A DNA stretch of 64,000 bases from Streptomyces sp. RPT161 (GTDB taxonomy: Bacteria > Actinomycetota > Actinomycetes > Streptomycetales > Streptomycetaceae), in contig NZ_JAPZVN010000003.1 in assembly GCF_027533845.1 (NCBI RefSeq), positions 124,001 through 188,000 on the forward strand. The letters are read 5' to 3'. Below, piece by piece: positions 1 to 64,000 of the stretch. Positions within the stretch are counted from its first letter, which is position 1. Every line of letters begins with the position of its first letter. Position numbers and translations under genes: made by a program. The notes under the pieces are model-generated. The model was not told where the DNA came from, did not search any database, and was given only the letters and a program-made list of their open reading frames with translations.

Positions 1-2
1 TC

Positions 3-1106
3 GACGGCCAGCTGGCGGCACTGCGGCGGCTGCTGTACTGCGGCGAGTGGATCGAGAGCCAGACCCTGCACATCCACCTGCTGCACGCGCCCGACTTCTT
101 CGACTGCGCCAGCGTCATCGAGCTGGCCAGGGTCCAGCGCGCCGCGGTAGAACGCGGCCTACGGCTCAAACAGGCCGGAAACGCCATCATCGAGTTGCTG
201 GGCGGCCGCTCGATCCACCCCGTCAACATCCGCGTCGGCGGCTTCCACCGTGTCCCCACCAAAACCGAACTCCGCCCGCTCGCCGAGCGGTTGCGCCGGG
301 AACAGGACGCCGCGGTGGAGCTGGTGCGCTGGGTGTCGGGGTTCGACTTCCCTGACGCGGGGTGCGATCACGAACTGCTCGCCCTGGCCGAACCCGGCAC
401 CTACGCCATCGAGTCCGGCACCCCAACCGCCATGGACGCTCCGAGCGCGGCCGGGCTCCCGGCCGACACCGACCGCGCACTGCCGACCCGGACCTTCGAC
501 GTCCACGACTTCGGCGACCACGTCGTCGAACGCCAGGTGCCCTACTCCACCGCACTCCATTCCGTACTGGACGGACGCCGCCACCTGACCGGCTCACTGG
601 CCCGCTACGCCATCAGCGGCCGGTGGCTCACCCCCATCGCCCTGGAAGCCGCAAGGGACGCCGGGCTCGGTGACCCCCAACAGGGCACGGTGTGCCGCAA
701 TCCGTTCCGCAGCATCATCGTCCGAGCCGTCGAGGTGCTGTACGCCATCGACGAGGCGCTGCGCATCATCGACACCTACGAGCCCCCGGCCCACCCCGCC
801 GTGGCGGTCCCGCCACGAGCCGCCACCGGTCACGGGGCGACGGAAGCACCACGCGGTCTGCTGTACCACCGCTACACCCTGGACGCGCGGGGCACCGTCA
901 CCGACGCCAACCTCGTCCCGCCCACCGCCCAGAACCAGGGCGCGATCGAGGAGGACCTGCGCCGCACGGTACGGCACCTGTTGCGCACCGGTGAGCCCAC
1001 CGACGCCGAGCTGACCGCCCTGTGCGAACGGGTCATCCGCAACCACGACCCGTGCATCTCCTGCTCGGCCCACTTCCTCGACCTCAGGGTTCGCCGGGGG
1101 GCTTGA
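3..1106 (+). CDS. [NiFe]-hydrogenase large (alpha) subunit, 3' part
   Basis: The window opens inside this gene; the frame is open from base 3 and the start lies upstream, so the N-terminal nickel-binding CxxC pair is not visible. The visible part has the large-subunit stretch GRSIHPVNIRVGG and ends in DPCISCSAH, the C-terminal DPCxxC nickel-ligand signature followed by the conserved His. Ten residues follow the His. The protein would bind the NiFe(CN)2CO centre and oxidise or evolve H2 with a small subunit. The sequence looks like a cytosolic group 3 type (inference). Its TGA overlaps the ATG of the ATPase gene (TGATG-like junction), so the two are translationally coupled. An upstream-acting maturation protease would normally be required; none is in this window. 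Confidence 0.9.
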   Translation, partial: DGQLAALRRLLYCGEWIESQTLHIHLLHAPDFFDCASVIELARVQRAAVERGLRLKQAGNAIIELLGGRSIHPVNIRVGGFHRVPTKTELRPLAERLRREQDAAVELVRWVSGFDFPDAGCDHELLALAEPGTYAIESGTPTAMDAPSAAGLPADTDRALPTRTFDVHDFGDHVVERQVPYSTALHSVLDGRRHLTGSLARYAISGRWLTPIALEAARDAGLGDPQQGTVCRNPFRSIIVRAVEVLYAIDEALRIIDTYEPPAHPAVAVPPRAATGHGATEAPRGLLYHRYTLDARGTVTDANLVPPTAQNQGAIEEDLRRTVRHLLRTGEPTDAELTALCERVIRNHDPCISCSAHFLDLRVRRGA

Positions 1107-3844
1107 TGAGGAGTCAGCACGAGACGTGGGTAAGGCCCCCTGGGGTGAACCCCGAGGAGGCGGCTGACCTCCTGCTGCGGGACCTGAGCAGTTCGTCCGC
1201 CGGGCTGTCGAGCACCGAGGCCCAGCGACGGTTGTCGCAGTATGGGCCCAACGCGTTGCGGCGACGCCGCGGGGTGCGTTGGCCGGTCGAGTTGGCGCGC
1301 CAGTTCACCCACCCCCTGGCACTGCTGCTGTGGCTGGCCGCCGCGCTGCTGGTCACCGTCGGTTCGCTGGTCGTCGCGGCGGCGGTCGTGCTGATCATCG
1401 TGCTGAACGCGGCCTTCGCGTTCATCCAGGAAGTCCACGCCGAGCGCGCGGTGGAGGCACTCGCCGAGTACATCCCGCAACGGGCCAAAGTCCTGCGCGA
1501 CGGTGAGCCACGGGAGGTCGACGCGGCCGAACTGGTACCGGGTGACATCGCGATCATCGAGGAGGGGGATCGCATCGCGGCGGACATCCGCCTGCTCGCT
1601 GGTGCCATCGAAGCCGACATGTCGGCGTTGACCGGCGAGTCGGTTCCCACGTTGCGTTCGGCTTCCATCCTGGACGTGGACGTCCCTGTTCTCAGGGCGC
1701 ACGACCTGGTCTTCAGCGGCACGAACTGCACCGGCGGCGAAGCGCGTGGTGTCGTCTTCGCCACGGGGATGAGCACCGAACTCGGACGGATCGCGGCGCT
1801 GTCGGAGCGGGTCAAGCAGGAGCCGAGTCCGTTGGAACGCCAGGTCCGGCGGGTGGCCTGGCTGATCGCCGCAGTCTCGGTGGCACTGGCGCTGGCGTTC
1901 ATCCCCGTGGCCACCTTCGGTGTGCATCTGTCCTTGATCAACTCGCTGGTCTTCGCGGCTGGTCTGCTCGCCGGAATGGTGCCCGAGGGCCTGCTGCCGG
2001 TGATCACCTTGGCGCTGGCGGTGGCCGTCCGGGCGCTCGCCTCCCGGGGCGCGCTGGTGAAGCGGCTGAGCGCTGTGGAGACGCTCGGATCAACCGATGT
2101 CATCTGTACGGACAAGACGGGCACGCTCACCGAGAACCGGATGCGGCCGCTCGCAGTGTGGACCGCGTCCGGCGTTCACGACCTGGAAGCCGACTCGGGC
2201 ACCACTGCGGCGGGTGAACTCCTGCCCACCGTGGCCCGCATCGCGTCGGCCTGCAACAACGCGCGGTTGACACCCGGTGAGGAGCCGAGTGGCGATCCCA
2301 CCGAAGTGGCCGTCCTTCTCGCGGCCCGTGCGCTGGGAGCCGAGACGGACGCGGCCCATCGAGAGGGCAAGAGACGTTGGCAGTTCCATTTCGATCCCGA
2401 ACTGAAGCTGATGTCCACCATCGACCGGGACGGCGACCGACTCGTGGTCCACACGAAAGGGGCGCCGGAGGCACTGCTTCCGCACTGCACGACGCTTCTT
2501 GGCCCCCAGGGGTGCCCAGTGCCACTGGACGCCGCCCACCACGACCTGATCACCGCGCAGGTGAACGCTTTCGCCACCAACGGCCTACGGGTCCTCGCCC
2601 TGGCCGAGCGCCCGCTGCCCGCTGGAATCAGGCCGCCGCACCGGCGTGCGGACGCCGAGCACGAACTGTGCTTCGTCGGACTGATCGCCATGCTCGATCC
2701 CCCGCGTCCCGAGGTGGCCGAGGCCGTGGCGCGCTGCCGCACGGCGGGTATCCGCGTCATCGTCATCACCGGCGACCACCCGCTCACCGCCGCCGCGATC
2801 GCCCGCCGGGTGGGCATCAGCGGTGACAGTCCCACCACCGTCAGCGGCGAACAACTCGACCGCCTGACCGAGCCGGAACTGGCCCAACTGCTGTCCAGCG
2901 AACCGGACATCATCTTCGCCCGCGCGTCTCCCGAGGCGAAGCTGCGCATCGCCGACGCCCTGCGCGGCCAAGGACACGTGGTGGCGATGACCGGCGACGG
3001 AGTCAACGACGCCCCGGCGCTGCGCCGCGCGGACATCGGCGTCGCGATGGGACGCACCGGCACCGACGTCGCCCGGGAAGCGTCCACCATGGTGCTCACC
3101 GATGACGACTTCGCCTCGATCGTCGCAGCGGTGCGGGCCGGGCGGCGGATCTATGACAACGTCCGCAAGTTCATCATCTACATCTTTGCCCACGCGACAC
3201 CCGAGGTCACACCGTTCCTGGTCTTCGCGCTCGGCGGCGGACTCGTTCCCCTGCCGTTGACGATCCTTCAACTGCTCGCCTTCGATGTGGGCAGCGAGAC
3301 CGCGCCCGCCCTCGCCCTGAGCCGGGATCCCGCCGAACCTGGCCTCATGCACCGCCCGCCACGCCCCCGCTCCGAAGGGGTTATCCGCGGCCCGATGCTG
3401 GTGCGCGCCTGGCTCTTCCTGGGGGTCATGGTCAGCGCACTGCAGATGGCCGGGTACTTCTACGTACTGTCCTCGGCCGGCTGGCACCCGGGAGCTCCCG
3501 TCGGCGAAGGCACACCCCTGCACCACGCCTATCGGCAGGCGACGACGATGACGTTCCTGGGCATGATCGCCGGTCAGATCGGTACGGCGTTCGCCGTCCG
3601 CACCCAGCGCGCCTCGCTCCGCTCGGTCGGCGTGTTGTCCAACCGCTACCTGCTGTGGGGCATCGCGGCCGAACTGTTCCTGGCGGCCGTGTTCGTCTAC
3701 GCCCCGCCGTTCCAGGGCCTGCTGGGCACCGCCGCCCTCCCGGTGGGCGACCTGCTGTTGCTGGTGCCCTACCCGTTCGTGGTCTGGGGCGCCGACGAGG
3801 CGCGTCGCTATCTGGTCCGTCGGCGGACCGCGCGGCACGGCTGA
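1106..3844 (+). CDS. P-type cation-transporting ATPase (P2 type, CtpF-like)
   Basis: A 912-residue membrane ATPase that couples ATP hydrolysis to cation transport. Visible in order: N-terminal cation-ATPase domain, actuator motif TGES, transmembrane motif PEGLLPVITLALAV typical of P2 (Ca2+/Na+) pumps, phosphorylation motif CTDKTGTLT with Asp336, nucleotide-binding KGAPEALL, hinge TGDGVNDAP, and a C-terminal block of membrane helices. There is no CPC motif, which argues against a heavy-metal P1 pump. I chose the ATG at 1106 because it overlaps the hydrogenase stop; an in-frame start at 1022 would run deep into the hydrogenase gene. In mycobacteria a related pump (CtpF) belongs to the DosR dormancy regulon, which fits the hydrogenase, Hsp20 and acyl-CoA synthetase neighbours. 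The exact ion is inferred, not shown. Confidence 0.92.
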   Translation: MRSQHETWVRPPGVNPEEAADLLLRDLSSSSAGLSSTEAQRRLSQYGPNALRRRRGVRWPVELARQFTHPLALLLWLAAALLVTVGSLVVAAAVVLIIVLNAAFAFIQEVHAERAVEALAEYIPQRAKVLRDGEPREVDAAELVPGDIAIIEEGDRIAADIRLLAGAIEADMSALTGESVPTLRSASILDVDVPVLRAHDLVFSGTNCTGGEARGVVFATGMSTELGRIAALSERVKQEPSPLERQVRRVAWLIAAVSVALALAFIPVATFGVHLSLINSLVFAAGLLAGMVPEGLLPVITLALAVAVRALASRGALVKRLSAVETLGSTDVICTDKTGTLTENRMRPLAVWTASGVHDLEADSGTTAAGELLPTVARIASACNNARLTPGEEPSGDPTEVAVLLAARALGAETDAAHREGKRRWQFHFDPELKLMSTIDRDGDRLVVHTKGAPEALLPHCTTLLGPQGCPVPLDAAHHDLITAQVNAFATNGLRVLALAERPLPAGIRPPHRRADAEHELCFVGLIAMLDPPRPEVAEAVARCRTAGIRVIVITGDHPLTAAAIARRVGISGDSPTTVSGEQLDRLTEPELAQLLSSEPDIIFARASPEAKLRIADALRGQGHVVAMTGDGVNDAPALRRADIGVAMGRTGTDVAREASTMVLTDDDFASIVAAVRAGRRIYDNVRKFIIYIFAHATPEVTPFLVFALGGGLVPLPLTILQLLAFDVGSETAPALALSRDPAEPGLMHRPPRPRSEGVIRGPMLVRAWLFLGVMVSALQMAGYFYVLSSAGWHPGAPVGEGTPLHHAYRQATTMTFLGMIAGQIGTAFAVRTQRASLRSVGVLSNRYLLWGIAAELFLAAVFVYAPPFQGLLGTAALPVGDLLLLVPYPFVVWGADEARRYLVRRRTARHG

Positions 3845-3847
3845 GGC

Positions 3848-6541
3848 TCAGCGCAGCCGACGCAGATACGGGTCCTGCGCGCGGCGGGGCAGCAACCGGA
3901 CGCGGGCGTCGAGCGTCAGGACGCCGTCGGGACGGGCGACCACGGGGTTGAGGTCGGCCTCGGCGAGTTCGGGCAGATCGCACGCCATCCGCGACAGTCG
4001 CGACAAGAGCTGCTCCAGCCCCTCCAAGTCGACCGGCCCGCCGCCCGGTTGACCGAACAGCAACGGCGCACAGCGTGGCATACGGATCAGCGCGTGGACG
4101 TCACGGTCCGTCAGCGGCGCGAGCCTGGCCGCATGGTCAGCGAGCACATCGGTGACCGTACCGCCGAGACCGAACAGCACCAGCGGACCGAACACCGCGT
4201 CCTGCACGATCCCCGCCACCAGTTCCACACCCCGCGGTGCCATCGGCTGCACCACCACACCGGTCATCACGTCCCCGAAGCGCGCCACGAGGCTGGCATG
4301 GGCTCGGCGTACAGCGACCTCGCCTGCCAGGTCGAGAGCGATCGCACCCTGGTCGCTCTTGTGCATCAGGCCTGGCCAGTGGGCCTTGAGCGCCACAAGT
4401 CCGTCGCGACCGGCCAGGAGCGCGGCGGCCCTGACCGCCTCCTCCTCGCTCTCCGCCCAACTCCAGGGCGACTGCCGAATGCAGTAGTACGAAAGGAGCT
4501 CAGCGCACTGGCGCGGATGCAGCCAGCCGCCCTCCGGGCGCTGCGCGAGATAGGCGTCCACCAGCGACGTCGCACCATCGCAGTCGATGCCAGGCAGTTC
4601 CGGAATCGTCCCCGGTGGCTCGGCAAGCCACGCGGCACGGGTCACCGCGTGGGCGAGCGCTCGGGCCGCGGATGTGGCGTCGGCGTAGGCGGGCACCGCC
4701 CCGCCGCCCTCGGCACGCAGCAGGCGGACGGTTTCCGCCTGGTCGAGCAGGACCGCTGCCACCGGCCGGGAGCGGCGCCCGTTGAGGGCCAGGCGGGGAT
4801 CATCACCAGTCGCTCTGACCAGCGCCGTGGGCACCAGCACGACCATCACCGCGTCGACACGGCCGTGGGTGGCGAGCCGGTCCACACAGGACCGCAGTGC
4901 GGAGGCACCCACAACCGCCGTGGCGTCGACCGGGTTCCCGGCGCAGGCTCCTTCGGGCAGATCGGCCAGGAGGCCGGCGGCCAACTTGGCGGGGAGTTCG
5001 GGGAGCGTCAACCCTGCCTCGACGCAGGCATCTGCGGCGAGCACTCCCGCACCCGCCGCGTTGGTCACCACGGCCACCGAGCCACCGGTGGGCAGCGGTT
5101 GGGAGTGCAACAGGGCCGCGGTGTCCAGGAGTTCGGCGATGGTGCGGGTAGCGGTGATCCCTGCCTGTGAGAACAGCGCACCCCGCGTCATGGTGGGCGT
5201 GGCCGCCGCGGCCGTGTGCGCGGCGGCGGCCCGGCGGCCAGCGGCGGAACGCCCGGCGTCCACGGTGAGCACCGGCATGCGCCGGGCCACCCGGCGTGCC
5301 GTACGGGAGAAGGCGCGCGGATTGCCGAAGGACTCCAGGTGCAGCAGGGCCAGTTCGGTGTGGCGGTCGCCCTCCCACCAGCACAGCAGGTCGTTGCCGG
5401 AGACGTCCAGCTTGTCGCCGAGCGAGACGAAGGAGGAGACTCCGATGCCGAGCCGCGACAGCCCGTCGAGCAGCGCCATGCCGACCCCGCCCGACTGCAC
5501 GCCGACCCCGGCACTGCCCGGCAGTGGTGGGTGAGCGGCGAATGTCGCGTCCAACGCCACTGCTTCTTCTGTGTTGGCCAGGCCAAGGCAGTTCGGCCCC
5601 ACCAGCCGCATGCCGTAGCGGCGGCAGACCTTCAGCAGTGCCGACGCTCCCTCGGCGTCGAACCCCGAGGCCAACACCACCAGCGCGCGGACGCCCCTAC
5701 GGCCGCACTGCTCGGCGACGTCCGCCACGGCACCCGCGGGCACCGCGATCACCGCCAGGTCGGGTGGGTGTGGCAGGTCGCTCACCGACGGGTAGGCGGG
5801 CGTGCGAGCGATGGCGTGCGCATGCGGATTCACCGCGCAGACGCGCCCGTTGAACCGTCCGTGGCGGATGTTGCGCAGCACCGCCCGGCCGACCGAGGTG
5901 GTTTTGGTGCCCGCCCCGACGACGACCACGGAACGTGGTCTCAGCAGCGGTGACAGGCTCGCGCGGTCCGCGCTCGCCGCACGAAGGTCGAGGGCCGACA
6001 GGTATGTCTCGTCCTCGTCCAGCCGTATGCTGCACCGCACTTCGGGCCCCTCGAAGTGCCGGGACACGCGCAGCCCAAGGTCCGCGAAGACCTTCAGCAC
6101 CGCGGCGTTGTGGGTGAGCGCGTCAGCGGTGAACGTCGTGATCCCGGCCTCGCGGGCGGCGTGCACCAGGTGTTCCAGCAGCAGTGTGCCCACACCGCGG
6201 TGGTGCCAGGCGTCCGCGACCGCCACGGAGATCTCGGCGCTCGTCGAACCGGCGCGCGGATCGTCCGCCTCGTACTCCGCGATGCCCACCACCGCGTCGT
6301 CGACGAGAGCGAGCAGCCCCTGATAACCGGGTTTGCCGCAGCGAGCGACGCGCTCGGCAGCCCGTTCCGCCGGGCGGCGGCTCACGTCGAAGAACCGGAA
6401 CCGCAGGTTCTCCTCGGACATGCACTCGTACAGCGCCCGTACGCCGTCACGGTCGCCGGTGCGTACCGGTCGGATCCGTACGGTCGTGCCATCGGCAAGC
6501 AGCGCATGTACGCCGTCTGCGGCGAGTGCCGAAGCCGTCAT
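3848..6541 (-). CDS. GNAT acetyltransferase / acyl-CoA synthetase (ADP-forming-like) fusion
   Basis: 897 residues in three parts. Residues about 15-170 are a GNAT acetyltransferase. About 200-480 is a CoA-binding/succinyl-CoA-ligase-like region with GVQSGGVGMALLD and an AAAHTA stretch that aligns with the phosphohistidine loop (SHTG) of NDP-forming acyl-CoA synthetases. The last 230 residues are an ATP-grasp domain. Proteins of this layout act as protein lysine acetyltransferases (Pat type) that silence acyl-CoA synthetases, or as acetate-CoA ligases; which role applies cannot be read here. The mycobacterial member is cAMP-controlled by a separate N-terminal domain that is absent in this protein. 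It converges on the ATPase gene with only 3 bases between stops and follows the Hsp20 gene by 20 bases. Confidence 0.9.
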   Translation of the reverse strand: MTASALAADGVHALLADGTTVRIRPVRTGDRDGVRALYECMSEENLRFRFFDVSRRPAERAAERVARCGKPGYQGLLALVDDAVVGIAEYEADDPRAGSTSAEISVAVADAWHHRGVGTLLLEHLVHAAREAGITTFTADALTHNAAVLKVFADLGLRVSRHFEGPEVRCSIRLDEDETYLSALDLRAASADRASLSPLLRPRSVVVVGAGTKTTSVGRAVLRNIRHGRFNGRVCAVNPHAHAIARTPAYPSVSDLPHPPDLAVIAVPAGAVADVAEQCGRRGVRALVVLASGFDAEGASALLKVCRRYGMRLVGPNCLGLANTEEAVALDATFAAHPPLPGSAGVGVQSGGVGMALLDGLSRLGIGVSSFVSLGDKLDVSGNDLLCWWEGDRHTELALLHLESFGNPRAFSRTARRVARRMPVLTVDAGRSAAGRRAAAAHTAAAATPTMTRGALFSQAGITATRTIAELLDTAALLHSQPLPTGGSVAVVTNAAGAGVLAADACVEAGLTLPELPAKLAAGLLADLPEGACAGNPVDATAVVGASALRSCVDRLATHGRVDAVMVVLVPTALVRATGDDPRLALNGRRSRPVAAVLLDQAETVRLLRAEGGGAVPAYADATSAARALAHAVTRAAWLAEPPGTIPELPGIDCDGATSLVDAYLAQRPEGGWLHPRQCAELLSYYCIRQSPWSWAESEEEAVRAAALLAGRDGLVALKAHWPGLMHKSDQGAIALDLAGEVAVRRAHASLVARFGDVMTGVVVQPMAPRGVELVAGIVQDAVFGPLVLFGLGGTVTDVLADHAARLAPLTDRDVHALIRMPRCAPLLFGQPGGGPVDLEGLEQLLSRLSRMACDLPELAEADLNPVVARPDGVLTLDARVRLLPRRAQDPYLRRLR

Positions 6542-6561
6542 GTTGGTGCGCTCGATTCGTG

Positions 6562-6846
6562 TCAGGTTCCCGCCTTACCGGGCTGGGAGATCTCGATGTG
6601 CCGTGGCTTGGCGGCCTGAGCCTTGGGAATGGTCACCGTCAGCCACCCTTCGCTCAAGGTGGCCTCGATCTCCTCGGCCTTCGCGTCGGCGGGCAGCAGC
6701 GCCCGGTACTCGAAGCGTCCGGTTCGGCGAGTGCTTCGACGCAGTACGCCTTCGCGCTCGCGCTCCTTGTGCTCACCGGTGATGGGCAGCTCGCGCCCGT
6801 CGAAGAGCTCGTCCGGCTCGGCGGCGAGCGGTTCACTCAAACCCAT
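6562..6846 (-). CDS. Truncated Hsp20/alpha-crystallin family protein
   Basis: 94 residues covering only the second half of an alpha-crystallin domain: ELPITGEHKERE, then GRFEYRALLPADA and a C-terminal EGWLTVTIPKAQAAKPRHIEIS, which fits beta-strands of small heat-shock proteins. The N-terminal arm and first strands of a normal 140-150-residue Hsp20 are missing. Upstream in-frame sequence carries no Hsp20 similarity. The ATG at 6846 has GAGGAGAGGG about 11 bases upstream, so the short form may be translated. It may be a degraded gene or a real short variant. It lies between the GH65 gene (146 bases upstream) and the GNAT fusion, apparently in one transcription unit. Confidence 0.75.
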   Translation of the reverse strand: MGLSEPLAAEPDELFDGRELPITGEHKEREREGVLRRSTRRTGRFEYRALLPADAKAEEIEATLSEGWLTVTIPKAQAAKPRHIEISQPGKAGT

Positions 6847-6992
6847 GGACGGGAACGCCCTCTCCTCAGGCCTCCGTGCCGGTGCCGTATGGGCAGGGTC
6901 ATCGCGGTTCACCTCCGCGAACCGATGGCGTTCGGGCGATTCCCATGCTGCTCGCCTTGCCCCCACCGGGCGAGTCGTACGGCCATACCGCC

Positions 6993-9392
6993 CTAGACCA
7001 GGTCCAGCCATCGGGCGTGACCAGGCGCGACGCTGACCTCCCGATGTGGGAGGACGACGCGGATCGGCTGTTCTTCGGAGGACGGGACGCTGATGCGCAG
7101 CCGTCCGGGCCGCATGTGCAGGGCCACGCCCCAGTGCCCTCGGTAGCGGAGGGAGAAGCTGAACTCCGACAGTTCGGGCACCGGCGCAGGGTCCACCCAC
7201 AGCGCCTCCTCCCGGGTTTCCAGACCGGTCAGGCCGCGCTGCACGAGATCCAACGTCCCGGCCATGGCACCCAGGTGAATGCCTTCAGCCGTGGTTCCCC
7301 CCTGGAGATCGGTCACGTCTTCGGCGAGCGCGTCCTGCAGGTACTGCCACGCTCCGGCGCGCCGGGTCCGGGTGAGCACCCAGCCGTGCACGAGCTCGCT
7401 CAGCGTGGAGCCGTGGCTGGTGCGGCGCAGGTAGTAGTCGACGGTCTTCCGCCAGGTGTCGTCGTCCACGTCGTAGCCCAGCAACCGGAACAGACGCGAG
7501 AGCTCGCCAGGCGAGAACAGGTAGCCGAGCATGAGAACGTCGGCCTGTTTGGATGCCTTGTACCGGTTGGTCGTGTCGCCCTCGCCCTCCAGGATCCGGT
7601 CCAGACGCTGGATGCCGCCATAGCGGTCGCGGTACTTCTGCCAGTCGAACTCCACGAGGTCCGCGTAGCCGTCGAACTGGCTGACCACCCCTTGGTGGAA
7701 GGGCACACGCAGTTTCCGGGACACCTCCTCCCAGCGGTCCAGCTCCTCAGTGCCCAGGGCGATGCGCTCGAAGAGTTCCTGGCGGCGGGGCACCGGCAGG
7801 GTGCGCGCCAGGTCGAGGGCGCGGTGCAGCACCCAGGCGGCGGTGACGTTGGTGTACGCGTTGTCGTCTAGGCCAGGCTTGGTGGCGTCCGGGTAGGCGT
7901 CGTGGTACTCGTCGGGACCGACTACGCCGCGGATCCGGTACCGCCCGCTTCCGGCGTCGAGCTCGGCGGCGCTGGCCCAGAAGCGGGCGATCTGAAGCAG
8001 TATCTCGGCGCCCTTGGTGTGCAGGAACTCGGTGTCGCCGCTGGCCTGGCAGTACTGCCACACGTTGTAGGCCACTGCGGAGCCGACGTGGTGCTGGAGC
8101 CGGGAGTGGTCGGGCAGCCAGCGACCGGAACGCGGGTTGAGGTGCAGCGTCTGCGCCTCCTCCCGGCCGTCGCTGCCGCACTGCCAGGGGAACATCGCAC
8201 CGTCTCGCCCGGCCTCGCGGGCCGCGCGGCAGGCCTGGGGCAGCCTTCGGTGGCGGTACACGAGCAGTGCTCGGGAGACTTCGGGAAAGTGCAGGTTCAG
8301 GAAGGGCAGTACGAACAACTCGTCCCAGAAGACATGGCCGCGGTACGCCTCGCCGTGCAGTCCCCGTGCGGGCACGCCGACGTCGAGTTCCGCGGTGTGC
8401 GGCGAGAGCGTCTGGAGCACATGGAACAGGTGCAGGCGCAGGATCCGCCCGGCCTCCCCCGGCACCCGCAGCTCCGCCCGCTGCCAGAGGTGCTCCCACG
8501 CCGCATGGTGTGCCGCGAGCAGCTCCGGGAACGCCATCGCGGTGCCGGCGCGGTCCAGGGCGGCGTGCAGCGGGTCGCTGATCGCCATGTCCCGCGAGGT
8601 GTGCAGGGCGACGGTCTTGTCGACGTACACCGCCTTGGCTCGCCTGACCGGCACGACGAGCAGCTGTGTGACGCTCCGGGGCCGCAGCTCGGCGCGTGGT
8701 CGTACGGCCGAGCGCGTGCCCGTCGTGGCACGGGTACGCGCGGCCATGGCAACGGCGATGTCCGACGCGGACGTACGGCAGTGCAGCCACACCGTCTCGG
8801 GATCGACGGCACCCGTCCGCCAGTCAGTCAGATGGTGGCCTTCGAAGTCGCGGTAGCGGGCGACGCCCGCGTTGGTGACGTCCCCGTCGATGGCGGACTC
8901 GACATCGAGTTCACCCGCCCAGTTCTGCGCGGTGAAGCGGGTGCGCAGGGCAGCCAGATGGGGATCTGCCATGTGGACAAGGCGCTGCTGGTCGACGGCC
9001 AGGCCACGGCCTTGGTCGTCGACGAAGAGCATGTGCCGGGTGAGCACGCCGCGGCGCAGGTCGAGGCTCTGCCGGTACTCCCGCAGGTAGCCGTCGTCGA
9101 CGTGGAACCACCCACCGCTCCCGGCGCCCGTGGCGTGGATCCGGAACCGTAGCGGCAGCCAGTTGGGGAGGTTCACCAGGTCCTCGTTCTCGACCTGTCG
9201 TCCGGCGACGGTCGAGACCAGCCGGTTGTAGCAGCCCGCGGCATACGTCCCGGGGTAGTGTGCCGGTCCCGTCGAGGACTCGCTGGCGGCGCCGCGAGTG
9301 GCGAAGTAGCCGTTGCCCAGGGTGCACAACGCTTCCCGCAGCCGTTCCTGGGCCGGGTCGTACCCCTCGTACTCCCAGGCCCAGTCAGACAT
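6993..9392 (-). CDS. Glycoside hydrolase family 65 protein (maltose/kojibiose/trehalose phosphorylase-like)
   Basis: 799 residues, the usual length for GH65 phosphorylases. The N-terminal beta-sandwich begins with EGYDPAQERLREALCTLGNGYFATRG, typical of the family. The (alpha/alpha)6 barrel carries VVGPDEYHDAYPD with Glu495 as the expected general acid, and WDELFVLPFLNLHFP. The C-terminal beta domain ends near HARWLDLV. Members reversibly phosphorolyse alpha-linked disaccharides to beta-glucose 1-phosphate and glucose; the substrate cannot be assigned. A GGAAGG site sits 6 bases before the ATG. It follows the regulator at 9438-10121 by 45 bases and probably shares its transcript. Confidence 0.93.
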   Translation of the reverse strand: MSDWAWEYEGYDPAQERLREALCTLGNGYFATRGAASESSTGPAHYPGTYAAGCYNRLVSTVAGRQVENEDLVNLPNWLPLRFRIHATGAGSGGWFHVDDGYLREYRQSLDLRRGVLTRHMLFVDDQGRGLAVDQQRLVHMADPHLAALRTRFTAQNWAGELDVESAIDGDVTNAGVARYRDFEGHHLTDWRTGAVDPETVWLHCRTSASDIAVAMAARTRATTGTRSAVRPRAELRPRSVTQLLVVPVRRAKAVYVDKTVALHTSRDMAISDPLHAALDRAGTAMAFPELLAAHHAAWEHLWQRAELRVPGEAGRILRLHLFHVLQTLSPHTAELDVGVPARGLHGEAYRGHVFWDELFVLPFLNLHFPEVSRALLVYRHRRLPQACRAAREAGRDGAMFPWQCGSDGREEAQTLHLNPRSGRWLPDHSRLQHHVGSAVAYNVWQYCQASGDTEFLHTKGAEILLQIARFWASAAELDAGSGRYRIRGVVGPDEYHDAYPDATKPGLDDNAYTNVTAAWVLHRALDLARTLPVPRRQELFERIALGTEELDRWEEVSRKLRVPFHQGVVSQFDGYADLVEFDWQKYRDRYGGIQRLDRILEGEGDTTNRYKASKQADVLMLGYLFSPGELSRLFRLLGYDVDDDTWRKTVDYYLRRTSHGSTLSELVHGWVLTRTRRAGAWQYLQDALAEDVTDLQGGTTAEGIHLGAMAGTLDLVQRGLTGLETREEALWVDPAPVPELSEFSFSLRYRGHWGVALHMRPGRLRISVPSSEEQPIRVVLPHREVSVAPGHARWLDLV

Positions 9393-9437
9393 GCCCGGCC
9401 TTCCGACCCGGCGCGTCAGGCGCGCCCGCCAATGCCA

Positions 9438-10121
9438 TCAGCGCACCTGGATCAGGCGGCCGGTGATGTGTTCCGGTTCGACGCGGATCCAGGTGTCGCG
9501 GTCGCCGCCCGCCCAGGGCTTGCTGTGTGCCTCCGCGACCAGCCGTGCGATGGTCGCGGGGTCGGTGACCCGCTGGGCCATCCCGACGACCAGCACGCTC
9601 CAGCCCTGACTCAGCGCCTCGTCGATGTGGTCCACCTCGAAGGCGACCTTGGTTCCGGACGCCGACGCGGGCGCGGTGCCCGGCGCCGTTCTGAACACCA
9701 CCGCGTCGTCGATGACGGAGTAGTTCACGGGGATGATGGCCGGTCCCGCCTCGGTCGTCACCGAGACCCGCCCCACACCATGGGTGGCGAGCCGGGCACG
9801 GCACTGCGCCTCGTCCAACGCCACCAGCTCAGGGTGGTACGCGGCCTCGCCGAGCCCCGGCGGCAGGTCAGCGTTGCCACCACACAGCTCCGTCACGGTG
9901 GTCTCCAACGCCCCGGCGACCCGCAGCAACAACCCGACGTCGGGCAGAGCTGGATGCTCCTCGACGTACCTGATGTACCCCGCCGCCGCACCGGCCCGAG
10001 CGGCCACCTCGTCCCGCGTCAACCCCAGCTCCTGACGCCGCGCAGCCACCCGACGCCCGAAGTCACTGCGCTCCGGCCCGCCGGTCCGGGGTTCCTTGCC
10101 GGATGGTTCCTGCTCTGACAT
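9438..10121 (-). CDS. XRE-type HTH fused to pyridoxamine 5'-phosphate oxidase-like flavin barrel
   Basis: 227 residues. Residues about 22-80 form a Cro/C1-type helix-turn-helix (FGRRVAARRQELGLTRDEVAARAG). About 95-227 is a PNPOx-like split barrel (RARLATHGVGRVSVTT..IIPVNYSVIDDAVVFRT). The fusion suggests a DNA-binding protein that senses flavin or redox state; this is inference. It heads the leftward operon with GH65, Hsp20 and the GNAT fusion. Across a 412-base divergent spacer lies a paralogue (10534-11217) with the same domain order and exactly the same length. PNPOx-like proteins are common in actinobacterial dormancy regulons. Confidence 0.88.
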   Translation of the reverse strand: MSEQEPSGKEPRTGGPERSDFGRRVAARRQELGLTRDEVAARAGAAAGYIRYVEEHPALPDVGLLLRVAGALETTVTELCGGNADLPPGLGEAAYHPELVALDEAQCRARLATHGVGRVSVTTEAGPAIIPVNYSVIDDAVVFRTAPGTAPASASGTKVAFEVDHIDEALSQGWSVLVVGMAQRVTDPATIARLVAEAHSKPWAGGDRDTWIRVEPEHITGRLIQVR

Positions 10122-10325
10122 GGCGGTTCACTTTCTCCGCTCGGGTCTCCACACACCGAGTGGGCGGCACTCCTGTCGGGACCACCGGTGACTGCGCGCT
10201 GACGTGGCCTGACCTCAGGATGGGATGGGTCGCCCGGATGCGCCACCGCGGGCCCGGGGGCGTTCAGCGGCGGCAGCCCATGCGGTCGCGCGGCCTCGCG
10301 CCGGCGTGAGCAGGGAAGCCACGGG

Positions 10326-10405
10326 AGGGTCGAACCCTTCCTTGACGTCCCGCGTTCCGGACCATAACCCCGAAGCGCTGGCCGTGGGCCCGCGGGTCTG
10401 AGACC
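10326..10405 (+). promoter_or_regulatory. Divergent spacer promoter with flanking palindromes
   Basis: The spacer 10122-10533 separates the two HTH-PNPOx paralogues. On the plus strand TTGACG (10342-10347), 17 bases, then TAACCC (10365-10370) make a plausible -35/-10 pair for the 10534 gene. A 13-base palindrome AGGGTCGAACCCT (10326-10338) sits just upstream of the -35, and an 11-base palindrome GGTCTGAGACC (10395-10405) lies just downstream of the expected start site. Both are candidate operators, possibly for the paralogous regulators themselves. Function is inferred from position only. I saw no other gene in this spacer. Confidence 0.4.
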
Positions 10406-10533
10406 TCTCAGGCGGTCGTTCAGCGCTGGCGGGATGCCGCTGGCTCTGATCCCCTGGAAGGGGAGTAGCCAGGCGGCGTCGGCGACGCCTACCGGTGCGG
10501 ACACCAACGGGCAGACATGCGGAGGAACCGAGC

Positions 10534-11217
10534 GTGCACGGCGAAGGAACGCCGCCAAGGGACTCAGCCAGCGCCTCGTCCCAGGGCGACACCATGGCCA
10601 CCCGCGCCTCCGTGCGTCGTCGGCAGCTCGGGATGACGCAGGAGGAACTGGCCCGCCGGGCCGGCATGTCCGTCGCCTATCTGCGCCAGCTCGAGAGGTC
10701 CAGCGACGACTTCGACACCGCCGCCCTCATGCGACTGGCGGCCGCCTTGGAGATGCCCTACGAGGAGCTGATGGCGGGCCGCCGCGACGCAGCGCCTGGT
10801 CAGCAACCCGCGGCGGCTCATCCCGTGCTCATGCGGCTGTCCGAACGCGAGTGCTGGGAGCGACTCGGTACTCACGGCATCGGCCGCCTGGGGCTCTCGT
10901 CAGACACCGGTCCCGTGGTGCTCCCGGTCAACTTCCTGGTGGACGCCCACACCATCGTCTACCGCACCGACCCGGAGGGTGCGGCCGCGGTGTCCGCCGG
11001 AGACCAACTGGCCTTCGAGACAGACCGCCTTGACGAGCAGTCGAGGAACGGCTGGAGCGTACTTGTGACCGGCACAGCAGACCGCATCACCGACCCCGAC
11101 GTCGTGCGCACTCTGGCTGACCGGCCAGGGGCCCAGCCCTGGGCAGGGGGCCGACGCGACCTGTGGATCCGCATCACACCCAGCGAGGTGACGGGTCGGA
11201 CCATCGGGACGGTGTGA
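10534..11217 (+). CDS. XRE-type HTH fused to PNPOx-like flavin barrel (paralogue)
   Basis: 227 residues with the same layout as the protein at 9438-10121: HTH around residues 21-80 (RRRQLGMTQEELARRAGMSVAYLRQLE) and a PNPOx-like barrel (LGTHGIGRLGLSSDTGPVVLPVNFLVD). The start was chosen at GTG 10534 because GGAGGA (10521-10526) is spaced 7 bases from it and because the resulting length equals that of the paralogue. An ATG at 10594 lacks a good site. It is transcribed divergently from the dormancy-like operon. The conserved tail WAGGRRDLWIRITPSEVTGR mirrors WAGGDRDTWIRVEPEHITGR in the paralogue, so the pair arose by duplication. It probably regulates the same region, but no direct evidence is visible. 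Confidence 0.88.
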   Translation: MHGEGTPPRDSASASSQGDTMATRASVRRRQLGMTQEELARRAGMSVAYLRQLERSSDDFDTAALMRLAAALEMPYEELMAGRRDAAPGQQPAAAHPVLMRLSERECWERLGTHGIGRLGLSSDTGPVVLPVNFLVDAHTIVYRTDPEGAAAVSAGDQLAFETDRLDEQSRNGWSVLVTGTADRITDPDVVRTLADRPGAQPWAGGRRDLWIRITPSEVTGRTIGTV

Positions 11218-11774
11218 CGCGACGACCAGGCCGCATGCCATCGCCGTCGGGGATGACTGGTGAGGTCGGCACACCGCGAAATGGGGACGGCGCTCGACCA
11301 CGCACCCACGCCGAGTCCGCGGTCACCGCTCCCGTCCTGCAGCAGCCCTCAGCCGTTCTTCACTCGTCTCATCAGGCACCTCCGGTTCTGGATCAACTGA
11401 CCGCTGGTCGCCCGACCCTGAACCGGACACAGCTGGTCGTTCGCCGTTGTCCGCCCGCACCATGGCCACCAGCATGGGGCGAGAGATTAGCCGGGGCGTT
11501 GCCAGTCGATCGCCTGGACCGCCGTGCTCAACAACTGCGTGCGGGGATGGTTGCGGGCCCCACAAGCCGCGTAGCCAGCTCGATGTCCTGGTGACGGTGA
11601 CCGCGAGCCTCTTCGTCGAGAAACCGAGCCACAACTGGTGGATGGCGACCATCCCCCTTCAGCCTCGCCTCCCCGCGCGGCTGGATGTACGGCCAGGGTG
11701 AGGGGCGCGTCGGCCCTGAGGGTGACGAGGTTGAATCCTGGGTGTTCTGGCGGCCGACTCGGCCGTACGCCCCT
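11218..11774. other. Non-coding stretch, no gene recognised
   Basis: This stretch between the regulator and conserved element A has open frames on both strands, but none has a ribosome site with a recognisable family. A minus-strand frame near 11580-11660 encodes a helical-looking segment (VVARFLDEEARGHRHQDIELATRLVG) that could be the remnant of a lost gene. An imperfect long-range pair TCCGGTTC/GAACCGGA occurs around 11383-11424. Confidence 0.4.
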
Positions 11775-11998
11775 CCATTCGGGTGACTCGGCGTCAACGT
11801 TATTGCAGCCCCGCTCACTCTGATGGATTACTGAGTATGTCTAATCCGGTGGGCTGCCCATCCTCTCCGGGGGAGTGGCAAGCGGCCTTCCGTTTGCCCG
11901 GCCACGGCTCTTGTGGTGGTGGCGGCTGATTGCCGCGTGGGCTCCCTTGGCTGAGGACGACGTGGATCGACCAACTGGTGCTGTTCGTTGGTGCTGGT
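11775..11998 (+). promoter_or_regulatory. Conserved non-coding element, copy A (upstream of beta-helix gene)
   Basis: This block matches a second block at 19104-19333. Shared parts: CCATTCGGGTGACT (A) versus CCATTAGGGTGACT (B); ATTGCAG/ATTGCCG at the same offset of 27 bases; and a 35-base core starting CCGGTGGGCYGCCCATCC exactly 71 bases after CCATT in both copies (core A at 11846-11880). The core contains the perfect inverted repeat TGGGCYGCCCA and is followed by CCGGGGG and GTGGCA. A looser second half shares GGCGGC, GCCGCG, GAGGA and TGGATC. The element ends about 40 bases before the start of the secreted beta-helix gene. It may be a promoter/operator or a structured leader; no known family was recognised. 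Confidence 0.6.
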
Positions 11999-12036
11999 AG
12001 GGGTGGTGGCTCGCGACCGTCACGCAGGGAGCTGTC

Positions 12037-12720
12037 ATGCCAACTGCCCGGAAGCTCTGGTCCTTGCTCGGTGTCTGTGCGCTGTCCGCTGCGCTGGCCG
12101 CGGTCCCGACAACCGCGCATGCGCAGGTACCGGTGTTGTGCAGCGAGACCGCGTTGGTGAACGCGATCTATGGGGCGAACGCGAATGGCGGAGACACCCT
12201 GCTTCTGACTCCGGGCTGCACGTACACGCTCACCAGCGCGCACGGCACCGCGTCGGACGGACCGGTGGGACTGCCGCCGATCACCACGCCGATCACCATG
12301 CTGGGGATGGGAACCAACATCGCCCGCGACCCCTCCGCCCCCGCCTTCCGGATTCTGGAGGTCGACGGGACCGCAAATGTGCCCGGGACCAAGGGCCAGC
12401 TCAACATGACCGGGATCACCGTCAGAGGTGGCAACGCCGTGGCGCCCTTCCCCGGCGGAGGCATCGCCGACCGGGGCGGTGCGGTGTCCCTGACGGCGGG
12501 CAGCGTCACTGGCAACACCGCCGTTGCCGGGGGCAGCATCTACGTCGACAACGGCAGCGTCACCCTGATGACCAGCAGCGTCACCGGCAACACGGCCAGC
12601 GCCTCCGGCGGCGGGATCTACGTCAACTCCGGCGCGGTGAACTTGCTGGTCAGCACGGTCAACGGCAACACCCCGGACAACTGCGCCCCATTGGGCAGTG
12701 TGCCCGGCTGCACCGGCTGA
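12037..12720 (+). CDS. Secreted right-handed beta-helix repeat protein
   Basis: 227 residues. A Sec signal peptide (positive start, hydrophobic core, cleavage near AHA-Q at about residue 29) is followed by a short repeat-rich protein. Turns such as GGNAVAPFPGGGIADRGGAV, SVTGNTA and GGGIYVNSG are typical of parallel beta-helix coils. Four cysteines occur as VLCSETAL, LLTPGCTY, DNCAPL and VPGCTG, a frame shared with the protein at 28075-28983; two disulfides seem likely. AGGGAGCTGTC before the ATG provides the ribosome site. The role is unknown: no catalytic residues are evident, so a structural or surface function is as likely as polysaccharide binding. Conserved element A lies directly upstream. 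Confidence 0.8.
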   Translation: MPTARKLWSLLGVCALSAALAAVPTTAHAQVPVLCSETALVNAIYGANANGGDTLLLTPGCTYTLTSAHGTASDGPVGLPPITTPITMLGMGTNIARDPSAPAFRILEVDGTANVPGTKGQLNMTGITVRGGNAVAPFPGGGIADRGGAVSLTAGSVTGNTAVAGGSIYVDNGSVTLMTSSVTGNTASASGGGIYVNSGAVNLLVSTVNGNTPDNCAPLGSVPGCTG

Positions 12721-12910
12721 CCGGCTCGACCAGAGTCCGCAACGGCGTCGCCCCTACAGGAGGCTCTCCCGGCGACGACGGCGCACGGCAGCCGTCCGGT
12801 AGACACTGCCCAATGTGTCCCACCGAAGGCGCAGTCATCGGTGGGCAGGTGGGCGCAATGGGCATCGCGATGCAGCTCACCGGCGGCGGCCATAGGTAAC
12901 GAGGCCCGGT

Positions 12911-12928
12911 GCCCTGGGATCCCAGGGC
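12911..12928 (+). terminator. Stem-loop terminator after beta-helix gene
   Basis: The 18-base palindrome GCCCTGGGATCCCAGGGC folds as a 7-bp stem with a GATC loop and is followed by CGTTTTC. It sits 190 bases after the beta-helix stop and 76 bases before the next gene. The rest of the interval 12721-13004 shows no gene. Confidence 0.6.
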
Positions 12929-13004
12929 CGTTTTCAGCTCGTCGCGTATCGCTCATTCACGTCAGTCCATCGTCACTCATGCACGCCACACGAAGGAGGC
13001 AGTC

Positions 13005-13748
13005 ATGCCTATCTCCCCGAACCAGGGTTCCACCGGTGGCGGGACCGTGGTCACCATCACCGGCACCAATCTCAGCGGTGCCACCGCCGTGCACTTCGGA
13101 TCCAAGCTCGGTACCATCACCGCCAACACGGCCACCTCGATTACCGTGACCTCACCTTCCGGTACCGGCACGGTCCCGGTGACGGTGACCACCCCCGGCG
13201 GTACCAGCAACCCGGTGTCGTTCTTCTACGTCGGCGCGCCGTTCAAGTCCAGCATCAGTCCCCTCTCCGGTGTCACCGCGGGCGGCAACACTGTCACCGT
13301 CAACGGTACGGGCCTGTCCACGGCCACCGCGGTGCACTTCGGCGCCGCCTCCGCAACCCCGACCGTGGTCAACGACAGCCAACTGACCGTCACCGTCCCA
13401 GCGGGCACGGCGGCTGGGCCGGTGGGCGTCAGCGTCACCACCGCTGGCGGCACCAACAACGGCCTGTCGTACACCTATGTCGACGTGCCCGCCATCACCT
13501 CGGTGGCCCCCGCCTCCGGTCCGACGTCCGGGGGAACGGCGGTGACCATCACCGGCACGAACCTGACCACCACCCAGTCGGTCACCTTGGCGGGCGCGCC
13601 CGCACCGTTCTCCGCCATCAGCGACACCACTCTCTCCGCGGTCACTCCGCCGGGAACCGCCGGTGCCGCCGACGTCACCGTCACCACCAGCGCGGGCAGC
13701 GTCACCGACACTGGCGGCTTCACCTACACCGCCGGGCCCGGCATCTGA
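13005..13748 (+). CDS. TIG/IPT-repeat protein, three repeats, no signal peptide
   Basis: 247 residues beginning MPISPNQGSTGGG. Three Ig-like TIG/IPT repeats of about 80 residues each start with (I/V)SP.SG.T.GG and include TVTITGTNLSGATAVHFG and VTVTTPGGTSN. The start is fixed by GAAGGAGG five bases before ATG 13005. There is no signal peptide, membrane segment or Tat motif, although the repeats are typical of surface proteins; how it would be exported is unclear. Two further proteins of the same kind lie at 13927-15498 and 18023-18889. No catalytic domain is present; binding or structural roles are guesses. Confidence 0.85.
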   Translation: MPISPNQGSTGGGTVVTITGTNLSGATAVHFGSKLGTITANTATSITVTSPSGTGTVPVTVTTPGGTSNPVSFFYVGAPFKSSISPLSGVTAGGNTVTVNGTGLSTATAVHFGAASATPTVVNDSQLTVTVPAGTAAGPVGVSVTTAGGTNNGLSYTYVDVPAITSVAPASGPTSGGTAVTITGTNLTTTQSVTLAGAPAPFSAISDTTLSAVTPPGTAGAADVTVTTSAGSVTDTGGFTYTAGPGI

Positions 13749-13801
13749 CGCGCTGCCCCATCCGCTGACGGCCTGGTCCCTCGCGACCAGCCGCGCGGAC
13801 C

Positions 13802-13846
13802 GCCCACCTGGGCAGGGTGTCCTCCCACGCCCCTGCCCAGGTGGGC
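13802..13846 (+). terminator. Perfect 16-bp stem-loop terminator
   Basis: GCCCACCTGGGCAGGG (13802-13817) is followed after 13 bases by its exact reverse complement (13831-13846). It lies 54 bases after the first TIG gene and 80 bases before the second, so the two are probably separate transcription units. No T tract follows, as is usual in streptomycetes. Confidence 0.75.
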
Positions 13847-13926
13847 CCCACTGCACGCCGTGACGAGGCCCGGTCGACTTTCCCATCTGCCAGTCGGCCG
13901 GGGCTCCCCTTCGGAGGACCCTGTTT

Positions 13927-15498
13927 GTGACCAACTCTGCGAATTCGCCGACCACTTCCAACCATCCCCCACTGGCCGGGGTGGTGCCCACGGTCAGTGC
14001 CGTCTCCCCTACTTCGGGTCCCTCCGCGGGCGGCACCAGCGCGACGGTGAGCGGTACCGGCTTCACCGGCGCCACCATGGTGCGCTTCGGCGCCACGGCC
14101 GCGCCCTCCTTCACCGTCAACTCCGACACACAGGTCACCGCCACCACCCCCGCCGGAACCGGCACCGTTCAAGTCACCGTCACCACACCCGGCGGCACCA
14201 GCTCCCAGTTCGTCACCTACACCTACGCGGCCACCTCCGGGCCGACCCTCACCTCGATCGACCCCGCCTCCGGGCCAGCGTCCGGCGGCACCACGGTCAC
14301 GCTCACTGGTACCGGCCTGTCGGGCACAGGTGCGGTGCGGTTCGGGTCTACGGCGGCCACGTCGTTCACCGTCAATTCCGATACTCAGGTCACGGCTGTC
14401 GCTCCAGTTGGATCGGGCACGGTCCAGGTCACGGTGACCGCTCCCGGCGGTACCAGCAACGGGCTTGCCTATACCTATGTCACCGCGCCCGTGCCGGTCC
14501 TCAGCTCGATCGCCCCCGCCTCCGGGCCAGCGTCCGGCGGTACCACTGTCACGCTCACCGGCACCGGCCTGACCAGGGTCACCGCGGTACGGTTCGGCTC
14601 CACGGCGGCGACCTCGTTCACGGTGGTCTCCGATACGCACATCTCGGCTGTCGCGCCCGCCGGGTCCGGCACGGTCCAGGTCACTGTCATCACGCCCGGC
14701 GGCACGAGCAACGGACTCCCCTACGGCTACGTCATGAACCCGGTCGTCAGCGGCGTGAGCCCCGACCAGGGGCCGCTTTCCGGTGGGAACACCGTCACCC
14801 TGACCGGCACCAACCTCGCGGGAGCCACCGCGGTCACCTTCGGCGCCACCCCCGCAGCCTCCTTCGCCGTCGTCTCCGCGACCCGGGTCACGGCCACCGC
14901 CCCACCGGGAGTCGCCGGGCCAGTCAGTGTCACCGTCACCACCGCTGGCGGTACCAGCGCCCTGGGGACCGCCTACTTCTACGTCAACGCCCCGGCCCTC
15001 ACTGGCGTGACCCCGGCCTCGGGCCCGCTTTCGGGTGGCGATACGGTCACCCTGACCGGGGCGCACCTCATCGAGGCCACCGCGGTGCACTTCGGCAACA
15101 CGGCGGCCAGTGACTTCACGCCGGTCTCGGACACCCAGCTCACCGCGCTGGCCCCGCCCGGGGCCGCGGGCCCTGTGCAGATCACCGTCACCACCGCCGG
15201 GGGAACCAGCAACCCGGTCTCCTACACCTACCTCGCGGCACCCACCCTCATCGCCCTCAGTCCCAACCAAGGTCCGCTCTCCGGTGGGAACGCCGTCAGC
15301 CTGACCGGCACCAGCCTCACCGCGACCACGGCGGTGCTGTTCGGTTCGGTGGCCGCCGCGTTCACCGTCATCTCCGACAGTCAACTCACTGCCGTGGCCC
15401 CGCCCGGGGGCACTGGGCCGGTCAACGTCTCCGTAACCACCCCCGGCGGCACCAGCCCGGCCCTGATCTACACCCGAATCCCTCCGCCCAACACCTGA
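13927..15498 (+). CDS. TIG/IPT-repeat protein, six repeats, no signal peptide
   Basis: 523 residues made almost entirely of six TIG/IPT domains of about 84 residues, each opening with a P.SGP.SGG motif and ending with VTVTTPGGTS and an aromatic YTY strand. The GTG start at 13927 has GGAGG (13913-13917) upstream. The first 25 residues (MTNSANSPTTSNHPP) are a polar Ser/Thr/Asn/Pro tail rather than a signal peptide. Repeats two and three are nearly identical at DNA level with a 252-base period, so the array has grown by tandem duplication and copy number may vary between strains. Export route and ligand are unknown. Confidence 0.85.
   Translation: MTNSANSPTTSNHPPLAGVVPTVSAVSPTSGPSAGGTSATVSGTGFTGATMVRFGATAAPSFTVNSDTQVTATTPAGTGTVQVTVTTPGGTSSQFVTYTYAATSGPTLTSIDPASGPASGGTTVTLTGTGLSGTGAVRFGSTAATSFTVNSDTQVTAVAPVGSGTVQVTVTAPGGTSNGLAYTYVTAPVPVLSSIAPASGPASGGTTVTLTGTGLTRVTAVRFGSTAATSFTVVSDTHISAVAPAGSGTVQVTVITPGGTSNGLPYGYVMNPVVSGVSPDQGPLSGGNTVTLTGTNLAGATAVTFGATPAASFAVVSATRVTATAPPGVAGPVSVTVTTAGGTSALGTAYFYVNAPALTGVTPASGPLSGGDTVTLTGAHLIEATAVHFGNTAASDFTPVSDTQLTALAPPGAAGPVQITVTTAGGTSNPVSYTYLAAPTLIALSPNQGPLSGGNAVSLTGTSLTATTAVLFGSVAAAFTVISDSQLTAVAPPGGTGPVNVSVTTPGGTSPALIYTRIPPPNT
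14254..14757 (+). repeat. Intragenic tandem repeat, 252-base period
   Basis: The segment starting TCGATCGACCCCGCCTCCGG at 14254 recurs as TCGATCGCCCCCGCCTCCGG at 14506. The offset is exactly 84 codons, one TIG domain. Identity stays high through GGGCCAGCGTCCGGCGG and into the following strands. The repeat keeps the reading frame, consistent with unequal recombination inside the gene. Confidence 0.8.
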
Positions 15499-16001
15499 TG
15501 CCAGCGCGACCTGACCAACGCAACATGCTGAGGGGCGAAACAAGGCCCGTTGTGAAGGAGTGCAGATAGCCTCCGGTGGGAATCAACTGGTTGCCCGGCT
15601 TCAAGAGCGTCTTGCCGACGGTCGGGCTGGCTTGCGGCTTTCCGGTGCGTGATCTCGCGGACACCTCAACTCCTGCGCGCCTGAGGAGAAACCAGGCTGG
15701 GACGGGGTGCGTTGACAGCCCCCGAGCGCCAGCCCGGGCACCGACTGGCAGGCCGCCACCGCAACCGAAGCAGGATCGGTCGACCACCTGCCCGGATGGA
15801 GAAACTTCCCGGCGGTGGCCGACACCCAGAACGGCTCCGGTGACGTGGACGTTGCAGCAGCAGCCCACCGCTGTGGGATGGCCAGTTTCCCGGTGTGCGC
15901 ACCGACACGAGTGAGGCAGCATCGGCGTGTCACAGCACGCGCCTGATCGCACTGCCGAAAGCCCTGCGATCCCTTCGAGGTTTCCGAAAGGAACGAGCGC
16001 T
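15499..16001. other. Non-coding stretch before the I36-like gene
   Basis: About 500 bases without a convincing gene. Open frames exist on both strands but none carries a recognisable domain. The plus-strand text around 15790-15870 (VADTQNGSGDVDVAAAAH) faintly recalls an FG-GAP-type repeat and may be a gene relic. The promoter of the gene at 16002 must lie here; no clear -35/-10 pair stands out. Confidence 0.4.
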
Positions 16002-16469
16002 ATGCGAAAGAGACAAGTAGCCGGGACCGTGGCGGCCCTGGCAGCGGCCGTCTCCCTGGGCTGCGGCGCCACTGCCGAAGCCTCCGCAGCTACGGCGGCA
16101 CCGCGAGTCGGCACGACGTCGCTCACTCCCCAGATCAACACCTGCCCGGTGAGCAGTGGCTACGCCTGTTTCTGGGTGGATTCGTACCGGGGCGGCGCGA
16201 TGGGCAAGGTGTCCGGCAACAACTCCAACTACATGAACCTGTCGAACAGTTCCGGCTGCACCGCGTATCCGGGCACGTGGAACGACTGCATCAGCTCCAT
16301 CGAGAACCAAGGCACCCAGTGCACGGTCTATTTCTGGACTGACGCGGGATACACCGGCCGCTACCACAGCCTGTCCATCGGCGACCGGGTGGATGACTTC
16401 GCCACCGGCTACAACGACCCGTCGTTCAACGACAGCATCAGCTCCAACCACTGGTGCACACCCAGTTGA
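16002..16469 (+). CDS. Secreted peptidase-inhibitor I36-like protein
   Basis: 155 residues. A Sec signal peptide (MRKRQVAGTVAALAAAVSLG, cleavage near residues 30-34) precedes a small beta-gamma-crystallin-like domain: YACFWVDSYRGG, ISSIENQG, CTVYFWTDAGYTGRYHSL, DRVDDFATGYND and SFNDSISS. This pattern of CxFW...G...(N/D)D.ISS is that of peptidase inhibitor family I36 (Streptomyces metalloproteinase inhibitor SMPI relatives). Several cysteines suggest disulfides. AAAGGA lies before the ATG at 16002. Its 3' end overlaps the following gene by 16 bases, suggesting co-expression. Inhibitor activity is inferred from family only. Confidence 0.8.
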   Translation: MRKRQVAGTVAALAAAVSLGCGATAEASAATAAPRVGTTSLTPQINTCPVSSGYACFWVDSYRGGAMGKVSGNNSNYMNLSNSSGCTAYPGTWNDCISSIENQGTQCTVYFWTDAGYTGRYHSLSIGDRVDDFATGYNDPSFNDSISSNHWCTPS

Positions 16470-17440
16470 TCGGCAAGGCCGCCGCGGCATTCCTGACCGG
16501 ATGTGCCCTGGTAGCGGGAGCGGTCGGCTGCACAGCGGCCACGCAGTCGACCGGCCGCGGTCCTGAGCCCGCCGGGGTGTCCACCACGATGACGGACCTG
16601 GCCACCAGATCAGGCCGCTGGCCGACGGGGGCGGCACAACTACAGGCGGCCTTCGACCAGTTGGACAGGGAATGCCTGAGCACAGCGGGGTTCCGCCTTC
16701 CCTCCATCCCGAGGGTGTCGTTGCCGGTGCCCGAGAACGAGGCCGCTGCCATCGACCTCGACGGGCGTAAGCAGCATGGCTACGGAATATCGACACCCGG
16801 CGATAGCTCCGCGGCCACCGCGAACCCGAACGCCTACGTCTCCTCGCTGTCCTCCAGGGACCAGAAGCGCTTCAACGACGTGCAGTTCGGACCGGGGGCG
16901 CCGAGAACCGCGGTCGCGCTGTACAGAACGGGCCGGGCCGCCGTGCCCACGGCGGGATGTGTCGCACGTGCCCGGCGGGCACTGGCCGGTGACGTGCAGG
17001 CGTGGGCGGCGATCTCCTACGTGCCCCAGCAGCTCGACGACCAGCTCAGTCGCAAGGCCTTGCAGGACGCCAGTTACCAGGCCGCGCTCGCCCGGTGGCG
17101 CGTCTGTATGGCGAAGGCGGGCTACCCGTATGCCAGTCCAGAGGCCGCCGTGACCCGTCTGCGGCGGGAGCACGAACAGGGAGCGAGCGGTTCCGGCTTC
17201 CGGCGTCTGGAGATCGCGGTAGCCGTCGCCGACGGGCAGTGCGCGAGCCACACCCACCTCCCTTCGATACTGCTGCGAGCCCGTCGGCAGCTGACAGCCC
17301 AGCTTCCTGCCGGCAATCTGTCCTTCCTCCGCTCGGTCACCGAGAGCTGGGAATCAGCCGTGGCCCGGGCCCGCTCAGTCTTGAGCGATACGGCCCTACA
17401 TGACCACGCCGCTGGCTCCGCAAGTCCTTCAGCACGGTGA
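16454..17440 (+). CDS. Probable secreted lipoprotein of unknown function
   Basis: 328 residues from GTG 16454, overlapping the I36-like gene by 16 bases. The N-terminus has a short positive region and hydrophobic stretch with two possible lipobox cysteines (FLTGC and AVGC), so a lipid anchor is likely but the exact site is uncertain. Later parts contain ECLSTAGFRLP, a helical SYQAALARWRVCMAKAGYPYASPEAA and RRLEIAVAVADGQCAS. The WR.CM...GY.Y..P..A motif recurs in streptomycete lipoproteins found near cell-envelope and ABC-transporter genes. No enzyme motif is visible. No strong ribosome site precedes the GTG, consistent with translational coupling. Confidence 0.7.
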   Translation: MHTQLIGKAAAAFLTGCALVAGAVGCTAATQSTGRGPEPAGVSTTMTDLATRSGRWPTGAAQLQAAFDQLDRECLSTAGFRLPSIPRVSLPVPENEAAAIDLDGRKQHGYGISTPGDSSAATANPNAYVSSLSSRDQKRFNDVQFGPGAPRTAVALYRTGRAAVPTAGCVARARRALAGDVQAWAAISYVPQQLDDQLSRKALQDASYQAALARWRVCMAKAGYPYASPEAAVTRLRREHEQGASGSGFRRLEIAVAVADGQCASHTHLPSILLRARRQLTAQLPAGNLSFLRSVTESWESAVARARSVLSDTALHDHAAGSASPSAR

Positions 17441-18022
17441 TGGACATAGAGCTGTGGCCCCGCTGACCTGGGGATGTTTGCAGGTCAGCGGTCGGGCCGG
17501 GTCGTCGGACACCGTTCCCTGGGCGAGCAAGGCGGCAAGGAGCGTTCCCAGCACGTCAAGTAGACGGTTGCTCAAGGCAGTTCACCTCCGTCAAGGGGTG
17601 CCTGCTGCTCGCAGCGGCGAGTGTTCCGGAGTGGCACGAGGTGGTGTCCGGAGCACACGGTGCTGAGGTGACACGCAGTTGTGCGACTGGTGGTCAGGGC
17701 ACCGGGGGCGGACGCTCCCGCTGTTCGGGTGAACCGACGCCGGCTCCCTTGTCCGGGATCAACTTCTTATGGGCTAATGGGATCAACCCGGCCGGTTGAC
17801 CGCCCATCTCCTCCCGGCCGTTACGGGTTCGACCCGGTCCCCTCCGCAGTGCGCGGGGGCCCGACGACCACTGGTTCTCATTCGGCCACCGGCCATGTCC
17901 GCCGATGCTCCGCGAAGTCAGGAGCGTCGCAGCGGCACCGGTTCACCGCCACCGCGTGCAAGCACCCCAACGGTGTGCGGCGGCCGACCGTTCCACCTTC
18001 CACCTCAACGAGGAGGACACCC
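17441..18022. other. Non-coding leader region of the third TIG gene
   Basis: About 580 bases without a supported gene. TTGTCC near 17752 with GCTAAT about 18 bases later is a weak promoter candidate. A palindromic CAACCCGGCCGGTTG lies around 17787, followed by GACCGCCCATCTCCTCCCGG, which loosely resembles the core of conserved elements A and B but lacks their TGGGCYGCCCA repeat. The region ends with the GAGGAGG ribosome site of the next gene. Confidence 0.35.
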
Positions 18023-18889
18023 ATGTCCATCCCGACCCACATCCCGACATCGGTGGTGCCATACGGCATCCAGGCGCCCGGGGCGGCCTCCCTGCTTCCC
18101 GGCCTTCTGGCCGCGCCGAGTATCGGCTTGATCGTCCCGACGTCCGGACCCACCACCGGTGGCAACCCCGTCCTGATCCTCGGTTCGGGTCTCGCCAACG
18201 CCGTGTCGGTCACCTTCGGCGGCACGCCGGCCACCATCCTCTTCCAGGACCCGATCGGGCTGGTGATCATCGCTCTCGCCCCGGCCCACGCCGCGGGGAC
18301 CGTACCGGTCGTCGTCACAACCGCGTCCGGCCCGAGCGCGCCCGCCATGTACACCTACCTGGGCGCGCAGCCTCCCGTCGTGTTCTCCCTGAACCCGACA
18401 AGCGGCCCGGCCACCGGCGGCACCGGGTTCACCATCATCGGCGCCAACCTCAGCGGAGCGAAGGTCACGTTCAACGGGAACGCCGCCACAGGTGTCACGG
18501 TCGACCCCACCGGTACCGTGCTGACCGGCGTCACCCCGGCGGGTACGGTCGGCAACGCCACCGTGACCGTCACCACGCCGGCCGGTTCCGTCAATGTGCC
18601 CGGCGGCTTCACCTACACCGCCGCGGTGGCGCCGGTAGTGACGGGTATCGTCCCGCCCAGCGGTTCGATCGCAGGCGGGACCGCGTTCGTCATCACCGGA
18701 ACCAACCTGTCCGGCACGACCTCGGTCACCTTCAACGGCAACCCGGCCACCGGAATCGTTGTGAACGGTGCCGGCACCGCGGTGTTCGGGCTCACGCCCG
18801 CCGGTGTGGTCGGCAACGCCACCGTTACGGTCACCACCCCGGTCGGCTCCGCCGTTGTGCCCGGCGGCTTCACCTACACCTCCCCGTGA
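18023..18889 (+). CDS. TIG/IPT-repeat protein, three repeats, no signal peptide
   Basis: 288 residues. The start at ATG 18023 is set by GAGGAGG six bases upstream. Residues 1-38 are a weakly hydrophobic non-signal leader (MSIPTHIPTSVVPYG...LLPGLLAAP), followed by three TIG/IPT domains with the usual P.SG...GG openings, GTNLSG and VTVTTP strands. The last two domains share a G(N)PATG(I/V) variant not seen in the other two TIG proteins, so this gene is a more distant paralogue. It stands alone between a long leader and a strong terminator. Function is unknown. Confidence 0.85.
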   Translation: MSIPTHIPTSVVPYGIQAPGAASLLPGLLAAPSIGLIVPTSGPTTGGNPVLILGSGLANAVSVTFGGTPATILFQDPIGLVIIALAPAHAAGTVPVVVTTASGPSAPAMYTYLGAQPPVVFSLNPTSGPATGGTGFTIIGANLSGAKVTFNGNAATGVTVDPTGTVLTGVTPAGTVGNATVTVTTPAGSVNVPGGFTYTAAVAPVVTGIVPPSGSIAGGTAFVITGTNLSGTTSVTFNGNPATGIVVNGAGTAVFGLTPAGVVGNATVTVTTPVGSAVVPGGFTYTSP

Positions 18890-18906
18890 CGCCCCGTCAC
18901 CGATGA

Positions 18907-18942
18907 CGTCAGCCCCCGCCGGTCCTCCGGCGGGGGCTGACG
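18907..18942 (+). terminator. 16-bp stem-loop terminator after third TIG gene
   Basis: CGTCAGCCCCCGCCGG (18907-18922), loop TCCT, then CCGGCGGGGGCTGACG (18927-18942), a perfect stem 17 bases after the stop codon. Confidence 0.85.
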
Positions 18943-19103
18943 CCTTCAGGGGACATTTCCGCGAGCAGGCGGCCTCGTGCCGCGAAATCCCTTGAATAGC
19001 ATGGGAGTTGGCGATGAGTAATTCCAACCTGCCGACATATGGCGGGGCTCACTACCGTGGTGCACACGGTAGTGCACGAAATCACCCCATGACATGCGCT
19101 CTT

Positions 19104-19333
19104 CCATTAGGGTGACTTCATCCCAAGCCCATTGCCGACGGATTCAACGCGGTGAATTAATAGTCACATCCAAACCGGTGGGCCGCCCATCCTCCCCGGG
19201 GGGCGTGGCACCCGACCCAACCGCCGACCCGACCTGGAGCCTGGCGGCGGGACAAGCCGCGGTGCCGCGATGGGCACCCTCGGTGGAGGAATTGGATCCA
19301 TCAGCCGGTGCCGCTTGTCGGCACCGGCTGATG
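19104..19333 (+). promoter_or_regulatory. Conserved non-coding element, copy B, ending in a perfect hairpin
   Basis: This is the second copy of the element at 11775-11998: CCATTAGGGTGACT at 19104, ATTGCCG 27 bases on, and the core CCGGTGGGCCGCCCATCC at 19175, again exactly 71 bases from CCATT. The second half ends in CATCAGCCGGTGCCG (19299-19313), loop CTTGT, and its exact complement (19319-19333). The equivalent sequence in copy A does not form this hairpin. No gene lies between the core and the hairpin, so copy B either produces a short terminated RNA or is the leftover control region of a lost gene. The rest of 18943-19675 shows no coding gene. Confidence 0.6.
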
Positions 19334-19424
19334 CGCCAGACCGTGAAATAGAGCGGTCGAGGCGTCCGAGAACGAAGCGGCCCCGACGGTACTGCCGCAC
19401 TTGGCGCCTTGCTCAGCACAAGCC

Positions 19425-19463
19425 CCTGTCCGGACGAGGCATCCCTCTCCTCGTCCGGACAGG
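19425..19463 (+). terminator. 15-bp stem-loop upstream of the polyketide locus
   Basis: CCTGTCCGGACGAGG (19425-19439) and CCTCGTCCGGACAGG (19449-19463) form a perfect 15-bp stem with a 9-base loop. It lies 210 bases before the DUF5988-like gene and about 90 bases after the hairpin of element B. It may insulate the polyketide operon or be part of its leader. Confidence 0.65.
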
Positions 19464-19675
19464 TTCACACATACCGATCCCGCTAATCTCAGCCCAGTTG
19501 ACGGTGACTGCCTCCGTCGCACCGAACTACTTTCACCACGAAGACGCCATGGGCAACCCACACCGATCCCCACGCGACCTTTCGGGTCGACCGCCGGAGC
19601 GGGTAACGTTTTTAACAGCCAATTCGGAGTCGGCAAAAGAGGGGACTCGCCACCTGATCCACCGAGAGGCGCATC

Positions 19676-19885
19676 ATGTCTCGAAACAAATACGTGGTGC
19701 TCGTCGGCGGCCCACCCGGGACTCCACGGGTGTGGACGGCCCCGGCCCCAGAGGATCAGAGCCAGGTCAAGGTGCCCCACGGCAACGGGTACGAGCACTT
19801 CGAATTCACCGAGGAATACGCGGAAGTGGCTGGCGAGCAGGTCCCGGTGTATCGATGGCGCTGCCGCACGTTCATTGCGGAGTAG
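19676..19885 (+). CDS. Small DUF5988-like protein
   Basis: 69 residues with VVLVGGPPGTPRVWTAP, a Lys/Val strand (QVKVPHGNGYEHFEFTEEY) and the closing VYRWRCRTFIAE. This matches my recollection of the DUF5988 family, small proteins of unknown function often encoded near streptomycete biosynthetic genes. No signal peptide or membrane segment. GAGAGG precedes the ATG. It lies 84 bases before the ketosynthase gene and probably starts the polyketide operon. The family name is from memory and should be confirmed by a profile search. Confidence 0.6.
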   Translation: MSRNKYVVLVGGPPGTPRVWTAPAPEDQSQVKVPHGNGYEHFEFTEEYAEVAGEQVPVYRWRCRTFIAE

Positions 19886-19969
19886 CGGCAGTTCACGTGT
19901 CAACGACGACATAGGTCGAATTAGCAGAGGAACCACGAAGATGCTGCCTCGCTGCCTCAGGAGCACGAC

Positions 19970-21313
19970 ATGATTACGCCAAGCGGTTCGGCGGTTACCG
20001 CCAAGGGCGGCCCCAGAGCACGGAACGCGATGGTCACCGGCATGGGCTTCTGCCTGCCCGGCCACCTTGAACCCGTCTTCACCGCCGGACAGGTGTGGGA
20101 CGTCGCCGCCCACGGCCTTTCCTGCCTGGTGCGGGACGAGATCTACTACGGCTCGGTGAACCTGTCCCCCGCGATGTTCGACGAACGCCTGCCCGGAATC
20201 CCGTCGTTCTTCTCCCGCCACTACACCTCAGCGCACCGCTTCGGCCTCGTCTCCCTCGCGGAGGCGTGTGCCGACGCCGAACTCGACTTCCGCGCGGGCG
20301 ACTTGAGCAACGCGGCCATCCTGGTCGGACGCGGCGGTGTGGACGCCAACATCGAAAGCTACCTCTCGGTTCAGCGGGCCGATCCGGAGAAGACCACGGC
20401 CATGGAGGCGATGGAACTCTTCGTCGCCGCGGAACAGGCGGTGACCCCGTCCGACGTCGCACTGGTGCAGGGAGCCATGACGCGCTCCAACGGCCCCGCC
20501 TTCACGGTGTCGTGCGGCTGCGCCTCCTCCGCCGTGCAGGTCGGGAACGCCCAGCGGCTCATCGCCAACGGCGAGGTCGACATCGCGGTGGTGACCGGAG
20601 TCGACGTCTTCAACATCGGCCTGATCCAGAACATCCAACGCCTTCTGCGGGGCGCGCAACAGACCTACGAGTCGATCCGTTCGGATGGCATGCCGGAATT
20701 CGTGCCGTCCTTCGACGCCCTCATGCGGCCGTACGACCGACGCGCCGAATGCATCAACCACGGCGAGGGATCCGCGACGTTGGTCCTGGAAAGCCGGGAA
20801 CACGCGGAGCGGCGCGGCGCCCGGGTCTACGGCCAGGTCCTCGCGACCGCCATGAGCCGGGACGGCCTGGCGAACCCGTTGGCGTCCGACGACTCGGGCA
20901 CCGAGTTGGTGGCGGCGGTGCGCAGGTGCCTCGGAAACCGGTGGCACATCGAGCAGGTTCCGTACGTCCACGGCGGCAGCGACGGCAACCCGGTGGTGAC
21001 GGCCTTCGAGACCAACACCGTCAGGGAGTTGTACGGCCCGGGGTCATCGGTCCTGATGACTTCTCAGGAGGGCTGCTTCGGCCACAACGGGGCTCCCGCG
21101 GGCTGCCTTGGTGTCGCGCTGACCCTGCTGATGATGGAGCAGGGCCAAGTGTGCCCCACCGCCAACTGCGAACAGCCCGCGGACGGCCTCACGTTCGATC
21201 CGGTACCGGGCATGCGCACCCGGCCGCTCGACTTCGACTACGCGCTGACCTTCAACTACCAGGTCGGCGGCGTCAAGAACGTGATCCTGCTGGGCAGTCC
21301 GGACGCCGCCTAG
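19970..21313 (+). CDS. Divergent stand-alone beta-ketoacyl synthase
   Basis: 447 residues with a thiolase-fold ketosynthase, FabF-like in length. The nucleophile region reads TVSCGCASSAVQVGNA; alignment to FabF places the active cysteine at Cys184 (Cys182 is extra). The first histidine is conserved in PYVHGGSDGN (His334). The region of the second histidine, normally TGHLLGAAGA, is altered to EGCFGHNGAPAG, putting Cys369 at the His position with His372 three residues later. The glycine loop near the end is also changed (NYQVGGVKNVILL). It may be a decarboxylating or priming partner, a chain-transfer enzyme, or an altered condensing enzyme. AGGAG sits 6 bases before the ATG; the PKS gene follows by 115 bases. 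Confidence 0.85.
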   Translation: MITPSGSAVTAKGGPRARNAMVTGMGFCLPGHLEPVFTAGQVWDVAAHGLSCLVRDEIYYGSVNLSPAMFDERLPGIPSFFSRHYTSAHRFGLVSLAEACADAELDFRAGDLSNAAILVGRGGVDANIESYLSVQRADPEKTTAMEAMELFVAAEQAVTPSDVALVQGAMTRSNGPAFTVSCGCASSAVQVGNAQRLIANGEVDIAVVTGVDVFNIGLIQNIQRLLRGAQQTYESIRSDGMPEFVPSFDALMRPYDRRAECINHGEGSATLVLESREHAERRGARVYGQVLATAMSRDGLANPLASDDSGTELVAAVRRCLGNRWHIEQVPYVHGGSDGNPVVTAFETNTVRELYGPGSSVLMTSQEGCFGHNGAPAGCLGVALTLLMMEQGQVCPTANCEQPADGLTFDPVPGMRTRPLDFDYALTFNYQVGGVKNVILLGSPDAA

Positions 21314-21428
21314 CCGCCGCGGAACCCATCTGAGGGCCGGTGCCGCGCACAGCGGCCCGCCCCGCGTGACCGTTTCCGGCCCCGCTGGACCGGCACAACG
21401 CAGCACCGAACCAAGTACGGAGTCCCCG

Positions 21429-24400
21429 ATGAGCCAGCACATGACCACGCCCAGCGAACCATCAGAGCGCATCGCCGTTGTCGGCCTCGGTTGTCGGCTT
21501 CCGGGCGAAGTCCACTCGCCCACCGCGTTGTGGCGTCTGCTGGCCGAGGGGCGTCAGGCCGTCGGAGCACCACCACGCGAACGTCAGGACCTGTGGCCGG
21601 AGTGGACCGGTCAGGCCACGGGGCTTTCCCGAGGCGGCTTCCTGCGCGACGTGGCAAACTTCGACGCCGAGTTCTTCGGTGTGTCGGGGCGCGAGGCGGA
21701 TGTACTCGATCCACAGCACAGGCTGCTGCTGGAGGTCACCTGGGAGGCACTGGAGCACGCGGGTTTGGTCCCGGACCGGCTCGACGGCACGTCCACGGGG
21801 GTTTTCGCCGGGCTCAGTTACAACGACTACATGGATCGTCTCGCCGGACACCCCCTGGAACTCGAAGGCTCGATCCTGACCAACGGGCACTGTGTCGCCG
21901 CCGGGCGGATCTCCTACCTGCTCGGACTGCGCGGCCCCTGCGTCGCGTTGGACACGGCCTGCTCGTCCTCGCTGGTCGCCGTCCACCTGGCCTGCCAGGC
22001 GCTGCGCGCCGGCGAATGCGACCTGGCCCTTGCCGGAGGCGTCACCCTCATCATCGGTTCCAGGACCACGCTGTCGTTCACCAGGATGGGCATGCTGTCG
22101 TCCTCTGGGCGCTGCCACACCTTCGACGCCGCGGCCGACGGATTCGTTCGCGGTGAGGGATGCGGCATCGCGGTGCTGAAACGCCTCAGCGACGCGGTCC
22201 GGGACCGCGACCGCATCCTGGCTGTGGTACGCGGATCCGCGGTCAACCAGGACGGTCGATCCGATGGCCTGGCCGCGCCCTCGGCCGCCGCCCAGGAGGC
22301 CCTGTTCGGCGAGGCGCTCGCCAGGGCCGGAGTGCAGCCAGGCGACGTGGGAATGATCGAGACCCACGGCACGGGCACCCCGGTCGGGGACCCGACGGAG
22401 TTCGCCAGCCTGGCGCGGGTGTACGGCAGCGGCTCGGACCGGTGCGCCCTGACATCGGTCAAGACCAACGTGGGTCATTTGGAACCGGCCGCCGGCATCA
22501 CCGGTCTGATCAAGGCCGTGCTCTGCCTGCGCCGCGGCCTGATCCCGCCCAACGTGCACTTCAATCGATGGAATCCGGCCATCAACGCGGAGGGAACGCG
22601 TTTCTTCGTGCCCGCCGAACTGACCCGGTGGCCCGTGCGCAACCCGCCGCGGCTGGCCGCGGTGTCCTCCTTCGGGTTCTCCGGAACCAACGCGCACGTG
22701 GTGCTTGAACAGGCATCCAACACACCAGCGCACCGACGGGTGCCGCATCCGCGGCAGGCGCCGCAGTCACCGCCGGATGTCTTCGTGGTCCCGGCGGGAT
22801 CCGCCGCCGTGCTGCCGGTCGCGGCGCGGCGACTCGCCAACTGGCTTGAGGACGACGGCGCCCTCGTGCCACTGCGTGACATCGCCCATACCCTCGCCGT
22901 GCGTCGCAGCGCGGGGCGTGGACGGCTCGGCGTGGTCGCCACCCATCGCCGTGAACTCCTCCACGGGCTAAGGGCGTTCGCGGTCGGACGGGAGCACCCA
23001 GGCGTGTTCGCGGGGGCAGTGGGTGCCGCGGTCTCCCGTCGGCCCGTGTGGGTCTTCTCCGGACAGGGCTCACAGTGGCCGGGCATGGGACGCGGCCTGC
23101 TGGAAGGCGAACCGGCGTTCGCCGCGGCGTTGGCGGAGGCCGACACACTGATCGCCGCGGAGTCCGGCTTCTCCGTCCTCGACGCCGTCCGGCTCGGCGG
23201 GCCGGTGACCGGCTGCGGCCGTGTGCAGCCGATGCTGTTCGCCCTACAGACGGCACTCGCGGCCCTCTGGCGCGCCCATGGCGTCCAACCGGCCGGGGTC
23301 ATCGGCCATTCCATGGGCGAGGTGGCGGCCGCCGTGGTGGCCGGTGCGCTCTCCCTGGCGGACGGCGCACGCGTGATCTGCCGACGGTCCGAGTTGCTGA
23401 CCCGGATCGCCGGAGCCGGTGCCATGGCTACGGTCGGGCAGGCGGCCGACGCGGTGGAGGCGGAGCTGGCGGCCGTCGGTTCGGTGGCGGTGGCGGTCCA
23501 CGCCGCACCCGACTCCACCGTCGTGGCGGGCGACGCCAAGGAGGTGGAGCGGCTGGTCGCGCACTGGGAAAGCCGAGGTGTTCCGGCGTCCTTGATCGCT
23601 GTCGACGTCGCCTCCCACTCCCCCCAGGTGGAACCACTCCTCGATGACCTCAGGTCCGGGTGCGCCGATCTGACGCCGCACCGCCCGGAGATCCCCTTCT
23701 ACTCCACCGTGCTCGACGATCCGCGAAGTCTTCCCGCCTTCGACGCCGAGTACTGGTGCGCGAACCTGCGACGACCGGTGCGGTTCGCCGCGGCCGTGGC
23801 CGCCGCCGCGGCCGACCGCCACCAGGTGTTCGTGGAGATCGCCCCGCACCCCGTGGTCACCCATTCCGTCAGCCGCAACCTGGCCGGCCTGGTCGAGAAC
23901 CCGGTGGTGCTGCCGACGTTGCGCCGCGGCGAGTACGAACCCGGCACCTTCCGGAACCAGTTGGCGGCGCTGCACTGCGCAGGGGTCGAGGTGGACTGGT
24001 CGGTGCTGTACGGGGACGGCAACCTCGTCGACGTACCCACCATGACCTTCGACCGAAAGCCCCACTGGGTCGAAACTCCCCCAGCCCGAGCCGAGTTGGG
24101 GACGGACCAGGGGGGAAGTCCACTGCCCGGCCGCCACACGGAGGTGCCGGGGAAGCCGGTCCGCCACTGCTGGCACGGCGACGCGGGTACGGCACCGCTG
24201 CCGTGGCTGGCGGACCACCGGGTCCACGGCACACCCGTCTTCCCCGGTGCCGCCTACTACGCCGTCACGCTGAGCGCCGCCTGCGAGGCGTTCGCCGAGC
24301 CCCCGGAGAAAGTCGAGGTCACTGACCTGCGGTTCCACGAACTGCTGCGACTCGGGGAGCGGACCCCGATCAGCACCACCGTCACCATGGCCGCCCCGGA

Positions 24401-27400
24401 CCGGGCGGCGTGCGAGGTGTTCGGACACGGTGACAGCGGAGAGTGGACGCTGCTGGCCACCGCGACGCTGCGCCGACTGTACACACCGGCCCAGCCGCAC
24501 GCGGCGTCCACGGTCACGCTGGCCATGCGCCACCCGGTCTCGCTCGATCCCGCCGAGTTCTACCGGAGTCTGCGCAGCCGCGGTCTGGAGCACGGTCCCG
24601 CGTTCAGCGGTATCAAGGAGCTGCGGGGTTCGCGCCGAGGCGAGAGTTTCTGGGCCCGCGTGCACGTTCCGGAAGCGGCTCGGAGACCGGATCCCTCGCT
24701 GCGGATCCACCCGGTGCTCGTCGACCAGTGCGCACAACTCGTCGTGGCGAAACTGACCCAGGAGGACGGCGACCGCGGGCTGGTCCTGCCGGTCCGCATG
24801 CAGGCGGCGCGGCTGCTCGGTGACCCCGCCGAAGCGGCCTACTGCCACGCCCGCCTGGTGGACGCGACGAGGGACGCCCTCGTCGGACAAGTACGTCTGC
24901 TCGACGAGGCGGGCAAGCCCGTGTTGGCCATCGACGGTCTGCTCTTCACCCGCCGGGCCGCGCAGGAGAACGCCGAGGTCGACCGGTGGTTCCTGGAGGT
25001 CGGCTGGCACAGGGCCGAGCACCGCGCGTCAACGCCGGCGAAGCGGCCGGGGAACTGGCTGGTCATCGGGGAGGCGGACGGCGGCGCGGACGGGCTGGCG
25101 GCCGCCTTACGGACTGCCGGGGCGCAGGCCGAGGTCTGTGACGCCGCCTTGGACGACGCGGAGCTCGACTCCGTCCGGGACTCCTTCGCCCGCCGACTGG
25201 CGACCCTGCCCACCCCGCCCCGGGGCGTGCTGGTGGTGTGCGCGGAACAACCGAGCGCGGATCCCGAAGTCTCACTACGGCGCACCCGAAGACTGCTCGG
25301 CATCGCCCAGGCGGTCACCACCAACTCGACGGAGGCGCCGCGGCTGTTCGTGGTCACTCGCGGCGCCCGCCCCGTGGCGACCGGGGAGACGACGGACCTC
25401 GGGCCGAGCGCCTTGCGCGGTGTGGTGCGCGTACTGGCACTTGAGCACCCGGACGTGCGGGCGACCTGGGTGGACGCGGACCCGGATGACCCCGAGTGGG
25501 CGGCCGTGACCGACGAACTCCTCGCGGACGGCGCCGAGGACGAGGTCGCGCTGCGCGGCGGCCATCGTTACGTGGCCCAACTGGCGAGCGCCCCGCTGAC
25601 GAGTGCCGAGCGGAAGAAGGCCGCGGCCTGCACGGTCCACCACGGTGTGGACGGGTTCCGGCTGCGTGTCGGACGCCCCGGTGACCTGGACAGTCTGGAA
25701 ATCGCGGCGACGGGACGGCGTCCGCCGGGCAGTGGCGAGGTCGAAGTGCGGGTGACGGCCGCGGGGTTGAACTTCCGCGATGTCCTCACCGCCATGGACC
25801 TGCTGCCGGGTGACGAGGACATCCGCTACCGGATCGGCTTCGAATGCGCGGGGGTGGTCACCGCGGTCGGACGGGGCGTCGACCATGTGCGAGTGGGTGA
25901 CCGGGTACTCACCGTCGACCTGCGGGGCGGCGCCTTCGGTTCCTTCGTCACCGTTCCCGCGGTCGCGGTGGCGCGGATTCCCGGCAGGCTCGACCCGATC
26001 GCCGCGGCCGGGCTGCCGATCGCGTTCCTCACCGCCTGGTACGCCCTGCGCCACGTCGGTCGTCTCGCCCAGGGAGAACGGGTGCTGATCCACTCGGCCA
26101 CCGGGGGAACCGGCCTCGCGGCGATCGCCGTCGCTCGACTGCTCGGCGCCGAAGTGCTGGCCACCGCGGGCAGCGAGGAGAAGCGGCGACATCTGCACGC
26201 CATGGGCATCCCCCACGTGATGGACTCCCGGACGCTCGACTTCTGCGCCGCGGTGCGCGAGGCCACCGGTGGTGAGGGCGTGGACGTCGTGCTCAACTCC
26301 CTGTCAGGAGCCGCCATCCAGGCGGGACTTGAGTGCCTGCGTCCGTTCGGCCGCTTCATCGAGTTGGGGGTGCGCGACATCATCGCCGACACCCCGCTGG
26401 GCCTGAAGCCGTTCCGCCACAACATCACCATGCGCGCCGTCGACCTGATCGGACTGCAAAGAAGTCGGCCCAAGGTGTTCGCCAAGGTGCTGCGTGAGGT
26501 TCTGGCCGAGTTCGCAGGCGGCAAACTCAAACCGCTGTACTGCACGGCGTTTCCGCTCTCCGAAGCCACCGACGCGTTCCGGCTCATGGCCGGCGCCGGA
26601 CACATCGGCAAGTTGCTGCTGACCGTTCCCGACAGCGGCGAAACGGCCGCCGTGCTGCCCGACGGGCCGCTGACCGTGCGGCCGGGCGGGTCGTACATCG
26701 TCACCGGCGGTCTGCGTGGGCTGGGGCTGGAGACCGCTCGCTGGCTGGCGGAGCAGGGCGCCGCCCATCTCGTCCTCAACGGCCGCACCCCTCCCTCACC
26801 CGCCGCGTCGCAGGTGCTCGGCGAGTTGGCCGCGCGAGGCACCAAGGTCACGGTCACGCTGGGCGACATCGCCGTGCCCGGCACCGCCGAGCGCCTGGTG
26901 GCCGCCGCTCGTGCCGACGATCTGCGGCTGCGGGGTGTGGCGCACTGTGCCATGGTCCTCCACGACGCCTCGGTCACCAACATCCGCGACGAGCAGCTGC
27001 GTCAGGTGTGGGCGCCGAAGGTGACCGGCGCCTGGCACCTCCATCGGGCCACGGCGGGGCACACCCTCGACTGGTTCGCCGTGTTCTCCTCGATGGCCTC
27101 GCTGCTCGGCAATCCAGGCCAGGGCGCCTACGCGGCCGCCAACTCCTGGCTGGACGGGTTCGCAGCCTGGCGTTCATCCCGTGGAATGCCCACTCTGGCC
27201 GTCAACTGGGGGCCGTGGGGCGAAACGGGTGTGGCCACCGATTTCGCGGCCCGCGGCTACCGGACGATCCCCACCGAAAAGGGCCTACAAGCCCTGCACG
27301 CCCTCCTGGCACACCGGCGGGTGCAAACCGGAGTGATTCCGGGAGAACCCAGCACATGGGTACCCGGCGCCGGGCGCGGTTCGGCCTTTTTCCGCCTCGT

Positions 27401-27743
27401 CCTGCCGGGCGAGGAGCAAACGGCCGCGGCTCCGGGGGAGTCCAGTGACATCCGGGCGCGGCTGACCGCAATGCCCGCCGGGCTGGCTCGCCGTACGGCA
27501 CTGGAGACCTTCCTTTCCGACCACATCCGAGCCGTTCTGAGGTTGGGCGACAATGCCGTCGATCCGCAGACGCCGCTGAAGGCACTCGGTTTCGATTCAC
27601 TGCTCGCCATGGAACTGAGGGTGCGTCTCGAATCCGCCTTCGGCGTGAAGTTGGCGAGCAACTTCGTCTGGCAGCACCCCACACTCGCAGCGCTCGCGGA
27701 CGGCCTGGCCCAGCACATGGGCCTGGAGCTGGCCGGCAAGTAG
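21429..27743 (+). CDS. Single-module fully reducing type I polyketide synthase (KS-AT-DH-ER-KR-ACP)
   Basis: 2104 residues from ATG 21429 (GGAG 6 bases upstream; a GTG at 21366 has no site). Domains in order: KS with DTACSSS (Cys178), THGTGT and NVGH; AT with GHSMG (Ser628) and VASH (727-730), a methylmalonyl-type specificity motif; DH with HRVHGTPVFP (His930) and HPVLVDQCAQ; ER with HSATGGTGLA; KR with TGGLRGLG and GAYAAAN (Tyr1901); ACP with GFDSL (Ser2057). No thioesterase, docking region or methyltransferase is seen. All reductive sites look intact, so each cycle should give a saturated, methyl-branched extension, as in mycocerosic-acid-synthase-type enzymes. Release may rely on the neighbouring ketosynthase or an acyltransferase. 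Iteration is inferred. Confidence 0.95.
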   Translation: MSQHMTTPSEPSERIAVVGLGCRLPGEVHSPTALWRLLAEGRQAVGAPPRERQDLWPEWTGQATGLSRGGFLRDVANFDAEFFGVSGREADVLDPQHRLLLEVTWEALEHAGLVPDRLDGTSTGVFAGLSYNDYMDRLAGHPLELEGSILTNGHCVAAGRISYLLGLRGPCVALDTACSSSLVAVHLACQALRAGECDLALAGGVTLIIGSRTTLSFTRMGMLSSSGRCHTFDAAADGFVRGEGCGIAVLKRLSDAVRDRDRILAVVRGSAVNQDGRSDGLAAPSAAAQEALFGEALARAGVQPGDVGMIETHGTGTPVGDPTEFASLARVYGSGSDRCALTSVKTNVGHLEPAAGITGLIKAVLCLRRGLIPPNVHFNRWNPAINAEGTRFFVPAELTRWPVRNPPRLAAVSSFGFSGTNAHVVLEQASNTPAHRRVPHPRQAPQSPPDVFVVPAGSAAVLPVAARRLANWLEDDGALVPLRDIAHTLAVRRSAGRGRLGVVATHRRELLHGLRAFAVGREHPGVFAGAVGAAVSRRPVWVFSGQGSQWPGMGRGLLEGEPAFAAALAEADTLIAAESGFSVLDAVRLGGPVTGCGRVQPMLFALQTALAALWRAHGVQPAGVIGHSMGEVAAAVVAGALSLADGARVICRRSELLTRIAGAGAMATVGQAADAVEAELAAVGSVAVAVHAAPDSTVVAGDAKEVERLVAHWESRGVPASLIAVDVASHSPQVEPLLDDLRSGCADLTPHRPEIPFYSTVLDDPRSLPAFDAEYWCANLRRPVRFAAAVAAAAADRHQVFVEIAPHPVVTHSVSRNLAGLVENPVVLPTLRRGEYEPGTFRNQLAALHCAGVEVDWSVLYGDGNLVDVPTMTFDRKPHWVETPPARAELGTDQGGSPLPGRHTEVPGKPVRHCWHGDAGTAPLPWLADHRVHGTPVFPGAAYYAVTLSAACEAFAEPPEKVEVTDLRFHELLRLGERTPISTTVTMAAPDRAACEVFGHGDSGEWTLLATATLRRLYTPAQPHAASTVTLAMRHPVSLDPAEFYRSLRSRGLEHGPAFSGIKELRGSRRGESFWARVHVPEAARRPDPSLRIHPVLVDQCAQLVVAKLTQEDGDRGLVLPVRMQAARLLGDPAEAAYCHARLVDATRDALVGQVRLLDEAGKPVLAIDGLLFTRRAAQENAEVDRWFLEVGWHRAEHRASTPAKRPGNWLVIGEADGGADGLAAALRTAGAQAEVCDAALDDAELDSVRDSFARRLATLPTPPRGVLVVCAEQPSADPEVSLRRTRRLLGIAQAVTTNSTEAPRLFVVTRGARPVATGETTDLGPSALRGVVRVLALEHPDVRATWVDADPDDPEWAAVTDELLADGAEDEVALRGGHRYVAQLASAPLTSAERKKAAACTVHHGVDGFRLRVGRPGDLDSLEIAATGRRPPGSGEVEVRVTAAGLNFRDVLTAMDLLPGDEDIRYRIGFECAGVVTAVGRGVDHVRVGDRVLTVDLRGGAFGSFVTVPAVAVARIPGRLDPIAAAGLPIAFLTAWYALRHVGRLAQGERVLIHSATGGTGLAAIAVARLLGAEVLATAGSEEKRRHLHAMGIPHVMDSRTLDFCAAVREATGGEGVDVVLNSLSGAAIQAGLECLRPFGRFIELGVRDIIADTPLGLKPFRHNITMRAVDLIGLQRSRPKVFAKVLREVLAEFAGGKLKPLYCTAFPLSEATDAFRLMAGAGHIGKLLLTVPDSGETAAVLPDGPLTVRPGGSYIVTGGLRGLGLETARWLAEQGAAHLVLNGRTPPSPAASQVLGELAARGTKVTVTLGDIAVPGTAERLVAAARADDLRLRGVAHCAMVLHDASVTNIRDEQLRQVWAPKVTGAWHLHRATAGHTLDWFAVFSSMASLLGNPGQGAYAAANSWLDGFAAWRSSRGMPTLAVNWGPWGETGVATDFAARGYRTIPTEKGLQALHALLAHRRVQTGVIPGEPSTWVPGAGRGSAFFRLVLPGEEQTAAAPGESSDIRARLTAMPAGLARRTALETFLSDHIRAVLRLGDNAVDPQTPLKALGFDSLLAMELRVRLESAFGVKLASNFVWQHPTLAALADGLAQHMGLELAGK

Positions 27744-27762
27744 TGCGAAACGACGATCACCT

Positions 27763-27798
27763 GGCCCGGACAGTGCGCGCAGGCGCTCTGTCCGGGCC
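27763..27798 (+). terminator. Strong stem-loop terminator after PKS
   Basis: GGCCCGGACAG (27763-27773) pairs with CTGTCCGGGCC (27788-27798); the inner GCGC/GCGC extends the stem around a GCAG loop. It begins 19 bases after the PKS stop and ends the polyketide transcript. Confidence 0.85.
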
Positions 27799-27859
27799 GC
27801 CGCGTCCCAGGAAAAGGGACATCCGAATTCCAGGAACGGTATTCTTCACTTAATACTCC

Positions 27860-27888
27860 TTGACTCCTGAAAAGCTCCTCTTTATCCA
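27860..27888 (+). promoter_or_regulatory. Candidate promoter of second beta-helix gene
   Basis: TTGACT (27860-27865), 17 bases, TATCCA (27883-27888), in an unusually AT-rich patch. It would leave a leader of about 180 bases before the gene at 28075. Element A/B is not present here. A second weak pair (TTGCCC ... ATAATC) lies just downstream. Confidence 0.45.
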
Positions 27889-28074
27889 CCTTGCCCACCC
27901 TGCGACTTCCGGGATAATCGGCCACTTGGTTCAATTAAGGAAAGCGGGACGGATGGCCCAAGAGGCCCTCACCTCGGTTTCCAGAAGACACCACAAGGCG
28001 TTCTCCGACGAATTCGGGAACAGAGGCACAAGAGTCTCGCCAGAGCCACGCACAGCGTGCGTACAGGAGAGGTC

Positions 28075-28983
28075 ATGAATCCTCGCAGGAAATTCCAGTT
28101 GATCGGCCTGGCGTCAGCGGGCATGGTCGCGTCGGCGCTCATGACGGCCACCCCGGCGGCGGCGCAGCCGGTACTCGTCCCGTGTTCGGCAACGGCGCTG
28201 CAGGCCGCGATCACAGCGGCGAACACAGCGGGCAGCGGTGAGCTACTACTGACTCCCGGCTGCACCTATTCCATCACCACCCCGGTCACAGGCGAGGACG
28301 GCCTGCCGCAGATCACCGGCGACATCCGCGTCGTCGGCTCAGGTGACACCATCACCCGCGCCCCGTCGGCAACCGCCACCTTCCGTCTCCTTGATGTCGC
28401 CTCAGGCGGCAAACTCACCCTCGGCGGCCTCACCGTCAGCGGCGGCAACCCCACCGGCGACGGCGGCGGCATCAGCAACGCGGGCATCCTCACACTCAAC
28501 GCCGTCCAGGTCACGAAGAACTCCACCGGCGGCAACGGCGGCGGCGTCGCCAACACCGGCACACTCAACACCTTCGCCACCCGGATCACCGACAACACGG
28601 CGACCACCGGGGGCGGCGGAATCTTCAACGGTTCCTCCGCGACCGCCGCGCTGCGGGCGAGCAGTGTGGATGACAACACCACCACCGGCGCGGACTCGCA
28701 GGGCGGAGGCATCCTCAACAACGGCGGCAGCGTCACCGGCGACCTGTCCAGCCTCGGTTCCAACTCGGCCACCGGCGCGGGCTCATCCGGTGGAGGCATC
28801 GCCACCGTCGGCGGAACGGTGAGACTGACCCTGGACGCGGTGACGGACAACCACGCCACCACCGCTCCCGGCGGCATCCTGAACAACGGCGGCACGGTGT
28901 CCCTGGTGCTCACGGGTGTCTTCGACAACACCCCGACCAACTGCGCCGGTAGCCCATCACCGGTGCCCGGCTGCTTCCACTGA
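28075..28983 (+). CDS. Secreted right-handed beta-helix repeat protein
   Basis: 302 residues. A Sec signal peptide ends near ATPAAAQ (about residue 27). The mature part has repeated coils such as GGISNAGILTLNAVQV, GGVANTGTLN, GGGIFNGSS, GGGILNNGG and GGILNNGGTVSL. Four cysteines (VPCSATAL, LLTPGCTY, TNCAGS, VPGCFH) sit in the same frame as in the protein at 12037-12720, and the region around AL..AI..AN..G is clearly shared, so these are paralogues; this one has more coils. AGGAGAGG lies just before ATG 28075. No catalytic motif is recognised. It follows the PKS terminator. Confidence 0.8.
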   Translation: MNPRRKFQLIGLASAGMVASALMTATPAAAQPVLVPCSATALQAAITAANTAGSGELLLTPGCTYSITTPVTGEDGLPQITGDIRVVGSGDTITRAPSATATFRLLDVASGGKLTLGGLTVSGGNPTGDGGGISNAGILTLNAVQVTKNSTGGNGGGVANTGTLNTFATRITDNTATTGGGGIFNGSSATAALRASSVDDNTTTGADSQGGGILNNGGSVTGDLSSLGSNSATGAGSSGGGIATVGGTVRLTLDAVTDNHATTAPGGILNNGGTVSLVLTGVFDNTPTNCAGSPSPVPGCFH

Positions 28984-29203
28984 CATCCCGGAGGTGCTTC
29001 TCCGGCGGGCCCGGGCGTGGAAGGCGTCGCCCCGGCCCGACCGGAGGAGCCGTACCGCCAAGTGAACGGCGATACGGAGCAGGCGTGTCACCAACCCCCA
29101 CATGAAGTCGCACCAGGAGTTACTGCGACCCTTCAGGGGTGACCGGCCCCAGAGGTAGCAGGCGGCTTCTTTTCCGACCCCCCAACTCACGGGAGAAGTC
29201 ACC

Positions 29204-29734
29204 ATGTTGCCGACGACCACGCGCGCCAACGAGATCGAGCTCACCGTCCGGCAGATCAACGAGTGGCCCGATACGGAGGAGGCGTTGGCCCGGCTCGGCC
29301 GACGTCCGACAGGAGCCCCCCTCGTAATCTCCACACCACCGCTGGACCGGGCGGTCCCAGTCTGCCGAAGACTCGCGTTGTACTGGATGGACACGGCGCG
29401 GATCGATGACGAGGACGCGCGGTACACCATCCAACTGGTGCTCTCGGAACTCCTCACCAACGCGGTCCGGCACACGGAGAGTTCACACATCACCTGCCGC
29501 TTGTGGAAAGCGGGCGGTGTGCTCTACGTGGAGGTGCGTGATCAGGGCGGGACGTGGTCCAGTCGGCCGGACAGCCGTACCGACGGCGCCAGGGACCACG
29601 GCCGCGGACTGACTCTGGTCGCCGGGGCCTCCCGCGGCTGGGGCAGGCGGTTCGCCGCGGACGGCAGCTGCTCGGTCTGGGCGGCGGTACCCGTACCGCC
29701 AAGCCGTCACCAGGAGTTCGACCAGGAAACCTGA
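29204..29734 (+). CDS. HATPase_c ATP-binding protein (anti-sigma/RsbW-like)
   Basis: 176 residues. The N box LSELLTNAVRHTESS, the G1-like VRDQGGTW and the G2-like DHGRGLTLVAGAS mark a GHKL/HATPase fold of the kind found in streptomycete anti-sigma-factor kinases. There is no histidine-phosphotransfer domain. GGGAG stands 8 bases before the ATG. Such proteins often bind a sigma factor or anti-anti-sigma factor; no partner gene is adjacent. The XRE-type regulator converges on it from the other side. Confidence 0.85.
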   Translation: MLPTTTRANEIELTVRQINEWPDTEEALARLGRRPTGAPLVISTPPLDRAVPVCRRLALYWMDTARIDDEDARYTIQLVLSELLTNAVRHTESSHITCRLWKAGGVLYVEVRDQGGTWSSRPDSRTDGARDHGRGLTLVAGASRGWGRRFAADGSCSVWAAVPVPPSRHQEFDQET

Positions 29735-29907
29735 AAAGCAGTCCCCGCGCGGAGAACGGTACGCGCGGGCAGGGACAGCCGACGGTCAGGACTGTTCAGG
29801 TCGCCATCCCCCCTCTACGCGACCGGAACGACCTGGCCGTCGGCGCGCTGTCGCACGCAGCCTCTCTCCCTCCTCCCGCCGACGGCGTCCCGTAGGCGGC
29901 GTTCAGG

Positions 29908-31374
29908 TCACGGCCTGACGTCCCACGGCCCTTGGCGCTGACTGGGCACGCGGCCCTGCTCTTCGCAAGGGGTCAGACATCCGTTCACCGGGCATGCCTC
30001 CAGTGAACGTCCCTCAAGCCACTCCTCGAACTCCCTGACGGCCGGCACGTGTCTGTATGGGTCAAGCTGCCGTCGGAACTCGGCCAGGTACGCGGTGCCG
30101 ATGGTGGAGCGCAACCCGCACAGCAGATCGACGGCGCGCGTCGCGGTCGCGCAGGCCCGTTCCACCTCCCGGGTCGTCAGCTGCGCGCCGGCAAGGAGCA
30201 ATATGTCGATGACACGCCGCCGTACGCGCGTGTCCGGATGTCCGGCCAGCGCCTCCTCGGCCCACCGGGCGGCGAGTTCCGGCTGCTCCAGATCGCGGTG
30301 GCAGTGCGCCAACTCATCAGCCAGATAGGCCCTGTCGAAGTGGCTGATCCATTCCGGATCATCCTGCGCGTTGCCGCGCTCCAGGGCCTCCATCGCCTTG
30401 TCCGCTGTCGCCTGGCACGACCGTACGTCCCTGAGCAAGGCGTGCCCCCGCGCCTCGGCCGCGTAGAACATCGCTTCCGAGGTGGGCGTGACATGGCCAC
30501 GCGAACCCTCCTGAGCGACCCGCGCCAGCTGCACGACCTCCCGGGGGCTGCCGAGGGCCCCGGCGAGATGGCTCATCCCGGACGCCAGCACATAGCCGCC
30601 GTATCCTCGGCGGCCCGCGGCCTGCGCCAGCCGTAGCGCCTGGATGTAGTAGCGCTGGGCCAGTCCAGGGCGGCCGGTGTCGACAGCCATGTACCCCGCG
30701 AGCTCGGTCAACCGGGCTGTTGCCGTCATGAGTTGACGCCCGATCTCCTCTCCGTACGAGCCCGTGAGGAGCATGGACACGACGCTGTCGAGGTAGTGCA
30801 CGACGATCGGGCGCACATGTCCGCTGCCGAACCGGTGGTCGAGCTCCACCACGTACTCCGTCGCCTTCCGGACCGCCGCCACGTCCGCGGCGACCACCCG
30901 CACCCCACCGCATCTCGCGACGGCCGTGTCCGGCTCGGTGATCAGCCAGTCCCGACTCGGCTCGACCAACGCCGATACCGGACGCGTCCCCCCGCTCACG
31001 AGACTGCGGCCTCCCGCGTCGTTGCGCCAGAGGTCACACACCTGCTCGACCGCGCCGGGCACGGTGGGCGCGAAGTGCAAACCAACCTCGGACGCCGGGT
31101 TCTTGCCGCCTGCCATGCCGATCTCCTCGGCCGACAGCGTTCTTCCGAGCTTGCGCCCCAGGGCCTCGGCGATGATCTCGGGGACCCGACCGCGTGGCTG
31201 CTGACCACGCACCCATCGACCGACGGACGTCTTGTCATACCGCAGATCGAGTCCATGCTCGGCCCCGCACAGGTTGACGCGTCGTGCCAAGCCGGCGTTG
31301 GAGACTCCCGCTTCCTGAATGAGGGCCTGCAGCCGTTCATTCGGCTGGCGCGCAAGGATCGATCGGGCCGACAT
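29908..31374 (-). CDS. XRE-family regulator with TPR-like C-terminal region
   Basis: 488 residues from ATG 31374, which has GAAGGGGA upstream; an in-frame start at 31476 would add 34 unlikely residues. The N-terminal 75 residues form a helix-turn-helix (LQALIQEAGVSNAGLARRVN ... SVGRWVRGQQPRG). The rest is helical with TPR-like repeats (AGYMAVDTGRPGLAQRYYIQAL, FDRAYLADELAHCHRDL). The layout resembles streptomycete regulators of development and antibiotic production such as NsdA-type proteins (family-level resemblance from memory). The C-terminus carries CPVNGCLTPCEEQG, four closely spaced residues with three Cys. It could control the nearby polyketide locus; this is positional inference. Confidence 0.8.
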   Translation of the reverse strand: MSARSILARQPNERLQALIQEAGVSNAGLARRVNLCGAEHGLDLRYDKTSVGRWVRGQQPRGRVPEIIAEALGRKLGRTLSAEEIGMAGGKNPASEVGLHFAPTVPGAVEQVCDLWRNDAGGRSLVSGGTRPVSALVEPSRDWLITEPDTAVARCGGVRVVAADVAAVRKATEYVVELDHRFGSGHVRPIVVHYLDSVVSMLLTGSYGEEIGRQLMTATARLTELAGYMAVDTGRPGLAQRYYIQALRLAQAAGRRGYGGYVLASGMSHLAGALGSPREVVQLARVAQEGSRGHVTPTSEAMFYAAEARGHALLRDVRSCQATADKAMEALERGNAQDDPEWISHFDRAYLADELAHCHRDLEQPELAARWAEEALAGHPDTRVRRRVIDILLLAGAQLTTREVERACATATRAVDLLCGLRSTIGTAYLAEFRRQLDPYRHVPAVREFEEWLEGRSLEACPVNGCLTPCEEQGRVPSQRQGPWDVRP

Positions 31375-32047
31375 CGTCGTTTCCCCTTCAATTAAAATCT
31401 CCATCCGCGGTCCCCTCAATTGCGTGCACTCCGACACACACCGCACCCCCGGGTTGATTATGGGGGCATATGCCAAGAGAACATACCAAGAGGCTCAAGA
31501 CTTTACTTAACCGTCCGCGCGAATGGGTGTCAGGTGGTGGGCAGCATATGCGTTGCCGCCGCCTTCACCACCCCGTACATCAACGCGCCCCGAAACCACC
31601 CTTGCGCAATCCTGCCCATAGCTTCGGGCTGTAAGCGATCGAGCGCAGCTCGACCACCACATCTGCCCGGCAGAGGTTTCGTCAGGCATCACGGCGAACG
31701 GGACCCGTGCAGGTCGCCTCAGCATGGCGACTGGAAAGACGCCCCCGGCGCCCCGGGTACGAACCGCCGGATAAACATTGTGCCCGTTGTAAGCGGGCTC
31801 CTTTCGGAAAATACCACCCACGCCGTGGCTCCACCCCCTGAAATCCGCAGATTCACCAACCGGCGCTCGCCCGCACGCCTTTACCACCACTAGCACCTTG
31901 TTGCGAGTCCCGTTACACCGCCGCAAGGCCGGTCACCCGCGTCCGCGCGAATTCACTCCACCGCGACGGCTGGCGCAAGAGCCTGACAGACCAGCACCGC
32001 CCGCGTCACGCGGCGCACTGGGGGCGACCACCCGTTTCCCCTTCCCG
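31375..32047. other. Long non-coding stretch, lower GC at one end
   Basis: About 670 bases upstream of the XRE-type regulator. Bases 31440-31510 are noticeably AT-rich (GATTATGGGGGCATATGCC) and probably contain its promoter. No open frame on either strand has a ribosome site together with a recognisable family. Confidence 0.4.
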
Positions 32048-32344
32048 TCAGCTGCCCAACGAGTCTCCCACTTCGCCGCCATGGAGGGTTCGGTCCAGGT
32101 AACGCCGCCGGGCCGACTCGGCGATCCGGTTGACCTTGCGGGAGAAACCCGCACGGACCCTCTGCAGATCGCCGGCGAGCAGCAGCCCTTCCGCGACGCC
32201 CTGGTCGGCGGACTGCTTCAGACACGCGAAGACCGAATCCCTCAACTGCCGGACCGCCGCCCTCACCTCGGCCTTCTCGGCCGCGGTGCATTCCGCCTCG
32301 ATGAGCAGGTCGACCTGTGCGGGTGTCAACTGTTCCAGCCGCAT
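32048..32344 (-). CDS. Small helical protein of unknown function
   Basis: 98 residues, starting MRLEQLTPAQVDLLIEAEC. The start is supported by AAGGAGAGG just before the ATG. The sequence is charged and alpha-helical throughout (AEKAEVRAAVRQLRDS, LQRVRAGFSRKVNRIAESARRRYLDRTL) with two cysteines, and lacks a signal peptide. I do not recognise the family. It is the last of three leftward genes after the glycosyltransferase and acyltransferase, separated from the latter by 323 bases, so it may be independent. Confidence 0.6.
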   Translation of the reverse strand: MRLEQLTPAQVDLLIEAECTAAEKAEVRAAVRQLRDSVFACLKQSADQGVAEGLLLAGDLQRVRAGFSRKVNRIAESARRRYLDRTLHGGEVGDSLGS

Positions 32345-32667
32345 GGACCTCTCCTTGTCGAGCCAAGCTGATACACGACCAGTTGCCGTCTGGCTTCTTA
32401 CGCTCCGCCAAGCCATTCCGCTCGGCAGGAGCCGAGGATCACTCAATGTATCCACATGAACACGCTTGGCGATGCATGGTGACAGGTGCGCGGTACCGGC
32501 GCTCGGTGCACGACCAGCGCGCGAGCGAAACGCGCCCCCCACCGGACCCCCAAACGCCTCCCCCCGCCACCTGGTGAGGCGTGCCTGCCTGAGCGCGGGT
32601 GGCGCCGCTGGCGGGCGGTGCGGCCACCAGGCAACGCCCGTCGGCCACCGGGAGTTTTGTTGTGCGT
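32345..32667. other. Non-coding spacer
   Basis: Between the acyltransferase stop and the small helical gene. No gene or clear hairpin; a promoter for the small gene is expected here but not identifiable. Confidence 0.4.
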
Positions 32668-33831
32668 TCATTTGTTCGAGGGCTCCCTCGTATGACATCG
32701 GCGCGCAGTAGCGAACTGACGCATACACGGCCGCTCCACCGTCACGTAGAGCAGCCAGGACGCAAGCGGGACGAGGGGCAGGGCGATGACGACCGCGGCG
32801 CCACGACTCCATCCGCGATCGGTCAGGGATACGAACGCCGCGGTCAGCACCAGCGCGTGGACGAGATACATGGCGTATGAGATCTCGCCGAGGAACACCA
32901 CTGGTCGGGCGCGTAGCAGCGACGGCTTGCCCTCGAGGTCGAGCCGCGCGGTCGCGTGGACCAGGAGGGCGAGCGGCACCACGTTCACCGCCGCGTACAT
33001 GAAGGGGTGGGAGAGGTGGTCGCCGCTGAAGACGACCGTGCCCACCGCGCTGAGCCCGGCCGGCACGGCACCGACCCGGGGAAGCCGACCGCCAGTCATG
33101 GAGAGACGGGCCACCATCATGCCAAGGAGGAACTCGGGTAGACGCGTGACGGGCAGTACGTACAGGAACCAGTAGCCGGGGAAGAAGGCACCCGCGGGGT
33201 TGATGACGAACCCGCAGAGCACCGGCCAGGTCCAGACGACAGCGATCGCCATGGCCGAGCCGATCAGCAGCCCACGCCGCGACAGCCGCTCCACCCTCGG
33301 CAGAAGCACGGGGAAGAGCAGGTAGAAGAACATCTCGGCGGCCAGTGACCACGACACGGGGTTTCCGGCGAACACGAAACGACTGCTGGGAATCCAGGTG
33401 TTCACCAGCAAGAGGTTGGCGGCCAAGGCCGCTGCTCCGGCGCCGCTGATGGCGGCCACGCCACCAGCGCCCACCAGCACCGCCACCGCGACGCACCAGG
33501 TGAACACATGGTTGGGCAGGATCTTGGCAGCGCGTCGCCGCCAGAAAGTCCACGCGGTGTCGGTCGGACGCGCTGAGTGGGTGAGCAAGTAGCCGCTCAG
33601 GATGAAGAAGAGCGACACAGAGCTCATGCTCACCCATACTTCGGGGCCGAACGTGCCGACAAGGTGCGGACTGACCAGCAGTCTGGCGTGGGTGTAGACC
33701 ACTGCGCCCGCGGCGGCGAACCGCAGACCGGTCAGCGAGGGCAGGCGTGCGGAAGCGGGAGGTGCGGTGGTCTTCGCGGTCCACTGCGTGCGCGGTTGCG
33801 AAGGTGGTTCGAATGGTCTGCCCGGGTTCAT
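32668..33831 (-). CDS. Membrane-bound acyltransferase family 3 (OafA-like)
   Basis: 387 residues from ATG 33831 (AAGGA 9 bases upstream). The N-terminus has LTGLRFAAAGAVVYTHARLL, the first helix with its conserved Arg and His of acyltransferase-3 proteins, then SLFFILSGYLL and about ten membrane helices, including a SWSLAAEMFFYLLFP segment typical of the family. These enzymes O-acylate sugars, antibiotics or envelope glycans. It lies 132 bases downstream of the glycosyltransferase on the same strand, suggesting glycosylation followed by sugar acylation. A link to the PKS product is possible but unproven. Confidence 0.9.
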   Translation of the reverse strand: MNPGRPFEPPSQPRTQWTAKTTAPPASARLPSLTGLRFAAAGAVVYTHARLLVSPHLVGTFGPEVWVSMSSVSLFFILSGYLLTHSARPTDTAWTFWRRRAAKILPNHVFTWCVAVAVLVGAGGVAAISGAGAAALAANLLLVNTWIPSSRFVFAGNPVSWSLAAEMFFYLLFPVLLPRVERLSRRGLLIGSAMAIAVVWTWPVLCGFVINPAGAFFPGYWFLYVLPVTRLPEFLLGMMVARLSMTGGRLPRVGAVPAGLSAVGTVVFSGDHLSHPFMYAAVNVVPLALLVHATARLDLEGKPSLLRARPVVFLGEISYAMYLVHALVLTAAFVSLTDRGWSRGAAVVIALPLVPLASWLLYVTVERPCMRQFATARRCHTREPSNK

Positions 33832-33963
33832 GCCGAGGCTTCCTTTCAACTCTGTTCTCGGCGCACGGCCCGCGGCGGACGCGCACCGCTCGGCGCCCGG
33901 ACAGCCACAACGGAGGCCGCTGCCCTGGCCGCTGAGCGTCGCGGGCCCGCGATGCGTCGGCCG

Positions 33964-35214
33964 TCAAGCCGACCTGGCGAGGTTGTCGATCGCCTCGATC
34001 ACCGGAGCGGCACCGTCCTCATCCGCCAGTCGGCAGGACACCGCTCTTGCCTTGCGCAGGTGTTCGGGGTCGCGAACGGCCATCGTGATGGCGTTGGCGA
34101 GTCGTTCCTCCGAGAGTGCGCAGAAGGGCACCACCGAGGGGCTGACGCCCAGGGCGACGAGACGCGCCGCCCAGAAGTGCATGTCGAACAGGAAGGGCAC
34201 GGGCACGGCAGGAACCCCCGCTCGCAGCCCGGCAGAGGTGGTACCGGCGCCCGCGTGGTGCACGACCGCGGCGGTACGGGGGAACAACCACTCGTGCGAC
34301 ACCTCTCCGATGGAGAGGATGTCGCCGTCGGCCGTCGCTTCCATCCCCGCCCAGCCCCTCTGAACCACTCCTCGCACACCGGCGCGGCGCAACGCGGAGA
34401 CGACCACCGTGCCGAGCCGTTCGCCGTGGCTCGGAGCGTTGCTGCCGAAGCCGACATAGACCGGAGGTGGCCCGGCGCCGAGGAAGTCGACCAGTTGTGG
34501 AGGCGGCTGCCACTGCCGAGGCGACGCGGGCCACCAGTATCCGGACAGCTCCAGGCCGGGGCGCCAGTCCGGCGGCCGAGGAACCACATGTCGGCTGAAC
34601 CCGTGCCAGATGGGCCAACTCCGCAGGATGTCGCGGCGGATTCCCGCGCCGCGGCGGGGCAGGCCGAGTTCCGTGCGTAAGCGCTGGACCTCCGGGGTGT
34701 ACAAGCGCATGGCCAGGGACATCATCACATTGCCCGCGGCCCGGTTCCCCCGCGCACCCAGCGACCTGAGACTGACGCCGACCGGGGGGAAGGAGGCCGT
34801 GGGCATGAGCGGCACCACGAAGACCCCCAGGCTCGGCAGATCCAGCCCCTCCGCCACGACCCGGCCCAGGGGCGCCACTCCCTGGCTGACCAGAAGCACG
34901 TCAGCGCCCTGGCGGGCCGCATCCAGCACACCTTGCCCGCAGTCCCTGAGCAGGGAGGGGATGAGCCGGGCCACCGCCAGCCTCGGCGGAAGGCCGGTGC
35001 CCGACCGTTCGACACGAACCCCCATCGTCGAGGCCGCCCGCCAGGGGTCGCCCGGAAAACGCCGGTACTCCAGTCCGCAGGAGCGGATCAGGTCCTCGAA
35101 TCCCTGGTGGGTGGCTATCGCCACCTGGTGACCCGCCTGCCGTAGCCTGAGCCCCAAACCCGTGTACGGCGCGACATCACCCATGGTGCCGGTCGCGATG
35201 ATCAGTATCTGCAC
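33964..35214 (-). CDS. UGT-like family 1 glycosyltransferase
   Basis: 416 residues from GTG 35214 (GGAG upstream); the longer frame to 35340 has no site. The GT-B N-lobe begins VQILIIATGTMGDVAPYTGLGLRLRQAGHQVAIATH. The sugar-nucleotide motif reads VVHHAGAGTTSAGLRAGVPAVPVPFLFDMHFWAARL, close to sterol/antibiotic glycosyltransferases. PVYVGFGSNAPS is the usual strand before the linker. The acceptor is unknown; a lipid, hopanoid or polyketide is plausible given the PKS and acyltransferase nearby. Confidence 0.92.
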   Translation of the reverse strand: MQILIIATGTMGDVAPYTGLGLRLRQAGHQVAIATHQGFEDLIRSCGLEYRRFPGDPWRAASTMGVRVERSGTGLPPRLAVARLIPSLLRDCGQGVLDAARQGADVLLVSQGVAPLGRVVAEGLDLPSLGVFVVPLMPTASFPPVGVSLRSLGARGNRAAGNVMMSLAMRLYTPEVQRLRTELGLPRRGAGIRRDILRSWPIWHGFSRHVVPRPPDWRPGLELSGYWWPASPRQWQPPPQLVDFLGAGPPPVYVGFGSNAPSHGERLGTVVVSALRRAGVRGVVQRGWAGMEATADGDILSIGEVSHEWLFPRTAAVVHHAGAGTTSAGLRAGVPAVPVPFLFDMHFWAARLVALGVSPSVVPFCALSEERLANAITMAVRDPEHLRKARAVSCRLADEDGAAPVIEAIDNLARSA

Positions 35215-35598
35215 GGCTTTCTCCGACTTCTGGCGCACGGAGTTGGTGCTCGGTGCTCGTATCCGTGTCACCGACGGCGTCACGACACCGAATCCGCTCA
35301 AACCCACGGCCGACGCGCTGACACCACCGTCGCCATCCACCTCGCTGGACGTAAATCGTCCGAACGGGTGGTCGGGGCCGAACGCCGCAGCTGACCGGAG
35401 TGATGCACGGGCGAGCAGGCTGCGCTCCCCGGCTCAACACGCACCCGCGCCCCACCGACACACCTGCTGAATCCGCGTAACTCCACTGCCGCTCCCGGTA
35501 CTTCCACGCACCGGTGCCCCTCGATGGTGACCGCCCATACGGTCGGTGATGGGTGGGCCACGCAACGGAAGTGGCCCTGACGCACGGAAGGAACCGCC
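35215..35598. other. Divergent spacer between glycosyltransferase and a small secreted protein gene
   Basis: About 380 bases. No gene recognised. It must hold promoters for both directions; none matches a clear consensus. Bases 35523-35545 contain GGTGACCGCCCAT, a partial match to the A/B element core that is too short to call. Confidence 0.35.
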
Positions 35599-35886
35599 AT
35601 GCGACGCATCGCTACCGCCCTCGGAGCCGTTGTCACCGCCGGAACGCTCGCCCTCGCCATTCCAGGCTCCGCCTACGCGGCCACCGGAAACCTCGTCATC
35701 AACGGCGTCGGCCACAACAACCCCAGCGGCTGCTTCGCGACTGGAACCCTCGCATCGCTGATCGTCAACCAGACAGACGGGATCGCCTATGTCTACTCGG
35801 ACCTGAACTGCTCAGGAGACGTGCAGGAGATCATCCAACCCGGCGGAACGGCGCTCTCCTTCGGATCCAGTGTCTACATCGGGTGA
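35599..35886 (+). CDS. Small secreted protein
   Basis: 95 residues: a Sec signal peptide (MRRIATALGAVVTAGTLALA, cleavage near AYA-A at about 28) and a 67-residue mature part with two cysteines (SGCFATG, LNCSGD), probably one disulfide. Similar small exported proteins with a GC...Y...CSG layout are frequent in streptomycetes, without known function. GGAAGGA precedes the ATG by six bases. Confidence 0.8.
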   Translation: MRRIATALGAVVTAGTLALAIPGSAYAATGNLVINGVGHNNPSGCFATGTLASLIVNQTDGIAYVYSDLNCSGDVQEIIQPGGTALSFGSSVYIG

Positions 35887-35927
35887 ACCGACCGGTCGTG
35901 ACGAGCCGAAGTAAGTAGAGTTCCTCC

Positions 35928-36386
35928 GTGGGCACTACTCGGTTGAACCGCCGCCTTCGGGCCCCGCGTGCAGTCGTCTACCGTGCGCTGCTCAGTGCGG
36001 AGGCCGTCCAGCAGTGGATGGTGCCCGATTCGATGACGAGCCACGTCCACTCGTTCGACGCACGCGAGGGCGGCGCCTTCCGGATCTCGCTGACCTACGA
36101 CGTGCCCACGACCGTGGGAAAGACGAGTGCTCGGACCGACACGTTTCACGGCCGGTTCGTCAAGCTGGTGCCCGAGACCGCGGTCGTTCAAGTGCTGGAG
36201 TTCGAGACCGACGACCCAGCCATGAAGGGTGAGATGACGATCACCTACACGCTGGCGGACGCTGGCGACGGCACCGACTTGACCGGTGTGCACGAGAACC
36301 TCCCTCCGGGAGTGTCACCGGCTGACAACGAACTGGGCTGGAGCATGTCGATCGACAAGCTCGCCAAACTCGTTGAGAAGCGCTGA
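35928..36386 (+). CDS. SRPBCC/AHSA1-domain protein
   Basis: 152 residues from GTG 35928. The sequence follows the activator-of-Hsp90 homologue/polyketide-cyclase fold: RRLRAPRAVVYRALLSAEAVQQWMVP, FDAREGGAFRISLTY, HGRFVKLVPETAVVQVLEFE and a C-terminal amphipathic helix (NELGWSMSIDKLAKLVEKR). Such proteins bind hydrophobic ligands; no specific role can be given. No good ribosome site precedes the GTG. A hairpin terminator follows. Confidence 0.85.
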   Translation: MGTTRLNRRLRAPRAVVYRALLSAEAVQQWMVPDSMTSHVHSFDAREGGAFRISLTYDVPTTVGKTSARTDTFHGRFVKLVPETAVVQVLEFETDDPAMKGEMTITYTLADAGDGTDLTGVHENLPPGVSPADNELGWSMSIDKLAKLVEKR

Positions 36387-36400
36387 CGCCCGCATCAGGT

Positions 36401-36424
36401 GCGGCCGGTCCCACGACCGGCCGC
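36401..36424 (+). terminator. Stem-loop terminator
   Basis: GCGGCCGGTC, loop CCAC, GACCGGCCGC: a perfect 10-bp stem 15 bases after the AHSA1 stop. Confidence 0.8.
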
Positions 36425-36717
36425 CCCGAACGAGGCGTAGGTCACCGGAACTTGGGATGACTGCGCCACCGACACCCTCCTGCCGACCTCCGTCCCGCGG
36501 GCCGTGGCGGTGAGCGGAAAGGCGCCCTGCGCGGACGTCGGTACACCCACCCGGAAGGGTCCAGAAGCCGTCCTGGGGCGGGCGGGCCGCGAAATCGCCA
36601 ACAGGCACTGACAGCGGACCAAGCGACCTGGGCACCCGCGGTGCGGGCAGCGGAGACCGCCAGCGAAGGGGATCGACTCAGCCGCGCGAACAGCACACGT
36701 TTTGCCTTGTGCCAATT

Positions 36718-36730
36718 TTGCCTATGGCAA
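36718..36730 (+). promoter_or_regulatory. Palindrome upstream of zinc-ribbon gene
   Basis: The perfect 13-base inverted repeat TTGCCTATGGCAA lies in an AT-rich patch 57 bases before the zinc-ribbon start and overlaps a plausible -10 (TAATGG). It may be an operator. The remaining bases of the spacer 36425-36786 contain no supported gene. Confidence 0.35.
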
Positions 36731-36786
36731 TAATGGGCTTATGCGATGGACGTCATGTGGGGCTCGAAGCCGCCGGAGGGGGACGC

Positions 36787-37014
36787 ATGGATGTCGAGAA
36801 GGGAGTTGACCTCGTCGAGTTCATCTGCCCGAAGTGTGGCCACCAGTGGGAGCGGCAGTACGACGTCCGTCACTGCGAGACACCGAGCGGGGAGGTGCGG
36901 GAGTACTTCCAGATCGGGGGCTTCTGGGTGCTACCGCCCTACACGCCGGCTGGCGCACCCCAATGCGTCAAGTGCGGGTGGCGGGTCGTCGGGCGCTGGC
37001 TGGGGCGCCGCTGA
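36787..37014 (+). CDS. Small zinc-ribbon protein
   Basis: 75 residues with two knuckles, CPKCGHQW near the start and CVKCGWR near the end, plus an extra Cys in VRHCETP; the CxxC...CxxC layout predicts one bound zinc. GGAGGGGG stands four bases before ATG 36787. The family is not recognised beyond the zinc-ribbon fold. It lies 100 bases before the nitroreductase gene on the same strand. Confidence 0.75.
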   Translation: MDVEKGVDLVEFICPKCGHQWERQYDVRHCETPSGEVREYFQIGGFWVLPPYTPAGAPQCVKCGWRVVGRWLGRR

Positions 37015-37114
37015 AGTCCGGTCATGTCGCGCGGCTGCTTTGGGGATCCGAAGCGTCCGCTATGGGTTCGGACCATCGGGGGCTGTCGTGGCCCTGGTGA
37101 AGAAGGGGAGTTCC

Positions 37115-37621
37115 ATGCCTCGTAAGTCGAAGGACCTTCCGTCACCGGCCGGGCTGCGGCGGCATGTGGTGCGCGCCCCGATCCACCTCTACCGATGGCG
37201 CCTGGGGTGGCTGCTCGGAAGGCGCTTCCTGCTCCTCACGCACACCGGACGGACGACGGGACGGCTTCGCCAGGTCGTCCTCGAAGTCGCCGGGTACGAC
37301 CCGCGATCCGACACCTACCTGGTGGCCTCGGGCTTCGGCGCCCGCGCCCAGTGGTACCGCAACATCTGCCGGAATCCGGCCGTCACCATCCAGGTGGGAC
37401 GCCGCCGCACCCCTGCCGTCGCCTCCCCGCTCACCTCCGAGGCATCCGGCCGCGCCATGGCCGACTACGCCAGCCAACATCCCCGCATTGCCGCCAAGTT
37501 GATGCGGATCTGCGGCCTGGAAGTCAACGGCACCAAAGACGACTTCTACCTCGCAGGGCGCGACCACGTCCCCTTCGTCAGGCTGACCCCGACTCCCACA
37601 CGGACAGCCGCCGACAGTTGA
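37115..37621 (+). CDS. Deazaflavin (F420)-dependent nitroreductase family protein
   Basis: 168 residues from ATG 37115 (GAAGGGGAG upstream). LLTHTGRTTGRLRQVVLEVAGYD, SGFGARAQWYRNICRNPAVTIQVG and LAGRDHVPFVRLTP match the Ddn/nitroreductase split-barrel family that binds F420. Members reduce quinones or nitro compounds in actinobacteria. The mycobacterial proteins act in redox defence. Substrate is not predictable. Confidence 0.88.
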   Translation: MPRKSKDLPSPAGLRRHVVRAPIHLYRWRLGWLLGRRFLLLTHTGRTTGRLRQVVLEVAGYDPRSDTYLVASGFGARAQWYRNICRNPAVTIQVGRRRTPAVASPLTSEASGRAMADYASQHPRIAAKLMRICGLEVNGTKDDFYLAGRDHVPFVRLTPTPTRTAADS

Positions 37622-37980
37622 GGCACCCGCATGCAGGTCCGCCGACCGCATGGCATCGGCTACCCACACCTCAGGCGCGAGCGGACGACGAACCAGACCG
37701 CTTCCCTGGTCAGCGTGGTGCGGCCGGGCTTACTGGGGGCGCTGTGCCGTGTGCTGGGGTGTGGCATCCCACCATCATGAGGCCGGCGTGCGGGAATCCG
37801 TCGAACCGTGCGGAGCGCCGGTTCGCCCGATCGGCTGGCGACGGACGCCCGCATGCATGCCAGACACGGAGAGCCGACACATCTGTGCCAGTTTGTAGCG
37901 ACGATGTGACAGACAGTTACGGATCGATGGGGTTCGAGCCACCTCTTTGAGAGTCGGCTCGGGGACAGAGGAGGTGGCCG
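37622..37980. other. Non-coding spacer
   Basis: About 360 bases before the molybdopterin/cytochrome operon. No gene recognised. GGGGTTCGAGCCACC near 37930 resembles a tRNA T-loop but lacks the rest of a tRNA. Confidence 0.4.
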
Positions 37981-39414
37981 ATGGACAGTGGCGGACGGCC
38001 GTCGGCCCCGGGCTCCGGCGGCCCGCGGCGCCCGAGGTCGGATGAGGACCACACGCCGGGGCGCGTTGAGCGTTTCCGCGATGCCATGGCGGCGCGGGCC
38101 GCCACGGGGGCCGCTGGTGCCCGGGCCCTGGTGCGGCGGGTCAAGCAGACTCCCCCGCCCCCGGGGCCGTTCCGTCCCGGCTTCTGGCGCAGTCCCATCC
38201 GCGGGCCCTGGCTGACGTCCGTGTTCGGCCTGGTGCTGCTGATCGGCATCCCGCTGCTGTTCGTCACCGGGATGCTTTCCTACGCCGCCTACAACCCGGG
38301 ACTCGACCGCATCAACGACCAGACGCCGGACAAGGGCCTGCTGGGCTTCTACCTGTTCGACTGGCCCACGCATCCGTACTGGCTGTACCGGCTGACCCAG
38401 GGCGTGCACGTGACGCTCGGTGTGGTGCTCGTGCCCGTGTTGCTGGCCAAGTTGTGGTCGGTGATTCCGAAGCTGTTCGAGTGGCTGCCGGTCCGCACCG
38501 TCGCCCACGGGCTGGAGCGGTTGTCTCTGCTGATGCTGGTCGGCGGGGTGATCTTCGAGTTCGTCACCGGCATCCTCAACATCCAGCTGTACTACGTCTT
38601 CCCCGGCTCCTTCTACACCCTGCACTTCTACGGCGCCTGGGTGTTCATCGCCGCCTTCGTCGTCCACGTATGCCTCAGACTCGGCCGGATGAGCCGCGCC
38701 CTGCGCTCCCGCGGCCTGGCCGCCGAACTGCGCACCGACCTCGCCCACACCCGGCCCGAGCCCCCCGACCCCGACGGCCTGGTGCCGCAAGCTCCCGCGC
38801 CGCCGACGATGACCCGGCGCGGCGCGCTGACCATGGTGGGCGGCGGATCGCTGCTCCTCCTGGTGGTCACCGCGGGACAGAGCATCGGCGGCTGGGCGCG
38901 CAACACCGCTCTTCTCGCGCCGCACAACCGCGCCCCAGGCAGCGGCCCGAACGGCTTCCAGATCAACAAGACCGCCGCGGCCGTCGGCGTCAATCCGGCA
39001 CACCTCGGGCCGAGTTGGCGGCTGGAGCTACGAGGTAGTCGGCCGCCGTTGGTCTTCACGCGCGAGCAACTCCTGGCGATGCCCCAGCATGCCGCCGCGC
39101 TGCCGATCGCCTGCGTGGAGGGATGGTCCACCCCCGACCAGCACTGGAGCGGCCTTCGGCTGACCGATCTCGCCGCCCTTGCGGGCCTCCCGGACGCCGG
39201 AAGCGTCCTGGTGGAGTCCGTCCAACCACCCGGCCCCTACGCCTCGGTGGTGCTACGGGGCAACCAGATCCACGACCCGCGATCACTGCTCGCCCTGCAC
39301 GTCAACGGCGCGGACCTCTCCATCGACCACGGCTACCCAGCCCGCATCATCGTCCCGGCCAACCCCGGCGTGAACAACACCAAATGGGTGCACCGGCTCA
39401 CCTTCAGGACCTGA
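37981..39414 (+). CDS. Cytochrome b561-like / molybdopterin oxidoreductase fusion
   Basis: 477 residues. Residues about 60-240 form four membrane helices with histidines suited to bind haem b (TQGVHVTLGV, TVAHGLERLS, YTLHFYGAW, FVVHVCLRL). A short linker with MTRRGALTMVGGG, resembling a twin-arginine/anchor segment, leads to a C-terminal sulfite-oxidase-type molybdopterin domain with PIACVEGWS, whose cysteine should ligate Mo. The topology would put the Mo domain outside and pass electrons through the cytochrome part. GAGGAGG precedes the ATG. The next two genes follow with 2-base and overlapping junctions, so all three form one operon. Confidence 0.9.
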   Translation: MDSGGRPSAPGSGGPRRPRSDEDHTPGRVERFRDAMAARAATGAAGARALVRRVKQTPPPPGPFRPGFWRSPIRGPWLTSVFGLVLLIGIPLLFVTGMLSYAAYNPGLDRINDQTPDKGLLGFYLFDWPTHPYWLYRLTQGVHVTLGVVLVPVLLAKLWSVIPKLFEWLPVRTVAHGLERLSLLMLVGGVIFEFVTGILNIQLYYVFPGSFYTLHFYGAWVFIAAFVVHVCLRLGRMSRALRSRGLAAELRTDLAHTRPEPPDPDGLVPQAPAPPTMTRRGALTMVGGGSLLLLVVTAGQSIGGWARNTALLAPHNRAPGSGPNGFQINKTAAAVGVNPAHLGPSWRLELRGSRPPLVFTREQLLAMPQHAAALPIACVEGWSTPDQHWSGLRLTDLAALAGLPDAGSVLVESVQPPGPYASVVLRGNQIHDPRSLLALHVNGADLSIDHGYPARIIVPANPGVNNTKWVHRLTFRT

Positions 39415-39416
39415 CC

Positions 39417-39920
39417 ATGACCCGCTTCGTCCGCTGGTACGGCTCCAGCCCCCTCCATCTTCTCGTCCTGATCGCCTCGTTCGCCCTCACCGGCTACGCC
39501 GTGGTGCGCCTGTTCGCCGTCCGCCCACTCGACGTCGCGATCTGGTTCGTCGGCGCGGCCATCCTCCACGACCTGATCCTGCTGCCCCTGTACTCACTCG
39601 CCGACCTGTCGGCCCACACCGTTCTCCGGCACCAGGCCACCCCCGAACCGCAGGTGCCGTGGATCAACTACCTGCGCGTGCCCACCTTCCTCTCCGGCGT
39701 GCTTCTGCTCGTCTGGTTCCCCCTCATCTTCGACCTGTCGATCCCCTACCCCGGTGCCGCACGACTGCCCGAAGGGGTCTACCTCGGCCGGTGGTTGGCC
39801 ATCACCGCCGTGCTCTTCGCCGCCTCCGCACTGGCCTTCGCCCTCAAGCTCCGCCGCGTCCGGCGGGCAGCGCGCGCCGCCGAGGAACGACCCGCACCGG
39901 GTCAAGACGCCGCACCATGA
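39417..39920 (+). CDS. Four-helix integral membrane protein
   Basis: 167 residues, starting two bases after the oxidoreductase stop. Four hydrophobic segments are visible (HLLVLIASFALTGYAVVRLF; AIWFVGAAILHDLILLPLYS; VPTFLSGVLLLVWFPLIF; WLAITAVLFAASALAFAL), ending in a charged cytoplasmic tail. No known domain. Its fixed place between the Mo/cytochrome fusion and a methyltransferase suggests an accessory role in that system. Confidence 0.8.
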   Translation: MTRFVRWYGSSPLHLLVLIASFALTGYAVVRLFAVRPLDVAIWFVGAAILHDLILLPLYSLADLSAHTVLRHQATPEPQVPWINYLRVPTFLSGVLLLVWFPLIFDLSIPYPGAARLPEGVYLGRWLAITAVLFAASALAFALKLRRVRRAARAAEERPAPGQDAAP

Positions 39921-40597
39921 CGTCCGACGAGGACCCATCGCCCTGCCCCGGTGCAGACCCCTACGCACAGGCCCTGCGAACCGGCCACGGACCGATGTAC
40001 CTGCGGCTGGCGGACGGGCACCGGACCCGGATGCCGGTGCACCGCTGGTACGCGCAACCCACCGCAGCCGACGAATCCGTGCTCAATCGCTGCGCCGGCC
40101 CCGTTCTCGACGTCGGCTGCGGACCGGGCCGACTGTGCAGAGCACTCTTGAGTCGCGGAATCTTCGCGCTGGGTGTCGATGTGGCTCCCCGCGTGGTGGC
40201 GCATACCACCGCTCTCGGCGGGATCGCACTGTGCCGGTCGGTGTTCGACCGGCTACCGGCCGAGGGAGGCTGGCAGACCATCCTGCTCATCGACGGCAAC
40301 ATCGGCATCGACGGCGACCCGCACGCCCTGCTGCGCCGGTGTGTCCAGCTCGTCGCCCCGACGGGTGTCCTCCTCGTCGAGGTCGAACGTCACGACGTCG
40401 AGGAACTCTGCACCGCCTGGTTCGAGGACGTCCACGGCCACAGGGGGCCGCCGTTTCGCTGGGCGCGCCTGGGAGCACCAGCGCTTCACAGGATCGCCAA
40501 GGACCTTGCCCTCAGCGTCACCGACCAGTGGAGATGTCGCCACCGATACTTCCTCGCCCTCCGCCGCCAGGCCTCAACTTCGGGACGTCGTTGCTGA
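39917..40597 (+). CDS. SAM-dependent methyltransferase
   Basis: 226 residues; its ATG overlaps the membrane-protein stop (ATGA). The class I fold is shown by VLDVGCGPGRLCRALLSRGIFALGVDVAP, a good SAM-binding glycine loop, and by LLIDGNIGIDGDP in place of motif II. The substrate is unknown. As third gene of the Mo/cytochrome operon it could modify a cofactor or lipid, but nothing in the sequence settles this. Confidence 0.85.
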   Translation: MTSDEDPSPCPGADPYAQALRTGHGPMYLRLADGHRTRMPVHRWYAQPTAADESVLNRCAGPVLDVGCGPGRLCRALLSRGIFALGVDVAPRVVAHTTALGGIALCRSVFDRLPAEGGWQTILLIDGNIGIDGDPHALLRRCVQLVAPTGVLLVEVERHDVEELCTAWFEDVHGHRGPPFRWARLGAPALHRIAKDLALSVTDQWRCRHRYFLALRRQASTSGRRC

Positions 40598-40874
40598 GGG
40601 AGGCTGATCACGCGGTGGCGAGGAGACACGACGTACGCCGACCAGACGCCAGGTGCAGGGCGCGCTACCAGGTCGTGCCACCCGTACGGGTCAATCACCG
40701 GCAGCCGGGACGTGCGACCCACCGATCGTGCTGGTTGGGTGGGGGAATCCGCTGTGCAGGGAGGCTGGGATCAAATGACACCCGTCAGGCACCTGGACAG
40801 GCCTGCGGCACAGGCGACTGCTCACGTCGTCCCAGCTGGGCCGCGCCCGGCCCGAGGTGGACGGGCTGCGACGT

Positions 40875-42698
40875 ATGAGTGCGCGACCGATCGGTGACCA
40901 CGCTCTGTTGTCCGACTGCCGCTCGGCCGCGTTGGTCACCTCCGACGGCTCGGTGGACTGGCTGTGCCTGCCCCGGTTCGACAGCCCGGCGATCTTCGCT
41001 CGACTCCTCGACGAGGACGCCGGCCACTGGTCCATCCGCCCTACCGGCCCGTGCGAGATCAGCCGCCGCTACGTGGAAGACACCCTTGTTCTGGAGACGA
41101 CCTTCCGCACGACCGCGGGTACGGCGGTCCTGCACGATGCCCTTGCCCTGGGACGGCGCGAACGCGGGCACGCGCTCGGGACCGCTTCCCCCGGAACGCT
41201 CCTGCGGCAGATCACCTGCACCGAAGGGCGGGTGAACATCGAGATCGCCTACGCGCCGCGCCCCGAGTTCGGACTCGTCCACCCACTCCTGTCAGCCGTG
41301 CGAGGCGGGCTCGCGGCGTACGGGGGCGCCCATGTTCTGCTGTTGTCGAGCCCCGTCGAGTTGCGGGTGAGCGGCTCCACAGCGCACGGCCGAATCCCGC
41401 TCTCGGCGGGGCACCGCCTCGGATTCGCCCTGCACGTCGGATCGGCGTGGGAAAAGGAGCCGGTGGGCTGGCGGGCGGGGCGGATCCGGCGCCGCATGTC
41501 CGACACCATCGAAGGCTGGCGCTCCTGGTCGAAGCTCCACCGCCGCTACGTCGGCCCCTGGCAGGACGAGGTGGTTCACAGCGGGCGTGTGCTGCGAGCC
41601 CTGACCTTCGCCCCCACCGGGGCCATCGTCGCCGCGGCCACCACCTCCCTGCCCGAGAGAACGGGCGGGATGCGCAACTGGGACTACCGCTACACCTGGG
41701 TCCGCGACGCGAGCTTCACCATTCAGGCGCTTGCCACGGCCGCCTGCGAGAAGGAGAAGGACCGGTTCTTCGGCTTCCTCGCCCGGGCCGCGGCAACCCA
41801 ACTCGACCGCGGGGTCGACCTGCAGATCATGTACGGCATCGGCGGGGAACGCGATCTGAGCGAGCGGCCTCTGCCTCACCTGACCGGCTGGCGCGACAGC
41901 GGCCCCGTCCGGATCGGCAATGACGCCTGGCGCCAACGCCAACTCGACGTCTACGGCGAACTCCTCGACGCCGCTCACCAGACCCTGCCGCCCGATGAGC
42001 CTCTCGACCCAGCCACCCGCACCTTCCTGGTCCAGGCGGCCGAGACAGCCGCTCAGCGGTGGGCCCAACCGGACCAGGGCATCTGGGAAAGACGCGGACC
42101 CAGCAGACACTTCCTCCATTCGAAACTGATGTGCTGGGTCGCCCTCGACCGCGCCATCGCCATGGCCTCCATCCTCCAGGCCGACGAACGCCTGCCCCAC
42201 TGGCAGCACGAGCGCGACCAGATCCGCCAAGCCATCGAACAACGCGGTTGGAACCCCGCCTTGGGCGCCTTCACCCAGGCATTCGACAGTGACGACCTCG
42301 ACGCCTCCGCGCTGATGCTGCCCATCGTCGGCTTCCTGCCGCCGCACGACCCCCGCGTCCAGTCCACCGTGCTGGCCATCGCCACCCAACTGGCCGACCG
42401 CAACGGCCTGGTCCGCCGCTACCTCACCGACGAGCTGCAGGAAGAAGAAGGCACCTTCCTGCTGTGCACCTTCTGGCTCGCCCAAGCCCTCGCCCTCACC
42501 GGCCACACCACCCGTGCACGACGCGCCTTCCAAGCCGCCCTCACACACGCCAACGACCTGGGCCTGCTGGCCGAGGAGACCGACTCCACCACAGCAGAGG
42601 CTCTCGGCAACTTCCCCCAAGCCTTCAGCCACATCGGGCTCATCAACGCCGCTCGCGCCATTCGCGATGCCGAACGACGGGAAGTTCACGCCCAGTAG
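40875..42698 (+). CDS. Glycoside hydrolase family 15 protein (trehalase/glucoamylase-like)
   Basis: 607 residues from ATG 40875 (an in-frame GTG lies at 40857). The N-terminal beta-domain begins IGDHALLSDCRSAALVTSDGSVDWLCLPRFDSPAIFARLL, typical of actinobacterial GH15 enzymes. The catalytic barrel has GMRNWDYRYTWVRDASFT and the acid region DQGIWERRG and EEEGTFLLCTFWL. Relatives hydrolyse trehalose or alpha-glucans. No signal peptide, so it is cytosolic. It is a stand-alone gene. Confidence 0.92.
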   Translation: MSARPIGDHALLSDCRSAALVTSDGSVDWLCLPRFDSPAIFARLLDEDAGHWSIRPTGPCEISRRYVEDTLVLETTFRTTAGTAVLHDALALGRRERGHALGTASPGTLLRQITCTEGRVNIEIAYAPRPEFGLVHPLLSAVRGGLAAYGGAHVLLLSSPVELRVSGSTAHGRIPLSAGHRLGFALHVGSAWEKEPVGWRAGRIRRRMSDTIEGWRSWSKLHRRYVGPWQDEVVHSGRVLRALTFAPTGAIVAAATTSLPERTGGMRNWDYRYTWVRDASFTIQALATAACEKEKDRFFGFLARAAATQLDRGVDLQIMYGIGGERDLSERPLPHLTGWRDSGPVRIGNDAWRQRQLDVYGELLDAAHQTLPPDEPLDPATRTFLVQAAETAAQRWAQPDQGIWERRGPSRHFLHSKLMCWVALDRAIAMASILQADERLPHWQHERDQIRQAIEQRGWNPALGAFTQAFDSDDLDASALMLPIVGFLPPHDPRVQSTVLAIATQLADRNGLVRRYLTDELQEEEGTFLLCTFWLAQALALTGHTTRARRAFQAALTHANDLGLLAEETDSTTAEALGNFPQAFSHIGLINAARAIRDAERREVHAQ

Positions 42699-43208
42699 GC
42701 GAACAACCCGTCTCACAGCCCAGGCCCACGGCATCAGCGCCGCCGCCCCCCCCTCGGCACCGTCTCACTCAAGCGCCTGTACGCCCTGATCTTCATCCCT
42801 CGCCGCCGCAACGCTGCTTGCGCCTTCAACCCACGCCCGAATTCGCGGAGAGCCTTCCGCGCGGCACCGTGAAGCAGCCGACATCTCCCTCCCTGCCACC
42901 GCTTTAGCCGGTTGAGCCCGGCCCCGTCTGAGAGACGGACACCAGCGAGCAACGTCATGTTGGCGACGAGCACATATGTGGCTTTGCAACGAAGCTCATC
43001 TCTTCAGCCAGCCCCTGGACCTCCTCTTCAGCCGATTTACGCAATAGCGCTCCTGCAGGGCAGTTGAGCGACAGAGCGGGTGGCAATTTGCCCGAGCACC
43101 CGAGCAGGAGGTGAGGTCCGCCACCTGAGTTCGCCAGCAGCAGACGTCCACGACTGGAGACTGGGCGGTCCCCCATGCCAGCGTGCGGGCGTTGGAACCC
43201 GGTGGCCG
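42699..43208. other. Non-coding stretch before integrase relic
   Basis: About 510 bases with lower GC and no supported gene. A minus-strand frame (42734-42973) gives a short Arg-rich peptide without a recognisable family. Together with the integrase tail that follows, this may be debris of a mobile element. Confidence 0.4.
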
Positions 43209-43398
43209 GGCTCATCAATCAACATCACCGTGGACCAGTACGGTCACATGACCCAGGACGGCCGCGAGTACTGCGGGCAGGTCGTCCACGCGGCCTTCAG
43301 GAAGCACCTGGCAGGAGGAGCCCAGGGCATGAACGGTGCTGACTTTGTGCTGACCTCGTGGGACGAAAGGCGCGACTGGCGGTCGACAGGTGGCCGAT
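43209..43398 (+). pseudogene. C-terminal remnant of a tyrosine-type phage/ICE integrase
   Basis: In plus frame the peptide GSSINITVDQYGHMTQDGRE, then QVVHAAFRKHL, matches the end of actinobacterial tyrosine recombinases (GHSSI.VT.D.YGHL), including the catalytic Tyr. The His of GHSSI is missing and everything upstream, including the other catalytic residues, is absent. No stop occurs before the hairpin at 43399. It is a decayed fragment marking a past integration event; no tRNA gene or attachment repeat was found beside it. Confidence 0.7.
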
Positions 43399-43428
43399 CC
43401 CCCGGGCTCACGCCAGTGAGCCCGGGGG
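43399..43428 (+). terminator. 13-bp stem-loop
   Basis: CCCCCGGGCTCAC, loop GCCA, GTGAGCCCGGGGG. Probably the original terminator of the integrase gene. Confidence 0.75.
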
Positions 43429-43484
43429 CCCGCCGACACGAACGGTAGCGAAACACCATCCGTTCCATTGGGTAACATCCCGAT

Positions 43485-43808
43485 ATGTCCACGCCTACGA
43501 TCGGCCGTTTCGTCACCATGCGCGCGCAACCCGGCAAGGGGGGCGAGCTGGCTGACGTCCTGTCGAAAGTCGCTTCGGTGCTGGAGGCGGCACCGGGCTG
43601 CCGGATGTATGTGATCTGCCAGGACAAGGGCGACGTGGACGTGGTGCGGGTCGTTGAGATGTGGGCCGATCAGGAGAGTGTGAACGCCGCTTTGGCCGCT
43701 GTGACGCCGGAGCGGGAGTTCACCGTCGAGGATGTGCTGAACAAGCTCGCCGGGCGGCCGGAGGTCGTGGAGTTCACCCCGTTGAGCGGGCCGGGGTTGC
43801 CGTCGTAG
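43485..43808 (+). CDS. Antibiotic biosynthesis monooxygenase (ABM) fold protein
   Basis: 107 residues with the dimeric ferredoxin-like ABM fold: RFVTMRAQPGKGGELADVLSKVASVLEAAPGCRMYVICQDKGD and VVRVVEMWADQESVNAAL. No cofactor motif. Such proteins are quinol oxygenases, haem-degrading enzymes or simple accessory proteins; this one lacks evidence for any specific role. It stands between the integrase relic and a small secreted protein. Confidence 0.85.
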   Translation: MSTPTIGRFVTMRAQPGKGGELADVLSKVASVLEAAPGCRMYVICQDKGDVDVVRVVEMWADQESVNAALAAVTPEREFTVEDVLNKLAGRPEVVEFTPLSGPGLPS

Positions 43809-43883
43809 GGCGACGCACCAGTGACCCATCGCGGACTTTTCCGTTCTTTCGGGCAGAAGCCTTCAGCGAGGAGAGGAAGTCCC

Positions 43884-44120
43884 ATGGTCAGGGTCAGCAA
43901 GGTTCATCGGTCAGCGGCCGCCGCCGTGCTCGGCGCCGGTCTGGTGTTGACCGCCGTAGGCACCGCGTCGGCGGCCGGGCCGCTGGGCACCGGGGCGACG
44001 ACGGGCCAGCGGCACTGCGGTGGCCTGCCCCTGGCCCAGCAGGCGCTCAGCGACAGCATCGTGTCCCGGGACTCGCTGACCGGCCTGTGCGACGCCTTCC
44101 ACACCAACGGCGCGGGCTGA
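43884..44120 (+). CDS. Small secreted protein
   Basis: 78 residues: a Sec signal peptide (KVHRSAAAAVLGAGLVLTAVG, cleavage near ASA-A) and a 45-residue mature peptide with two cysteines (RHCGGLP, TGLCDAF), likely a disulfide. GAGGAGAGGA stands six bases before ATG 43884. Function unknown. Confidence 0.7.
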   Translation: MVRVSKVHRSAAAAVLGAGLVLTAVGTASAAGPLGTGATTGQRHCGGLPLAQQALSDSIVSRDSLTGLCDAFHTNGAG

Positions 44121-44147
44121 CCGCGCACCGGAGTGCCGCCGCTCCGC

Positions 44148-44519
44148 TCAGTGCCCGAAGATGTGCAGCCCGTGCCGATGCCGTGGCTTGCCCGTCGTGG
44201 CACCGGCCTCAGCGGCGGGCGGCTCGCCCTGTGTGTCGCGGGCGGTCGTCATATCGCGCTCCCGCGCCGCCCGGCGGGCACGCCGCCTGCGGCGCCGAAC
44301 CCGCATCCACAGCGCACCGCCGGTCATCATCGCCAGGCCGAAGCAGAACACCAGGGCCAGCGCCAGTCCCGCCAGGAACGTCTCCAAGGCGTTGAGCGTC
44401 GCGACGTGCTGGCCAAAGAGGGTCACGCTGTAACCGGGCCCACCTGAGAAGTTCTCCACGATCGCCAGTGCTACGAAGGCGGCGGTCGCTCCCACCAGCA
44501 ACATTCCCAACACGAGCAT
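44148..44519 (-). CDS. Small membrane protein with two helices and Arg-rich tail
   Basis: 123 residues from ATG 44519 (GAGG 8 bases upstream). Two hydrophobic helices (LVLGMLLVGATAAFVALAIV; FLAGLALALVFCFGLAMM) are separated by FSGGPGYSVTLFGQHVATLN, followed by a very basic stretch (RVRRRRRRARRAARER) and a His-rich end. The family resembles streptomycete LapA-like or DUF-type membrane proteins, but I do not assign one. Confidence 0.7.
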   Translation of the reverse strand: MLVLGMLLVGATAAFVALAIVENFSGGPGYSVTLFGQHVATLNALETFLAGLALALVFCFGLAMMTGGALWMRVRRRRRRARRAARERDMTTARDTQGEPPAAEAGATTGKPRHRHGLHIFGH

Positions 44520-44673
44520 CACGGTCACCTCGATCCGTACGTTCTCCCCCTAGGCATACCCGTTCCACGCCGTCCGATACGGCCCGTCCCGCACGTGCGG
44601 GACGGGCCGGTACGCGCCAGGCTGGACAAGGGGGTACGCCCGGTGGATCCCCCACTCGACAGGGAGGGAACTC

Positions 44674-46662
44674 ATGGAGACGCCCGCGAAGGGGACCGTC
44701 GCCCACCAGCTGATCACCGCCCACCTGGTGTCCGGGCGGATGGAACCGGGCGAGGAGATCGCGCTGCGGGTCGACCAGACCCTCACCCAGGACGCGACCG
44801 GCACCCTGGTGATGCAGGAGCTGGAGGCGCTTGACCTGGACCGGGTACGCACCGAGGTAAGCGTGCAGTACGTCGACCACAACCTGCTCCAGGCCGACCA
44901 ACGCAACGCGGAGGACCACGACTTCCTGCGGTCGGCGGCGCGCCGGTTCGGCGTCTGGTACTCTAAGCCGGGCAACGGGGTGTCACACCCCACCCACATG
45001 CAGCGCTTCGGGGTCCCGGGCAAGACCCTGATCGGCTCCGACTCCCACACCTGCGCGGGCGGTTCGCTGGGCATGCTGGCGATCGGCACGGGCGGTCTGG
45101 AGGTCGCCCTGGCCATGGCGGGCCGCCCGCTGTACGTGACCATGCCGCGGATCTGGGGCGTACGGCTGACCGGTGAACTGCCGCCGTGGGTGAGCGCCAA
45201 GGACGTCATCCTGGAGATGCTGCGCCGCCACGGGGTGCGCGGCGGGGTCAACCGCGTGCTGGAGTACCACGGTCCCGGTCTGGCGTCCCTCACCGCGATG
45301 GACCGGCATGTCATCGCCAACATGGGCGCCGAACTCGGCGCCACGGCAAGCGTGTTCCCGTCGGACCAGGCGGTACGCGACTTCCTGCGGGCGGAGGGGC
45401 GCGAGGACGACTTCACCGAGATCAGCGCGGAGCCCGGCGCGCGTTATGACCTGGAGGACGAGATCGACCTCAGCGCTCTTGTGCCGCTGATCGCCAAACC
45501 CACCTCGCCGGGAAACGTGGTGCCGGTGCGGGAGGTGGCGGGTGAGTCGATCAGCCAGGCGGTCATCGGCTCCTCGGCCAATCCGGGACTACGGGACTTC
45601 GCGATGGCCGCGGCGATGGTCCGGGGACGGCAGACCGCGCCGGGTGTGAGTTTCGACGTCAACCCGACCTCGCGGGAGATCCTCCAGGACCTGACCCGCT
45701 CGGGCGCGACGTTCGATCTGATCGCGGCGGGCGCCAGGATCCACCAGGCGGGCTGCCTGGGCTGCATCGGCATGGGCCAGGCACCGGCCGCCGGGCGCAA
45801 CTCGCTGCGTACGTTCCCGCGCAACTTCCCCGGCCGTTCCGGCACGGAGGAGGACGCGGTGTGGCTGTGCTCCCCGGAGACCGCGGCGGCCTCGGCGCTC
45901 ACCGGGGTGATCACCGACCCGCGCGACTGGGCCGAGGACCGCGGAATCGGCTACCGGGCGCCCGAGCTGCCGCAACGCGCCTCGGTCAACCCCGCGATGC
46001 TGGAGCCGCCGCTGCCGCCGAACGAGGCGGCACGGGTCAAGCTGGAGCGCGGGCCGAACATCTCCGCGCTGCCGGACTTCGATCCGCTGCCGGACACCAT
46101 CGAGGGGCCGGTACTGCTGAAGGCGGGCGACAACGTGTCGACCGACGAGATCTCCCCCGCCGGTGCCAAGGCGCTGCCGTACCGCTCCAACATCCCCAAG
46201 CTCGCGCGGTTCACCCTCACCCGGATCGATCCGGAGTACCCGCAGCGCGCCGCTGACACCCGGGAGGACGGCGGCCATCTGATCGTGGCCGGTGAGAACT
46301 ACGGCCAGGGCTCGTCCCGTGAGCACGCCGCGATCACCCCGCGCTACCTGGGGCTACGAGCCGTCGTCGCCAAGTCCTTCGCGCGGATCCACTGGCAGAA
46401 CCTGGCCAACTTCGGAGTGCTGGCCCTGGAGTTCGACGATCCGGCGGACTACGACCGTGTCCGGCCGGGCGATCGGCTGCGGCTGACCGGTCTGCACGCC
46501 GCGCTCGCCGCGGACGCGGAGCCGAGGCTGCGCATGCGCAACACCACCCGCGACGAGGAGTACGGCGTACACCACCACCTCTCGCCCCGCCGGAGGAAGG
46601 CGGTGCTCGCGGGCGGCGTCATCCCCGCTCTGGCACGGGAGGAGGCGGCCGATGACGCATGA
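44674..46662 (+). CDS. Aconitate hydratase family protein
   Basis: 662 residues. Typical aconitase landmarks are [32 protein letters not shown] with the first cluster cysteine, [13 protein letters not shown] with the CxxC pair for the [4Fe-4S] cluster, and a C-terminal swivel domain with [13 protein letters not shown]. It isomerises citrate/isocitrate or a related hydroxyacid. It is shorter than the usual 900-residue actinobacterial AcnA, so it is probably a second, specialised enzyme (inference). GGAGGG precedes the ATG. Its 3' end overlaps the dehydrogenase gene by 11 bases. Confidence 0.92.
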
Positions 46663-47671
46663 GACCGTGACGCTGGCGTGGGTGGTGGAAACCCCGGGCC
46701 CCATGGCGAGCGCGCCGTTGCGCCGGGTGCGACGTGAGGTCCCGCCGCCGGGAGACGAGGAGTTGCTGATCGAGGTGCACGCGTGCGGTGTGTGCCGGAC
46801 CGACCTGCATCTGGCCGAGGGCGATCTGCCGCCGCGCCGCCCGCGGTGCACCCCCGGCCATGAGATCGTCGGCCGGGTGCTGGCCGCCGGTACCGCCGTA
46901 CGCGACTTCCGGCCCGGTGAGCGGGTGGGCGCCGCCTGGCTGGCCGGCACCTGCGGCGTCTGTCCGTACTGCCGCTCCGGACGCGAGAACCTGTGTCCCG
47001 AGTCCCGCTACACCGGTTGGGACATCCACGGCGGATACGCGGGGCACACCGTGGTGGACGCGCGGTACGTCTACCCGCTGCCCGAGGGCTGGCCGGAGGA
47101 CGAACTGGCGCCCCTGCTGTGCGCGGGCATCATCGGCTACCGCGCACTGCTGCGCGCCGAGCTGCCGCCGGGTGGCCGCCTCGGCCTGTACGGGTACGGC
47201 GCCTCCGCGCATCTGACCGCACAACTCGCCGTGGCCCAGGGCGCCACCGTGCACGTCCTCACCCGTGGCGAGGACGCCCAGCGGCTCGCCCTGGAACTCG
47301 GTGCCGCGTCGGCGGGCCCGGCGACCGCGAGCCCGCCGGAACCACTGGACGCGGCGATCCTGTTCGCACCGGCCGGTGAACTGGTGCCGGTCGCGCTGAC
47401 CGCGCTCGACCGGGGCGGCACGCTGTCCATCGCGGGCATCCACCTGTCGGACATCCCGTCGCTGAACTACGCGCGGCACCTGTTCCAGGAGCGGACCGTC
47501 CGCTCCGTCACCGCCAACACCCGTGCGGACGGCCGGGCCTACCTCGCGGAGGCGGCCCGGGTCCGACCGCGGGTGCACGTCCAGCGGTACGGCATGGCGC
47601 AGGCCGACCGGGCGCTGACCGACCTGGCCACCGGCAAGGTCAACGGGGTGGCCGTACTGCTGCCTGACTGA
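46652..47671 (+). CDS. Zinc-dependent alcohol dehydrogenase
   Basis: 339 residues. The catalytic zinc ligands lie in [11 protein letters not shown] and TPGHEIVG; the structural zinc site is [15 protein letters not shown] with four cysteines. The Rossmann loop is less typical ([17 protein letters not shown]). It oxidises alcohols or reduces aldehydes with NAD(P). The start overlaps the aconitase end, and GGAGGAGG lies just upstream, so the two are co-translated. The tRNA synthetase converges with only a 3-base gap. Confidence 0.93.
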
Positions 47672-47674
47672 ACA

Positions 47675-48892
47675 TCACTCCTCCCACAGTTCAAGGGAGT
47701 TGCGGCCGACCAGTGCGGCGATCCGGTCCACCGCCTCGGACACCGGCAGCGGGTCGATCCGGCGGCCGTCACGCAGCCGTAGCGCCACCCGCTCGTCGAC
47801 GGCCTCCTTCGGGCCGATCACGGCCTGGTAAGGCACCAGTCGCGCGGCGCGCACCCGGGCGCTGAGCGAACCGCGGTCCGGCGCGGCGCACTCCGCGCGC
47901 AGGCCCTGTTCGACGCACCGCCGTACCAGCGCCTGGGCGTCGGGCAGTTCGTCGTCGGACACCGGGAGCACCGCCACCTGGACCGGCGCAAGCCAGCCGG
48001 GGAACGCGCCGCCACGGGTGTCGATCAGATGGGCCACCGCCCGCTCCACGCTGCCGATGATGCTGCGGTGCACCATCACCGGGCGGTGCGCCGCCCCGTC
48101 GGGTCCGATGTAGTGCAGATCGAACTGGCGCGGCTGGTACAGGTCCACCTGAACGGTGGACAGGGTCGACTCCCGGCCGCTCCCGTCGGCGATCTGCACA
48201 TCGATCTTCGGCCCGTAGAAGGCGGCCTCGCCCTCCTCGGCCTCGTACGGCGCCCCGATGGCGTCGAGCACCTCGGTGAGCAGGGCTCCGGCGCGCCGCC
48301 ACATCGCCGGATCCGACACGTACTTGCCCCCGGGACCGGGCAGCGAGAGGCGGTACCTGGCGGCGCGGATGCCCATGGCCCGGTAGGCGCGGTCGATGAG
48401 TTCGAGCGCCGCCCGCGCCTCGTCGGCGGCCTGTTCCAGGGTGCAGAAGACATGGGCGTCGTTGAGCTGGATTGCCCGCACCCGGGTGAGCCCACCCAGG
48501 ACACCGGACAGTTCGGAGCGGAACATTCCGCCCAATTCAGCAATCCGCAGCGGCAGTTCGCGGTAGCTGTGCTCGCGGGAGCGGTAGATCAGGGCATGGT
48601 GCGGGCACAGGCTGGGGCGCAGTACGAACTGCTCACCGCCGAGTTCCATCGCGGGGAACATGTCGTCGCGGTAGTGCGCCCAGTGCCCTGAGATCTCGTA
48701 CAGCTCGCGCTTGGCCAGTACGGGCGAGTGGACGTGGCGGTAGCCCGCTCGCCGTTCCGCCTCCCGGATGTACTCCTCCAGGGCGTGCCGCACCGCGGCG
48801 CCGTTCGGCAGCCAGTACGGCAGCCCGGCGCCGATCAGCGGGTCGGAGTCGAAAAGGTCCAGCTCACGGCCGAGCTTGCGGTGGTCGTGCAT
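47675..48892 (-). CDS. thrS: Short threonyl-tRNA synthetase (no TGS or editing domains)
   Basis: 405 residues from ATG 48892 (GAGGAG six bases upstream). It contains class II motifs and the three zinc ligands expected in ThrRS: Cys in LRPSLCPHH, His in LNDAHVFC and His in MVHRSIIGSVER. The C-terminal anticodon-binding domain starts near VQVAVLPVSDDELP. The N-terminal TGS and editing domains of a housekeeping enzyme (about 650 residues) are absent, so this is probably a second copy, needed for a special condition or for resistance to a ThrRS inhibitor (inference). Expression is likely controlled by the attenuator at 48933-49022. Confidence 0.9.
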   Translation of the reverse strand: MHDHRKLGRELDLFDSDPLIGAGLPYWLPNGAAVRHALEEYIREAERRAGYRHVHSPVLAKRELYEISGHWAHYRDDMFPAMELGGEQFVLRPSLCPHHALIYRSREHSYRELPLRIAELGGMFRSELSGVLGGLTRVRAIQLNDAHVFCTLEQAADEARAALELIDRAYRAMGIRAARYRLSLPGPGGKYVSDPAMWRRAGALLTEVLDAIGAPYEAEEGEAAFYGPKIDVQIADGSGRESTLSTVQVDLYQPRQFDLHYIGPDGAAHRPVMVHRSIIGSVERAVAHLIDTRGGAFPGWLAPVQVAVLPVSDDELPDAQALVRRCVEQGLRAECAAPDRGSLSARVRAARLVPYQAVIGPKEAVDERVALRLRDGRRIDPLPVSEAVDRIAALVGRNSLELWEE

Positions 48893-48932
48893 GGCGGTCT
48901 CCTCGGTACTGCCAGAGCGAGTGACCGCGACG

Positions 48933-48960
48933 AAGCCCCGGGGCACTCGCCCCGGGGCTT
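48933..48960 (-). terminator. Attenuator hairpin in the thrS leader
   Basis: On the minus strand AAGCCCCGGGGC, loop GAGT, GCCCCGGGGCTT form a perfect 12-bp stem between the leader peptide stop (11 bases away) and the thrS start (40 bases on). Its first arm can instead pair with the end of the leader peptide sequence: GTCCCGG (48986-48980) with CCGGGGC (48955-48949), 7 bp with one G-U. That gives a competing antiterminator. Confidence 0.75.
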
Positions 48961-48971
48961 CTTGGCAGGTG

Positions 48972-49022
48972 TCAGCGCGCCGGGACTGGGTCCGGCGTCG
49001 TCGTCACAGCGGCGCGCTTCAT
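48972..49022 (-). CDS. Threonine attenuation leader peptide
   Basis: A 16-codon ORF, MKRAAVTTTPDPVPAR, with three consecutive threonine codons (ACG ACG ACG), directly upstream of a terminator-like hairpin and thrS. Bases 49018-49010 (AGCGCGCCG) and 48982-48974 (CGGCGCGCT) form a perfect 9-bp protector stem across the Thr codons. With the antiterminator and terminator pairings this gives the standard 1:2, 2:3, 3:4 set of ribosome-mediated attenuation: stalling at Thr codons when charged tRNA-Thr is scarce would free region 2 and block the terminator. AGGAG lies 13 bases upstream, a little far; a TACCCT -10 just before the ATG leaves open a leaderless start. Confidence 0.75.
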   Translation of the reverse strand: MKRAAVTTTPDPVPAR

Positions 49023-49189
49023 GATCACAGGGTATCTCCTGCGGCGGGGGTGGGCGATGGTTTTTTCCTGGAGCGCGGCACCTGCCCAAGTGGGTGCCCC
49101 GGCTTCGCCCGGTGGGGGTGCCGGGCGGGCGCGGAGTGGACCTACCCTTTTCCTAGGGCTTCAGCCACCCATGCTTGGAGGCTTTCGCC

Positions 49190-49576
49190 ATGACGATCCA
49201 GCTCAACCACACCATCGTCGCGGCGCACGACAAGGAGGCGTCGGCGCGGTTCCTGGCTTCCGTGCTCGGTCTCGAAGTCGGTGCGCCCTACGGGCCGTTC
49301 GTGCCCGTGACGGCGGCGAACGGTGTCACGTTGGACTTCGCGGACAGCGGTACGGAACCGATCACCCCGCAGCACTACGCGTTCCTGGTGTCGGACGACG
49401 AGTTCGACTCGATCTTCGAACGCATCAAGCAGGCGGGCATCACGTACTACGCCGATCCCCACCACGCCGAGAAGGGCCGCATCAACCACCGCGACGGTGG
49501 CCGGGGGGCGTACTTCGACGATCCGGACGGGCACAATCTGGAGATCCTCACCCGCCCCCACGGCGACGGCGGCTGA
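49190..49576 (+). CDS. VOC (glyoxalase/bleomycin-resistance) family protein
   Basis: 128 residues from ATG 49190, with GGAGG 8 bases upstream. The single VOC unit is seen in LNHTIVAAHDKEASARFLASVLGLEV and AYFDDPDGHNLEILTRP, including the His and Glu positions used for metal binding. Function beyond the fold cannot be assigned. Confidence 0.88.
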   Translation: MTIQLNHTIVAAHDKEASARFLASVLGLEVGAPYGPFVPVTAANGVTLDFADSGTEPITPQHYAFLVSDDEFDSIFERIKQAGITYYADPHHAEKGRINHRDGGRGAYFDDPDGHNLEILTRPHGDGG

Positions 49577-49624
49577 GCCCGAAGGGCGTTCAACTCTCCG
49601 TGGCCCGCATCGCACTTGCCGCGG

Positions 49625-50491
49625 TCAGCGGGACAGGTCGCGGTGCCATCTGCGGGTGGCCCACGCCGAGGCGGCGATCACCAGCAGCGAACCCACCACG
49701 AGCACCGAGACGTGCGTGGCGCTCCATCTGCCGTGTGGCGACTTCCAAACACCCGACGCCGTCTGCTGAGGTCCGCCCGAGGCGCCCAGCGGGTGGCAGT
49801 TGCGTTCCATCGCCAGGTGGTGAACCACCAGCGGGCGGGCGGATTGGGCGGCGGCGACGACCTTGGAATGGTCGCCCTGCCCACCGGAGGCGATCTCCTG
49901 GTCGATCAGTCTGAGGGTGTCGGTGTGCGCCGCCGACCGGGCGCGCAGCCACTGGGTGTCGTAGCCGGATGTGCCCGCGCTCCTGCCGATCCGGGCGAGC
50001 TGGTCGTTCTCCGCCGGGGTGGGACTGGGCGGAAGTGCGATCTTGAGCTGTCCGCTGAGCGTGCTGATCGCCTTGTCCATCGCGCCGCGGTCACGCACGA
50101 GTGCGGCGCCGACCCGCATCACACATGCCGCCGCCGCGTGGGGCACGGCGTCCCGACCCGCGTTGACCTCGGCGAGGTCCCCCTGGTGCAGCGCGCCGAG
50201 GAAGGCGGCGTCACCGGGACCGACGGTGGGCGTCCCGCTGTCCGACGGGCTGGCGCTGCCGCCGGAAGGACTGGCGCTACCCGACGCGCTCGGGTTGTCC
50301 GAGGCGCCGGGACTGTTCGACGGGCTGGGGGCGCTGGACGCGGCGGGGCTGTTCGACGGCGCGGGACCGGCCGCGGCGCTGGGCGCGCCCGGTGCGGCGC
50401 TCGGATCCTCCGCGGCGGCGGAACCAGCGAGTCCGGCCGCCATCACCAGTCCGGCCGCCGCCACGCAGACCCATGCCCGGCTACGTACCAT
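49625..50491 (-). CDS. Secreted/anchored DUF4142 protein
   Basis: 288 residues from ATG 50491 (GGAGG upstream). A signal peptide (cleavage near SAAA-E) is followed by about 60 residues of Ser/Pro/Ala-rich linker, then a ferritin-like four-helix DUF4142 region (DAAFLGALHQGDLAEVNAG ... HTDTLRLIDQEIASGG), and a C-terminal membrane helix with RR.HR end that should anchor it to the cell surface. The usual DUF4142 His residues are partly kept. Function unknown. Confidence 0.85.
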   Translation of the reverse strand: MVRSRAWVCVAAAGLVMAAGLAGSAAAEDPSAAPGAPSAAAGPAPSNSPAASSAPSPSNSPGASDNPSASGSASPSGGSASPSDSGTPTVGPGDAAFLGALHQGDLAEVNAGRDAVPHAAAACVMRVGAALVRDRGAMDKAISTLSGQLKIALPPSPTPAENDQLARIGRSAGTSGYDTQWLRARSAAHTDTLRLIDQEIASGGQGDHSKVVAAAQSARPLVVHHLAMERNCHPLGASGGPQQTASGVWKSPHGRWSATHVSVLVVGSLLVIAASAWATRRWHRDLSR

Positions 50492-50733
50492 CACGCCCTC
50501 CGTTCCTCTCCTGTGCGCACCGGTCGGCGCCGTGGGAGCCACATACGTCCCCGGTCACACGGCCCCCGACACGGACCGGCCTACGGATGGCGCAACGGTC
50601 GTGGCCACCGGGGCACTCGGCCCCGGATCCGGAACAGATCAACTGTGAAACTCCAGCGCTCAGGGGCGCTGCTGCGGCTACCGTAGAAGGTGGGAAGAAA
50701 AGGCCTTCGGGAGCGGTCACGGAGGTGTCGGCG

Positions 50734-51063
50734 ATGGACGGACATCGACTCTCCGACGAGGAGCGCCGGGCTCTGGAGCAGATCGAGACGATGCTGCGGC
50801 AGGACGACGGCCTGGATCGCCGTCTGCGGACGATGCGCCTGGTGCGGCTCCCGAACGCCGCCGGCTTGCTGCGTCGGTGGCGGCCGCTGCTGGTGGTCCT
50901 GGTGACGGTGGCGTCCACGGCGCTGATGGTGATGGCGGTCGCCTCGCTGGCCCCCGCGGTGATCGCGGCCGTCGCCGCGACCTGGCTGCTCACCGTCGTG
51001 CTCACCGTGGACATGGTGCGAGACCGGCGCCGGGGGCGACGCGACCGGCCGCCACAGAACTGA
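50734..51063 (+). CDS. DUF3040 membrane protein
   Basis: 109 residues from ATG 50734 (GGAGG 8 bases upstream). The start LSDEERRALEQIETMLRQDD matches DUF3040, a small actinobacterial family, followed by two membrane helices (LLVVLVTVASTALMVMAVA; AVIAAVAATWLLTVVLTVDMV) and a basic tail. Confidence 0.88.
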   Translation: MDGHRLSDEERRALEQIETMLRQDDGLDRRLRTMRLVRLPNAAGLLRRWRPLLVVLVTVASTALMVMAVASLAPAVIAAVAATWLLTVVLTVDMVRDRRRGRRDRPPQN

Positions 51064-51073
51064 CCGTGGCCCG

Positions 51074-51718
51074 TCAGGCCGGTGCGGGGTTGGAGTTGTC
51101 CACCGCCAGCCGGACCGCGAGCGCACCGAGCACCGTGCCCATCAGGTAGCGCTGGACCCGCAGCCATGTCGGACGCCGGACGAGGAAGCGCGCGATGGTG
51201 CCCGCGGCAAGGACGATGGCGCAGTTGACCGCCAGGCTGACCACCACCTGGATGCCACCGAAGACGAACCCCTGGACCATCACATGGCCCTCCCGCGGCT
51301 CGATGAACTGCGGTATGAGCGAGAGGTACATCACCGCGATCTTCGGGTTGAGAAGACTGGTCATCAGGCCCATGGCGAACAGCCGTCGGGTGGAGTCCGG
51401 CGCCAACTCGCTCGGCGTGAACACCGATTGTCCGCCCGGCCGCAGGGCCTGCCAGGCGAGGTACGCCAGGTATCCGGCCCCCGCCAGCTTCACGGTGACG
51501 TAGAGCGCGGGCACCGCGACGAACACCATCGACAAGCCGAGATTTGCGGCGCCCAGGTAGCACAGGAAGCCGACGCCGACCCCGGCAAGGGAGACCAGAC
51601 CGGCCTTACGTCCCTGGGTGAGGCTTCGCGAGACCAGATACATCATGTTCGGACCCGGGGTGAGCACCATGCCGAGGGCCACCGCCGAGACACCGAGAAC
51701 CGAGCCCATTGTGATCAT
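51074..51718 (-). CDS. LysE/RhtB family exporter
   Basis: 214 residues with six membrane helices. LGMVLTPGPNMMYLVSRSLTQGRKAGLVSLAGVGVG and FAMGLMTSLLNPKIAVMYLSLIPQFI are the two conserved LysE-type stretches. These proteins export amino acids or derivatives; the substrate is unknown. No good ribosome site stands before the first ATG (51718) or the one three codons later. Confidence 0.9.
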   Translation of the reverse strand: MITMGSVLGVSAVALGMVLTPGPNMMYLVSRSLTQGRKAGLVSLAGVGVGFLCYLGAANLGLSMVFVAVPALYVTVKLAGAGYLAYLAWQALRPGGQSVFTPSELAPDSTRRLFAMGLMTSLLNPKIAVMYLSLIPQFIEPREGHVMVQGFVFGGIQVVVSLAVNCAIVLAAGTIARFLVRRPTWLRVQRYLMGTVLGALAVRLAVDNSNPAPA

Positions 51719-51821
51719 GCGTCAAGCCTGACGCCTGCCAACGGTACAGCACCAGCGAGAGTTTCTAGCAGAATTGATTTAGCATCACTAAACAGTTCAG
51801 AAGGCAGAGGCCCAACTCGGG

Positions 51822-52295
51822 CTAGTGCGAGTGCGGTTGGGGTACAACGGGGAGGCGCGGCGCCGAAGCGTCGAGTACCTCTTGCGGAGTTGACCGCTGG
51901 CCTTCCAGGCGGCCGTGCATCGCGGTGGCGATCCGCGCCGCCTGGGCCTTGGCCCGTTCCGCCACGGGACCGGACCATCGCGCGTCGACGGCACGGTTCC
52001 ACAGCAGCAGCCAGCGGGTGAAGTGCCCTTGGGTCAGCGGGCGTTCACCGTGCACACGCTGGTGCGCGCGGAGCAGTCCGCCCCGGTAGGCACCGTGGCC
52101 GAACAACTGCCCCGCCCAGAAGTCGGCGATTACCGGTAGATGCGCTGGGACGTCGGCGCCGACCCCCTCGAACACCGGGGCCAGTACGTCATCCGTGAGG
52201 ACGGCACGGTAGAAGTCGTCCAGCAGCGCGAGCACATCACCGCGATCGCCCAGATCCCGGCGGCCTGCCGGAGGGACCGGGCGCGGCCCTGCCAT
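51822..52295 (-). CDS. Group III truncated haemoglobin
   Basis: 157 residues. LLDDFYRAVLTDDVLAPVF, VIADFWAGQLFGHGAYRGGLLRAHQRVHG (proximal His in LLRAHQ) and FTRWLLLWNRAVD follow the 2-over-2 globin pattern of group III. A GTG start at 52310 is possible instead of ATG 52295. These globins are linked to NO or O2 handling. The neighbouring cNMP-binding, Rrf2 and VIT genes fit a redox/iron setting. Confidence 0.88.
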   Translation of the reverse strand: MAGPRPVPPAGRRDLGDRGDVLALLDDFYRAVLTDDVLAPVFEGVGADVPAHLPVIADFWAGQLFGHGAYRGGLLRAHQRVHGERPLTQGHFTRWLLLWNRAVDARWSGPVAERAKAQAARIATAMHGRLEGQRSTPQEVLDASAPRLPVVPQPHSH

Positions 52296-52365
52296 CACAT
52301 CCACCACCACAAATATCGGGAGTTCCCCACTCTAACGGCGCACGGGAGGCATACCGGCTGGTAGC

Positions 52366-52686
52366 TCAGGCCTGTCCGGTATCGAACCGGCTGATCTTCC
52401 CGTCGGTGACGGTGAACCGCCACGCCGTGCGCATCTCGCCCCAGGTGTCGTTGCGGAAGCTGGCGACCAGGGACAGTCCGTCGGCTGACTGCGACTCCAC
52501 GTTCATGCGGCCGTTGGAGGAGAAGATCTCCCTGTCCGTCCACTGCTGCAGGTCGCGGTCGGAACCGTCGTCGGACATGGTCGCATCGTCTGTCAGCGTC
52601 TGGAAGAAGGCCTGCTGGTCGCCGGAGTTGATGGCGTCCACCAGTGCGCGGACCGCCGGGTTGGAAAGCTCGCTGGCGCGGATCAC
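52366..52686 (-). CDS. NTF2-like (SnoaL-type) protein
   Basis: 106 residues from GTG 52686 (AAGGGA 9 bases upstream). LSNPAVRALVDAINSGDQQAFFQTLTDDATMSDDG and TAWRFTVTDGKISRFDTGQA match the cone-shaped NTF2-like fold. No catalytic residues can be named. It is close to the globin gene on the same strand. Confidence 0.8.
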   Translation of the reverse strand: MIRASELSNPAVRALVDAINSGDQQAFFQTLTDDATMSDDGSDRDLQQWTDREIFSSNGRMNVESQSADGLSLVASFRNDTWGEMRTAWRFTVTDGKISRFDTGQA

Positions 52687-52751
52687 GGGTGTCGTTCCCT
52701 TCGTGTGCGGTACTCGACGCAATCAGCCGAACGGGTGAATCGGGTCTCTGG

Positions 52752-53204
52752 TCACCAGGAGCCGCCACGCTGCGTCTGCAGGTCCATCAGCTTCGAGCGG
52801 GCGATCTGGAGCCGGTGGGCGAGGACCTCCGCCACGGCCCGTACCAGGGCGTAGCCCAGCACGGGATCCTCCTCGCACAGCGCGCGCACCCGCGCCCCGT
52901 CGAACTCATAGGCGCGCACCGGACTCAGCGCCTCCGCACCGAAGTCCCAGGTGTAGGGCGGGAACATCCATGACCAGCCGAGCAGGTCGCCGGGGCCCAG
53001 GGTGGCGACGGTGGCCGGGCGCCGCCCCGGTATTCGCAGGTCGAGGGTGACCGCGCCGGATCGGATGACCCAGAACCGGTCAGCGGTGCCCTGTTCCTCG
53101 AAGATCCGGGAGTCCTGGTCGAAGGAGACCTCTTTGGCCAGTTCCATCAGGCGGTCACGGTGCACCGCCGGAAGAGCCCTGAGCAGGCGCGTCGCAGCAG
53201 TCAT
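52752..53204 (-). CDS. Cyclic-nucleotide-binding domain protein
   Basis: 150 residues from ATG 53204 with GAGGAGG 9 bases upstream. A single cNMP-binding barrel is visible (FDQDSRIFEEQGTADRFWVIRSGAVTLDL, GPGDLLGWSW), ending in a helix. There is no helix-turn-helix, unlike Crp/Fnr regulators. It may act by protein-protein contact. The phosphate-binding cassette is only loosely conserved, so ligand binding is uncertain. Confidence 0.85.
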   Translation of the reverse strand: MTAATRLLRALPAVHRDRLMELAKEVSFDQDSRIFEEQGTADRFWVIRSGAVTLDLRIPGRRPATVATLGPGDLLGWSWMFPPYTWDFGAEALSPVRAYEFDGARVRALCEEDPVLGYALVRAVAEVLAHRLQIARSKLMDLQTQRGGSW

Positions 53205-53533
53205 GGCCGTAGGCCTCCTCGCCACCGGGCGGGATCCGGTAGCTCCATTGCACCCGCAATCACCCCCCACGGCATCCCGAGGCCCCGGCACAGCGGCTCC
53301 GCTGCCGGGACGCCCCGGAGCCACGGCACCGCAGCCGGATCGCACGGGAACCGCCAGCGGCTCACGCTCCGGGGCCGGTTCTCCGGTCCTGGCGGGGGGC
53401 GTCCTGACGTGGGTTTTCCGCGACGATCGCACGCCGGACCGGCGATCATCTCCCGCCGCGACGGCGAGCAGCCCGGGCCACGCACACCAGCGGTCTCAAA
53501 CCCACCGCAACCCCACGACCAGAAGCCGCCAGC

Positions 53534-53632
53534 CCCCGCGCGGCACCGCAACCCACACACAACCAAAGCAGCCCCGCGCGGCAGCGCAACCGCACCCCAC
53601 ACACCGAAACGTCCCCGCGCGGCAGCGCAACC
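53534..53632. repeat. Three short interspersed repeats
   Basis: CCCCGCGCGGCACCGCAACC (53534-53553) and CCCCGCGCGGCAGCGCAACC (53572-53591 and 53613-53632) are spaced by 18 and 21 bases of A/C-rich sequence. There are only three units and no cas gene, so this is not a CRISPR array. The surrounding spacer 53205-53695 shows no gene; the repeats may be binding sites or slippage products upstream of the cNMP gene. Confidence 0.6.
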
Positions 53633-53695
53633 GCAGTCCCGACCGCGCCCGCCCTCGGCCGCGCCGGAAGGGCGACCTGACCGCGTAAGCGGCGT

Positions 53696-54175
53696 TCAGC
53701 CGCTTACGCGCTCGTACCAGCTCCGCGCCCGTTCCGCCGCCACCGGGGGCGACGCCGCCATGATGTCGGCCAGTGTCTGCCCGGCCAGCTCCCGCCGCCA
53801 GGCCAGTTCCGCCCGCCGCATGGCCGTGGCCACCCCGCACGGCGCGCGGAACTCCCGCACCGGAAGCTCCGCGCCGTCTCCCCGCTGCCGGATCTCGGTG
53901 CAGCGGAACGCGTCGTCAGGGCCCTCGATCGCGGCGACCACGTCCATCAACGTGATCTTCTCCGGCGGCCTGCCCAACCGGAACCCGCCGCGGACGCCGG
54001 GCGTGGAGGTGAGGATGCCCGCACGGACCAGTGCCTGCAGCCGCTTGTTGAGATACGCCTGGGGAAGGTCGAACCGCGCCGCGAGCTTCGCCGTCGACAC
54101 CGGATCCTGTCCGCCGAGCCAGGCCAGTGTCAGACAGCAGTGCAGCCCCCACTCGACTCCTTCACCCATCCGCAT
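53696..54175 (-). CDS. Rrf2-family transcriptional regulator
   Basis: 159 residues: winged helix (EWGLHCCLTLAWLGGQDPVSTAKLAARFDLPQAYLNKRLQALVRAGILTSTPGVRGGFRLGRPPEKITLMDVVAAIEG is present in parts as the usual Rrf2 signature) and a C-terminal loop with FRCTEI and APCGVA. Only two of the three cysteines common in FeS-binding Rrf2 proteins are seen there, so the cluster or sensor chemistry may differ. It lies divergent from the VIT-family gene and may control it. Confidence 0.88.
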   Translation of the reverse strand: MRMGEGVEWGLHCCLTLAWLGGQDPVSTAKLAARFDLPQAYLNKRLQALVRAGILTSTPGVRGGFRLGRPPEKITLMDVVAAIEGPDDAFRCTEIRQRGDGAELPVREFRAPCGVATAMRRAELAWRRELAGQTLADIMAASPPVAAERARSWYERVSG

Positions 54176-54288
54176 AACCAGGACACTACACCTCTAGTTT
54201 CCACGGACGGGAAGCCCGATCGGCGACGTACCACCGAAGCCTCCCGGAATACCGCTTGCTGACGGCCGGTCAGTGAGATGCTCACCAG

Positions 54289-55023
54289 GTGAACAAGGAC
54301 AATTCACCCGGCGAGCCGAGTGCCGGACATCACGAACCGCACACCGGCGGCCTGGGCACCCGGCTCAACTGGCTGCGCGCGGCGGTGCTCGGCGCCAACG
54401 ACGGCGTGGTGTCCACCGCCGGGCTGGTGGTCGGCGTAGCGGGGGCGACCACGTCCCGGCAGACGCTGCTGGCCGCCGGACTGGCCGGACTGCTGGCGGG
54501 CTCGCTGTCGATGGCGACGGGCGAGTACGTCTCGGTGAGCACACAGCGCGACTCGGAGAAGGCCGCGCTGGCCCTGGAGCGCGAGGAGCTGGCCACCGCC
54601 CCGCAGGCCGAACTGGACGAGCTGACCGGCCTGTTGGCGGGTCGCGGCATCAGCCCCGACCTCGCCCGCGAGGTGGCGGAACAACTCACCGAACGCGACG
54701 CACTGGGCGCGCACGCGCGGGTCGAACTGGGCATCGATCCCGAGGAGTTGACCAACCCGTGGCACGCGGCCTGGGCCAGCTTCGCGGCGTTCACCTGCGG
54801 TGCGCTGCTTCCGCTGCTGGCGATCGTGCTGCCCCCGGCGTCGGTGCGCCTGGCCGTCACGGTGGTCGCGGTGCTGTGCGCGCTCGTACTGTGCGGTTGG
54901 GCCAGCGCCCGGCTCGGCAACGCCCCGGCCCGGCAGGCCGTACTGCGCAACGCCGCGGGCGGAGCGGTGGCGATGGCCGTTACCTACACGGCGGGCACCC
55001 TGCTCGGCGCGGCCGGGGCCTGA
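54289..55023 (+). CDS. VIT1/CCC1-family metal transporter
   Basis: 244 residues from GTG 54289. LRAAVLGANDGVVSTAGLVVGVAGA and LLAGSLSMATGEYVSVSTQRDSEKAAL are the conserved first two helices of the family; a cytoplasmic helical region with many Glu and three further membrane helices follow. The family moves Fe2+/Mn2+ into storage or out of the cytosol. No strong ribosome site is seen. The TenA-like gene follows by 42 bases. Confidence 0.9.
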   Translation: MNKDNSPGEPSAGHHEPHTGGLGTRLNWLRAAVLGANDGVVSTAGLVVGVAGATTSRQTLLAAGLAGLLAGSLSMATGEYVSVSTQRDSEKAALALEREELATAPQAELDELTGLLAGRGISPDLAREVAEQLTERDALGAHARVELGIDPEELTNPWHAAWASFAAFTCGALLPLLAIVLPPASVRLAVTVVAVLCALVLCGWASARLGNAPARQAVLRNAAGGAVAMAVTYTAGTLLGAAGA

Positions 55024-55065
55024 CCGCACGGCGAACATCCGCAACTCGGAAGAAAGGGTGGAAAA

Positions 55066-55734
55066 GTGACCCGTACCGCACAGGCGGTCCTCGCGGAGGC
55101 CGTCCGCGAACTGGCCCCTGACACCGGCGCCAACCGGCTGGTCCCCCGTATCGCCGCCGGGCAGGCGCCGGTCGAGACGCTGGCGGCGTTCGCGATGGAA
55201 CAGCACCACGTCATCCCCAGCGACCGCCGCAGCTTCCTGCACCTGACCGAGCGCTGCGCCGCCGATCCGGCCGCCGCCACCTTCTTCACCAGCCTCGCGC
55301 ACGGGGAGAACATCGCGCTCGACAGGCTCGGTGCGCTCGCCGACGCCCTCGGTCTGGACGACGAGTCCGTGGACGGCTACCAGCCGAAGCCGGGCTGCCA
55401 GGCGTACCCGGCGTACGCGGCGTGGCTCGCGCTGAACGCCGAGCCGGTGGACGTGGTGATCGCGCTTACCGCCAACTTCGCCGCGTGGGGCGGCTACTGC
55501 CGGACGATGGGCCGGGCGCTGCGCGAGCGGTACGGCTTCGGCGACGAGGCATGTGGTTTCTTCGACTTCTTCGCGGAACCCGCGTCGCAACTCGAACAGC
55601 AGGCGCTGGCCGCGGTACAGGCCGGGCTGGACGCCGGTCGCGTCACCCCGCTGGCACACCGCTACGGACGGCTGCTCCAGGCGTACGAGTTGATGTTCTG
55701 GAACACCCTTGCCGAACAGGGGAATGAGCGGTGA
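55066..55734 (+). CDS. TenA/haem-oxygenase-fold protein
   Basis: 222 residues from GTG 55066 (AAAGGG 7 bases upstream). The all-helical sequence has FAMEQHHVIPSDRRSFLHL, AHGENIALDRLG, ALTANFAAWGGYCRTMGRAL and FFDFFAEPASQLEQQALAAV, the layout of TenA/PqqC-like proteins with conserved His/Glu residues. It is not clearly a thiaminase. The VIT neighbour suggests a metal-dependent member. Its stop overlaps the following small ORF. Confidence 0.85.
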   Translation: MTRTAQAVLAEAVRELAPDTGANRLVPRIAAGQAPVETLAAFAMEQHHVIPSDRRSFLHLTERCAADPAAATFFTSLAHGENIALDRLGALADALGLDDESVDGYQPKPGCQAYPAYAAWLALNAEPVDVVIALTANFAAWGGYCRTMGRALRERYGFGDEACGFFDFFAEPASQLEQQALAAVQAGLDAGRVTPLAHRYGRLLQAYELMFWNTLAEQGNER

Positions 55735-55882
55735 GCAGCGCATCGCCACCGTACCCACGGCCCTGGTCTCGCCGCTGGCGCCGCTGAGCGCGCACGACGG
55801 CTGCACGGTCATCCCCGGTCAGGACGACGCGCTGCCGCTCACCGTCGCCGCCTGTGTCGAGGCGATGGTCCCGGACGACTGA
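55724..55882 (+). CDS. 52-residue protein overlapping the TenA-like gene
   Basis: Begins MSGEQRIATVPTALVSPLAP at ATG 55724, 11 bases before the end of the TenA-like gene, and ends at TGA 55880-55882. Third codon positions are almost all G or C, matching real genes in this genome. Two cysteines (HDGCTV, AACVEA) and an acidic end (VPDD). AGGGG is very close to the ATG, so expression is likely by coupling. No family recognised; it could be an accessory or a modified-peptide substrate of the upstream protein. Confidence 0.55.
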   Translation: MSGEQRIATVPTALVSPLAPLSAHDGCTVIPGQDDALPLTVAACVEAMVPDD

Positions 55883-55911
55883 GCCCTCAGGCCGTCCGGT
55901 TGGCGGGCGGG

Positions 55912-56208
55912 TCAACCGGACGGCCGGGATCCGGCACCGATGGCGGCGACCACGATGGTGTGCAGCGCCCCGATGCCCTCCGGCGGGACAGGGAAGGGGC
56001 TGCCGGCGAGCGTGTGCCACTCCGATGAGCCGGCCTCGCGCAAGGTCACCTGTGCGCGTTTGGCGGGCAGCTCCGTGGTGGCGACGGTCAGGGTGCCGGT
56101 GAGGATGACGCCCTCGCGGGTCATCGCGCCGCTCGGCCCCGCGGTGACCTCGTCGACCAACCGCGTCGGCTCGCCGCCGCTCACGCGGCGCCCGCCACGG
56201 CTCCGCAT
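55912..56208 (-). CDS. Small conserved-looking hypothetical protein
   Basis: Up to 98 residues, with the better-conserved-looking part starting TREGVILTGTLTVATTELP and ending VPPEGIGALHTIVVAAIG. The start is uncertain: ATG 56208 has no ribosome site, and GTG 56184 is an alternative. Codon use fits a real gene. No domain assigned. Confidence 0.5.
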   Translation of the reverse strand: MRSRGGRRVSGGEPTRLVDEVTAGPSGAMTREGVILTGTLTVATTELPAKRAQVTLREAGSSEWHTLAGSPFPVPPEGIGALHTIVVAAIGAGSRPSG

Positions 56209-56268
56209 CGGAAAGTGGTCATGGGCTCAGTGGTAGTGGAGCGGATCTTGGGACGGCTTCATTCACCG

Positions 56269-57156
56269 TTACGAGGGCGCGTCACCCTGCCGCTCGGCGA
56301 GCCGTCGGGCGAGCAGCCGCGCCGGTTCGCCCAGCACGATGGTGTAGTGGTTGCAGCCGGGCAGCAGTTCGGTGCGCAGCGACGCGACGCGGTCGCGCCA
56401 CCGTGCCACTAGACCGGTCGGCAGCAGTCCCGGCGCCCGGTCGAACATGCCCAGCGGTGCGTACACCAACAGCGCCGGAAGCGACAGCCGTTCGAGGTCC
56501 GCGGCGACACGGGCGGACGAGGTCAGCAGGTCCCGGCCGTCCGCACGGACCGCGTCCACGCTCACTCGTGAGCGCCATGAACCGTCCGCTCCCGTGAGGT
56601 CGGCGCGCACATACGCCTCGATGTCCTCGTTCCAGTAGGGCCCGAGCGCGGGATGGGCGCGGAAGAGGTCGAGATGTGCCGCCGCGCTGTCGAACGTGCG
56701 GCCAAGGCGGCCCAGCATCGGGCCGAGCGTCGCGTCGAGCACGCGGTCGGGATCGGCGCCCGGCGGCGTCGGCAGCGGCAGACCGCCGTCCACCAGCAGC
56801 AGCCGGTCGAAGAGTTCCGGCCACGCCGCCGCGGCCCGTAGGGCGACGTACGCGCCCATCGAGTGGCCGACCAGCGTCAACCTGCCTTCCGTGCCGAGGA
56901 GTTCGGCCGTCCGCCGCACGTCGTCCGCGTGCCGACCGAGGCCGTACGGTCCGGGTAGCCCGGCGCTGCCGCCCCGGCCGCGCAGGTCGAGGGCGAACAG
57001 GCTGTACTCCTCGGGCAGTTGGCGGGCCACGGCCCGGAACGCCATGGCCGACCCGGTGATGCCGTGCACGGCGAGCACCAGCCGCGGTCCGGTGCCGAAC
57101 CGCAGGGCACGCAGGCTTCCGTCGCCAACCGGGATGTGCAGTTCTGCGGTCGCCAT
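56269..57156 (-). CDS. Alpha/beta hydrolase
   Basis: 295 residues from ATG 57156 (GGGAGGAG just upstream). The fold is shown by LVLAVHGITGSAMAF (oxyanion region), LTLVGHSMGAYVALRAA (nucleophile Ser in GHSMG) and LLPGCNHYTIVL (catalytic His). FALDLRGRGGS is typical of this group. Substrate unknown. It is divergent from the aldo-keto reductase. Confidence 0.9.
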   Translation of the reverse strand: MATAELHIPVGDGSLRALRFGTGPRLVLAVHGITGSAMAFRAVARQLPEEYSLFALDLRGRGGSAGLPGPYGLGRHADDVRRTAELLGTEGRLTLVGHSMGAYVALRAAAAWPELFDRLLLVDGGLPLPTPPGADPDRVLDATLGPMLGRLGRTFDSAAAHLDLFRAHPALGPYWNEDIEAYVRADLTGADGSWRSRVSVDAVRADGRDLLTSSARVAADLERLSLPALLVYAPLGMFDRAPGLLPTGLVARWRDRVASLRTELLPGCNHYTIVLGEPARLLARRLAERQGDAPS

Positions 57157-57303
57157 GACTCCTCCCACGAAATACCTACCCGGTCGACGCGGCTGTGTCG
57201 CGCGTTCGTACGCGGACGGCCGGTGGTACGGAAGGCGGCGGGCACGCGACGCGGGCAAGTCGGTGGCCCGCGTCCACGGGCGGCACAGCTAGATTCGGCT
57301 TTC

Positions 57304-58308
57304 ATGGAACACCGTCATCTCGGCCGCAGCGGCCTGCTGATCAGCGAGATCGCCTACGGCAACTGGCTCACCCATGGTTCCCAGGTCGAGGAGGACACCG
57401 CGACCGACTGTGTCCACGCCGCACTCGACGCCGGCATCACCACGTTCGACACCGCGGACGTGTACGCCGCCACCCGCGCGGAGACCGTGCTGGGTCGCGC
57501 GCTGAAGGGCGAACGGCGCGAGGGACTGGAGATCCTCACCAAGGTCTACTGGCCCACCGGCCCCGGCCCGAACGACCGCGGGCTGTGCCGCAAACACCTC
57601 TTGGAGTCCATCGACAACTCGCTGCGCAGGCTCCAGACCGACTACGTCGACCTCTACCAGGCGCACCGCTTCGACCGGTTCACGCCTTTGGAGGAGACCA
57701 TGGAGGCCTTCGCGGACATCGTCCACCAGGGCAAGGCTCACTACATCGGTGTGTCGGAGTGGACCGCCGACCAGATCCGCAGGGCGCACGCGCTCGCCCG
57801 GGAACTGCGGATTCCGCTGGTGTCCAGCCAGCCGCAGTACTCCATGCTGTGGCGCGTGATCGAGCCCGAGGTGATCCCGGCCTGCGCGGAGCTGGGCATC
57901 GGCCAGATCGTCTGGTCGCCGATCGCCCAGGGCGTGCTCACCGGGAAGTACCAGCCCGGCCAGCGGCCACCGCAGGGCTCGCGGGCCACGGACGACAAGG
58001 GCGGTGCCGACTTCATCAGTCGGTTCCTGCGCGACGAGGTGCTGGAGCGGGTGCAGGCGCTGCGGCCGCTGGCGGCCGAGGCCGGGCTCTCGCTGGCGCA
58101 GCTCGCGGTCGCCTGGGTGCTGCAGAACCCGAACGTGTCCGCCGCGATCGTCGGTGCGTCGCGCCCTGAACAGGTCGGCGAGAACGCCAAGGCGTCGGGT
58201 GTCCGGCTGGAGCCGGAGCTGATGGCGCGGATCAACGAGGCCGTGGCCCCCGTCGCGGTCACCGACCCGGCCATCACCTATGCGCAGACTCCGACGCAAC
58301 GGCCCTGA
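57304..58308 (+). CDS. Aldo/keto reductase
   Basis: 334 residues. Catalytic Asp/Tyr lie in TTFDTADVYAATRAETVLGRAL, Lys in EILTKVYWP and His in LYQAHRFD. IVGASRPEQVGENAKASG binds NADP phosphate. It belongs to the potassium-channel beta-subunit-like AKRs. No ribosome site precedes ATG 57304, but TAGATT ends 8 bases before it, suggesting a leaderless transcript. Confidence 0.93.
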   Translation: MEHRHLGRSGLLISEIAYGNWLTHGSQVEEDTATDCVHAALDAGITTFDTADVYAATRAETVLGRALKGERREGLEILTKVYWPTGPGPNDRGLCRKHLLESIDNSLRRLQTDYVDLYQAHRFDRFTPLEETMEAFADIVHQGKAHYIGVSEWTADQIRRAHALARELRIPLVSSQPQYSMLWRVIEPEVIPACAELGIGQIVWSPIAQGVLTGKYQPGQRPPQGSRATDDKGGADFISRFLRDEVLERVQALRPLAAEAGLSLAQLAVAWVLQNPNVSAAIVGASRPEQVGENAKASGVRLEPELMARINEAVAPVAVTDPAITYAQTPTQRP

Positions 58309-58407
58309 ACACGCCCCGCGCACGGCGAGCGGCGACAGATCGCCGGGCATAAGCTGAGTGCGGTCCGCGAGGGCCGGTTGGATGCTGCTTGCCCGGCGGG
58401 AGTCGAC

Positions 58408-59193
58408 GTGACCGTTATGCGGAAAGGCTGTGTGTACGGCGCTCCGTGCTGGGTCGGTCTGATGGCCCGCGACCTGGGCACGGCCACCGGCTTCTACGGG
58501 CCGCTGTTCGGCTGGCGCTTCGAGCCGGGGCCCGAGCGCTGGGGACCGTACCTTCGGGTGTACTCCGGCGGGTGGGAGGTCGCCGGAATCGGCGAGGTGG
58601 CCAAGCGCTGGGAGCTGCCGGTCACCTGGACCACGTACTTCGGCACCGATGACGCCAACGCCACCGCCGCCGCGATCAGGGAGCGCGGCGGCACGGTGGC
58701 GGTGGGCCCGCTGGAGTTCGACGCCGGGCGGCTGGCGCTGGCCTCCGATCCGGCGGGCGCCTCCTTCGGCATCTGGGAGGGCAGGGCCAGCTCCCGCACC
58801 CGGGAGTGGCCGATCGCCTCTCCGGTGTGGATCGAGCTGCGCACCCGGGACGCCTTCGAATCGGCCCTCTTCTACGGCCAGGTGTTCGGCTGGGACCAGG
58901 AGGACCCCAAGCGCTACGAGGTGCGCTACGAGCACGACCGGGTGGTGCTGCGGGTGGACGGGCACAGCGTGGCGGCGCTGTCCGGCGGCGGTACGGAGGC
59001 CGCCATGGACCCCCGCGTCCGCCCCCGCTGGCACGTCTACTTCTCGGTGGCCGACGTCGACGCGACGGTCGAGAAGGCCGTGAAGCTCGGCGGCGAGGTG
59101 ACCGGCGAGCCCCAGGACTCGGCGTACGGCCGGGTCGCCGGACTACGCGACGTCGAGGGCGGACTGTTCTCGGTGATCAGCCAGCACCACTGA
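58408..59193 (+). CDS. Two-domain VOC family protein
   Basis: 261 residues from GTG 58408 (GGGAG five bases upstream). Two VOC units: APCWVGLMARDLGTATGFYGPLFGWRFE with LASDPAGASFGIWEG, and SPVWIELRTRDAFESALFYGQVFGW with GLRDVEGGLFSVISQ. Such double proteins are common in streptomycetes near secondary-metabolism or stress genes; the ligand is unknown. Confidence 0.9.
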   Translation: MTVMRKGCVYGAPCWVGLMARDLGTATGFYGPLFGWRFEPGPERWGPYLRVYSGGWEVAGIGEVAKRWELPVTWTTYFGTDDANATAAAIRERGGTVAVGPLEFDAGRLALASDPAGASFGIWEGRASSRTREWPIASPVWIELRTRDAFESALFYGQVFGWDQEDPKRYEVRYEHDRVVLRVDGHSVAALSGGGTEAAMDPRVRPRWHVYFSVADVDATVEKAVKLGGEVTGEPQDSAYGRVAGLRDVEGGLFSVISQHH

Positions 59194-59198
59194 CGCGA

Positions 59199-59963
59199 TC
59201 AGCCGGTTGAGCCGGGGAAGTACCGGGTGAACGCCTCCGCGTTGACGCCCAGCGCGCCGCCGAACGGCATGTCGAGCTGGTGGATCAGCACGATCAGGAA
59301 GACGATGAACCCGGACAGGCCCATCACCATCACCAGATGACTGGCCCGGCGCTGGACCCCGAACAGGAACATGAAGCCCACGGTCAGCACCCCGCCGATG
59401 AACAGTCCCGCCCACAGCACGCTCGACAACCGGTTCTGCGCGTCCGCCTCCCGACCACGGCGCGCCTCGTCCAGCACCGACAACTGGGCCATCGCCTCCT
59501 GCCCGGCGTTCTGCTGGGCGGCACCGGTGGGTTGCGCCGTCTCATAGGTGTCCCGCAGCCGGTTGAGCAGTTGCCAGCCCGAGGGGCCGAGCGGCTGGCG
59601 TCGGATCATCTCGGACCATTCACCGCTGGTCACCTGGTGGGCGTAGGAGACGGCCGTGCTCCTGGCCTGCTGTTCCGCGGCGGGCGGTAGGGCGTCGGCG
59701 AGCAGATAGACCTGGTGCAGGGCGCCCGCCTCGGTCTGTACGTGTTCCTCGGCGCTGGAGTGGGTGTCCCACACCGACACCAGCGCGAGCCCGAGCACCA
59801 ACGCGTAGATCACCCCGATCATCATCGAGATGTACTCGGCGAGCGCCTCCCGGGGCTCCTCGTCCGCCTTCGGCGGGAAGACACGGTGCTTGACCACCAC
59901 ACAGGCCACCGCCACCAGGCCGCCACCGAGGACGACACCCAGGGTGCTGAGCAGAGCGAACAA
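59199..59963 (-). CDS. DUF4239 membrane protein
   Basis: 254 residues. The start is TTG 59963, because GGAGG lies six bases before it. An N-terminal membrane helix, EYISMMIGVIYALVLGLALVSVWD, a long extracytoplasmic helical part (ALHQVYLLADALPPAA ... YAHQVTSGEWSEM) and two C-terminal helices match DUF4239. Function unknown. Confidence 0.85.
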   Translation of the reverse strand: MFALLSTLGVVLGGGLVAVACVVVKHRVFPPKADEEPREALAEYISMMIGVIYALVLGLALVSVWDTHSSAEEHVQTEAGALHQVYLLADALPPAAEQQARSTAVSYAHQVTSGEWSEMIRRQPLGPSGWQLLNRLRDTYETAQPTGAAQQNAGQEAMAQLSVLDEARRGREADAQNRLSSVLWAGLFIGGVLTVGFMFLFGVQRRASHLVMVMGLSGFIVFLIVLIHQLDMPFGGALGVNAEAFTRYFPGSTG

Positions 59964-60030
59964 CGGAAACCTCCTCAACTGCCTTGCCCGGCAACGGAGT
60001 TGCCGGTGGACGACGCCATCGCTTCCCCGG

Positions 60031-60777
60031 TCACCGACCGCGTGAGCCGGAGCGCGCTCCGGCCGCGACCCCGGCCACCACGGCCGGGAGCAGCACCAGG
60101 AAGAGCGCTCCGACGGTGGACAACCCGGCCGGTGCTGCGACCTGGCCGTCCGGCACGTGGCGCAGCCACGCCACCGGACGCGGTACGGCCGCTCTCACCA
60201 CCGGCGAGGGGGGCGCGCTGGCGCGTGGCGGTGCGGGCACCGCCGGTGGGCTGGGAGCGGCCTGCGGCCGTGGTGCGGGTGGATTGGGCTGCGGCGGTGC
60301 GGGCAGCGGCGGGGCGGGCACACCGCAGCTGCGGTTGGCCATCCCGGTGAGCCGTCGCAGCACCGGCGCATTCCCGGCGGTGCGTACGGTGGCGACGCTG
60401 CCCGAGACGTCGACGGAGCGCAGCGGGGCGCAGGCGGCGGCGCGCACGGACGCCTCGCAGGACCTCGGGCCCATTTCGGGCAGCACCAGGCCCAGCCCGT
60501 GCGGGCAGCGCAACGGGCGGCGCATGCCGGGCAGGCCCGACGGCCAGAAGTGCCGGGCGGTGAACCGGCCGAAGCCCGGCAGCCCCGGCGGAGGTCGCAC
60601 TCCCCAGCCGGACGGCACGGCTCCCCGTGCTCCCGGGACCGCTGGGCCCGGCCAGCCCATGGCGCACCCGACGCCCCCGCACACCAACACCAGCGCGCCG
60701 CCGAGCAGTACCGCCGCCAAGTGCCGCAGCCAGCCCCAGCGGAACCGGCCCGGTGGACCCGCACCCCACGCGAACAT
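60031..60777 (-). CDS. Proline-rich membrane protein of unknown function
   Basis: 248 residues from ATG 60777 (GGGGAGG three bases upstream). One N-terminal helix (LAAVLLGGALVLVCGGVGCA), a middle part with several cysteines (LRCPHGL, RSCEAS, AACAPL, RSCGVP), a Pro/Ala-rich linker and a C-terminal helix (LSTVGALFLVLLPAVVAGVAAG). It lies 67 bases after the DUF4239 gene and may be co-transcribed. No family assigned. Confidence 0.7.
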   Translation of the reverse strand: MFAWGAGPPGRFRWGWLRHLAAVLLGGALVLVCGGVGCAMGWPGPAVPGARGAVPSGWGVRPPPGLPGFGRFTARHFWPSGLPGMRRPLRCPHGLGLVLPEMGPRSCEASVRAAACAPLRSVDVSGSVATVRTAGNAPVLRRLTGMANRSCGVPAPPLPAPPQPNPPAPRPQAAPSPPAVPAPPRASAPPSPVVRAAVPRPVAWLRHVPDGQVAAPAGLSTVGALFLVLLPAVVAGVAAGARSGSRGR

Positions 60778-60809
60778 GAGCCTCCCCCTCCCGTCGCGTG
60801 CTTCCCCCG

Positions 60810-60860
60810 GCGAGCCAGGTCGTATCGTGCCCCCCTTGGTCGCGATACGACCCGGCTCGC
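60810..60860. promoter_or_regulatory. 18-bp inverted repeat upstream of the proline-rich gene
   Basis: GCGAGCCAGGTCGTATCG (60810-60827) and CGATACGACCCGGCTCGC (60843-60860) are complementary at 17 of 18 positions around a 15-base loop. It lies 33 bases upstream of the start at 60777. It could be a large operator or a leader hairpin. The rest of the spacer to 61224 contains no supported gene. Confidence 0.6.
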
Positions 60861-61224
60861 CCCGCGATCAGCTTGTCCACCGCAGCCGTCAACCAGGCAG
60901 ACACGCCGAGCGAATTCACGCGATAGACGGGCGTAGGCCCTCACGAGGTTTGGCCCGCCGCACGGCACCTAGCCACGGGCCTCGCGGGACGAGCGGTGCC
61001 AGGTCGTGTCCAGATGGGCCGGTGCGAGACCCGCGGTGTGCGGCGCCGCAGGGTCCCTGCCGACCCGTCGATCGCCTCGCGCCGCCGACCGGCCGCGGGC
61101 ATCACCTCCGAACAGGGAGGCGAGGGATCGATACACCTGGCCCCGCACGGGGGACGCGACGAGTGCCGGCTCGTCGGCATGGGCATCCAACGGCTGGCAA
61201 CCGTCCCCTACGAAAGGTGGGTTC

Positions 61225-61293
61225 ATGCTTCTCGCCCCCCTCCTTCTCCCGGTCGTGAACGTCGTCAGCTTCCTGCTCGGGCTCGGTCACTAG
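61225..61293 (+). CDS. 22-residue hydrophobic peptide ORF
   Basis: Starts at ATG 61225 behind AAAGGTGGGTTC and stops at TAG 61291. The peptide (MLLAPLLLPVVNVVSF... ending GLGH) is almost entirely hydrophobic, enough for one membrane span. It might be a small membrane peptide, toxin or signal. Its reality rests only on the ribosome site and composition. Confidence 0.35.
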   Translation: MLLAPLLLPVVNVVSFLLGLGH

Positions 61294-61391
61294 GGCATAC
61301 ACGCTGGGTTGGTGCGGGACCTGCGGTGTCCGGCGCTGGGGACACCCCCATCGGGGCCTCGCAGGGCCCGTGCTGGCCCATCGCACACGCC

Positions 61392-62264
61392 TTAGTGGTC
61401 GATGGAGTAGCTGTCGCCGTACACCTTCCAGTGCAGCGGCGGGTCCAGGTTCAGGTTGCCGTTGCGCAGGAAGACCCGCTGCTCGGTGTCGACCCGGCTG
61501 GTGTCGCTGTGCGCCTCCTCCGACTTCATGGCGACCTTGCGCGCGTCGAGGTAGGCGTTGAGGTACGTGGTCTCGTTGCCTCCCTGTGCGGGCGTCTTCG
61601 CGTTGCGCATCGCCGTCTTGCGGATCCAGCCGAAGCTGTACTTGTCGTCGCCGGGGCCGTGCATCACGATCGCGTCGTAGTAGATGAACTGGCCGAGCGT
61701 GCCCAGCCCGTCCGCCTTCGCCTGGGAGACGGCGGGGTTGAAGTAGACGCGGTCGCGCTCGTTGTTCTGGGCCTGCTGGAAGAGCGGATCGGCGGCGGCC
61801 TTCTTCCAGTCCTTGGTGAAGTTCGGGTCGAGGCCCGCGTGCGAGTCCGTTCCGTTGACCTTGCGCAGCGCGGGCAGGTACTTGGCCAGCACGTTGCCAG
61901 GCTCGGTGCGGGTGTACGCGGTGACCAGGTCGAGCATGTCGCCGGTGCCCGAGCAGAATCCGATGATGCCCGCCGTGTATCCGCGGCCGTCGCCTATGTC
62001 CTCGATGTACTTGTACTGGGCCTTCCAGTCCAGCGTGGAGTTCTCGGCGCTGGAGACCAGCTCCATCGCGATCTCCTTCTTGCGCGGGTCGTTCAGCCCG
62101 GCCCCTGACGCCTTCTCGGCTACGGCCCGACTGACCGTCGGGGTCGGTTCGGTGGCGTTTCCGGCGGCGGCCACGGCCAGCGGGGTGGCCGTGGCGGCGA
62201 GCACACCGGCGGAGACCAGCAGGGTCACGCGCTTGCGGGAGCGTGCCGCGCGGTGATGGCGCAT
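61392..62264 (-). CDS. csn: Chitosanase, glycoside hydrolase family 46
   Basis: 290 residues. A signal peptide with an Arg-rich start (MRHHRAARSRKRVTLLVSAG, cleavage near AAA-G at about 35; the Arg-rich start leaves Tat export open). The mature enzyme begins with LNDPRKKEIAMELVSSAENSTLDWKAQYKYIEDIGDGRGYTAGI in parts: Glu in SSAENS is the general acid and Asp in EDIGDGRGYT the general base. It hydrolyses chitosan outside the cell. GGAGA lies six bases before ATG 62264, and the palindrome at 62290 is a likely repressor site. Confidence 0.95.
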   Translation of the reverse strand: MRHHRAARSRKRVTLLVSAGVLAATATPLAVAAAGNATEPTPTVSRAVAEKASGAGLNDPRKKEIAMELVSSAENSTLDWKAQYKYIEDIGDGRGYTAGIIGFCSGTGDMLDLVTAYTRTEPGNVLAKYLPALRKVNGTDSHAGLDPNFTKDWKKAAADPLFQQAQNNERDRVYFNPAVSQAKADGLGTLGQFIYYDAIVMHGPGDDKYSFGWIRKTAMRNAKTPAQGGNETTYLNAYLDARKVAMKSEEAHSDTSRVDTEQRVFLRNGNLNLDPPLHWKVYGDSYSIDH

Positions 62265-62289
62265 ATGTCTCTCCGTCCCATGGGATCCA

Positions 62290-62306
62290 TTAGGAAAGTT
62301 TCCTAA
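62290..62306 (-). promoter_or_regulatory. Palindromic operator of the chitosanase gene
   Basis: TTAGGAAAGTTTCCTAA, a perfect palindrome with a single central base, 26 bases upstream of the chitosanase start. It matches my recollection of the site bound by CsnR, the ROK-family repressor of streptomycete chitosanase genes; the repressor gene is not in this window. Confidence 0.75.
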
Positions 62307-62431
62307 CTTACCCCGGGCATTGAAGCACCATCACCAGCGGTCGCCAAGTCCCCGGGGAACGCATGGAGTTGATGCGAGCCGACGGCGGCTCGCCGCCGCC
62401 GTTGTCAGACCCCGGTGACAGGATGGCGCCC

Positions 62432-62947
62432 ATGATGTCGACACCGGAACGCCCCATCCCGCCACTCAACGCCGATGAGCGCACCACGCTGGAGAGTTGG
62501 CTCGACTTCCACCGGACCACCCTCGCCATGAAGTGCCGCGCCCTGGACGAGACCCGGTTGCGGGAGATGTCGGCGCCGCCCTCGTCGATGTCGTTGCTGG
62601 GGATCGTCCAGCACATGGCCGAGGTGGAGCGGAACTGGTTCCGTCGGATCCTGACCGGTGAGGACGTCTCACCGATCTTCGGCGAGCGGAGTGACGAGGA
62701 GGGGCCGGACGGCGGCTTCGAGGTGGCCGAGGACGCCACGTCCCAGGAGGCGTTCACCCTGTGGGAGGGGGAGGTCGCCAAGGCCCGGGAGATCGCGGCG
62801 GCCCGCTCACTTCAGGACACCGGCACGCTGCTCGGCAGGGAGGTGAGCCTGCGCTGGATCTACGTGCACATGATCGAGGAGTACGCCCGGCACAACGGTC
62901 ACGCCGATCTGATCCGCGAGCGGATCGACGGGGCGACCGGAGTGTGA
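62432..62947 (+). CDS. DinB/DUF664 family protein
   Basis: 171 residues from ATG 62432 (AGGA 8 bases upstream; ATG 62423 and 62435 are alternatives). The four-helix DinB fold is seen in [47 protein letters not shown] (first metal His) and [21 protein letters not shown] (the two further His). These proteins often bind mycothiol or related thiols in actinobacteria. Confidence 0.9.
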
Positions 62948-62957
62948 CCGCGCGCCC

Positions 62958-63257
62958 TCAAAGCCTGGGCAGCACCGCGTGGTCACACCGTCCCACCACA
63001 GGCGCCAGGGCGCGGCGTCGGATACCGCTTGGCCAAGGCGGCTGTTCGGCCAACGCCGCCCACTCCCTGTCGTGCTGACCCGGCACGCTGCGCCCGGCGC
63101 GCACCCAGCCGCGCGCCAGCGCCTCGTAGATCGGCGCCTCGGCGGCCAGCGCGTCAGCGGAGGCCGCCGGGCGCGGAATCGATTCTTCGTACCGCGGTCG
63201 CTCGTGCCATACGGAGAAGCCACCGAGGAGGCCCCAGTGCGTTGTCACGGTCGTCAT
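62958..63257 (-). CDS. Small hypothetical protein
   Basis: 99 residues: MTTVTTHWGLLGGFSVWHE, then AAEAPIYEALARGWVRAGRSVPGQHDREWAALAEQ in parts. The middle part resembles a small streptomycete family with an EAPIY.AL...W...GR.VPG..D.EW pattern. No signal peptide or ribosome site stands out. It converges with the DinB gene, 10 bases apart. Confidence 0.6.
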   Translation of the reverse strand: MTTVTTHWGLLGGFSVWHERPRYEESIPRPAASADALAAEAPIYEALARGWVRAGRSVPGQHDREWAALAEQPPWPSGIRRRALAPVVGRCDHAVLPRL

Positions 63258-63521
63258 ATACCGACAACGCCGAACTTCGGCGGGCGGTCACAACGCGCAA
63301 GAGGCGTTCACCCGGTGACGGGACACGACCTCACGCCAGTTCGACGCCCACCCGGCCGCCGGACCCTCTGATCCGGCTCTGAGTCGGCTGTTGCAGGACA
63401 GTGACAAAGCGCCTACAACGCATTCGTGTGATGGAACGTCTTTTCTGATGAGACCACGCCAATGGCACTTACCTCGCCTTCGGCGCAAAGAATGATGTTC
63501 CACTTCGAAAGGGACAGATCC

Positions 63522-63941
63522 ATGATCGTCACCAAGCGGCACTCCCTGCGCATCGCCGCCATCGGCGCCATCAGCGCGGCCTCCGTCGCCCTGGCGGGCA
63601 CCGCGATGGCGGCCACCCCGGCCGCGCACACCGCGCCTTCCGCCGCCGCGCACCAGGCCGTCGCCGCCAAGGCCAGCATCACCGCCAAGCCGTCGGTGTC
63701 GTCGGTCCACGCGTGGCAGCTGTTCCGGGTGACCGGCAAGACCACCGGCCTCAAGGCGGGCAGCAAGGTGACGCTCCAGCAGAAGCAGCAGGGCAAGTGG
63801 GTCACGCTGCCCGCCTCCGCGCCCGTCTCGCGCAACGGCTCCTACTCGCTGGGCGTCAAGCTCGGCCTGAAGGGCAAGAACGACCTGCGCATCGTCAGCG
63901 GCAACACGGCCTCCGCGGTCTTCAACGTGACCGTCCGCTAG
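63522..63941 (+). CDS. Secreted protein with Ig-like/carboxypeptidase-regulatory-like domain
   Basis: 139 residues from ATG 63522 (AGGGA upstream). A Sec signal peptide (cleavage near AMA-A at about 30), an Ala-rich linker, and a single beta-sandwich of about 85 residues: SITAKPSVSSVHAWQLFRVTG, SKVTLQQKQQGKWVTLPAS and FNVTVR. No cysteines in the mature part. A role in surface binding is possible. Confidence 0.75.
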   Translation: MIVTKRHSLRIAAIGAISAASVALAGTAMAATPAAHTAPSAAAHQAVAAKASITAKPSVSSVHAWQLFRVTGKTTGLKAGSKVTLQQKQQGKWVTLPASAPVSRNGSYSLGVKLGLKGKNDLRIVSGNTASAVFNVTVR

Positions 63942-64000
63942 GCCGCCGCGACGGGACGAACGACCACGACGGCGTGGTCCGGCGGTTGCGACAACCGCAA

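Follow-up and report, generated by a model that had tools for sequence, protein, structure and literature searches.

A conserved threonine leader peptide and covarying RNA helices upstream of a short threonyl-tRNA synthetase gene in Actinobacteria

The closest described system is the thrL-thrS pair of Streptomyces lividans TK24, for which a leaderless threonine leader was reported in 2021 (Front Microbiol, Table 4; PMC8079986). A related case is the gene of an auxiliary antibiotic-resistant tryptophanyl-tRNA synthetase (TrpRS), which is subject to ribosome-mediated transcriptional attenuation according to the title of Vecchione & Sello 2010, as cited in PMC4787780. Attenuators of leuS, trpS and the trp operon of Actinobacteria were predicted by Seliverstov et al. 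2005; in their survey, threonine operons yielded no conserved RNA structure, and thrS was not listed (PMC1262725). The thrS2 gene of S. coelicolor is activated by WblC as part of an antibiotic-response regulon, and the WblC/WhiB7 motif has the consensus GAAAWY upstream of the -35 element (PMC7157823). The first-pass annotation of the locus described below regarded a threonine leader on a short threonyl-tRNA synthetase (ThrRS) as unusual. Precedents exist in the thrL published before thrS of S. lividans in 2021 (PMC8079986) and the trpS and leuS attenuators of streptomycetes predicted in 2005 (PMC1262725).

The thrS2 locus and its enzyme

The window analyzed is a stretch of 64,000 nucleotides in which thrS2 lies on the minus strand. 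The first-pass annotation had described a set of leader features just before a ThrRS gene, and these were borne out at their places, with the start of thrS at 48892. The gene and the elements at the 5' end of its leader are as follows.

47675-48892, minus strand: thrS2, 405-aa threonyl-tRNA synthetase without TGS and editing domains (TIGR00418, Pfam)
48972-49022, minus strand: leader peptide reading frame thrL, encoding MKRAAVTTTPDPVPAR followed by a stop (sequence, family conservation)
48996-49004, minus strand: three consecutive ACG threonine codons, the proposed sensor (ACG in 579 of 585 TTT-run codons)
49029-49034, minus strand: -10 box TACCCT, separated from the leader start codon by 6 nt (TANNNT in 196/196 leaders)
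49060-49067, minus strand: AT-rich GAAAAAAC at the position of the WblC/WhiB7 box (inexact match to GAAAWY)

The thrS2 product scores above the TIGR00418 cut-off in a profile search, and Pfam recognizes only the class II catalytic core and the anticodon-binding domain. A second ThrRS, a full-length housekeeping enzyme 41% identical to the thrS2 product, is encoded elsewhere in the same genome. This genome is Streptantibioticus-like: two relatives from its genus correspond, with equal identities, to Streptantibioticus rubrisoli (93% identity) and S. ferralitis (89%) of the named collection. The gene is convergent with an alcohol dehydrogenase and an aconitase-family gene (44674-47671), and its divergent neighbor (49175-49576, plus strand) encodes a protein of the glyoxalase/bleomycin-resistance fold.

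At the position of E. coli Leu489, the thrS2 product carries Gln, as do 120 of 122 family members; the organism's own housekeeping ThrRS has Leu there. Mutations at Leu489 and His309 of the E. coli enzyme raise the Ki of borrelidin 300- to 1000-fold, and the ThrRS of the borrelidin producer has Tyr at the equivalent of position 488 (Tyr515 in that enzyme; PMC4389257). Position 488 (E. coli numbering) is Tyr in the short ThrRS of the window and His in most relatives. The residues at these positions make it plausible, judging from sequence, that the thrS2 enzyme is a drug-tolerant spare ThrRS, in parallel to the auxiliary TrpRS.

Leader peptide, promoter and distribution

Upstream regions were collected for short thrS homologues, with protein identities as low as 53%, from same-family, same-class and named genomes. 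The sample includes Streptomyces, Kitasatospora, Streptacidiphilus, Streptosporangiaceae, Saccharopolyspora, Amycolatopsis, Nocardia, Kineosporia, Jiangella and others. The leader reading frame with ACG ACG ACG at 49004-48996, which had been noticed in the first pass, is present in the window. When the homologues of about 400 residues were compared, as had been suggested there, the Thr-codon reading frame was found to be kept in 196 of 201 distinct upstreams from many actinobacterial families, with the peptide pattern M[K/Q]RA…TTTP(E/D)xVPAR. In one upstream, TTP stands in place of TTTP. The five upstreams without a recognized leader are accounted for by contig edges, an incompletely modeled gene or an extended N-terminal reading frame, and one of them (L166) still contains the TTT core.

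The near-constancy of ACG in the TTT run (579/585 codons, 196 leaders) concerns a minor codon: in four window genes, 19% of threonine codons are ACG and 79% are ACC. The run itself is rare by chance, occurring in 5 of 1034 short reading frames of the window. The first two ACG codons lie outside all proposed helices, so that their constancy suggests selection for the codon itself, perhaps for its tRNA. This pattern suggests sensing of one tRNA-Thr isoacceptor. The distance from the Thr run to the stop is exactly seven codons in 187 of the 196 leaders, and the number of codons ahead of the run varies from 5 to 15. The spacing is therefore constant on the side where it would determine the fold around a stalled ribosome, and variable on the side where extra codons would only lengthen the loop of helix H1 (see below).

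A TANNNT box is located 6-7 nt ahead of the leader start in all 196 leaders. The scan covered distances of 4-9 nt and gave preference to starts with a box of this kind; consequently, the narrow spacing is the telling part of this result. Because the -10 box is so close to the start codon, the thrL transcript is probably leaderless, like that of S. lividans thrL, whose leaderless start was mapped (PMC8079986). In the window, the ATG at 49022 is the likely start, since TACCCT at 49034-49029 sits 6 nt before it. The GTG at 49028, with AGGAG ahead of it, was considered as leader start and rejected, since what relatives conserve there is the -10 box rather than the AGGAG. At a fixed distance of about 33 nt from the -10 start, on its upstream side, lies an AT-rich box that matches AAAWY in 81 of 191 promoters, where 5 would be expected. 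This is the position at which a WblC box, GAAAWY located 3 nt upstream of -35, is expected; GAAAAAAC in the window is not an exact GAAAWY.

Model searches place the element almost exclusively at thrS2. The organism's own genome contains one strong site, and two weak matches elsewhere in it (C52, C51) were dismissed as ordinary GC hairpins without a Thr leader; the model does not match the housekeeping thrS locus. Nearly all positive genomes have one strong site each, at thrS2. Strong matches in 121 family genomes lie at thrS2 with four exceptions, which were rejected as a second use of the element: two precede a truncated thrS2, one is beside no thrS, and one is at a contig edge. In a phylum-wide sample, the element occurs in only 6 of 396 genomes; one of these belongs to a different family and has the element before a thrS2 that is 78% identical. 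Leader-like elements beside lost or truncated thrS2 (L225, L226, L227) suggest repeated decay of the spare synthetase.

Helices of the leader RNA

The pairing elements of the leader, from the 5' end of the transcript, are the following.

49010-49018, minus strand: helix H1, 5' strand, AGCGCGCCG (folding, pairing conservation)
48980-48986, minus strand: antiterminator, 5' strand GTCCCGG, extending to 48974 with bulges (98.2% of cells paired, nearly invariant)
48974-48982, minus strand: helix H1, 3' strand, CGGCGCGCT, overlapping the antiterminator 5' strand (folding, pairing conservation)
48932-48961, minus strand: terminator-like hairpin T of 13 bp with a GAGT loop and without a U-tract (8 of 14 pairs show compensatory changes)
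48949-48955, minus strand: antiterminator, 3' strand CCGGGGC, lying within the 5' arm of hairpin T (conservation, stalled-ribosome folds)
48944-48950, minus strand: helix P, 5' strand GCGAGTG, at the apex of T (compensatory changes)
48894-48928, minus strand: hairpin S, GCGGTC...GACCGC, sequestering the thrS Shine-Dalgarno sequence (compensatory changes in 11 of 11 pairs, covariance-model alignment)
48917-48923, minus strand: helix P, 3' strand CACTCGC, shared with S (compensatory changes)
48898-48904, minus strand: Shine-Dalgarno sequence GAGGAGA of thrS (sequence, folds)

H1, the antiterminator and T share strands and form mutually exclusive 1:2, 2:3 and 3:4 helices. The 9-bp stem of the first-pass annotation (49018-49010 with 48982-48974) is indeed perfect, and its competing 7-bp pairing (48986-48980 with 48955-48949) is present with one G-U, growing to 11 pairs in the stalled-ribosome fold. 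The terminator-like hairpin, described there as 12 bp, also exists, but it has 13 bp (48961-48932) and no U-tract after it. A terminator pattern needing a T run did not pick T up in the window, and a long U-tract is absent after T in most relatives, with true U-runs in only a few. Consequently, the earlier statement that the full set of classic attenuation features is present stands for the Thr-codon reading frame and the exclusive H1, antiterminator and T helices and fails for the U-tract terminator. Real U-runs follow T in L094 (4870-5003, GGACTTTTTTC) and L106 (4864-5003, GGGGTTTTTTC); true termination may have been gained, or retained, in these lineages (Kineosporia, Allokutzneria).

The 133-nt leader folds with z = -3.7, none of 200 shuffles being as stable, and the minimum free energy structure of the free leader consists of H1, T and S. 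When transcription intermediates are folded with a ribosome masking the Thr codons, 161 of 162 sequences are predicted to form the antiterminator; with the ribosome at the stop codon, the end of the reading frame (b below) is masked and T can start folding. T is far stronger than the antiterminator (-31.7 versus -11.0 to -16.8 kcal/mol). At equilibrium the outcome is always T, so that the switch has to operate kinetically, during transcription, and full-length thermodynamic folding cannot show it.

Covariation was assessed in alignments of 42 sequences and of 97 sequences (covariance model), the latter leaning towards H1, T and S because it was fitted to them. T and S undergo many two-sided changes, with covariation scores unmatched by 500 shuffles, and slid pairings score far lower. 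The covariation check that had been proposed for the hairpins thus bears out T through compensatory changes. H1 and the antiterminator are paired in 97-98% of cells and almost invariant, so that covariation cannot test either; their pairing is consistent with the model and is not proof of it. Conservation of the end of the reading frame could partly reflect selection on the peptide.

Two conserved, covarying helices further downstream, P and S, were absent from the first-pass annotation. The Shine-Dalgarno sequence is at least partly paired through S in 192 of 192 folded sequences, and S is kept with quite different letters in L094 (CTTTGCCG-GTC/GAC-GGCAAAG). P lies outside the 97-sequence model; 92.7% of its cells pair, and 31 changes are two-sided, compared with an expectation of 10.7 and a maximum of 15 among slid versions. 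It beats 500 shuffles and the slid controls both in covariation score and in two-sided changes. Partner strands of P in different species include GGGCGAGCG:CGCTCGCCC, GGGCGGATG:CATCCGCCC, GGGCAAGTG:CACTTGCTC and GGGCAGGTG:CGCCTGCCC, and swapping partners between species weakens P as well as S. In the window, P has only 7 bp, or 5 bp with the antiterminator fully formed. Because P draws its strands from the closed apex of T and from the 5' arm of S, it would form only if T is prevented and would then hold S open; in the model, it would depend on the leader ribosome. The conserved sequestration of the Shine-Dalgarno sequence by S suggests that control may also be translational. With no U-tract after T in the window or in S. 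lividans, regulation of translation by S is no less likely than termination at T.

Mechanism, rival explanations and known systems

The conservation of the leader and the covariation of T, P and S lead to a main reading with a probability of about 0.78: the thrS2 5' leader is a ribosome-mediated sensor of Thr-tRNA that acts through a five-helix relay on translation initiation, perhaps also on transcription. Ribosome stalling, the timing of the switch and the level of its output are what we infer in this scheme. Its elements, in order, are a (start of the reading frame), the Thr codons, b (end of the reading frame), c-d-e (hairpin T with apex d), f, and g (the Shine-Dalgarno sequence). The pairings are a:b (H1), b:c (antiterminator), c:e (T), d:f (P) and f:g (S). 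With ample Thr-tRNA, the ribosome would reach the stop codon and cover b, so that T would form with its apex as a closed tetraloop. This would leave f free for g; the Shine-Dalgarno sequence would be hidden and the gene off, and transcription may also end at T. If the leader is not translated, a:b would give the same off outcome. A ribosome stalled on the ACG codons would cover a, allowing b:c to pair, and T would not form in time. In the absence of T, d:f would pair, the Shine-Dalgarno sequence would be exposed and the gene would be on. The arrangement probably serves to bring a spare, drug-tolerant ThrRS into use when threonine runs short or an inhibitor blocks the housekeeping enzyme. A fuller version is put forward tentatively, at slightly under even odds: a conserved actinobacterial RNA in which one leader ribosome, through the relay a:b, b:c, c:e, d:f and f:g, couples amino-acid attenuation to Shine-Dalgarno release, forming an ACG-tuned, inducible resistance switch for a borrelidin-tolerant, WblC-controlled spare ThrRS.

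The rival explanations differ mainly in the role assigned to T. In purely translational attenuation, T would be only a switch helix with constant read-through, and leader stalling would free the Shine-Dalgarno sequence via P. The covariation of S, the at least partial sequestration of the Shine-Dalgarno sequence in all 192 folds and the exclusion of both T and S by P agree with this, as does the proposal that actinobacterial ileS T-boxes sequester the Shine-Dalgarno sequence (PMC1262725). However, a 13-bp GC hairpin with a tetraloop exceeds the need of a switch and resembles a pausing or termination structure, and some relatives have U-runs, which leaves this explanation rather doubtful. Purely classical transcription attenuation of the E. 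coli thr/trp type is unlikely. It would make T an intrinsic or factor-dependent terminator and the sole output, with S and P as by-products. Its H1/antiterminator/terminator logic is complete, a few relatives (L094, L106) have the real U-runs, and the streptomycete auxiliary TrpRS precedent is called transcriptional in its title (Vecchione & Sello 2010, cited in PMC4787780). Nevertheless, covariation of S and P is unexpected of by-products, the window has no U-tract and most relatives lack a long one, and the authors of the S. lividans study noted one hairpin but no U-rich stretch (PMC8079986).

Two further explanations were considered. If thrL were an upstream reading frame for translational coupling or reinitiation, the conserved peptide end PxxVPAR could be accommodated, and expression-raising leader genes acting by reinitiation have been proposed in Actinobacteria (PMC4833913). 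This is very improbable, given about 80 nt with two stable hairpins between the leader stop and the thrS start, and an ACG run that is among the most constant features and keeps a fixed distance to the switch helices. As for another known RNA class (T-box, E. coli-type thr leader or riboswitch), thrS in Firmicutes is under T-box control. An Rfam 15 scan of the 2.5 kb from 48000 to 50500 with E up to 5 returned only four unrelated matches at chance level and none to the T-box or the enterobacterial thr leader, so that the chance of such a class is close to negligible.

The sensor-relay reading fits among known systems as follows. The S. lividans thrL (MKRVRPFLETTPGFVPAR followed by a stop; Table 4) shares with the window a leaderless start (predicted in the window), a location before thrS and the KR...TTP...VPAR frame, and in both cases there is one hairpin and no U-rich tract (PMC8079986). 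The window has three Thr codons in a row, whereas S. lividans thrL has two. That report covers one strain, calls termination "not clear" and is without comparative or structural analysis, Shine-Dalgarno sequestration or apex pairing. The auxiliary TrpRS, as far as the cited title goes, is likewise a spare inhibitor-tolerant synthetase with a leader peptide containing the cognate codon; it concerns Trp rather than Thr and is described, by title, as transcriptional. The leuS and trpS attenuators resemble the window in having a leader peptide, antiterminator and terminator before aminoacyl-tRNA synthetase genes in streptomycetes. The translational T-box of actinobacterial ileS also combines aminoacylation sensing with a Shine-Dalgarno-sequestering hairpin (PMC1262725), but it senses tRNA directly and has no leader peptide, and no T-box match was obtained at the window locus. 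Attenuation of wblC is similarly based on an upstream reading frame and triggered by translation inhibitors; unlike thrS2, wblC is a transcription factor gene and is not known to use a Thr leader (PMC7157823).

The Thr leader before thrS in S. lividans and the attenuation of the auxiliary TrpRS are thus already published. With respect to the open-access literature, the novelty lies in how widely the leader is conserved, in the covariation seen for T, in helices P and S, in the constancy of ACG and in the connection with the Leu489 substitution. What had been a single table line for one strain thereby becomes a regulatory RNA that is conserved widely, has structural support and is without a relevant Rfam match at its locus. 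The thrL-thrS2 pair provides a clear test case for the question whether high-GC Gram-positives attenuate at translation initiation rather than with U-tract terminators. If the proposed reading is true, threonyl-tRNA charging and natural ThrRS inhibitors such as borrelidin would be linked to the induction of a spare synthetase, in parallel to indolmycin and TrpRS.
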